Source of the DNA: Pseudomonadota bacterium
GTDB lineage: Bacteria; Pseudomonadota; Gammaproteobacteria; Burkholderiales; Burkholderiaceae_C
Length of the DNA: 32,773 bases
Assembly (NCBI GenBank): GCA_018241185.1
Contig: JAFEEH010000247.1
Span: 1-32,773 of the forward strand
Direction: 5' to 3'
Part shown: positions 1-32,773 of the stretch, in pieces
Position numbering within the stretch: the stretch's first letter is position 1
Layout of the letters: each line of letters starts with the position of its first letter
Position numbers and translations under genes: made by a program
The notes under the pieces: generated by a model
The model's database searches: none
What the model was told of the DNA's origin: nothing
What the model saw: the letters and a program-made list of their open reading frames with translations, nothing else

Positions 1-1
1 C

Positions 2-2287
2 AAAGACACCGCCTCGGTCTTCTATGCCCTCAACACGCCGCAGGGACGCGATCCCGGCTATTGCATGGGCCGCTCCAACGATTCGGAGTGCATCAACCTA
101 GGCCTGACCTCCAGCCGCGTCTTCACACCGAGCGCGACCAGTAGCTCCGGCACCTTCCTCAAGGACCCGTTGTGGTACGCGGCCAAGTACGGCATGCCCG
201 GCCGCGATCCCGCGACAGTGAAGGGTGATCCCGACAACTACTTCCTGGTCACGAACGCCACCACCCTGAAGGCCCAGATGACCAAAGCCTTCAACGACAT
301 CGTGCAGAACACGAACTCGGTGACGGCCGTGTCGGTGGATGTGCCCGAGGGAACGATTGCTGCTGGTGCGGATCTGTATCGCACCCGGTTCGAGGCAGAA
401 GGTTGGGTGGGCGACGTCATCCGCGAAAGGCTCACCGAGAGCTCCACAGGCCTGAACTATGTGCGGAAGTGGAGCGCCGCGGAGGTGCTGTCGACCCGCG
501 CCGCTGCTCGCAAGATCCTCTACTCGGGTGCCGGTGTGTCGACGCCGACCCTGCGGGAGTTCACTTACGCCGTCATCAATGCGCAGACGTCCGATGCGGC
601 GTGGAAGACGGCGCTGAACATCAATCCAGCGAACGGTACGGCGGACGGCAAGGCGGAGCAGCGCATTGCGTTCCTGCGCGGCGAGAACGATACGCTGCGG
701 GTTCGCAAGAAGCTGACCAGCGGCAAGTCCAACATCCTGGGCGACATCGTCAACTCCTCGCCCGTGCGCGTGAACGGCGCGCTCTACCGTGCCAGTGCAG
801 CCGACAAGCTCGAAGGCACCGGCAGCAACTACAGCACCTTCGCTACCGGACAGGCAGCCAAGCCGGAGATGATCTACGTGGGCGCGAACGACGGCATGTT
901 GCATGCGTTCCGCGCCGAGAACGGCGTGGAAGAGTTTGCCTTCGTTCCCACGGCGGTGCGCGGCAACCTCAACTTGCTGACCGCGTCCAACTACGGGGTC
1001 AAGGACGGCATCGAGCATCGCTACTACGTTGATGGCACGCCGACCGTGGCCGATGTGTACTTCGGCAACGCATGGCACAAGGTGTTGGTGGGTAGCCTCG
1101 GCGCCGGCGGCAAGGCGGTGTTCGCGATGGACATCACCGATCCCACCGATCCGAAGCTGCTATGGGAGTTCGGTTCCGGCCAGGACAACAACATGGGCAA
1201 CTCCATGGCCCAGCCGACCATTGCGCGCATGAACGATCCGAGCACTGGCAAAGGCAAATGGGTGGCGCTGGTGCCCAATGGATACCAAGGCGGCAACAGC
1301 CTGGCAGGCACGGGGGGGGCAAGCCTGTTCGTTCTGGACATTTCCAACGGGAGCGTGCTGCGTCGCATAGACGTCGACGCAGGTGCAACGACCGCGGAGC
1401 TCGGCACACTAGGCAATGGCCTGTCACGCATCTCGGCGGTTGACGGCAACGGTGACGGCAAGGCAGACCTCGCCTACGCGGGTGACCTCATGGGGAATCT
1501 GTGGCGTTTCGACATGCGCAGTGGTGACATCACCGCATGGACCGTGCAGAAGCTCTACACGGCCAAGGATGCGAATGGCGCCCGACAGCCGATCACAGCG
1601 GCGCCTTACGTCACCAGCCATCCCTTAGGCAAGGGCGATCTCATCATGTTCGGGACCGGCCGCCTGCTGACTGCGACGGACAAGAGCAGCGCGCAGAAGC
1701 AGTCGATCTATGGCATCTGGGATCGCTATACGGAATTCAGCGCAGCGGCGCCCTCGCCGCTTCCAACCGGCAACAAGGCGCGCGCCAACCTGACAGCGCA
1801 AACTTTCACGGAACTCGTCGCGGACTCCGGAAGCTATGGGATCTCCAAGAACACGGTGCAGTGGTACAAGACTTCGGCCACCGGCACGGCGGATACGGAC
1901 GTCGAAAAATGGGGATGGTATGTCGATCTGCCACGTAACGGCGAGAAGATGACTTACGACATGACGCTGTATGGCAAGGGCCTGTTCCTTTCGACCATAC
2001 GTACGTCGGAAGACCCGTGCTCGGCCGGGCTCAGCGGCACGCTCTACGCGATCGACCCCAACACCGGCGGGCAGACCAACTACGTGGTCTTCGACATGAA
2101 CGGCGACGGCATCTTCAACGCGTCGGATGCGGTTGGCGGTGCCATGGTCAGTGGCACGCAGACCGGAGCCGGTAAGCAGACCATCCGCGCGGCACGGGTG
2201 TTCGATCCAAACGCGAATGCAGAGAAGCGCGTCAATTCAGGCATCGAATTCGGGCGGCAGAGTTGGCGTCGACAGCCTCCGAATTGA
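2..2287 (+). CDS. pilY1: PilY1-type pilus tip/biogenesis protein, C-terminal part (5' end outside window)
   Basis: The frame is already open at base 2, so only the last 761 residues are present. It matches the C-terminal beta-propeller region of PilY1, the large calcium-dependent protein that controls extension and retraction of type IV pili and takes part in adhesion and surface sensing. Visible marks are the blade-like stretch [19 protein letters not shown] and two calcium-binding loops, [15 protein letters not shown] near base 1440 and [12 protein letters not shown] near 2095, both with Asp/Asn at alternating positions. The N-terminal von Willebrand-like part expected in the family must lie upstream. 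A PilE-type pilin gene follows after 83 bases on the same strand, the usual order at the end of a minor-pilin operon. Family assignment is firm; exact full length is unknown. Confidence 0.9.
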
Positions 2288-2370
2288 GGCGGCAAATGTT
2301 CACATCGTGCAGAAACGCCCCCGCAAGCGGCAATGATCGCTTGCACCGCCTGATCCGGAAGGGATTTTCC

Positions 2371-2793
2371 ATGCGCCCCACTGTCAAAGGCTTCACGCTC
2401 ATCGAACTAATGATCGTGGTTGCCGTCATCGCTATCCTTGCTGCCATTGCCTACCCGTCGTACCAAGAATATGTGTTGCGTTCGCGACGAGTGGAAGGTC
2501 AAGCACTCCTCAATGATGCGGCTGCGCGTATGGAGCGTTGGCGCGCGCAGAACGGGGAGTACCTGAAGACCGCTGAGGACATCAAGAAACTGAAGCTGCC
2601 TAGCGAGAACAAATCGGAAAACGGGTACTACACGCTCAGTCACGTAAGCGACGGCAGCAGCTACACGCTCACGGCCACAAGAGCTCTAGCCCAGCAAGCC
2701 GATAAGAAGTGCGGCGACTTCACCTTGGATTCCACAGGCAAGAAAGACTTGGCCTCGGGCACGCCAGGAACAGTGGCGCAGTGCTGGAAGTAG
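2371..2793 (+). CDS. pilE: Type IV pilin PilE-like (prepilin)
   Basis: This is a 140-residue type IV prepilin. The leader MRPTVKG is followed by [20 protein letters not shown], so prepilin peptidase should cut between Gly7 and Phe8 and methylate the new N-terminal Phe. The Glu at mature position 5, needed for assembly, is present. The hydrophobic helix is followed by a globular part with a Cys pair near the C-terminus (KKCGDF and AQCWK), the usual disulphide-bounded D region. The ATG at 2371 is chosen over one at 2263 because it gives a normal seven-residue leader and has GGAAGGGA a few bases upstream. It closes the pilus block with pilY1; in this family such PilE-like proteins are either major or minor pilins, which cannot be told apart here. 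Confidence 0.92.
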
Positions 2794-2810
2794 ACGCTAG
2801 CCTGGCGTCT
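2792..2810 (+). terminator. Possible terminator hairpin after pilE
   Basis: AGACGC and GCGTCT flank a 7-base loop, and the stem begins inside the pilE stop codon. There is no clear T-run behind it, so termination is only suggested. The pilE and phosphodiesterase genes converge here with 106 bases between them. Confidence 0.35.
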
Positions 2811-2899
2811 CTCCGCCTGTTCGGCGAGGAGATATTGCGCTCGGCGCTATCGTCCAGCGGCGACTCGATCGGGCTTAGATCACCGAGCGACTCTGCCCG

Positions 2900-3715
2900 T
2901 CAGATATAAAGCACACCAGACATCCGCAGCCACCGGATGTCCTGGCTCCGCACGAGCCGCGACAGCGCGCTGTCCGAATCCGCGGCCAGAACGCCGATCT
3001 CGGCCATGATCTCCTCGGTCTCCGCCGGCTTGGTGTGGGTGATGTAGATCGGATAGTTGCGCCCGGCGGCGATCTGGCCGAGCTCCGCCGCGAGCGAGTC
3101 CGGTGCCAGGTGCAGGCTGCGCGCGGCCAATGCCAGCTCGCGGTTGCTGAAGGCCGTCTCGATGACCAGGGCGGCCACTTCCAGAGCGTTGACGCGGTCC
3201 CAGAAGGGCTTGTTGCGCTCGGTGTCGCCGCTGAAGACCCAGTGCGGGCCCCCGCTCGCCGACCGGATCGCAAAGCCGCAGGCCGGCACCGTATGGACGG
3301 CTGGCAGGACTTCGACGACCTTGGACGTGCGCGTGCCGATGCGCAGCGTCTCGCCCACGGCAAAGTCGTGAAAGCTGACGAAGGGCGCATCCTGGCTGGG
3401 AATGTTTGCGAAATCGGGCCAGATGACGTTGTTGAACACATGCGCCCTGAGCGCCTCGATGGTGGCGCGCAGCGCGTGCACCCGCAGCGGCGCGCTGCGC
3501 CGGCTCGCCACCGCATCGATCATGAGGGGCAGCGCGGCGACGTGGTCGAGATGCGAATGGGTGAGAACGACATCGTCGATGCCGGCCATCTCTTCCAGCG
3601 TCAGGTCGCCGACGCCCGTCCCGGCGTCGACCAGCAGGTCGTCGTCGACCAGGAAAGACGTGGTGCGGCAGTCCCTGGCGATCGCGCCCGAACAACCCAG
3701 CACACGCACCTGCAT
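2900..3715 (-). CDS. Class II-like 3',5'-cyclic-nucleotide phosphodiesterase (metallo-beta-lactamase fold)
   Basis: This 271-residue metallo-hydrolase has the metal motif THSHLDH near residue 60, a later SGDTE and a C-terminal ITHTKP. VFNNVIWPDF and IETAFSN resemble the marks of the class II cAMP phosphodiesterase family (yeast PDE1 type) and separate it from general beta-lactamase-fold proteins. The expected reaction is hydrolysis of cAMP or cGMP to the 5' nucleotide in the cytoplasm. The ATG at 3715 is preferred over a TTG at 3739 because GGAAGGA lies eight bases before it. It starts 24 bases after the cyclase stop, so the enzymes that make and destroy cyclic nucleotide are probably co-transcribed. 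Substrate choice is inferred from family and neighbour. Confidence 0.82.
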   Translation of the reverse strand: MQVRVLGCSGAIARDCRTTSFLVDDDLLVDAGTGVGDLTLEEMAGIDDVVLTHSHLDHVAALPLMIDAVASRRSAPLRVHALRATIEALRAHVFNNVIWPDFANIPSQDAPFVSFHDFAVGETLRIGTRTSKVVEVLPAVHTVPACGFAIRSASGGPHWVFSGDTERNKPFWDRVNALEVAALVIETAFSNRELALAARSLHLAPDSLAAELGQIAAGRNYPIYITHTKPAETEEIMAEIGVLAADSDSALSRLVRSQDIRWLRMSGVLYI

Positions 3716-3739
3716 CGGATCAGTCCTTCCAGAAAGCAA

Positions 3740-6025
3740 TCACTTGCGCTCGAATTGAATGGCGCCATCCCAATCGGTGTCGGGAGGCTGCATGCGGATG
3801 GAGGCTAAGCGCTGGGCGTAAACCCGGTAAAGGACTTTTTTCTCGTGGCGGGACTGCAAGGCCGCGAGAAGCTGTTCCGTGGCGTGCCAATGGCGGGCGC
3901 GGTAGGCCTCGAGCACCTCGTGCCATTGTGATAGCTCTTCCAGCTGTTCCGGGCTGGCGTTTGTACGCAAACCACAGGGGGTGAAGATGGTGACCTCCTG
4001 CAGCTTGCCCTTGACGCGGACGCGGTCCACTTCTTGCCAGAGGCAGGTATCGCACTGCCGGCGTGTCGCTTCACTCGCCACGATGCCGATGCCGTAGTGT
4101 TCACCCAGGCCTTCGAGCCGCGCGGCCAGGTTGACGGCGTCGCCGATGACGGTGTAGCTGCGCCGGTGCGCGGAGCCCATGTCGCCCACGCTCATGGTGC
4201 CGGTGTTCAAGCCGATGCCGACACTGAGGGCCGGCAGGCCGCGGAGGCGATGGGCGGCATTGATTTCATCCACTGCGGCGCTCATCTCCAGCGCGGCCTG
4301 GACGGCAAGGCGCGCGTGCTCGGGCGTGTCCACCGGCGCGCCCCAGAAGGCCATGACGCAATCGCCCATGTATTTGTCGACCGTCCCGCGGTGCTTGCTG
4401 ATGATGTCGGTGAGGCGGCTGAATACCTCGTTGAGGAAGGTCTGCAGGTCCGCGGGTGCCATCTGCTCCGACAGTCGGGTGAAGCCGCGCATGTCGCAGA
4501 ACATCACGGTCAGTTCCTTGCTTTCCGCCCGCATGGTGTAGCGGTTCGGGTCTCGGACCATCTCGCTGACCAGTTGCGGCGGCACGTAGGTACCGAAGAG
4601 CCGGGCGAGTCCACGCCGCGTGCGCGCCTCGATGAAATAGCCCCAACCCATGTTGAGCGCGAAGGCTGCCACGGCCATCAGCACGCATGCGGCCTGTGGC
4701 ATCACCAAGCCGGCGCGCTGGAAAAGCAGGTGATTGATGCCCAGTGGCGCCAGCACGCAAGCCAGCGCCAGCAGTGCGGCGCGCACCGGACCGAGCAGCG
4801 TCAGGCCGACCGCCAGCACGGTGCCGAGCAGCAGGATCATGGTGAAGTCGTAGCCTGCGGCGTAGTCCGGCACGGCCAGAAAGCGCCGGTCGAGGAGGCT
4901 CGAGATCACGCTCGCGTGGACTTCAACGCCCGGATAGAGGGCGCTCACGGGGGTGGCGCGCAGGTCCTGCAGGCCGGGTGCACTTGCGCCGACGAGCACG
5001 ATCTTCCCGGCCAGTTCGCCGGCAGCCAGTCGGCCGTGCAGCACGTTGACCGCCGAGATGTAGCGAAACGATCCGCCCTGCGCTCCGCCTGGCCCGCGAA
5101 AGGGCACGAGCGCGCTGCCCTGCTGGTCGACCGGCACCGCCAGCGGGCCTTCGGGTCGGCCCATCACCAGGGCCTCCAACATGGGCCCTGCGCCGCCCGT
5201 GGCGGTCGTCAGTCGTGGATAGGGTGAGGAGGCACCTGCCGCCCGGCGGTAGACAGCCAGGCCCAGGGACTCGTAGTAGCCCGCCGAAGCTGAGATGCCC
5301 CCCTCGCCCGGCTCGTAGCGGGCGATGAGCGGCGCCGCCCGCACCACGCCATCGGTATGCGGGTCGATGAGCACATTGAGAAATCCCGCCGGCGCCACGG
5401 CGGCCAGTGCGGGAATGCTGGCACCGTAGCTGTTCCACGCGGTGGCGTAGCGGCGCGTGCCAGGAAAGGCGTCGAGCGGAAGCACGGGGGGTGGCAACCC
5501 ACCTTTGACACGCGGCTGGGGGCTTTGCGTGAAGTAGAAGCCGAGCACAACATTCCGCCCCGCCAAGGAGCGGGCGAACGCCGCGTCATGGTCCAGCGTC
5601 ATGGCGAGTCGTCCGATCGCTGCCTCGACCGCCGGGTCCGTTCGCGGGCGCTCGGCCAGCAGCGCCTGCAGCGCTTCCTTGCCCGAACTGCGGTCGGCTT
5701 CGGCGAACATCACGTCGAAGCCCAGGACCGCCGCCTGCTGCCGACCCACAAGTTCGCTCGTCAGCCGTGCCAGCCAATCCCGGCTCCAGGGCCACTGACC
5801 GACCTCCTGCAGGCTGGCGTCGTCGATGTCGACGATGACGATGCGAGGATCCAGGGTGCCCGGCATCGTGGCGCGCAACCGGGCGTCGTAGATGAGAGCG
5901 TCGAAACGGTCGAGGAAGGGCAGACGAGCAATGCCCGCCGAATGCACCAGCGCCAGAAGCACGGGCAGCAGCGTGATGGCGACACGCGGCCAGTGCCTGC
6001 GCAGCGACCGTATCAGCCGCTGCAC
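3740..6025 (-). CDS. CHASE2-domain class III adenylate/guanylate cyclase
   Basis: This is a 761-residue membrane cyclase. One membrane segment (about residues 15-34) leads into a periplasmic CHASE2 sensor domain with the typical IVIVDIDDASLQEVGQWPWSR start. Three hydrophobic helices follow (about 386-460), then a cytoplasmic class III catalytic domain (about 495-670). Both metal-binding Asp residues are visible (FCDMRGFT and KYMGDCVMAFW), as is the transition-state Asn/Arg pair in VNLAARLE. Lys in DKYMGD suggests ATP rather than GTP as substrate, making cAMP. The start codon is GTG, 15 bases after the FHA stop, with only a weak ribosome site, so it is probably translated by coupling. The domain order is ordinary for Burkholderiales; the sensed signal is unknown. 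Confidence 0.9.
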   Translation of the reverse strand: MQRLIRSLRRHWPRVAITLLPVLLALVHSAGIARLPFLDRFDALIYDARLRATMPGTLDPRIVIVDIDDASLQEVGQWPWSRDWLARLTSELVGRQQAAVLGFDVMFAEADRSSGKEALQALLAERPRTDPAVEAAIGRLAMTLDHDAAFARSLAGRNVVLGFYFTQSPQPRVKGGLPPPVLPLDAFPGTRRYATAWNSYGASIPALAAVAPAGFLNVLIDPHTDGVVRAAPLIARYEPGEGGISASAGYYESLGLAVYRRAAGASSPYPRLTTATGGAGPMLEALVMGRPEGPLAVPVDQQGSALVPFRGPGGAQGGSFRYISAVNVLHGRLAAGELAGKIVLVGASAPGLQDLRATPVSALYPGVEVHASVISSLLDRRFLAVPDYAAGYDFTMILLLGTVLAVGLTLLGPVRAALLALACVLAPLGINHLLFQRAGLVMPQAACVLMAVAAFALNMGWGYFIEARTRRGLARLFGTYVPPQLVSEMVRDPNRYTMRAESKELTVMFCDMRGFTRLSEQMAPADLQTFLNEVFSRLTDIISKHRGTVDKYMGDCVMAFWGAPVDTPEHARLAVQAALEMSAAVDEINAAHRLRGLPALSVGIGLNTGTMSVGDMGSAHRRSYTVIGDAVNLAARLEGLGEHYGIGIVASEATRRQCDTCLWQEVDRVRVKGKLQEVTIFTPCGLRTNASPEQLEELSQWHEVLEAYRARHWHATEQLLAALQSRHEKKVLYRVYAQRLASIRMQPPDTDWDGAIQFERK

Positions 6026-6040
6026 TGCGGCGCGGGCCGG

Positions 6041-6697
6041 TCAGCCGTTGACGAACTGCATGCGCGTGCCACCGAGTTCGAGCACGTCGCCATCCTGCAG
6101 TGCGACCGCCTCCGCGCCGAGGGGCTCGCCGTTGAGTGTGGTGCCCCCATCGATCGGCGCGACCACATAGCCTTGCAGACGGCGAGTGACGGCCGCCACG
6201 GCCACACCGGGTTTGCCGATGGTGGTGACCACTTTCTGCAGCGAGACTTCGCGACCAGCACCACTGCCGCTGAGGACGCGAATGACCGCCGATGCGCTGC
6301 CGCCCAACGGGACAGGCGCGGTAACGCCGGCGGACAAGGGCACTGGGGCGGATGCGGGGGCGAGTCCTGCAGCCGCGGGCCGGGGGGCCGGCATGTCAAT
6401 GGTTGCACCGTTGAGCGCAAGGTAGCGGATCTTGTACTTCCCGACCTCGATGACGTCGTTGTGCTCGAGCGCCTGCTTGCGGATGGCACGCGCGTTGACG
6501 TAGGTGCCGTTGGTGCTGTTGAGGTCTTCAAGGTAGACATCGGAGCCGATCATGTGCAACACGGCATGCTCGCCGCTGACGGCGAGATTGTCGATCACGA
6601 TGTCGTTGTAGGGGCGGCGGCCCAGCGTGGTGCGCTCCTTGGCGAGCGACACCTCCTTGAGGACGACCCCATCAATAGCAACCACCAACTTCGGCAT
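6041..6697 (-). CDS. FHA-domain protein (phospho-threonine reader), second FHA-like half degenerate
   Basis: This 218-residue soluble protein has a complete N-terminal FHA domain: Gly26-Arg27, Ser41 and His44 in SGEHA, and the STNGTYVN loop around residues 61-68. These residues bind phospho-threonine. A Pro/Ala-rich linker (about 98-130) joins a C-terminal half that has the same beta-sandwich rhythm (REVSLQKVVTTIGKPG, then TTLNGEPLG) but lacks the Ser-x-x-His pair, so it probably no longer reads phosphate. The ATG has AGGAGAG upstream. It sits between a PP2C phosphatase and a cyclase, so it may bring phosphorylated partners to the cyclase or be a substrate of the phosphatase. No Ser/Thr kinase is encoded in the window. 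Confidence 0.88.
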   Translation of the reverse strand: MPKLVVAIDGVVLKEVSLAKERTTLGRRPYNDIVIDNLAVSGEHAVLHMIGSDVYLEDLNSTNGTYVNARAIRKQALEHNDVIEVGKYKIRYLALNGATIDMPAPRPAAAGLAPASAPVPLSAGVTAPVPLGGSASAVIRVLSGSGAGREVSLQKVVTTIGKPGVAVAAVTRRLQGYVVAPIDGGTTLNGEPLGAEAVALQDGDVLELGGTRMQFVNG

Positions 6698-6727
6698 GGC
6701 CGACTCTCCTGAACGCGATATATGTTG

Positions 6728-7561
6728 TCAGCAGGCCCCTGCGGAACTGTCTTCCCGGGAGGAAGCGGAGGCCGATCCAGCCAACGCGAGCACCACCGAG
6801 ATGTTGTCCCGGCCACCATTCTCGTTCGCAGCTGCAACCAAAAGTGTTGCTTTTTCTGGAAGACTGTTATCTTGTAACAAAAGTGTGAAAATCTGCCCGT
6901 CGCTCACCATCTCGCTCAGCCCGTCGGAACACAACAGGAAAAGGTCGCCGGATTCGGCCATGTGCTCGTTGACCTCGAGTTCCACCTGCCGCTCGATACC
7001 GAGCGCACGTGTGACGAGGTTGCGATGGGGCGACACCGCAGCCTCTTCCGGCGTGATGGCGCCTGCGTCGAGTTGCTCCTGCAGCAGCGAGTGGTCGCGC
7101 GTCAGCAACTCGAACTCCGTGCCTCGCCGCAGACGGTAGCAGCGCGAATCGCCGATGTGCCCGACCAGCACGCGAGGGCCGCCGAAGGCTGCAACCACCA
7201 AGGTCGTGCCCATGCCACGCAACTGCGCGTTGGCAGAGCTGGCCTCGAAGATCGCTCGGTTGGCCTCGTCCGTGCTGCTCTGCATGGCCCGTCGCATGGC
7301 CCGCGACGGTGCGGTGGAGCCCGCATGCGCCAGCCAGCGGCCGAAACTCGCTTGTACGAGCGCGATGGCCATACCGCTCGCCACTTCCCCGCCGTTGTAG
7401 CCGCCCATGCCGTCGGCCAGCACGGCCACGCCCAAGCTGGGGTCGAACGCGATCGCATCCTCGTTGTTGCCCCGCACCCTGCCCGCATCGGTCAGCGCCG
7501 CAAACTCCCAGGACATCGGGGACACCGACGTCGTGACTGAGGCAGGTGCGGCGCTGGGCAT
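6728..7561 (-). CDS. PP2C-type Ser/Thr protein phosphatase (Stp1/PppA-like)
   Basis: This 277-residue phosphatase carries all the PP2C motifs in order: RGNNEDA, LADGMGGYNGGEVAS, GMGTTLVVAAF, VGHIGDSRCYRLRRG, LTRDHSL, LLCSDGLSEMV and GGRDNISVVL. The metal-binding Asp residues in NNEDA, LADG, CSDG and RDN are intact, so it should be active. It removes phosphate from Ser/Thr in the cytoplasm. The start is uncertain: ATG at 7561 is used, TTG at 7576 and ATG at 7516 are alternatives, and none has a good ribosome site. It lies 30 bases upstream of the FHA gene, the classic pairing of eraser and reader of phospho-threonine. Confidence 0.93.
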   Translation of the reverse strand: MPSAAPASVTTSVSPMSWEFAALTDAGRVRGNNEDAIAFDPSLGVAVLADGMGGYNGGEVASGMAIALVQASFGRWLAHAGSTAPSRAMRRAMQSSTDEANRAIFEASSANAQLRGMGTTLVVAAFGGPRVLVGHIGDSRCYRLRRGTEFELLTRDHSLLQEQLDAGAITPEEAAVSPHRNLVTRALGIERQVELEVNEHMAESGDLFLLCSDGLSEMVSDGQIFTLLLQDNSLPEKATLLVAAANENGGRDNISVVLALAGSASASSREDSSAGAC

Positions 7562-7579
7562 GGGGGGGCGTGTCAAGTC

Positions 7580-8263
7580 TCAGGTTGCCGGCGCTGCATG
7601 GCGCCGGCTCAGCCACTTGCCGAGGGCAATGACCACCACGGCGCCCGCCGCAGCGGCCGCATGCAGCAGCCACGGGTTGGCAGCCATCACCCCGCGCAGC
7701 GATACGTCGCTGGCGATGGTTTCCCCACCCACCCAGCCGATCAGTGCAGCGCCCAGCATGACGATGATCGGGAAGCGTTCCATGAGCTTGATCATCAGCG
7801 TGCTCCCGAAGATCACCAGCGGAATGCTGATGGCTAGGCCCAGCACCAGCAGCACCATGCTGCCCTGCGCGGCCGCCGCCACGGCGATCACGTTGTCCAG
7901 GCTCATGACCAAGTCGGCGATAAGGATGGTGCGCACGGCGGCCATCATGCTGCCGTACTCCTTGCCGTCTTCTTCGCCTTCGTCCTCGTCGCCAAGCAAT
8001 TGCACGCCGATCCACAGAAGAAGCAGTCCACCGACGATCTGCAGGTAAGGCAACGCCAGCAGTTTGGCGGCAACCACAGTCAGCACGATACGCAGCACGA
8101 CAGCGGCGCCTGAGCCGAAGAGGATCGCCTTCTTCTGTTGTTCAGGCGGCAGGGAGCGCGCCGCCAGCGCGATCACGACCGCGTTGTCGCCCGAGAGGAT
8201 GATGTTGATCCAGATGATCTTGACCAGACCGATCCAGAAGTCAGCGCTTTGCAGGAATTCCAT
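7580..8263 (-). CDS. TerC family integral membrane protein (YjbE-type)
   Basis: This 227-residue membrane protein is made of about seven hydrophobic helices with the family's acidic pairs in ILSGDNAVVIALA and DLVMSLDNVIAVAAAA. An acidic loop (LGDEDEGEEDG) sits mid-protein. Members of the TerC/YjbE/Alx group export manganese or help load metal onto secreted enzymes; the exact role here is inferred. The ATG at 8263 has GGAG nine bases upstream and is preferred over GTG at 8278. It is the first gene of the five-gene - strand run and lies just beyond the hairpins that follow sucD. I looked for a yybP-ykoY manganese riboswitch, but the 105-base upstream gap is too short and shows none. Confidence 0.88.
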   Translation of the reverse strand: MEFLQSADFWIGLVKIIWINIILSGDNAVVIALAARSLPPEQQKKAILFGSGAAVVLRIVLTVVAAKLLALPYLQIVGGLLLLWIGVQLLGDEDEGEEDGKEYGSMMAAVRTILIADLVMSLDNVIAVAAAAQGSMVLLVLGLAISIPLVIFGSTLMIKLMERFPIIVMLGAALIGWVGGETIASDVSLRGVMAANPWLLHAAAAAGAVVVIALGKWLSRRHAAPAT

Positions 8264-8295
8264 TGATGACGTCTCCACGATGTTATGTGTGGAAA

Positions 8296-8325
8296 GGGCG
8301 CTCGCAACCTGGATTGCGAGCGCCC
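8296..8325 (-). terminator. Probable terminator of the sucCD operon
   Basis: A perfect 12-bp stem (GGGCGCTCGCAA with its complement) encloses a 6-base loop, 44 bases beyond the sucD stop. On the - strand the stem is followed by TTTCC, a short U-run. A smaller hairpin, CTGCC/GGCAG with a 5-base loop, lies at 8352-8366, right after the stop. Together they should end sucCD transcription before terC. Confidence 0.7.
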
Positions 8326-8368
8326 CGTCCTTTATGTGGCGCGAAAGCGATCTGCCGCGACGGCAGGA

Positions 8369-9262
8369 TCAGAGCAGGCCCTTGAGCAGCTTGCCCATTT
8401 CGGAAGGGTTGCGGGTGATGGTGAATCCGCACTCTTCCATGATCGCGAGTTTTGCATCGGCCGTGTCGGCGCCACCGGAGATCAGCGCGCCGGCATGGCC
8501 CATGCGCTTGCCGGGAGGCGCCGTGACGCCGGCGATGAAGCCGACGATCGGCTTCCTCATGTGGTCCTTGCACCAGCGCGCGGCTTCTGCCTCGTCAGGG
8601 CCACCGATCTCGCCGATCATGATCACGGCGTCCGTGTCGGGGTCGTCGTTGAAGGCCTTCATCACGTCGATGTGCTTCAGGCCGTTGATCGGGTCGCCGC
8701 CGATGCCCACGGCGGTGGACTGGCCGATGCCCAGCTCGGTGAGCTGAGCCACGGCTTCATAGGTCAGCGTGCCGGAACGGCTGACCACACCGACGCGGCC
8801 CTTCTTGTGGATATGGCCCGGCATGATGCCGATCTTGATTTCGTCGGGCGTGATCAGGCCAGGGCAGTTGGGGCCCAGCAGCAGCGTCTTCTTGCCGCCC
8901 TTGGCTTCCTTGGCCTTCATCTTGTTGCGCACTTCCAGCATGTCCTTGACCGGGATGCCTTCGGTGATGCAGATGGCCAGGTCCAGGTCGGCCTCGACGG
9001 CCTCCCAGATCGCGGCGGCGGCGCCGGCGGGCGGCACGTAGATCACCGACACGGTGGCGCCGGTCTGCGTAGCGGCTTCCTTAACCGAGGCGTAAATCGG
9101 GATGTTGAAGATCGACTCGCCGGCCTTCTTCGGGTTCACGCCAGCCACAAAGCAGTTCTTGCCGTTCGCGTATTCCTGGCACTTCTCGGTGTGGAACTGT
9201 CCGGTCTTGCCCGTGATGCCCTGGGTGATGACCTTGGTGTCCTTGTTGATGTAGATCGACAT
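8369..9262 (-). CDS. sucD: Succinyl-CoA synthetase, alpha subunit
   Basis: This is a 297-residue alpha subunit of succinyl-CoA ligase, the TCA-cycle enzyme that makes ATP or GTP while splitting succinyl-CoA. The CoA-binding Rossmann start [17 protein letters not shown] is present. So is the phosphorylated histidine, His256, in [17 protein letters not shown]. Length and both motifs are normal. It begins 12 bases after the sucC stop, so alpha and beta are co-translated from one mRNA and assemble in the cytoplasm. Confidence 0.98.
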
Positions 9263-9274
9263 GGCGTGTGTTCC

Positions 9275-10435
<1,161 letters not shown>

Positions 10436-10538
10436 GAGGAGTCTCTCGGAACGGAGTTGGATGGTGCTGTTGTCCGCGGGCCACGGGCGCCGGCTGGCTG
10501 GGCAGGCGGGGGCGGCGGAGCAGCCGTCGACTGTATCA

Positions 10539-10553
10539 TGGTGCGTTGCACCA
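10539..10553. promoter_or_regulatory. Dyad in the sucC/argC divergent region
   Basis: TGGTGC and GCACCA are perfect inverted arms around a 3-base centre, about 100 bases upstream of the sucC start and 84 upstream of argC. It could be an operator or part of a promoter; no binding protein is implied by the sequence alone. Confidence 0.3.
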
Positions 10554-10636
10554 CAGGCGCGGGCCGTTCATGTGGTCAATACGTAGTTTCCGCGTCAACG
10601 GAAGCGCTCCGCAGTTCGAGTCAGAGGAGGCACCTC

Positions 10637-11560
10637 ATGCCCAGGATCTTCATCGATGGCGAGGCCGGCACCACCGGCCTGCAGATCCGCGATCGGCTCG
10701 CCCGCATGCCCCAGGTCGAGCTCGTCAGCATCGCCCCCGAACTGCGCAAGGACACCGCTGCCAAGCGCGATCTCATGGCCGGCGTCGACCTGGTCATCCT
10801 GTGCCTGCACGACGACGCCGCGCGTGAATCCGTTGCGCTGATCGATGGCCTGGGCAGCCGCAAGCCGCGCATCGTCGACGCCTCGACCGCGCACCGTGTG
10901 GCACCGGGCTGGGCCTATGGCTTTCCCGAACTGGCGCCCGGCCAGGCCGGTGCGGTGGCCAAGGCCGAGCGCGTCGCCAACCCCGGCTGCTACGCCACCG
11001 GCGCGATCGCGCTGGTGCGCCCGCTGGTCGACGCCGGGTTGCTGCCCGCCGATTTCCCGATCGCACTGCCTTCGGTGAGCGGCTACTCCGGCGGCGGCCG
11101 CACCATGATCGAGGCCTACGAGGCCGGCACCGCGCCGCTGTTCGAGACCTATGCGCTGGGCCTGAAGCACAAGCACATTCCCGAGATCATGAAATACACC
11201 GGCCTCACGATGCGGCCCGTCTTCATCCCGTCGGTGGGCAACTTCAAGCAGGGGATGCTGGTGCAGTTGCCGCTGCATCTGGACCAGTTGCCTGGCAAGC
11301 CCAAGGCAGGCGACCTGCAGGCCGCCTACGCCGCCCACTATGCGAAGAGCAACACGCCCGAGCAGTTCGTGAAAGTGCTGCCGCCCACCGAGGACGGCAA
11401 GCTCGACGCGCTGGCGCTCAACGACACGAACGTGCTGGAAATACGCGTGTTCCCGAACGAGGACCACCGCCATGCCGTCGCCATCGCGCGGCTGGACAAC
11501 CTGGGCAAGGGTGCCAGCGGGGCTGCCGTGCAGAACCTGTCGCTGATGCTGGGGCTCTGA
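10637..11560 (+). CDS. argC: N-acetyl-gamma-glutamyl-phosphate reductase, type 2
   Basis: This 307-residue enzyme carries out the NADPH-dependent third step of arginine synthesis, reducing N-acetylglutamyl phosphate to the semialdehyde. The N-terminus [16 protein letters not shown] is the short form of the nucleotide-binding start seen in type 2 ArgC. The catalytic Cys118 is in NPGCYATG, and His-rich KHKHIPEI follows. At about 310 residues it fits type 2 rather than the longer type 1. The ATG at 10637 has GAGGAGG upstream. The open frame continues far upstream across sucCD, but that is an antisense shadow. It stands alone, convergent with a small membrane gene. Confidence 0.97.
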
Positions 11561-11572
11561 GCCCCAGGGCAA

Positions 11573-11597
11573 CGCGGAAGGCGCTCAACCTTCCGCG
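11573..11597. terminator. Bidirectional hairpin between argC and the small membrane gene
   Basis: CGCGGAAGG and CCTTCCGCG form a perfect 9-bp stem with a 7-base loop. It lies 13 bases after the argC stop; the stop codon of the opposing gene (11585-11587) is in the loop. A second hairpin, GGGGCT/AGCCCC at 11551-11565, overlaps the argC stop. There is no strong T-run. Confidence 0.5.
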
Positions 11598-11893
11598 AGG
11601 ACGCGCGCCAATGCGACCGCAGCCAGCGCGACAAGGACGGCGCCACCCACCTGCAAGGCGTAGCCGGTGGCGCGCTCGTAGCGTCTGCTCACTGCCTTTC
11701 GCAGCCACATCGGCATCTGCGTTTCACGGCTCTCCAGGACACCGGGCGGCCTTCGGCCATCCGTGAGCTGGACACCCCAGGCTGCCAGCCGCATGGCAGC
11801 GATCACCATCGCGTAACAGCCCAGGCTGCCCTGGGCGCACAGCACGTCGTAGGCCCGAGCGACGACACTCGCGCCCCATTGCCACGCGGTCAC
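11585..11893 (-). CDS. Small membrane protein of unknown function, coupled to an 18-codon minigene
   Basis: From a GTG at 11893 this reads 102 residues beginning MTAWQWGASVVARAYDVLC. There is a hydrophobic stretch in the middle (GCYAMVIAAMRLAAWGVQL). A clear membrane helix lies near the C-terminus (GGAVLVALAAVALARVL), so it is probably a tail-anchored or two-pass inner membrane protein. The GTG overlaps the TGA of the preceding 18-codon reading frame as GTGA, a normal arrangement for translational coupling. I do not recognise the family. An in-frame ATG at 12025 would start upstream of the predicted promoter and is rejected. A sigma70-like promoter lies at 12004-12032. Confidence 0.5.
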   Translation of the reverse strand: MTAWQWGASVVARAYDVLCAQGSLGCYAMVIAAMRLAAWGVQLTDGRRPPGVLESRETQMPMWLRKAVSRRYERATGYALQVGGAVLVALAAVALARVLAEG

Positions 11894-11946
11894 TCTGCCG
11901 CTCCGCCCACCCCGCGCCCGGGCAGGACCTGCGTCGAATCGAACAT
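11890..11946 (-). CDS. 18-residue minigene (possible leader peptide) upstream of the membrane protein
   Basis: ATG at 11946 reads MFDSTQVLPGRGVGGAAE and stops at a TGA that shares four bases with the GTG of the next gene. CAGGGAG lies about five bases before the ATG, the best ribosome site in this module. It could be a coupling leader or a real small protein. The alternative is a sequencing or natural frameshift joining it to the 102-residue frame. Confidence 0.35.
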   Translation of the reverse strand: MFDSTQVLPGRGVGGAAE

Positions 11947-12003
11947 GTTGGCTCCCTGTTTGCTCCGCTGCCTTCTGGCGAGGCCCGATGCGAAGCGGCG
12001 GAA

Positions 12004-12048
12004 ATTCTGACAAGGGCGCGCCCAACAGTCAATTTTTGCCGACTGACT
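12004..12048 (-). promoter_or_regulatory. Sigma70-like promoter with overlapping dyad between the HTH gene and the minigene
   Basis: On the - strand TTGACT (12032-12027), a 17-base spacer and CAGAAT (12009-12004) form a good sigma70 promoter that would start transcription about 50 bases before the minigene. The -35 is one half of an inverted repeat, AGTCA at 12027-12031 and TGACT at 12044-12048. This places a likely operator between the two divergent genes. On the + strand TTGCCG, 15 bases and GACAAT (12036-12062) are a weaker match that would give the HTH gene a very short leader. Confidence 0.5.
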
Positions 12049-12078
12049 TTCAGGCGGACAATCGGAACCATCGGGCGC

Positions 12079-12513
12079 ATGACAGGCGCCGAGGAACGAG
12101 AGGCTTTCAGCCAGCGGTTGCGTACGGCACTCGATCAGGCCGGCTGGAAAGCCATGGGCGCCACACTCCTGGCCCGCGAATTCAATCGCCGCAATTCCGG
12201 GCCTGCCATCACCCCGCACGCCACACGCAAATGGCTGCAGGGCGAGGCGATCCCGGCCCAGGGCAACCTGCAGGACTTGGCCAGTTGGCTCGAAGTACCC
12301 GCCCCCTGGCTGCGTTTCGGCGACCCGGCCCTGCCCCCGCAGGCCGCGGAATCGCCGCCCGCACCCTACCTGTCAGGGCAAGCCGCCAAGCTGGCGGCCG
12401 ACTATCTGCGGCTGGGGGCGCAGGAACAGCGCATCGTCGAATCCTTGATTGCGCTGCTGCTGGGGCGCAGTGGCGCGACCGAGGCGCCGGTCGAATCTGC
12501 CCCTCGCCGCTAG
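12079..12513 (+). CDS. HTH transcriptional regulator of a beta-proteobacterial family
   Basis: This is a 144-residue protein. Residues about 8-70 (FSQRLRTALDQAGWK, then THAT-like PHATRKWLQGEAIPAQ, then LASWLEVPAPWLRFG) form a Cro/C1-like helix-turn-helix of a kind common and poorly studied in Burkholderiales. A Pro/Ala linker leads to a short helical C-terminus (about 100-132) that may dimerise. It is divergent from a minigene and small membrane protein, with an inverted repeat between the two promoters, so it may repress itself and its neighbour. No clear ribosome site precedes the ATG at 12079, and the predicted transcript would be nearly leaderless. Confidence 0.75.
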   Translation: MTGAEEREAFSQRLRTALDQAGWKAMGATLLAREFNRRNSGPAITPHATRKWLQGEAIPAQGNLQDLASWLEVPAPWLRFGDPALPPQAAESPPAPYLSGQAAKLAADYLRLGAQEQRIVESLIALLLGRSGATEAPVESAPRR

Positions 12514-12978
12514 GCCGGAAGCCGCCTCTGGCCGGAGCGTCGCTTCGGGCGACCTGTACCGAGCGCTCGAGCGACAGCCAAACACGCCCGGCTGGCGCCG
12601 GCGGCTGCGCAGCTGCGGCGCCGATCAGCCCGTGAGCCAGAAGCCGACGCCGATGCGCGCCACGGAAGGCGGCGAGGGCGAAGACGTGATGGGGACTCCT
12701 CTCCTGCTGAACACGATGTGGGGCGGCGGCCTCTGCGGGCCGCGCGGCGTCCGGACCATGCCATTGGGCGACAACCGTGGAGCATCTCATCGCCTACGAA
12801 TTTGCTACTGATTTCATAGCGCCTGGCGCACTATGGGCGGGCGATAGCACTGCTTTTCGTGTTCAACGAAAGCAGGACCGCCGACCTGACGCAAGCGCAT
12901 CCACCCCACGCACCCAGGTCGAAGAGGCCCGCACCGCCGACCCTTCGACGACACGCTGCCCCGCATCGGACACGGCGC
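12514..12978. other. 465-base intergenic region without a convincing gene
   Basis: Open frames here are short, Arg/Ala-rich and unlike proteins. A 40-codon + frame at 12689 follows a GGAAGG-like stretch, but its product resembles nothing. The right-hand part holds repeat copy A (12799-12856). It also holds a hairpin at 12851-12874 (TTTCGT/ACGAAA with a 5-base loop) about 105 bases beyond the end of the SRPBCC gene. Confidence 0.6.
12799..12856 (+). repeat. Comamonadaceae gctat..atagc intergenic repeat, copy A
   Basis: It starts aatttgctactgatttcata and goes on with a variant of the atgggcg motif, then gcgatagcactgc. It is the most divergent of three copies in the window (others at 13931 and 16818). 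From memory, elements of this form are scattered between genes in Acidovorax, Polaromonas and relatives. Confidence 0.6.
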
Positions 12979-13416
12979 TCAGGCCGTGGCTGGCATCTCG
13001 AGCAGGTCGCGCAGCGCGCGCAGATCGTTTGCGATCCAGCGCGCATCGCGCTCGAACGCCGCGTCGTCCATCGTAGGCTGCCGGATCAGCGTGAACTGGA
13101 ACTCGCAGAGGCCTTCAGCCAGGCCGATGACGCGAAAGGGCAGGTAGATCTCGGCTGCGCCGGGCGACTCCTCGGGCGTGACCCAGTGGTCGAGCACGCC
13201 GAAGTCGTTCGCCGGCGCGAAGCGGATGCGCGCGCGACTGCCCTCGGCGGTCTCGAAACGCCAGTGCGCGCCGTCGCGCGTGAAATGGCCGCTCGACAGG
13301 CCGCTCGCCCATTCGGGCATGCGCAGCGGGTCGGCCGCCAGCGTCCAGGCGCGACGCCAGTCGCAGGCCACGCGTTGGGTGATCACGCGGGTGATGGTCG
13401 CTAGCGCTTCATTCAT
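12979..13416 (-). CDS. SRPBCC-fold (START-like) protein
   Basis: This is a 145-residue protein with the START/polyketide-cyclase-like pattern. An N-terminal helix and strand lead to RAWTLAADPLRMPEWASG, followed by strands carrying GAHWRFETAEGSRARIRF and DHWVTPEE. A long C-terminal helix follows (AAFERDARWIANDLRALRDLLE). Such proteins bind a hydrophobic ligand or change membrane behaviour; no function can be given. The ATG at 13416 has GGAGG five bases upstream and overlaps the recX stop by eight bases, so it is translated from the recX mRNA. A TTG at 13431 is less likely. Confidence 0.75.
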   Translation of the reverse strand: MNEALATITRVITQRVACDWRRAWTLAADPLRMPEWASGLSSGHFTRDGAHWRFETAEGSRARIRFAPANDFGVLDHWVTPEESPGAAEIYLPFRVIGLAEGLCEFQFTLIRQPTMDDAAFERDARWIANDLRALRDLLEMPATA

Positions 13417-13930
13417 CGTCGCCTCCGGCAAGGCCCCAGGCGCGGGCCGCGCCCGCCCCCGACCGAACCGTTGAGGCCGCGTCGGCGTCGTCCTGCGCGC
13501 GCAGGACTTTCGCCACCGTGGCGCCCGAGAAGCCCCGCGCCATCAGGAAACGGCTCTGGCGTGCGCGCTCCTTCGCGTCGGCAGGCGGCCCGTCGAAGCG
13601 GCGCTGCCACAGCGCGCGGGCGCGCTCCACCTCGGTGGTCTGCAGGCTGGACACCGCGTCGGCCACGGCATCGGCCGCGATGCCCTTGGCCTGCAGCTCC
13701 TGCCGCACCCGGGCGGCGCCCAGCCGCGAGGCGCGCTGGTGCAGCACCGACTGCACCACCCGCGCTTCGCTGATGAAGTCCTTGGCGGCGAGCTCGTCCA
13801 GCGCCCGCGCCAGCGTGCCGGGCTCTTCCTCGTGCCGCGCGAGCTTGCGCTCCAGTTCGGCGCGCGAATGCTCGCGCTGGCTCAGCAGGCGCAGCGCGCG
13901 GCCCTTGAGCGAAGGAGCGGAAAACGCCAT
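13409..13930 (-). CDS. recX: RecA regulatory protein RecX
   Basis: This 173-residue protein has the three-helix repeats of RecX: SLKGRALRLLSQREHSRAEL at residues 7-26, then AAKDFISEARVVQSVLHQRA, RLGAARVRQELQAKGI and RFLMARGFSGATVAKVL. RecX binds the RecA filament and limits its extension. It follows recA on the same strand after 200 bases, as in most bacteria. The start is odd: the ATG at 13930 directly abuts an intergenic repeat (13931-13986), so no ribosome site of its own is visible. Confidence 0.93.
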   Translation of the reverse strand: MAFSAPSLKGRALRLLSQREHSRAELERKLARHEEEPGTLARALDELAAKDFISEARVVQSVLHQRASRLGAARVRQELQAKGIAADAVADAVSSLQTTEVERARALWQRRFDGPPADAKERARQSRFLMARGFSGATVAKVLRAQDDADAASTVRSGAGAARAWGLAGGDDE

Positions 13931-13986
13931 TTGCTATGAATTCGATAGCTGCTCGCGCCCGCGGGATGGGCGCTGCAGGGCAATTT
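13931..13986 (-). repeat. Comamonadaceae gctat..atagc intergenic repeat, copy B, abutting recX
   Basis: It contains ttgctatgaattcgatagct, then a gctcgcgcccgcgggat segment and gggcgctgcagg, ending in aattt. Its TTGCTAT end touches the recX ATG with no base between. It may therefore supply the ribosome contact or a 5' hairpin for recX. Confidence 0.75.
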
Positions 13987-14000
13987 GGCTTGGAATCATG

Positions 14001-14126
14001 GACTTGGGACGCCGAAGGCGCGAGGCGTCGCGAAGAGCGCGGAAGAAACGCAGGAGGTGCTGTGATTTCTTTTTTTCTGCGCCCTCTGCGAATCTCCGTG
14101 CCCTCTGCGTTCGGCTGTCCGATCCC
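14001..14126. repeat. Degenerate long inverted-repeat element between recX and recA
   Basis: The right arm (about 14078-14118) has two CCCTCTGCG units followed by ttcgg, as in the elements at 15834 and 16676. The left arm (gccgaaggcgcgagg and on) pairs only loosely. It looks like an older copy of the same element. It fills most of the gap between recA and recX. Confidence 0.55.
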
Positions 14127-14130
14127 GTTT

Positions 14131-15204
<1,074 letters not shown>

Positions 15205-15251
15205 CTCGAAACTCCTTGAAAAACAACGGGTTGGGCTTGAATCGAATCCGG

Positions 15252-15284
15252 CTGCGATTAACGACAGGCTGGATGCATGACCAG
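15252..15284 (-). promoter_or_regulatory. LexA-like box(es) upstream of recA
   Basis: CTGC-N8-ACAG (15252-15267) matches seven of eight key bases of the CTGT-N8-ACAG SOS box, 48 bases upstream of the recA ATG. A second weaker dyad, CTGG-N8-CCAG, follows at 15269-15284. LexA control of recA is expected; which box is used is inference. Confidence 0.5.
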
Positions 15285-15319
15285 TAATGTAGCGGCTCAT
15301 ACTTTTCTTGGAAGCCTCT

Positions 15320-15344
15320 TTTTGGTCAGTTTGCCTGACTAAAA
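15320..15344. promoter_or_regulatory. 25-bp dyad, probable MarR-family operator
   Basis: TTTTGGTCAG and CTGACTAAAA are inverted arms with one mismatch around a 5-base centre. The dyad ends seven bases before the marR ATG and lies in the recA/marR divergent gap. Position and form fit autorepression by the MarR protein. Confidence 0.6.
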
Positions 15345-15350
15345 TGGCCC

Positions 15351-15824
15351 ATGGCCGCACTCCCCGACGACGCCTGGCGCCAGACCCACCTGGGCCGCCT
15401 GCTCGGCCATGCGATGCGCCGCTTCGACGCCCGCGTGTTCGAACTGATGGCGCACGACGTCGAAGTGCCGCTGGCGCTGTCGAACCTGGCGGCGCGCCAG
15501 CAGGTGACGGCGGCGCACATCCACATCACGCGCCACCTGGCGCGCGGCGGCTCGCGCCTCACCGACCTGGCCGAGAGCGCCGGCATGAGCAAGCAGGCCA
15601 TGGCCGCACTGGTCGACCAGTGCGCCGCCTGGGGCCTGGTCACGCGCGAGCCCGATCCGCACGACGCGCGCGCCCGCCGCGTCGTCTTCACGGCCGACGG
15701 GCTGGCCTGGCTGGATGCGTTCCGCCGCTCGGTCGCGCAGGCCGAGGCGGAGTTCCGCGCCAGCGTGGGCGATGAAGTGGCGACGGTGGTGGCGTTGGGG
15801 CTGGAGGCGTATGCGGGGTCTTGA
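15351..15824 (+). CDS. MarR-family winged-helix regulator
   Basis: This 157-residue protein has the MarR layout: an N-terminal helix ([20 protein letters not shown]), then [20 protein letters not shown]. The recognition helix region is [20 protein letters not shown] and the wing is [19 protein letters not shown], with the usual Asp-x-Arg. Members bind palindromes as dimers and usually let go when a small aromatic ligand is bound. The ATG at 15351 lacks a ribosome site and lies just behind a 25-bp dyad, so it probably represses itself. An out-of-frame ATG at 15344 is ignored. Its other targets are unknown; it is divergent from recA and upstream of a two-component pair but separated from it by a repeat element. 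Confidence 0.9.
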
Positions 15825-15833
15825 CGAACACAG

Positions 15834-15951
15834 ACTTCCGAACGCAGAGGACGCAAAGGTTTCGCAGAAGTCGCAAAAGAGAAATTCGAAAGATTTCTTC
15901 TGGCTTTTCTGCGTTCTCTGCGTCATCTTTGCGCCCTCTGCGTTCGGAAAT
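15834..15951. repeat. Long inverted-repeat element, copy between marR and the response regulator
   Basis: The outer arms 15836-15858 and 15927-15949 are 23 bases each with one mismatch (left arm starts TTCCGAACGCAGAGG). Inner CGCAGAA and TTCTGCG stretches pair as well, so the whole 118 bases can fold into one long hairpin. It ends 37 bases before the response regulator ATG. Confidence 0.85.
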
Positions 15952-15988
15952 CCGCCTTCCTAGAATCCCGCACCCCTCGGAGACACCC

Positions 15989-16663
15989 ATGCGCATCCTC
16001 ATTGCCGAAGACGACCAGGTCCTGGCCGACGCGCTGCTGCGCAGCCTGCGCACCTCGGGGGCCGCAGTGGACCACGTGGCCAACGGCTCGCAGGCCGATG
16101 CGGCGCTGATGACGAATTCCGAGTTCGACCTGCTGATCCTCGACCTCGGCCTGCCCCAGCTGCACGGGCTGGAGATCCTCAAGCGCCTGCGCGCTCGCGG
16201 CTCGCAGATGCCGGTGCTGGTGCTGACGGCCGCCGACTCGGTGGAAGAGCGCGTCAAGGGCCTGGACCACGGCGCCGACGACTACATGGCCAAGCCCTTC
16301 TCGCTGCAGGAGCTGGAGGCGCGCGTGCGCGCCCTCACGCGGCGCGGCATGGGCGCCACCAGCAACGCCATCAAGCATGGCCCGCTGCTGTACGACCAGG
16401 CCGGGCGCGTGGCGACCATCGACGGCAAGATGGTCGAGCTGTCGGCGCGCGAACTGGGCCTGCTCGAAGTGCTGCTGCAGCGCGCCGGGCGACTCGTGAG
16501 CAAGGACCAGCTGGTCGAGCGCCTGTGCGAATGGGGCGAGGAAGTGAGCCTCAACGCCATCGAGGTCTACATCCACCGCCTGCGCAAGAAGATCGAGAAG
16601 GGGCCGATCCGCATCGCCACCGTGCGGGGGCTGGGGTACTGCCTGGAAAAGATCCCTGGCTGA
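15989..16663 (+). CDS. OmpR-family response regulator (TctD-like)
   Basis: This 224-residue regulator has an N-terminal receiver with the acidic pair EDD near residue 9, phospho-acceptor Asp52 in LLILDLGLP and the conserved Lys in AKPFSLQEL. The C-terminal winged helix contains VELSARELGLLEVLLQ and VYIHRLRKKIEKG, ending RGLGYCLEK. The ATG at 15989 has GGAG six bases upstream. Its partner is the kinase starting at 16881, whose sensor part is TctE-like. Such pairs in Burkholderiales control tricarboxylate uptake, but no transporter is present here, so the regulon is unknown. Unusually, 217 bases of repeat DNA separate it from the kinase. Confidence 0.95.
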   Translation: MRILIAEDDQVLADALLRSLRTSGAAVDHVANGSQADAALMTNSEFDLLILDLGLPQLHGLEILKRLRARGSQMPVLVLTAADSVEERVKGLDHGADDYMAKPFSLQELEARVRALTRRGMGATSNAIKHGPLLYDQAGRVATIDGKMVELSARELGLLEVLLQRAGRLVSKDQLVERLCEWGEEVSLNAIEVYIHRLRKKIEKGPIRIATVRGLGYCLEKIPG

Positions 16664-16675
16664 CGCAAAAGAAAG

Positions 16676-16800
16676 CGGACTTCCGGACGCAGAGGACGCA
16701 GAAGTCGCGCAGAGAACGCAAAAGATTCAGAAGCAGAATTTTCTTGAATTCCTTTTGCGTCCTCTGCGAAACCTTTGCGTCCTCTGCGTCCGGAAGTCCG
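16676..16800. repeat. Long inverted-repeat element, copy inside the two-component operon
   Basis: The outer arms 16676-16700 and 16776-16800 are perfect 25-base inverted repeats (left arm starts CGGACTTCCGGACGCAGAGG). A nested second pair uses AACGCAAAAG and CTTTTGCGT. The 125 bases could form a very stable hairpin in RNA or a cruciform in DNA. It starts 12 bases after the response regulator stop. Confidence 0.9.
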
Positions 16801-16817
16801 TGTTCAAAGAACTGCCG

Positions 16818-16875
16818 AATTGCTACAACTTTCATAGCTTCTACCGCACATCCCACGGGCGCTGCAGCCCGATTT
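16818..16875 (+). repeat. Comamonadaceae gctat..atagc intergenic repeat, copy C, abutting the kinase gene
   Basis: It reads aattgctacaactttcatag, then a ctaccgcacatcccac segment, gggcgctgcag and gattt. It ends five bases before the kinase ATG, leaving no room for a separate ribosome site. Confidence 0.75.
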
Positions 16876-16880
16876 GACCC

Positions 16881-18440
16881 ATGAAAATCTTCCAGCGCGC
16901 CCAGCGTTCGCTGTTCGGGGAAATCCTGGACTGGATGCTCACGCCGCTGCTGCTGCTGGTGCCGGTGAGCATCGGCGTGACCTGGCTGGTGGCGCAGGGC
17001 ATCGCCAACTCGCCCTACGACCGCGCGCTGGAGCACAACGTCCGCACGCTGGCCCGCCTGCTGCAGCGCGAGCCGGCGGGCACGCCTTTCGTGCCCCCGG
17101 TCGCGCTGCGCGAACTGCTGCGCGGCGACGACGCCGACCACGTCTATTTCCAGATCCTGGACAGCGCAGGCGATGCCATCGCGGGCGACAGCGACCTGCC
17201 CGGCCCGAGCACCGAAGAGCGTCCGGCGCCGGGCGTGGCCTACCTGCGCGATGCCCACATGCGCGGCCAGCCAGTGCGCGTGGCCTACCTGTGGCTCGAG
17301 TTGGGCGACCACGTGTCCGATGCGGCGCGCACGCCTGCCGCCGGCCCGGGCGCGGGCGCCGCCTTCGCCCTGCAACAGGTCGACAGCGACGCCACCGGCG
17401 CGCTGGCCGACCTGGCAGGCGCGGCACCCCGGCCGCGTGGGCTGGTGCTGGTGCAGGTGGCCGAGACGCGCGAGAAACAGTCAGTGCTGGCCACCGAGAT
17501 CATCAAGGGCGTGCTGCTGCCGCAGTTCGCCATCTTGCCGCTGGCGGTGCTGCTGATCTGGCTGGCGCTGGTGCGCGGCATCAAGCCGCTGTCGGCCGTG
17601 GAGGCGCGCATCCGGGAGCGCCGCCCCGACGACCTGAGCCCGCTGGAGGAATCGGCGGTGCCGCTGGAGGTGGTGCCGCTGGTGTCCTCGGTCAACGAGC
17701 TGCTGGGCAAGCTGAACGACTCGATGGCCACGCAAAAGCGCTTCCTGGCCGACGCGGCCCATCAGCTCAAGACGCCGCTGGCAGGACTGCGCATGCAGGC
17801 CGACCTGGCACAACGCGACAACGCCGACGCCGAGGAGCTGAAGAAGTCGCTCAAGCAGATCGGACGCGCGAGCATCCGCGCCACCCACACCGTGAACCAG
17901 CTGTTGGCCCTGGCGCGGGCCGAGGGCGGCGTCGGCACCCTCACACGCCAGCCCTGCGACCTGGCGCGCCTGACCATCGAAGTGGTGCGCGAGATGCTGC
18001 CGCGCGCGATGGAACGTTCGCTGGATCTGGGCTACGACGGCGCGCAGCCGGGCGCCCGCGGCGTGGAACTGCTGGGCAACGCCACGCTGCTGCGCGAGCT
18101 GATCCGCAACCTGCTGGACAACGCGATCAACTACACCCCTTCATCGCCCGAGCGGCCGGGCGTGATCACCGTCCACGTGCTGGCCGACCCCTTCGGCCAT
18201 GTGCTGCTGTTGCAGGTGGAGGACTCCGGCCCGGGCATCGCCGAAGCCGACCGCGAGCTGGTCTTCGAGCCCTTCTACCGGGTGCTGGGCAACGAGGCCG
18301 ACGGCTCCGGCCTGGGCCTGCCGATCGTGCGCGAGATCGCGGGCCAGCACCGTGCGCGGGTCGAGCTGGAGGATGCGCACCCGGGGCAACACCCACCGGG
18401 CACGCGCGTCACGGTGCGCTTCGACACGGCGCCGGACTGA
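16881..18440 (+). CDS. Sensor histidine kinase, TctE-like (2CSK_N sensor)
   Basis: This is a 519-residue inner-membrane kinase. TM1 is at about residues 18-40, a periplasmic 2CSK_N-type sensor starts ANSPYDRALEHNVRTLARLL, and TM2 is at about 205-230. The H-box FLADAAHQLKTPLAGLRMQ carries phospho-accepting His294. The N-box is LIRNLLDNAINYTP, the G1 box VEDSGPGIAEADRELVFEPF and the G2 box GSGLGLPIVREIA; all are intact. The periplasmic part has a low-complexity Pro/Ala/Gly insert (about 150-160). It should phosphorylate the regulator encoded upstream. Its start abuts repeat copy C, with no visible ribosome site; translation may depend on what lies in the repeat-rich gap. Confidence 0.95.
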   Translation: MKIFQRAQRSLFGEILDWMLTPLLLLVPVSIGVTWLVAQGIANSPYDRALEHNVRTLARLLQREPAGTPFVPPVALRELLRGDDADHVYFQILDSAGDAIAGDSDLPGPSTEERPAPGVAYLRDAHMRGQPVRVAYLWLELGDHVSDAARTPAAGPGAGAAFALQQVDSDATGALADLAGAAPRPRGLVLVQVAETREKQSVLATEIIKGVLLPQFAILPLAVLLIWLALVRGIKPLSAVEARIRERRPDDLSPLEESAVPLEVVPLVSSVNELLGKLNDSMATQKRFLADAAHQLKTPLAGLRMQADLAQRDNADAEELKKSLKQIGRASIRATHTVNQLLALARAEGGVGTLTRQPCDLARLTIEVVREMLPRAMERSLDLGYDGAQPGARGVELLGNATLLRELIRNLLDNAINYTPSSPERPGVITVHVLADPFGHVLLLQVEDSGPGIAEADRELVFEPFYRVLGNEADGSGLGLPIVREIAGQHRARVELEDAHPGQHPPGTRVTVRFDTAPD

Positions 18441-18443
18441 GGC

Positions 18444-18674
18444 TCAGGGCGTCGTGGCGGGCGGCGTGCCCGAGCTGGGTGCGTCGGCGGCAGCGCCGGA
18501 GGCGGGCGACGTGGGTGCGGCAGGCGCGCGCCGCACTTCCAGCAGCTCGGGCCGGATCTGCTGGCCCAGGCGCTGGGGTTCGCGGTCGGCCGATTCGGTT
18601 GATGCGCCGCGCGACCACAGGAAGTAGCCGATGTTGGCAACGACGAGGGCGGCGAGCAGCAGGCGCAGGACCAT
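18444..18674 (-). CDS. Small single-pass membrane protein of unknown function
   Basis: This is 76 residues long. An N-terminal membrane helix (MVLRLLLAALVVANIGYFLW) is followed by a polar, Pro/Ala-rich tail that would face the periplasm. There is no recognisable domain. Its place just after birA on the same strand (24 bases) suggests co-transcription; in related genomes small proteins of this form often sit behind birA. It converges with the kinase gene with three bases between the stops. Confidence 0.65.
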   Translation of the reverse strand: MVLRLLLAALVVANIGYFLWSRGASTESADREPQRLGQQIRPELLEVRRAPAAPTSPASGAAADAPSSGTPPATTP

Positions 18675-18698
18675 GGCGGGGATTGTGCAGCCGTCGGT

Positions 18699-19505
18699 TC
18701 AGGGCGGCGTCATGCCGCGGGGCCGGACGCTGACCTCCGAACTGGTGATCGCCTGCAGCCCGGCCGGCGTTTGCACGCGCAGCTCGCCGCCCGGGCCCAC
18801 GCCCTCGCACAGGCCGGCTTGGCCATCGCTGAGTACCACTTCACGCCCGCGCAGCGCATCCCGCGCGTCGAAGCGCGGCAGCACCGGTGCGAAGCCCTGC
18901 GCCGCGAAGCGCAGCACCTCGGCCAGCAGCGGCGGTGCCAGCGCCGCCAATGCCTGCGGCGGCGTCGCGTCGGGCTGCCACTGCCGCAGCCAGGCCGGTG
19001 GCGTGCGCATGTCGTCGCCTGCGCGCGCACCGACGTTCACCCCGATGCCGATGACCACCTGGCGGGCCGCGGTGCCCGGCGACGAAGCGGTCTCGATCAG
19101 GATGCCGGCCAGCTTGCGGTCCGCCACCCACAGGTCGTTGGGCCACTTGAGCTTCACGCCGGCGGCGCCATCGGGGTCGAGCGACTCGGCCACGCTCACG
19201 CCGACGGCCAGCGACAGGCCCGACCAGTCCTGCGGTGCCAGCGGCAGCCCGAGCGAGAAGGTCAGCGACGCGGCCGGGTCGGCCGCAGCCTGGGCGCTCT
19301 GCCAGTCCCGGCCGAGTCGACCGCGCCCCGCTGTCTGGCGCTCGGCCACCAGCAGCACGGGACGGGCGTCACCCGCGCGGGCACGGCGCATGAGCTCGGT
19401 GTTGGTGGAATCGATGGCCTCGACGGCTTCCACGGCGATCGCTGGCTCGTGCACCGCCAGCGCACGGCGCAGCGCATCGACGGTGGCCGCGGTCCAGGCG
19501 CTCAA
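18699..19505 (-). CDS. birA: Biotin-[acetyl-CoA carboxylase] ligase, no DNA-binding domain
   Basis: This 268-residue enzyme activates biotin with ATP and attaches it to the carboxyl carrier protein of acetyl-CoA carboxylase and similar enzymes. DSTNTELMRRA, AERQTAGRGRLGRDW (biotinyl-AMP loop), KLKWPNDLWV and RKLAGILIE are all present, and a small C-terminal SH3-like domain follows. The N-terminal winged helix of E. coli BirA is missing, so it is a ligase only and not a repressor. The best start is TTG at 19505, directly after the TGA of the SET gene and with no in-frame alternative close by; translation is probably by re-initiation. Confidence 0.93.
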   Translation of the reverse strand: MSAWTAATVDALRRALAVHEPAIAVEAVEAIDSTNTELMRRARAGDARPVLLVAERQTAGRGRLGRDWQSAQAAADPAASLTFSLGLPLAPQDWSGLSLAVGVSVAESLDPDGAAGVKLKWPNDLWVADRKLAGILIETASSPGTAARQVVIGIGVNVGARAGDDMRTPPAWLRQWQPDATPPQALAALAPPLLAEVLRFAAQGFAPVLPRFDARDALRGREVVLSDGQAGLCEGVGPGGELRVQTPAGLQAITSSEVSVRPRGMTPP

Positions 19506-20126
19506 TCAACCACCCTTGCGTTTCCCGGACTTCTTTTTCTTCTTGTTCTTGTCCTTCTTCGGCTTCGCGGCCTTGCCCTTGTCCTTGTCCTTGTCCTTGC
19601 TCTTCTTCTTTTTGTTCTTCTTGCCCGGCACGTCGTCGTCCTTGGGCGAAAGCAGTGTGCCGCGGCAGTTGGCCGAGCCGCACCAGCAGGGAAAGTCCGC
19701 CAGCAGTTCCGGCGTGTAGGGCTCGTCGATCACGAGGCCGTAGTCGTAGTTCAGTTCCTCGCCGGCCGCGATGTCTCGCAGCGCCTTGATGAAGATGCGG
19801 CCGCCCTCTTCGTCGGCCTCGCAGTTCGGGTCGCAGGAATGGTTGATCCACCGCGCGGCGTTGCCCTTCACGCCGCCATCGATCACGCGCTCGTCATCGA
19901 TGTGGAAGTAGAAGGTGTGGTTGGGCTGGGCCGGGTCGTGCGGGTGGCGGCGCAGCGCCTCTTCCCAGTCGATCACCTCGCCCTTGTATTCGATCAGCCG
20001 CTCGTCCTTGGGGATGTCCTGCACGGCGAACACCCCGTTGCCGTGGACCCCCGAGCGCCGCGTCTGGATGCGGCGCCCCCCCGCGGGCGGCGAAGTCGAT
20101 GGCGAGGAAGGGGATTTGGAGGGCAT
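19506..20126 (-). CDS. SET-domain protein-lysine methyltransferase with Lys-rich tail
   Basis: This is a 206-residue protein. Residues about 20-132 form a compact SET domain: SGVHGNGVFAVQDIPKDERL, the cofactor and pseudoknot motif NHSCDPNC at 95-102, and GEELNYDYG at 122-130 with the catalytic Tyr. A post-SET zinc cluster follows (CWCGSANCRG, 147-156). The last 40 residues are mostly Lys with Asp/Ser, a strongly basic tail that should bind nucleic acid. SET enzymes methylate lysine using S-adenosylmethionine. The gene is divergent from topB across an alternating purine-pyrimidine tract and coupled to birA. The ATG at 20126 has a weak ribosome site; an in-frame ATG at 20159 lies inside the tract. 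Substrate is unknown. Confidence 0.85.
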   Translation of the reverse strand: MPSKSPSSPSTSPPAGGRRIQTRRSGVHGNGVFAVQDIPKDERLIEYKGEVIDWEEALRRHPHDPAQPNHTFYFHIDDERVIDGGVKGNAARWINHSCDPNCEADEEGGRIFIKALRDIAAGEELNYDYGLVIDEPYTPELLADFPCWCGSANCRGTLLSPKDDDVPGKKNKKKKSKDKDKDKGKAAKPKKDKNKKKKKSGKRKGG

Positions 20127-20147
20127 CGCCGAGTTCTGATAGTTTGA

Positions 20148-20200
20148 ATATGCACACATGCGCGCGTGTACACACGTACGTACGTGCGTGTGCACGCGCG
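20148..20200. promoter_or_regulatory. 53-bp alternating purine-pyrimidine (Z-DNA-prone) tract with imperfect palindrome
   Basis: Every step from 20148 to 20200 alternates purine and pyrimidine without a break, mostly CG and CA/TG steps. Within it 20162-20199 is a near-perfect 38-base palindrome whose only mismatches would be G-T pairs, centred on ACGTACGTACGT. Such DNA flips to left-handed form or extrudes a cruciform under negative supercoiling. It lies 22 bases from the SET ATG and 103 from the topB ATG. Confidence 0.9.
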
Positions 20201-20218
20201 AGAGGCGCAGAGTATAGA
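20189..20218 (+). promoter_or_regulatory. topB: Candidate topB promoter partly inside the alternating tract
   Basis: TATAGA at 20213-20218 is a fair -10. With an 18-base spacer the -35 would be TGTGCA at 20189-20194, inside the alternating tract, so its activity could depend on supercoiling. The implied leader of about 80 bases contains two GC hairpins: CCGGC/GCCGG (20226-20240) and CCGGCC/GGCCGG (20263-20280). Confidence 0.4.
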
Positions 20219-20303
20219 GAGCCCCCCGGCGTCCTGCCGGCGATGCCCGCCCCCACGAGGGGCCGGCCCGCGCAGGCCGGGGCGAACTGTTGAGAGACCC
20301 CAG

Positions 20304-23243
20304 ATGACGAAGACTTTGGTGATTGCGGAGAAGCCCTCGGTGGCACAGGACATCGTGCGCGCGCTCACGCCGGTGGCCGGCAAGTTCGACAAGCACGACG
20401 ACCATTTCGAGAACGAGCAGTACGTGGTGACCAGTGCCGTGGGCCACCTGGTGGAGATCCAGGCCCCCGAGCAGTACGACGTGAAACGCGGCAAGTGGAG
20501 CTTCGCGCACCTCCCGGTCATCCCGCCGCACTTCGACCTCAAGCCGGTGGACAAGACCAAGACGCGCCTGAATGCCGTCGTCAAGCAGGCCAAGCGCAAG
20601 GACGTGACGCAGCTGGTCAACGCCTGCGACGCGGGCCGCGAGGGCGAGCTGATCTTCCGACTGATCGAGCAGTACGCCGGCGGCAACAAGCCGCTGGGCA
20701 AGCCGGTCCGGCGCCTGTGGCTGCAGTCGATGACGCCGCAGGCGATCCGCGACGGCTTCGACTCGCTGCGCAGCGAGCAGCAGATGCAGGGCCTGGCCGA
20801 CGCCGCGCGCTCGCGCTCCGAGGCCGACTGGCTGGTGGGCATCAACGGCACGCGGGCGATGACGGCCTTCAACTCGCGCGACGGTGGCTTCTTCCTCACC
20901 ACGGTGGGCCGGGTGCAGACGCCCACCCTGTCGGTGGTGGTGGAGCGCGAGGAACAGATCCGCAAGTTCGTGAGCCGCGACTACTGGGAAATCCACGGCA
21001 TCTTCGGCGCCGAGGCCGGCCAATACCCCGGCAAGTATTTCGACCCGGCCTGGAAGAAGGCCAGCGCGCCGCTGCTCCCGAACGGCGAAGCCGACCCCGA
21101 GCAGCGCGCCGACCGGGTGTGGAGCGAAGCCGAGGCGCGCGCCATCGCTGATGCCGCCCGCGGCCAGCATGCGACCGTGACGGAGGAAAGCAAGCCGACG
21201 ACGCAGGCTTCGCCGCTGCTGTTCGACCTCACCTCGCTGCAGCGTGAGGCCAACAGCCGCTTCGGCTTCTCGGCCAAGACCACGCTGGCGCTCGCGCAGT
21301 CGCTGTACGAGCGCCACAAGGCCCTGACCTACCCCCGGACCGACTCGCGCGCCCTGCCCGAGGACTACCTGCCCGTGGTCAAGCAGACGATGGGCATGCT
21401 GGCCACCAGCGGCATGAAGCACCTGGCGCCCTTCGCGCAGCAGGCCATCGACGGCAACTACGTCAAGCCGAGCAAGCGCATCTTCGACAACGCCAAGGTG
21501 TCGGACCACTTCGCGATCATCCCCACCCTGCAGGCACCCAGCGGCCTGTCGGATGCGGAGCAGCGCCTGTACGACTTCGTGGTGCGGCGCTTCCTGTCGG
21601 TGTTCTTTCCCAGCGCCGAATTCCAGGTCACGACCCGCATCTCGACGGTCGAGCGCGATGCGAAGAAGTACGCCTTCCGCTCCGACGGCAAGGTGCTGGT
21701 CAAGCCGGGCTGGATGGCCATCTACGGCAAGGAAGCCGTGACCGAAGACGACGAGAAGGACGGCAAGAACCTGGTGGCCGTGAAGCCGGGCGAGCGGGTG
21801 AAGGTCGATTCGGTGGAGCCCAAGGGCCTGAAGACGCGCCCGCCGGCCCGCTATTCCGAAGCGACGCTGCTGGGCGCCATGGAAGGCGCCGGCAAGACCA
21901 TCGACGACGACGAACTGCGCGAAGCCATGCAGGAGAAGGGCCTGGGCACGCCGGCCACGCGTGCGGCCATCATCGAAGGGCTGCTCAACGAGAAGTACAT
22001 GCTGCGCGAGGGCCGCGAACTGATCCCGACCGCCAAGGCCTTCCAGCTCATGACGCTGCTGCGCGGCCTGGGCGTGGAGGAGCTCTCCAAGGCCGAACTG
22101 ACGGGCGAGTGGGAATACAAGCTCGCGCAGATGGAGAAGGGCCAGCTCAGCCGCGACGCCTTCATGCGCGAGATCGCGGCCATGACCGAGCACATCGTCA
22201 AGAAGGCCAAGGAGTACGACCGCGACACGGTGCCGGGCGACTACGCGACGCTCGAAGCGCCCTGCCCCAACTGCGGCGGCATCGTGCGCGAGAATTACCG
22301 CCGTTATGCCTGCACCGGCAAATCGGGCAACGGCAGCGACGCCTGCGGCTTTTCCTTCACCAAGTCCCCGGCAGGCCGCACCTTCGAGATCGCCGAGGCC
22401 GAGCAGCTGGTGCGCGACAAGCACATCGGCCCGCTGGAAGGCTTCCGCTCCAAGGCCGGTTGGCCCTTCGTGGCCGAGATCCGGCTCGCCTACAGCGACG
22501 AGGACAGCAACTGGAAGCTCGAGTTCGACTTCGGCGACGACGGCAAGGACCCGGCCGAGACCGGCGAGATCATCGACTTCAGCGGTCAGGAGAGCCTGGG
22601 GGCATGCCCCAAGTGCAAGGGCCGCGTGTTCGAGTTCGGCGCCAACTACATCTGCGAGCACTCGGTGCCGACGCCACAGCAGGCGGTGCCCAGTTGCGAC
22701 TTCAAGACCGGCAAGGTCATCCTGCAGCAGCCGGTGGAGCCCGAGCAGGTGCGCAAGCTGCTGGCCGAAGGCAAGACCGACCTGCTCGACAAGTTCGTCA
22801 GCATGCGCACGCGGCGCACTTTCAAGGCTTTTTTGGTGTGGAACGCCGAGGAAGGCAAGGTGACCTTCGAGTTCGAGCCGCGCACCAGCAAGTTCCCCCC
22901 GCGCAAGACCTTCGCGGCCAAGGCGGCGCCGGCGAAGAAGACCGCGGCGGCCAAGAAGGCACCGGCGGCCAAGAAGGCAGCTGCGCCCAAGGCACCCCGC
23001 AAAGCCGCAGCCGGCACGGGCCTCACGCCCAGCGCCGAACTGGCGGCCGTGATCGGCACCGAGCCGGTGCTGCGCACCGAGGCGACCAAGAAGCTGTGGG
23101 ACTACATCAAGGCCCAGGGGCTGCAGGACCCGGCGGACAAGCGCAGCATCCGCGCCGACGCCAAGCTGCAGGCGGTGTTCGGCAAGCCCAGCGCGACCAT
23201 GTTCGAACTGGCCGGCCTGCTGGGCAAGCACCTGGCCAAGTGA
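20304..23243 (+). CDS. topB: DNA topoisomerase III with H1-like Lys/Ala tail and C-terminal SWIB domain
   Basis: This 979-residue type IA topoisomerase nicks one strand and passes another, favouring decatenation. The Toprim start TLVIAEKPSVAQDIVRAL and CDAGREGELIF mark it as TopB rather than TopA. The active-site Tyr343 is in LTYPRTDSRALPEDY, followed by GLGTPATRAAIIEGLL. Two Cys-rich modules follow (from about 653, CPNCGG, and about 768, CPKCKG). Residues about 871-905 are a Lys/Ala/Pro repeat resembling histone H1 tails, and 906-979 (LTPSAELAAVIG, then KKLWDYIKAQGLQDP, then FELAGLLGKHL) fit a SWIB/MDM2 domain. E. coli TopB, about 650 residues, lacks these additions. GAGAG precedes the ATG by seven bases. 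Confidence 0.93.
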   Translation: MTKTLVIAEKPSVAQDIVRALTPVAGKFDKHDDHFENEQYVVTSAVGHLVEIQAPEQYDVKRGKWSFAHLPVIPPHFDLKPVDKTKTRLNAVVKQAKRKDVTQLVNACDAGREGELIFRLIEQYAGGNKPLGKPVRRLWLQSMTPQAIRDGFDSLRSEQQMQGLADAARSRSEADWLVGINGTRAMTAFNSRDGGFFLTTVGRVQTPTLSVVVEREEQIRKFVSRDYWEIHGIFGAEAGQYPGKYFDPAWKKASAPLLPNGEADPEQRADRVWSEAEARAIADAARGQHATVTEESKPTTQASPLLFDLTSLQREANSRFGFSAKTTLALAQSLYERHKALTYPRTDSRALPEDYLPVVKQTMGMLATSGMKHLAPFAQQAIDGNYVKPSKRIFDNAKVSDHFAIIPTLQAPSGLSDAEQRLYDFVVRRFLSVFFPSAEFQVTTRISTVERDAKKYAFRSDGKVLVKPGWMAIYGKEAVTEDDEKDGKNLVAVKPGERVKVDSVEPKGLKTRPPARYSEATLLGAMEGAGKTIDDDELREAMQEKGLGTPATRAAIIEGLLNEKYMLREGRELIPTAKAFQLMTLLRGLGVEELSKAELTGEWEYKLAQMEKGQLSRDAFMREIAAMTEHIVKKAKEYDRDTVPGDYATLEAPCPNCGGIVRENYRRYACTGKSGNGSDACGFSFTKSPAGRTFEIAEAEQLVRDKHIGPLEGFRSKAGWPFVAEIRLAYSDEDSNWKLEFDFGDDGKDPAETGEIIDFSGQESLGACPKCKGRVFEFGANYICEHSVPTPQQAVPSCDFKTGKVILQQPVEPEQVRKLLAEGKTDLLDKFVSMRTRRTFKAFLVWNAEEGKVTFEFEPRTSKFPPRKTFAAKAAPAKKTAAAKKAPAAKKAAAPKAPRKAAAGTGLTPSAELAAVIGTEPVLRTEATKKLWDYIKAQGLQDPADKRSIRADAKLQAVFGKPSATMFELAGLLGKHLAK

Positions 23244-23250
23244 ACGCCCG

Positions 23251-23263
23251 CCGCGCGGCGCGG
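23251..23263. terminator. GC-rich hairpin between topB and luxI
   Basis: CCGCG and CGCGG surround a 3-base centre in the 31-base gap between the converging topB and luxI stops. No T-run follows on either strand, so a terminator role is only possible. Confidence 0.3.
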
Positions 23264-23274
23264 CCTGCTCCCAG

Positions 23275-23868
23275 TCAGTGGACGGCGGGCCGGCGCGGCG
23301 GCGGCGGGATGCGGTCCGTCACCTCGATCCAGCACGCGAACAGCGGGTGGCCATCCACGATCACCGGTGGCGCCGCGCGGTGGGCGCGGAAGCCCTCGCG
23401 GCGCAGGAGGCGTTCGATGCCCAGCGGCGACACGGTGATCATGCGCTGCACCCCGTGGGCGCGCGCCACCGCGATGGCCTCTTCGAGCAGCCCCACCGCC
23501 ACGGGGGAGGAGAACTGCCCCATCGCGCCCTGGCCGGTGGCGGTGAAGTCGACGGCCGCGAAGCGCGACAGCTCCCACACCAGGGGATCGCAGGGCGGCA
23601 TCGCGCCCCCGAGGAGTTGCGGAAAGACCTCGCTCAGGAGGTAGGGACTGGTGGTCGGCAGCAGGCGTGCCGTGCCCACGATCTCCTGCTTCGCGTCGCG
23701 CGCGGCGAGATACAGAGTGCCGGCGTGGTCGAACTGGTCGCGCTCGCGACCCGGGGGCGTGTCGAGTTCCCAACCCAGCATCTCGACGAAGACCTTGTAG
23801 CGGTATTGCTCGACGCTGTGGAGCAACTGGGCACTGAGTTGATGGGGGCGGCCGGAAAGTACTTCCAT
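23275..23868 (-). CDS. Acyl-homoserine-lactone synthase (LuxI family)
   Basis: This 197-residue enzyme makes an N-acyl-homoserine lactone from acyl-ACP and S-adenosylmethionine. All the conserved residues are present: Arg22, Phe26 and Trp32 (YRYKVFVEMLGWEL); Glu41, Asp43 and Asp46 (RERDQFD); Arg67 in TARLLPT; and Glu98 and Arg101 in VWELSRFA. The sequence is close to CepI in layout and length. ATG at 23868 is chosen over ATG at 23898 because the lux-box promoter would start transcription near 23890, downstream of the earlier ATG, and because family members begin here. It follows rsaM on the same strand but has its own lux box. Confidence 0.93.
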   Translation of the reverse strand: MEVLSGRPHQLSAQLLHSVEQYRYKVFVEMLGWELDTPPGRERDQFDHAGTLYLAARDAKQEIVGTARLLPTTSPYLLSEVFPQLLGGAMPPCDPLVWELSRFAAVDFTATGQGAMGQFSSPVAVGLLEEAIAVARAHGVQRMITVSPLGIERLLRREGFRAHRAAPPVIVDGHPLFACWIEVTDRIPPPPRRPAVH

Positions 23869-23896
23869 GTGATTAATCCCGAGGTTGTATCGGGCC

Positions 23897-23943
23897 ATTT
23901 CAGCGCCCGGCCGAGCGCAGCGGAACTATCAGTTCTTGTAGGT
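23897..23943 (-). promoter_or_regulatory. lux box and promoter of luxI
   Basis: The dyad AACTATCAGTTCTTGTAGGT (+ strand reading, 23924-23943) matches 15 of 20 bases of the Pseudomonas lasB OP1 box as I recall it. It overlaps the last base of the rsaM stop. On the - strand a -10-like TGAAAT (23902-23897) follows after 21 bases, the spacing expected when a LuxR-type activator replaces the -35. Transcription would start near 23890. Confidence 0.7.
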
Positions 23944-24335
23944 CATGCCACCATGGGCGCGTTGCACGCCGCACGCCAGGCGGGTCGCTGCCAGTCGATG
24001 GCATCGATGAATTTGGCAAGGGCTTCGAGGCTCTCTTCCATCGGCAGCGGCTCCTGCGCGTCCGAGACCAGCAGCAAGTTGGTGCGCGGCAGCCCCTGGC
24101 GCACGATGGCGCCGCCCGCCGGCGTGCTCTGCCAGGCCCAGTCCCAACCGATGCTCAGCGCCGGTTCGGCCGGGCTGACCCACTCGGTGTAGCCGGACAG
24201 TGCAGCGGCGCTGCCGCAGTGCGCATCGGCGTGGACCGGCTCGTCATCCATGCCCGACACCAGGTGCTGCAGGGGAATGCGGGCAAGCCTGCGCCGGGGC
24301 AGGTGCAGATAGCCATCGGAAGAGAAGACGGGCAT
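23943..24335 (-). CDS. rsaM: RsaM-like quorum-sensing regulator (DUF4902)
   Basis: This is a 130-residue protein between luxI and luxR. It shows GYTEWVS, LSIGWDWAWQS and RTNLLLVSDAQEPL, the pattern I recall for RsaM/DUF4902 proteins that sit between cepI and cepR in Burkholderia and damp acyl-homoserine-lactone production. RsaM has no known DNA-binding motif and none is seen here. AAGGAG lies six bases before the ATG, the best ribosome site in the locus. Order and orientation (luxR +, rsaM -, luxI -) match the Burkholderia cep locus. Identification is by pattern and position. Confidence 0.8.
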   Translation of the reverse strand: MPVFSSDGYLHLPRRRLARIPLQHLVSGMDDEPVHADAHCGSAAALSGYTEWVSPAEPALSIGWDWAWQSTPAGGAIVRQGLPRTNLLLVSDAQEPLPMEESLEALAKFIDAIDWQRPAWRAACNAPMVA

Positions 24336-24634
24336 GGAGGACTCCTTGCAAAAGGGTTCGACAAAGCCAGGAGCTGACGTCCACGCCAGCTTGAAGGGTG
24401 CGGTGGCGCGAATCAATCGATCGCATGCATCATTCGGCGCAAGCGCGGCAAAACGCACATGAAGATGCCGCAACGTCGGCTTCATGCTCCGATCTCCGAC
24501 AGAACACCCGTGCCATTTCATGTAAATTGGTTGTTTCAGGGGGCCATCCGCTGCCGCTGTCGCGGCGCACCATCCGGATCGATTCATGCCCTGCCTTCAG
24601 GCCTCGGCCATGTTTTCTTGCGAGTGGGTGCTAC
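24336..24634. promoter_or_regulatory. rsaM/luxR divergent region with a CTG-N10-CAG dyad
   Basis: This 299-base gap holds a 20-base dyad at 24372-24391 (AGCTGACGTCCACGCCAGCT, 8 of 10 positions symmetric) of the CTG-N10-CAG form seen in lux boxes. It is a poorer match to the other two boxes, and its spacing does not fit activation of rsaM. ATCAAT at 24412-24417 could be a -10 for luxR with a leader of about 210 bases. The rest shows no gene. Confidence 0.4.
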
Positions 24635-25348
24635 GTGCCGCCCTCCACTGACCACCTGCTCAGCATGCTGGACCGCGCCACGAGCGAGCAGGCGGTGTTC
24701 GACGCCCTGCGCGCCGAAACGCGGCGGCTGGGTTTTGAACACTGCGCGTACGGCCTGCGGCTGGCGGTGCCGGTGTCCAACCCCAAGGTCATCACCCTCA
24801 ACGACTACCCGATGTCGTGGCAGGCGCGCTACCTCGAGGCGGGCTATTTGCACATCGATCCCAGCGTGCGGCATGGCCGGCAGAGCCAGAGCCCGCTCGT
24901 CTGGACGGACGCGATGTTCGCTTCCGCACGGCAGATGTGGGACGAGGCGCGAGACCACGGCCTGCGCGTGGGCTGGGCGCAATCCAGCCTCGACGGCTTC
25001 GGCGTCGGCGGCATGCTCACCCTGTCGCGTTCGCACGAGCCCCTGACCGAGCGCGAGCTGCTCGACAAGGAAAGCGCCATGCGATGGCTGGTACAGGCGG
25101 CCCACCTGTCGCTGTCGCGGCTCATGAAGCCGCGCTACGCGGTCCAGCCGGAGACGCCGCTCACGCCCCGCGAGCTCGAGGTGCTCAAGTGGACGGCAGA
25201 CGGCAAGACGGCACCCGACATCGGCGACATCCTGGGCATTTCGGTGCCTACGGTGAACTTTCACATCAAGAACGTGGTGCAGAAATTGAAGGCTCCCAAC
25301 AAGACCGCGGCCGTGGTCCAGGCCCTGATGTCGGGCCTGCTCAACTGA
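24635..25348 (+). CDS. LuxR-family acyl-homoserine-lactone receptor/regulator
   Basis: This 237-residue regulator has an N-terminal autoinducer-binding domain with all the key residues: Trp62, Tyr66, Asp75, Pro76, Trp90 and Gly113 (SWQARY, IDPS, LVWTD, RVGWAQ). The C-terminal LuxR helix-turn-helix is LTPRELEVLKWTADGKTAPD, then ILGISVPTVNFHIKNVVQKL. Having all six ligand residues means it should bind a lactone, so it is not an orphan of altered type. GTG at 24635 is chosen because it gives the same length before GFE as in CepR; ATG at 24665 is the alternative, and the longer frame from 24398 is not protein-like. It should bind the lux boxes at 23924 and 25442. Confidence 0.92.
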   Translation: MPPSTDHLLSMLDRATSEQAVFDALRAETRRLGFEHCAYGLRLAVPVSNPKVITLNDYPMSWQARYLEAGYLHIDPSVRHGRQSQSPLVWTDAMFASARQMWDEARDHGLRVGWAQSSLDGFGVGGMLTLSRSHEPLTERELLDKESAMRWLVQAAHLSLSRLMKPRYAVQPETPLTPRELEVLKWTADGKTAPDIGDILGISVPTVNFHIKNVVQKLKAPNKTAAVVQALMSGLLN

Positions 25349-25441
25349 GGCTCGGGCGGGCCCTTCCACAGCCCATCGCCCACCGGACGGCGTTCGGCCG
25401 CGGCCGCAGCCTCAAGCTTGCCTTGCGCACCGACCGCAGGA

Positions 25442-25488
25442 ACCTATCAATTCTGGGAGCTCCCACCCGCGCGGAATTTCGATTCAAT
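25442..25488 (+). promoter_or_regulatory. Second lux box and promoter, upstream of the unknown 253-residue gene
   Basis: ACCTATCAATTCTGGGAGCT at 25442-25461 matches 15 of 20 bases of the lasB OP1 box as I recall it and 14 of 19 of the luxI box here. TTCAAT at 25483-25488 is a -10-like hexamer exactly 21 bases beyond the box, the same distance as at luxI. Transcription would begin near 25495. Confidence 0.65.
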
Positions 25489-25507
25489 CGAGGACATGGG
25501 AATGTCC

Positions 25508-26269
25508 ATGCTCATGAACAGTGCCGAAATCCGCGTCCACCTGGCGCCCGGAGCCCTGCTCGCCTGCGAGGTCCGCCGTACATGGGGGAGGCCGCGTGTC
25601 ACCCGCAAGGCCAGTTTCCAGTGCTTTCCCGGCGAGCGGCCGGCGGCCATGCAGGCGCTGCGCCGCTGGATCGAGGAAGGGCCCGCACGCCGCAGCCTGG
25701 TCTGGGTCGTCGGCCCGACCGAGGCCCAGTATTTCGTGCTGCCGTGGTCGCCCGAGTGGGTGGACCCCCGCACGCGCGACGCCTACGCGCGTGCCCGCTA
25801 CGAGCAACTCTACGGCCGGCAGGCCGAGGCCGCGTCCTTCTGCTTCGCCGATCCCTCTCCGGACGGCGAACAGCTGGTGTCCTGCATCTCGGCCACGCTG
25901 CATGCCGAGCTTGAAGGATTCGCCGCTGCGTGCGGATGCGAGCTCGAAGGCATCAAGCCCTCGGTCGCTGCCGTATGGGAGCGTTTTCGCGAGGTTCTCG
26001 AGACCGAGCAGGGCACCCTGTGCATCGTCGAGGGCGATCGCCAGGCCCTGGTGCGCCACGACCGCACGCGCATCGAAGACATCGTGGTGCGCCAGCGTGG
26101 GTCCCACGAGGCCATCGACGCCGGCAGATCGGGCGTCTACCGCCGCTTCTCCACCACGCCGGAGCGCGTGCCCAGCCTCGGCGCGGCGGAACTGCGGCTG
26201 CCGGCGCAGGCGGGCTTCGACAACTCCGGCGACGCGGCCTACGCCATGGCGCTGTGCGGCGCGCTCTGA
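25508..26269 (+). CDS. Unknown protein behind a lux box; GspL-like layout possible
   Basis: This is 253 residues with no family I can name surely. Strand-rich pieces, HLAPGALLACEVRRTWGRPR and SLVWVVGPTEAQYFVLPW, are followed by ARARYEQLYG, LHAELEGFAAACGCELEGIK, VAAVWERFREV and GTLCIVEGDRQALVRHDRTR. This order loosely resembles the actin-like fold of GspL/PilM-type secretion proteins found in Burkholderiales; that is inference. There is no signal peptide and no membrane helix, so it should be cytoplasmic. ATG at 25508 is chosen because GGGA lies six bases upstream and the lux-box promoter would start near 25495; ATGs at 25502 and 25514 are possible. Only luxR lies upstream on the strand, 159 bases away. 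Confidence 0.75.
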   Translation: MLMNSAEIRVHLAPGALLACEVRRTWGRPRVTRKASFQCFPGERPAAMQALRRWIEEGPARRSLVWVVGPTEAQYFVLPWSPEWVDPRTRDAYARARYEQLYGRQAEAASFCFADPSPDGEQLVSCISATLHAELEGFAAACGCELEGIKPSVAAVWERFREVLETEQGTLCIVEGDRQALVRHDRTRIEDIVVRQRGSHEAIDAGRSGVYRRFSTTPERVPSLGAAELRLPAQAGFDNSGDAAYAMALCGAL

Positions 26270-26275
26270 ACCGCT

Positions 26276-26626
26276 TTAGAGGTCGAGTTCGCGCGAGAGC
26301 CAGGGCGGCGCGTCGTCCAGGTCGCGCAGGAGGTAGTGCCGCACCTGCGGCTCATGGTCGAAGAGCTTGGGACGGTCTGCCGGGTCGATGGTCGGGGTGG
26401 CGGGCGTGGCTCCGGCGAAAGCCTCGATGCTGGCCATCGATTCCCACACCGACATGACGACCACCTCGGTCGTGCCATCGCCCGTGTCGCGGAACAACGC
26501 GCTCGCCCGCAGGTTGCCGGGCTGCGCGGCCAGCTGCGGCAGCTTGGTCGCTTCGAGGTGCAGGCGGCACTCCTCGCGCAGGGCGGCGCGGATCCAGAAG
26601 GTCCAGGTGCGGAGGATGGGGTCCAT
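26276..26626 (-). CDS. Small ABM-like (dimeric alpha/beta barrel) protein
   Basis: This is 116 residues long. A strand-helix start (ILRTWTFWIRAALREECRLH) leads to LPQLAAQPGNLRASALFRD, then EVVVMSVWESMASIEAFAG, and ends in a His-containing FDHEPQVRHYLL. That is the layout of antibiotic-biosynthesis-monooxygenase-type domains, which form small dimeric barrels, often with redox or haem-related roles. No function can be assigned. The ATG at 26626 lacks a good ribosome site. It converges with the unknown gene (six bases between stops). Confidence 0.65.
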   Translation of the reverse strand: MDPILRTWTFWIRAALREECRLHLEATKLPQLAAQPGNLRASALFRDTGDGTTEVVVMSVWESMASIEAFAGATPATPTIDPADRPKLFDHEPQVRHYLLRDLDDAPPWLSRELDL

Positions 26627-26857
26627 CGGAGGGCAGGGAAACAGCCAGGGGGCACTCGCGCGGTCGGAAAGCCGCGCCGGCCCCATCATGCACCGCCGCC
26701 CGCCCTTGCCAAGCCCTGGTGCCTCGGTCGGTACGGTCTTGTGCACCGTTCGGCCGGTTCTCCTCCGCCCTGTGGAAGCAACGGGCCTGCAGCATGGCGC
26801 TGGCGCACCGGAACGAAGTATTTCGTAGCACACTCCGTCCCTCGAAAGGGATCGGAC

Positions 26858-27079
26858 ATGGCAAAGGGCATGGATGTCGACGCGCTGAGCGACAGCGCGC
26901 TGGCTCGGATGGCATGGGAAAGACGGCGTGAAGCGCTGCATGGCAACCGCCATGCGCTGCGTGCCGCACGCGAACTCGACAGGGAGCTGCGCCGCCGCGA
27001 CGCGATCTACGCCAGCGGCTTCGGTGCGCTGATGCCCGCTCGGGCCGCGCCCCGCGCCTGGTGGCAGTTCTGGCACTGA
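26858..27079 (+). CDS. Small basic protein of unknown function
   Basis: This 73-residue protein starts MAKGMDVDALSDSALARMAW, with AAGGGA seven bases before the ATG, which makes it a believable gene. The middle is a charged, Arg-rich helix (ARELDRELRRRD) and the end is aromatic (RAWWQFWH). There is no known domain. It stands alone between two - strand genes. An ACGAA/TTCGT dyad with a 4-base centre lies about 30 bases upstream of the start. Confidence 0.6.
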   Translation: MAKGMDVDALSDSALARMAWERRREALHGNRHALRAARELDRELRRRDAIYASGFGALMPARAAPRAWWQFWH

Positions 27080-27097
27080 ACGCGCACGGCGCCGCGC

Positions 27098-28246
27098 CTA
27101 CAGCGCCCGCGCGATCACTTCCTTCATGATCTCGCTGGTGCCGCCGTAGATGCGCTGCACCCGCGCATCCGCATACATGCGCGTGACCATGTATTCGTTC
27201 ATGAAGCCGTAGCCGCCGTGCAGCTGCACCAGCTCGTCGAGCACGCGGCCCTGCGCCTCCGAGCCCCACAGCTTGGCCATCGACGCCGTGGCGGTGTCCA
27301 GCGTGCCGGCCACGAGTTGCTCCACGCAGCGGTCGATGAAGGCGCGGCCGACCATGATCTGCGTGGCCACCTCGGCCAGCTTGAAGCGGGTGTTCTGCAT
27401 CTCGGCGATCGGTTTGCCGAAGGCCTTGCGCTCCCGCACGTAGGCCAGCGTGGCCTCGTAGGCGCCCTCCATGCAGGCCAGCGCACTGAGGCCGATGATG
27501 AGCCGCTCGTAGGGCAGGTCGCTCATGAGCTGGAAGAAGCCCTGGCCTTCCTGGCCGCCGAGCAGGTGGTCCCGTGGGACGCGCACGCCGTCGAAGAAAA
27601 GCTCCGAGGTGTCCTGCGCCTTCATGCCCATCTTGTCGAGCACGCGGCCGACCTTGAAGCCGCGGCATCCCTCGGTCTCCACGACCAGGATCGACGTTCC
27701 GCGCGCGCCCTGCGCCGGGTCCGTCTTGCACACCACGAGGATCACGCCCGCCAGGTAGCCGTTGGTGATGAAGGTCTTGCTGCCGTCGATCACATAGGCA
27801 TCACCGTCGAGGACGGCGCGCGTGCGGATGCCCTGCAGGTCGGACCCGGCGCCGGGCTCGGTCATCGCGATCGCACCGACGAGTTCTCCGCGCGCCATGG
27901 CCGGCAGGTATTTCTGCTTCTGCGCCTCGGTGCCGTGGTTGAGGAAGTAGTGCGCCACGATCGAGTGCACCGAGTTGCTCATGCCGGTGAGCCCGCGACG
28001 CGCCATCTCCTCGTGGATGACGGCCTCGTGGCGGAAGTCGCCCCCGGCACCGCCATAGGCCTCAGGGATGTCGGTGCACAGCAGGCCCAGTTCGCCGGCA
28101 CGTCGCCAGAGCGCATGGCCCACGTGGCCGCGGCGCCGCGCTTCCTCGTCCTGCGGTGCCATCTCGGCATCGATGAATCGCGCCGCGGTGTCGCGCAGGC
28201 TGTCGAGCTCCCCGTTGGTCCAGGAGCGCTTGAACTGCAATGGCAT
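27098..28246 (-). CDS. Acyl-CoA dehydrogenase (LCAD/IVD-type)
   Basis: This 382-residue FAD enzyme oxidises acyl-CoA to the 2-enoyl form, passing electrons to electron-transfer flavoprotein. The flavin-binding motifs AIAMTEPGAGSDLQGI and GSKTFITNGYLA are present. The catalytic base is probably Glu247 in LPYERLIIG, because the late motif reads IYGGTSEI with Gly where short- and medium-chain enzymes have Glu. This is the pattern of the long-chain and isovaleryl-CoA enzymes. It is the last gene of a four-gene operon, 17 bases after the racemase stop, with GAGG before the ATG. Together with the racemase it suggests (S)-2-methyl-branched acyl-CoA as substrate. Confidence 0.95.
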   Translation of the reverse strand: MPLQFKRSWTNGELDSLRDTAARFIDAEMAPQDEEARRRGHVGHALWRRAGELGLLCTDIPEAYGGAGGDFRHEAVIHEEMARRGLTGMSNSVHSIVAHYFLNHGTEAQKQKYLPAMARGELVGAIAMTEPGAGSDLQGIRTRAVLDGDAYVIDGSKTFITNGYLAGVILVVCKTDPAQGARGTSILVVETEGCRGFKVGRVLDKMGMKAQDTSELFFDGVRVPRDHLLGGQEGQGFFQLMSDLPYERLIIGLSALACMEGAYEATLAYVRERKAFGKPIAEMQNTRFKLAEVATQIMVGRAFIDRCVEQLVAGTLDTATASMAKLWGSEAQGRVLDELVQLHGGYGFMNEYMVTRMYADARVQRIYGGTSEIMKEVIARAL

Positions 28247-28263
28247 GAAGGTCCTCGTGAATG

Positions 28264-29346
28264 TCAGGGCTGCGCGCCCCAGGCGGTGAGCGCCTCGTGC
28301 AGCGCCATCGCATGCGGTGGCACCGGCTCGGCCGGCACGGTCTGCGAGAAGCGAGGCGCGGGCGCCGGCTGCATCACGCCACCGGCTTCGACGAAGGTGC
28401 GCCGCGCGCGGTTGTGCGCATGGGCCGGCGCCTCGTCCCAGTCGAGCACGGGGGCGAAGCAGGCGTCGCTGCCTTCCAGCAGCGCACACCACTCGTCGCG
28501 CGTGCGGGTGCGAAAAATGTCGGCCAGCCGCAGCTTGAGCAGCGGCCAGCGGGCCGGGTCCATCTGCCCGTCGAAGAACGGGTGCTCGATGCCGCAGCGC
28601 TGGCGGAGTTCGGCATAGAACTGCGGCTCGATCGCGCCCACAGCGACGTACTTTCCGTCGGCGCAGGCGTACGTGTCGTAGAAGTGCGCGCCGCCGTCGA
28701 GCAGGTTCTCGCCGCGCTGGTTGCTCCACTGCCCTTGTGCCTTGAAGCCGTACATGAAAGCCGACAGCAGCGCGCTCCCGTCGGTCATGGCGGCATCGAC
28801 CACCTGGCCCTGTCCACTGCGCTGCGCCGCGTGCAGGGCGGCCAGCAGGCCGACGGCCAGCAGCATGCCGCCGCCGCCGAAGTCGCCCACGTAGTTGAGG
28901 GGGGGCACCGGCGCCTCGCCGGCGCGGCCGATGGCGTGCAGCGCGCCGCTGATGGCGATGTAGTTGATGTCGTGGCCGGCGGCCTGGGCCAGCGGGCCGT
29001 GCTGCCCCCAGCCCGTCATGCGGCCGTAGACCAGGCGCGGGTTGATGGCCAGGCAGTCTTCGGGGCCGAGGCCCAGCCGCTCCATGACGCCCGGGCGAAA
29101 GCCTTCGATCAGCAGGTCGGCGCGCGCGGCCAGCGCCAGCGCCGCCGCCCGGCCCTCGGCCGACCGGAGATCGATGTCGACCTGTGCACGGCTGCGTGTG
29201 GTGATGTCTCGCGTTTCGACCGGCGTCCCTGGCCGCGCGATGCGCAGCACCTCGGCGCCCAGATCGGCCAGCACCATGGCGCAGAAAGGTCCGGGCCCGA
29301 GCCCGGCGAACTCGATCACGCGGATACCTTCGAGCGGACCTGCCAT
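28264..29346 (-). CDS. Alpha-methylacyl-CoA racemase / class III CoA-transferase family
   Basis: This 360-residue CaiB/BaiF-family protein has the three catalytic residues of alpha-methylacyl-CoA racemase: His125 in AGHDINYIA, Asp155 in VGDFGGGG and Glu240 in VGAIEPQF. Each is shifted by one from the mycobacterial enzyme. [12 protein letters not shown] and [12 protein letters not shown] also fit the racemase branch and not a formyl- or carnitine-CoA transferase. It converts (R)- to (S)-2-methylacyl-CoA so that beta-oxidation can proceed. GGAG lies seven bases before the ATG. The gene follows the ligase by 21 bases. Confidence 0.92.
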
Positions 29347-29367
29347 GTCGTGACTCCAGAGAGGCCT

Positions 29368-31011
29368 TCAGGCCGTCGGCAGCACGTGATGGCGGAACTG
29401 CTCGCGCAGCTTCGTCTTGAGCAGCTTGCCGGTGGCCGTGTGCGGCAACTCGTTGACGAAGACCACGTCGTCGGGCAGCCACCATTTGGCGATGCGGGCG
29501 GCGAGGAAGTCGAGGATCGACGCCCGGTCCACCACATGGCCGGCGCGCGGCACGACGATCAGCAGCGGCCGCTCCTGCCACTTCGGATGCGCCACGCCGA
29601 TGATGGCCGCCTCGGCCACGGCGGGGTGGCCCATGGCGGCGTTCTCGACGTCGATGGACGAGATCCACTCGCCGCCCGACTTGATGACGTCCTTGGCCCG
29701 ATCGACAAGCTGCAGGTACCCGTCGGCGTCGATGGTGGCCACGTCGCCGGTGCTGAAGAAGCCGTCTTCGTCGATGGGCGAGCCTCCCTCTCCCTTGAAA
29801 TACCCCGACGCGATCCACGGGCCGCGCACGCGCAGGTGGCCGCGCGATGTGCCATCCCAGGGCTGCACCTCGCCCGCATCGTCGACCAGCTTCAGGTCCA
29901 CGCCCCACACGCCACGGCCCTGCTTGAGCTTGATGCGCGTGAGCGCCTCGTCGTCCAGGCCCTCGTGCCGCGGCAGCAGCTTGCTCACGACGCCGATGGG
30001 GCTGGTCTCGGTCATGCCCCAGCCCTGCACCACCTCGGCGCCGAACTGGCGCTCGAAGCGCTCAAGCATCGCGCGCGACACCGCCGCCCCCCCGATGCCC
30101 ACGCGCCTGAGCCCGAGCGCCTTCGGATCGAGTTCGGGATGGGCGTCGAGGTACTGGAAGAGCATCAGCCACACCGTGGGCACGCCCTGCGAGAAGGTGA
30201 CTTTCTCCTGCGCCATCAGCTCGTACACGCTCTTTCCGTCCAGGTGCGGCCCGGGCAGCACGAGCCGCGTGCCGACCATCGCCGCCGCATAGGGCGTGCC
30301 CCAGGCGTTGGCATGGAACATCGGCACGATCAGCATCACCGTCTCGGACGCGTTCAGGCCGAAGGTGTCGGGCGACAGTTCCATGAGGCTGTGCAGCACG
30401 GTGGAGCGGTGCGAGTACAGCACGCCCTTGGGGTTGCCCGTGGTGCCCGAGGTGTAGCACAGCGATGATGCGAGGCGCTCGTCGAACTGGGGCCAGGTGA
30501 AGTCCTCGGGCTGGGCGTCGAGCAGCTCGTCCCAGCACAGCAGCTGCGGCACCTCGATGCGCGGCATGTTCTCGCGCGACGTCATCGCCACGTAGCTGCG
30601 GACGGTCCTGAGCTTCGGCGCCAGCTTCTCGACCAGCGGTGCGAAGGTGACGTCGAAGAACAGCACCTGGTCTTCGGCATGGTTGACGATGTACTCGATC
30701 TGTTCCGGAAAGAGCCGCGGGTTGACGGTGTGCAGCACCGTGCCCGCGCCCGACACGCCGAAGTACATCGACAGGTGGCGGTGGCTGTTCCAGGCCAGCG
30801 TGCCGACGCGCTCGCCCTCGCCAACGCCGAGCTGCCGCAAGGCGTTGGCGATGCGGCAGGCATCGCGGCGGATGCCGGCCCAGTTCGTGCGATGCATGCT
30901 GCCCTCGGGCAGGCGCGAGACGATCTCGACGTCGGGATGGAATCGCGCCGCATGCTCGATCAGCGAGGAGATGAGCAGCGGCCGGTCCTGCATGAGGCCG
31001 TACAGGGGCAT
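29368..31011 (-). CDS. AMP-forming medium/long-chain acyl-CoA ligase
   Basis: This 547-residue enzyme activates a carboxylic acid to its CoA thioester through an acyl-AMP. The phosphate loop [11 protein letters not shown] is at 186-196, [10 protein letters not shown] is the adenine motif, [20 protein letters not shown] is the hinge region and the catalytic C-terminal Lys is in [14 protein letters not shown]-like [12 protein letters not shown] and [14 protein letters not shown] are typical of the FadD/AlkK group that takes medium-chain acids. AAGGAG lies seven bases before the ATG. It feeds substrate to the racemase and dehydrogenase encoded next to it; the true acid is unknown. Confidence 0.94.
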
Positions 31012-31081
31012 GGGTCGTCTCCTTGTGTCCCGTCTTTCTTCTCTTGGACCTCGCCTCAGGCGGCGGCGAGGTGCCCGCGCA

Positions 31082-32266
31082 TCACAGCCTTTCGACGATG
31101 GTGACGTTCGCCATGCCGCCGCCTTCGCACATGGTCTGCAGGCCGTAGCGCCCGCGGCGGTCGTGCAGCGCGTGGACCAGCGTGGTCATCAGCTTGGTGC
31201 CCGAGGCGCCGAGCGGGTGCCCCAGCGCGATGGCGCCGCCGTTGACGTTCAGGCGGGACGGGTCGGCGCCCGTCACCTGCAGCCACGCCAGCGGCACGGG
31301 CGCGAAGGCCTCGTTGACTTCGAACAGGTCGATGTCGTCGACCTTCAACCCGGCCTTCTTGAGTGCCGCCTGCGTGGCGGGAATGGGGGCCTCGAGCATG
31401 ATCACCGGGTCGTGGCCGATCATGGTCATGTGGTGGATGCGCGCGAGCGGCTTCACGCCCAGCGCCTTCAGCCCGCGCTCGTTGACCACCATCACGCCGG
31501 TGGCACCGTCGGCGATCTGGCTGGCGGTGGCGGCTGTGCAGCGTCCACCTTCCTGGATGAGCTTGACGCCGGCGATGGCATCGAGCGTCGCGTTGAAGCG
31601 GATGCCTTCGTCGACGGTGTGCGGCTGGCCCTCGCTCTCGGCACCGCCGTCGGCGCTGCGCACGGCCACCGGCACGATCTCCTTCGTGAAGCGTCCCTCC
31701 TTCGTGGCTGCTGCGGCGCGCAGGTGGCTCTGCAGCGCGAACGCGTCGAGCTGGTCCTTCGACAGCCCGTATTTCTTTGCCATCATCTCGGCACCCATGA
31801 ACTGGCTGAACTCGATGCCGGGGTAGCGTTTCTGCATGGCCGGGCTCATGTAGTAGCCCATGCCGGCCTGGCGCGGCATCTCGCTGGTGCTGAACATGGG
31901 CACGCGGGTCATGCTTTCCACACCGGCAGCGATGACGACGTCCATGCTGCCACTCATCACGGCCTGGGCCGCGAAGTGCAGGGCCTGCTGCGAGGAGCCG
32001 CACTGCCGGTCGACCGAGGTGCCGGGCACCGATTCGGGCAGCGACGAGGCCAGCACCGCATTGCGTGCAACGTTGATGCCCTGCTCCGCGGTCTGGCTCA
32101 CGCAGCCCATGATCACGTCTTCGACGAGGGCCGGGTCGGCGTCGGCTCGCCGCAGCAACTCGTCGATGACCTGTGCCGCCAGGTCGACCGGGTGCCAGCC
32201 CGAGAGTTTCCCCTTGCGTCTGCCGGCCGCCGTGCGGGTGGCGGCGACGATGAATGCTTCTGCCAT
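31082..32266 (-). CDS. Acetyl-CoA C-acyltransferase (thiolase)
   Basis: This 394-residue thiolase cleaves 3-ketoacyl-CoA with CoA. The nucleophile Cys89 is in VDRQCGSSQQA, the catalytic His is in GGAIALGHPLGASG, and Cys380 is in CEGGGMANVT, so it is complete. It begins the acyl-CoA operon, with GGAG about eight bases before the ATG; the ligase follows 70 bases later. Hydratase and hydroxyacyl-CoA dehydrogenase steps are not encoded here and must come from elsewhere. A CGTCAC/GTGACG dyad lies about 110 bases upstream. Confidence 0.95.
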   Translation of the reverse strand: MAEAFIVAATRTAAGRRKGKLSGWHPVDLAAQVIDELLRRADADPALVEDVIMGCVSQTAEQGINVARNAVLASSLPESVPGTSVDRQCGSSQQALHFAAQAVMSGSMDVVIAAGVESMTRVPMFSTSEMPRQAGMGYYMSPAMQKRYPGIEFSQFMGAEMMAKKYGLSKDQLDAFALQSHLRAAAATKEGRFTKEIVPVAVRSADGGAESEGQPHTVDEGIRFNATLDAIAGVKLIQEGGRCTAATASQIADGATGVMVVNERGLKALGVKPLARIHHMTMIGHDPVIMLEAPIPATQAALKKAGLKVDDIDLFEVNEAFAPVPLAWLQVTGADPSRLNVNGGAIALGHPLGASGTKLMTTLVHALHDRRGRYGLQTMCEGGGMANVTIVERL

Positions 32267-32373
32267 GGTGTGTGTCTCCTGTGCCCTGGGCGTTGCCGGA
32301 TTGTGGGTCGGGGCTTCCGGCGCGGCTGTCGTCGGAACGGACGATTTTGGTTGGGGGCTGCGGTGCGCGGGAT

Positions 32374-32389
32374 CGTCACGTTTGTGACG
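32374..32389. promoter_or_regulatory. CGTCAC/GTGACG dyad upstream of the thiolase operon
   Basis: Perfect 6-base arms flank a 4-base centre, and a third GTGACG follows at 32399-32404. Position and symmetry fit an operator for a TetR- or GntR-like regulator of fatty-acid genes; no such regulator is in the window. Confidence 0.35.
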
Positions 32390-32482
32390 AGTTTGGCTGT
32401 GACGTCCGGCTGGCTTGCGCTGGCGGGTGATTGCACTTTCGGGTTTTTGTGCTGTTGATCGGATCGCTTGGGCTCTTCGGCT

Positions 32483-32520
32483 GGTCGGTGGGTCGGTGGG
32501 TCGGTGGGTCGGCCGGTCGG
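32483..32520 (+). repeat. 8-bp tandem repeat (GGTCGGTG), about 4.75 units
   Basis: Three perfect units of GGTCGGTG are followed by GGTCGGCC and GGTCGG. It is non-coding here and likely varies in copy number by slippage. Confidence 0.85.
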
Positions 32521-32577
32521 TACGAGCGCTGCGGGCCTGAACCCGGCCGGCATGGCGCGGGCGCGTCCGGTTTGACT

Positions 32578-32686
32578 CCTCTCCCCGCTGGGGAGAGGTG
32601 GGGTGAGGGGCACCCCGGCGTTGGATGAGGCACGCCTCCTCAATCGCTGCAAGCCCCCACCCCGACCCTCCCCCAGCGGGGGAGGG
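32578..32686. repeat. Two inverted CT-rich hairpin repeats
   Basis: Hairpin one is CCTCTCCCC/GGGGAGAGG with loop GCT (32578-32598). Hairpin two is CCCTCCCCC/GGGGGAGGG with loop AGC (32666-32686). Their flanks (GGGGTGAGGGG and CCCCCACCCCG) are also mutually inverted, so the two form one larger palindrome around a 50-60 base spacer. CT-rich hairpins of this form are widespread between genes in proteobacteria. Confidence 0.8.
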
Positions 32687-32773
32687 AGAGGGAGCCGGAG
32701 GGGATGAGGCGCAGCGGTTCAGGGCGGTGGTCGTGGGCCTGCGGGCGCAGGCGCCATTCGCGGCGCCGTGCAG

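What the first reader, a model, noticed from the sequence alone, without database searches (positions are those of the whole stretch)
19506..23243. Chromatin-like gene pair: SET lysine methyltransferase facing a TopB-H1 tail-SWIB fusion
A SET enzyme with its own Lys-rich tail is divergent from a topoisomerase III that ends in a Lys/Ala H1-like stretch and a SWIB domain. SET, SWIB and H1-like tails are chromatin parts in eukaryotes. Chlamydiae also have SET proteins acting on histone-like proteins and a SWIB domain on a topoisomerase. I infer that the SET enzyme may methylate the TopB tail or another histone-like protein and so tune DNA binding.
Basis: partly seen in the sequence, partly recalled or inferred. 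Interest (0 to 1): 0.82.

Follow-up and report, generated by a model that had tools for sequence, protein, structure and literature searches.

The report
Z-DNA-prone promoter of topoisomerase/methyltransferase pair
Two chromatin-like bacterial genes, a SET methyltransferase and a topoisomerase III with a histone-H1-like tail and SWIB domain, sit back to back across a family of bacteria, and the DNA between them carries an unusual stretch of strictly alternating purines and pyrimidines that could flip to left-handed DNA under torsion and so sense it.

Summary
A SET-domain enzyme (19506-20126, minus strand) is divergent from a topoisomerase III (20304-23243) that ends in a Lys/Ala tail and a SWIB domain. 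In 80 named relatives topB is divergent from SET in 80, and birA follows SET in 79.
TopB-SWIB is a curated family and SET-SWIB co-occurrence is in print, so the chromatin idea is not new. It gains support: SWIB in 41 of 50 SET genomes against 33 of 150 without. The Lys-rich SET tail is not conserved (24 of 80). A stand-alone SWIB protein with a PAKKA tail is at least as good a methylation target.
The stronger finding lies between the genes: 53 nt of perfect purine-pyrimidine alternation (20148-20200), the only run of 29 nt or more in the 5.34 Mb assembly. Runs of 22 nt or more occur in 51 of 80 relatives there and nowhere in 1.29 Mb around. Letters change, alternation is kept. Hairpin, reading frame and GC do not explain it. 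Two -10-like boxes face each other across it.
I read it as a torsion-responsive, Z-DNA-prone element; unproven.

The parts
20148..20200 (.). 53-nt perfect alternating purine-pyrimidine tract (Z-DNA-prone) between SET and topB
20211..20216 (-). -10-like box TATACT (TACAAT in 65 of 97 distinct regions) pointing towards SET, 10 nt from the tract
   Evidence: no full sigma-70 match in a consensus scan
20137..20145 (+). extended -10-like box TGNTANNNT pointing towards topB, 2 nt from the tract
   Evidence: no full sigma-70 match in a consensus scan
19506..20126 (-). SET-domain protein lysine methyltransferase with Lys-rich C-terminal tail (206 aa)
20304..23243 (+). topB, topoisomerase III with H1-like tail and SWIB domain (979 aa)
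22878..23018 (+). Lys/Ala-rich H1-like tail of TopB (about residues 859-905)
23025..23234 (+). SWIB/MDM2 domain of TopB
18699..19505 (-). birA-type biotin protein ligase directly downstream of SET; part of the conserved block

Best explanation
Shown: a divergent gene pair, a SET lysine methyltransferase (followed by birA) and a topoisomerase III carrying an H1-like tail plus SWIB, is kept across one bacterial family (the window's; the named relatives are mostly Comamonadaceae-type). Its short shared intergenic region holds a tract whose purine-pyrimidine alternation is conserved while its letters change, bracketed in most loci by two face-to-face -10-like boxes. Inferred: both transcripts start at the tract's edges and run through it, so after initiation the tract lies between two diverging RNA polymerases, where negative supercoiling is highest. 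When torsion builds up, the tract turns to left-handed Z-DNA, soaking up several turns and changing RNA polymerase access at both promoters. Topoisomerase III output and SET/birA output are thereby tied to local torsion. Inferred and weaker: SET methylates lysines in the H1-like tails of SWIB proteins (stand-alone SWIB protein and TopB), tuning their DNA binding.
For: The 53-nt tract is the only run of 29 nt or more in the own assembly. Relatives: 22 nt or more in 51 of 80 loci inside 14.6 kb of intergenic DNA, against 0 in 1.287 Mb of flank. 16 nt or more upstream of the family's topB in 100 of 120 loci, 92 of 112 after removing repeats, and in 0 of 26 topB genes of other families. Transitions:transversions 174:89 between the boxes against 143:228 beside them, 22 disjoint pairs, Fisher p 9e-12. 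Not more palindromic and no better RNA folders than shuffles that keep the alternation, 62 tracts. No clear reading-frame signal, 75 loci. With published B-Z energies the intergenic site is the best Z former of its locus in 65 of 80 loci. Boxes: 72 of 97 and 66 of 97 against 1.8 and 3.2 in letter shuffles. SET-SWIB: 41 of 50 against 33 of 150.
Against: Predicted onset (-0.039) is only slightly easier than that of the next site in the window, a 14-nt CG-rich run (-0.040); what is special is length, not threshold. In 15 of 80 loci another site is the better Z former or the intergenic region holds none of the best six. Six of 80 loci have no run of 14 nt or more. A CATGTGTGCA block is enriched at the SET side (16 of 69 distinct tracts, shuffles 0.28), which looks like a protein or start-site element in part of the family. 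The consensus scan found no full sigma-70 promoter in 19900-20450. 43 of 105 distinct regions lacked both anchor boxes as I defined them and were left out of the transition test. Tract and SET can part: of eight SET-less genomes with a readable topB upstream, tracts of 17-21 nt persist in four (L148-L151), are absent in three (L145, L146, L153) and broken in one (L147). No methylation or transcription data exist here.
Confidence: 0.42

Rival explanations
1. The tract is an array of binding sites for a protein (a regulator, or a nucleoid protein such as the SWIB proteins themselves) that reads alternating steps or a short motif; Z-DNA never forms.
For: CATGTGTGCA and TGTGTGCATA blocks are strongly enriched over alternation-keeping shuffles; GCGCAC and CGCGCA mildly so.
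Against: Much of each tract differs in letters between relatives while alternation is kept; the longest run varies from 16 to 53 nt among loci that have one.
Confidence: 0.3
2. Only the gene pair matters: an ordinary conserved neighbourhood in which a SET enzyme modifies H1-like SWIB proteins; the tract is a by-product of how overlapping start regions evolve.
For: SET-SWIB co-occurrence; published statements that SWIB and SET co-occur and that a chlamydial SET enzyme methylated Hc1.
Against: A by-product should appear at other promoters; no run of 22 nt or more occurs in 1.287 Mb of flank, and no other of 29 nt or more in the own assembly.
Confidence: 0.15
3. The tract is a mutational product (slippage or biased mutation in GC-rich DNA) without function.
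For: It is rich in CG and CA steps; longer tracts tend slightly to higher-GC loci (rho 0.23, p 0.013).
Against: Tracts of 30-43 nt occur in loci of 54-58% GC; confined to one site; excess of transitions against the neighbouring DNA.
Confidence: 0.08
4. SET is an injected effector acting on host histones.
For: Its only NCBIfam match is the LegAS4/AnkI effector family; a Burkholderia thailandensis SET protein methylated free H3, per a table in PMC3980110.
Against: Score 42 against a cut-off of 550; SET matches in 187 of 200 genomes of the family, and beside topB and birA in the named loci; Lys-rich tail mostly absent.
Confidence: 0.05

Closest known systems
DNA topoisomerase III family PRK14724 (NCBIfam NF011313)
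   Same: 988-position curated family matched end to end, 1928 bits against a cut-off of 1088
   Different: No difference seen in the protein; a protein model says nothing of the SET partner or the shared alternating start region
Chlamydial TopA-SWIB and the SET/Hc1 system (PMC12445093 and PMC6426960, passages seen; PMC3980110, abstract and first part of section 5 seen)
   Same: Topoisomerase with a C-terminal SWIB domain, a stand-alone SWIB protein, a SET enzyme and H1-like sequence in one genome
   Different: Here the fusion is to topoisomerase III, not I; the H1-like tail is part of the SWIB proteins; SET and topB are adjacent and share a Z-DNA-prone start region
Z-DNA-prone sequences near transcription starts (PMC3024258, passages seen)
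   Same: Alternating tract near transcription starts, predicted to flip under negative torsion
   Different: A natural bacterial site kept across a family at one locus, beside a topoisomerase gene; the bacterial Z-DNA mentioned in the passages seen is at inserted sequences

Membership tests
SET-domain protein lysine methyltransferase | Full SET domain by profile | tested here: met
   PF00856, profile 1-105 of 105, E 1.4e-25
SET-domain protein lysine methyltransferase | NHxC motif, catalytic Tyr, post-SET zinc Cys (roles recalled) | tested here: met
   Invariant in 19 sequences
SET-domain protein lysine methyltransferase | Lysine methyl transfer to a substrate | not testable with these tools
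   Needs biochemistry
LegAS4/AnkI effector (NF043024) | Score above the family cut-off | tested here: not met
   42.3 bits against 550
Topoisomerase III PRK14724 | Equivalog score above cut-off over full length | tested here: met
   1928 against 1088, 4-981 of the query
Chlamydial topoisomerase I/SWI fusion (NF004966) | Score above cut-off | tested here: not met
   186.7 against 868
SWIB/MDM2 domain | Profile match over the cut-off | tested here: met
   84.8 bits against 25
Histone H1-like tail | Lys/Ala/Pro-rich low-complexity tail | tested here: met
   Median 54 aa, 22% Lys, 32% Ala over the 59 rows with SWIB (one row, L125, cut in the wrong place)
Histone H1-like tail | DNA binding changed by modification | not testable with these tools
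   Needs biochemistry
Z-DNA-forming element | Long purine-pyrimidine alternation with low B-Z energy | tested here: met
   53 nt; onset -0.039 for a 5 kb domain, close to that of short CG runs
Z-DNA-forming element | Adopts Z form in the cell | not testable with these tools
   Needs probing in cells

The most novel reading that the evidence does not exclude
A natural, family-wide bacterial Z-DNA switch: selection maintains an alternating tract between opposed start sites of a topoisomerase III gene and a SET/birA operon, so that torsion itself, through the B-to-Z transition, sets the dose of an enzyme acting on DNA topology and of a methyltransferase for H1-like SWIB proteins.
Probability: 0.35. 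Interest if true: 0.88.

Novelty: new variant of a known kind. Interest (0 to 1): 0.7.

Why it matters
Whether Z-DNA regulates genes in bacteria is an old question with few natural candidate sites (general knowledge, recalled). Here is a single, conserved site, the longest of its kind in its genome, next to the gene for a topoisomerase, in organisms that can be grown, so that the question becomes a promoter-swap experiment. The gene pair also gives a bacterial setting outside Chlamydiae in which SET, SWIB and H1-like tails may work together on the bacterium's own nucleoid.

Tried and rejected
Hairpin or cruciform: palindrome z -0.34 and RNA folding z 0.01 against shuffles that keep the alternation, 62 tracts of 24 nt or more. 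Coding leader or longer topB start: frames open from tract to topB in 36, 23 and 33 of 75 loci (the first is topB's own frame), distances spread evenly modulo 3. GC effect: rho 0.23; tracts of 30-43 nt at 54-58% GC. Tract as a feature of all topB genes: 0 of 26 in other families. Tract as a feature of all SET genes: in 26 SET loci examined (L004, L010-L034, about 1.5 kb on each side where the contig allows) only three runs of 16-17 nt, in two loci. SET-topB as an accident of old synteny: partly possible. From the coordinates, where both genes were located, SET lies within about 20 kb of topB in family f6 (4 of 4 genomes, next door and convergent), f4 (2 of 2), f10 (1 of 1), f8 (1 of 2) and f32 (2 of 3, only if their single contigs are circles), and on other contigs or far away in the rest. 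The stretches fetched (eight of the ten were read) show the order for f4, f6, f8 and f10; my ORF filter showed neither gene in the f32 stretches. So closeness is older than the divergent arrangement and is weak evidence for a joint function.

Dropped rows and limits: one search used only equal-length pairs with 60-99% flank identity among 62 anchored regions out of 105 distinct; one out-of-register pair (L097/L127) supplies 28 of its 89 transversions and was kept. G333 counts as SET-less but shows a SET start at its contig edge. Of 9 TopB frames without SWIB, three are short or odd (L087, L108, L142) and six look true. One search looks only 300 nt upstream, so it misses tracts in a few loci with wide gaps, and it counts some genomes twice because they came from two collections; one search recounts without repeats (92 of 112). 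Two pairs among the 80 named loci (L106/L110, L079/L090) have the same topB-proximal sequence. The pattern sees every run of 29 nt or more, but of runs of exactly 28 nt only those that start with a purine.

Structure prediction and fold search were not used; the profile matches were judged sufficient.
Full report
What is there. The window belongs to a 5.34 Mb genome in 269 contigs. The closest named relative in the genome collection scan is Xenophilus aerolatus, 97% identical in the SET core (records very near the window may be left out there). The SET gene (19506-20126, minus strand) codes for 206 residues: a full SET domain (PF00856, E 1.4e-25), a post-SET cysteine cluster and a 56-residue tail with 23 lysines. 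The nearest solved structures by sequence are MLL/KMT2, Set1 and NSD-type histone methyltransferases. The active-site and zinc positions are invariant in 19 sequences (their roles are recalled knowledge). topB (20304-23243) codes for 979 residues with Toprim, topoisomerase, Toprim_Crpt and SWIB domains, and a Lys/Ala-rich stretch before the SWIB. It matches the curated family PRK14724 over its whole length (1928 bits, cut-off 1088).

Conservation of the pair. A search of 200 genomes of the order found a SET match in 50; of 200 genomes of the family, in 187. In 80 named genome loci topB is divergent from SET in 80, and birA follows SET on the same strand in 79; in the last one (L107) the contig is only 3 kb. 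Of 33 unnamed family loci (L006-L009, L035-L063; some are the same genomes as named ones), topB was found in 32, on the strand opposite to SET; in the other the SET gene lies at the contig's edge. SWIB is present in 59 of 68 TopB frames that end within the locus. The SET tail has 10 or more lysines in only 24 of 80.

Chromatin side. Over 200 genomes of the order SWIB is present in 41 of 50 with SET and 33 of 150 without (p 4e-14). Counting each of 51 families once (150 genomes) it is 15 of 17 against 5 of 34 (p 5e-7), and it holds among 92 genomes of 3 Mb or more, 33 of 35 against 18 of 57. That SWIB and SET often co-occur is in print: PMC6426960 (passages seen) says so and cites Aravind, Abhiman and Iyer 2011 (not read). 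A chlamydial SET enzyme is reported to methylate Hc1 while another did not (PMC3980110, abstract and first part of section 5 seen). The own genome has a second SWIB gene (contig C32) coding for a small protein whose N-terminus is a run of PAKKA-type repeats. By sequence this is a purer H1-like protein than the TopB tail; the TopB C-terminus looks like the same kind of module fused on. If SET works on the bacterium's own proteins, this protein is at least as likely a substrate as TopB. That step is inference. A search for SET domain, topoisomerase III and SWIB together found no paper in the open library.

The tract. Between the two start codons lie 53 nt of perfect purine-pyrimidine alternation (20148-20200). 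In the own assembly no other place has 29 nt or more: all 13 forward matches of a 28-letter pattern are steps along this one tract. In the 80 named loci, runs of 22 nt or more occur in 51 intergenic regions (14.6 kb in all) and nowhere in 1.287 Mb of surrounding DNA; runs of 16 nt or more occur in 74 loci there, against 25 runs outside. Upstream of the family's topB (300 nt), 100 of 120 loci have 16 nt or more, 92 of 112 after removing repeated sequences, against 0 of 26 topB genes of other families.

Conserved alternation. The letters differ between relatives. Between two flanking boxes used as anchors, in 22 disjoint pairs, transitions outnumber transversions 174 to 89; beside the anchors the ratio is 143 to 228 (Fisher p 9e-12). 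Transitions keep alternation, transversions break it. The tracts are not more palindromic and do not fold better as RNA than shuffles that keep purine and pyrimidine positions. Towards topB the own frame is open in 36 of 75 loci, the two others in 23 and 33, so there is no clear sign of coding. Length depends only weakly on GC (rho 0.23). I take this as selection on alternation; that is an inference from these tests.

Anatomy of the promoter region. In 97 distinct regions with a tract of 16 nt or more, a TACAAT/TATACT-type box pointing to SET lies on the topB side in 72 (letter shuffles 1.8), 7 to 11 nt from the tract in 64 of these. A TGNTANNNT box pointing to topB lies on the SET side in 66 (shuffles 3.2), 2 or 12 nt away in 44 of these. 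If these are the -10 elements, both transcripts begin at or near the tract's edges and run through it. A strict sigma-70 scan of 19900-20450 found nothing, so the promoters are inferred from conservation only. One block, CATGTGTGCA, is enriched at the SET side (16 of 69 distinct tracts), which may be a start-site or protein element.

Energetics. With the B-Z energies printed in PMC3024258 (passages seen; the stiffness constant and the junction twist were set by me from memory), a simple two-state model gives an onset at superhelical density -0.039 in a 5 kb domain for the window's tract (its best 40 bp) and -0.040 for the next best site, a 14-nt CG-rich run. A (CG)16 benchmark came out at -0.033, against -0.031 measured for the paper's Sequence 1, a 16-dinucleotide insert that I take to be (CG)16. 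The intergenic site is the best of its locus in 65 of 80 loci. The threshold is therefore ordinary. The capacity is not: by the same formula 40-53 bp relieve about eight to ten turns, a 14-bp site about three.

Reading. The best account is a torsion-responsive, Z-DNA-prone element between two opposed start sites, tying topoisomerase III and SET/birA expression to local supercoiling. Alternation, its rarity elsewhere, conservation and location are shown. Z-DNA formation, the promoters and the feedback are inferred. The main rival is a protein that reads the alternating DNA. Tract and SET can part: of eight SET-less genomes with a readable topB upstream, four keep 17-21 nt, three have none and one has a broken tract, so the element belongs to the topB/birA junction as much as to SET. 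Searches for Z-DNA with topoisomerase, promoter, supercoiling or bacterial terms showed no paper on such a site, judged by the titles and abstracts listed: 15 of 16, 15 of 98, 0 of 0 and 8 of 272, in an open-access library only. So novelty is not established beyond that.

Noticed in passing
23275-25348: Beyond topB lies a quorum-sensing-like set: an acyl-homoserine-lactone synthase (PF00765, E 3.8e-22), a DUF4902 protein and, by eye, a LuxR-type regulator.
   Followed up: partly
L001 (own genome contig C32, 1352-1567 minus): Stand-alone SWIB protein with a long PAKKA-repeat N-terminus, an H1-like SWIB protein separate from TopB.
   Followed up: partly
L004 (own genome contig C170, 18791-19096 plus): A second, shorter SET gene without a Lys-rich tail; no topB or birA match within the 3.3 kb locus.
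   Followed up: no
L082, L085, L086, L092, L095: In these loci (three titled Polaromonas, one Brevundimonas MAG, one Comamonadaceae MAG) about 650-720 nt separate topB from SET, and in nine regions with such a wide gap the tract lies 551-580 nt from topB, that is on the SET side.
   Followed up: no
L206, L209 and L025, L027, L031: In family f6 SET is convergent with, not divergent from, a topB whose frame holds no SWIB (the SWIB matches of these genomes lie on other contigs), beside dprA- and def-like genes (named by eye).
   Followed up: partly
L203: In one genome of family f10 genes that look by eye like a biotin operon follow topB, while in the window's family birA sits in the topB block.
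   Followed up: no
L081: Hylemonella: the tract is nearly intact but broken by CC in its middle.
   Followed up: no
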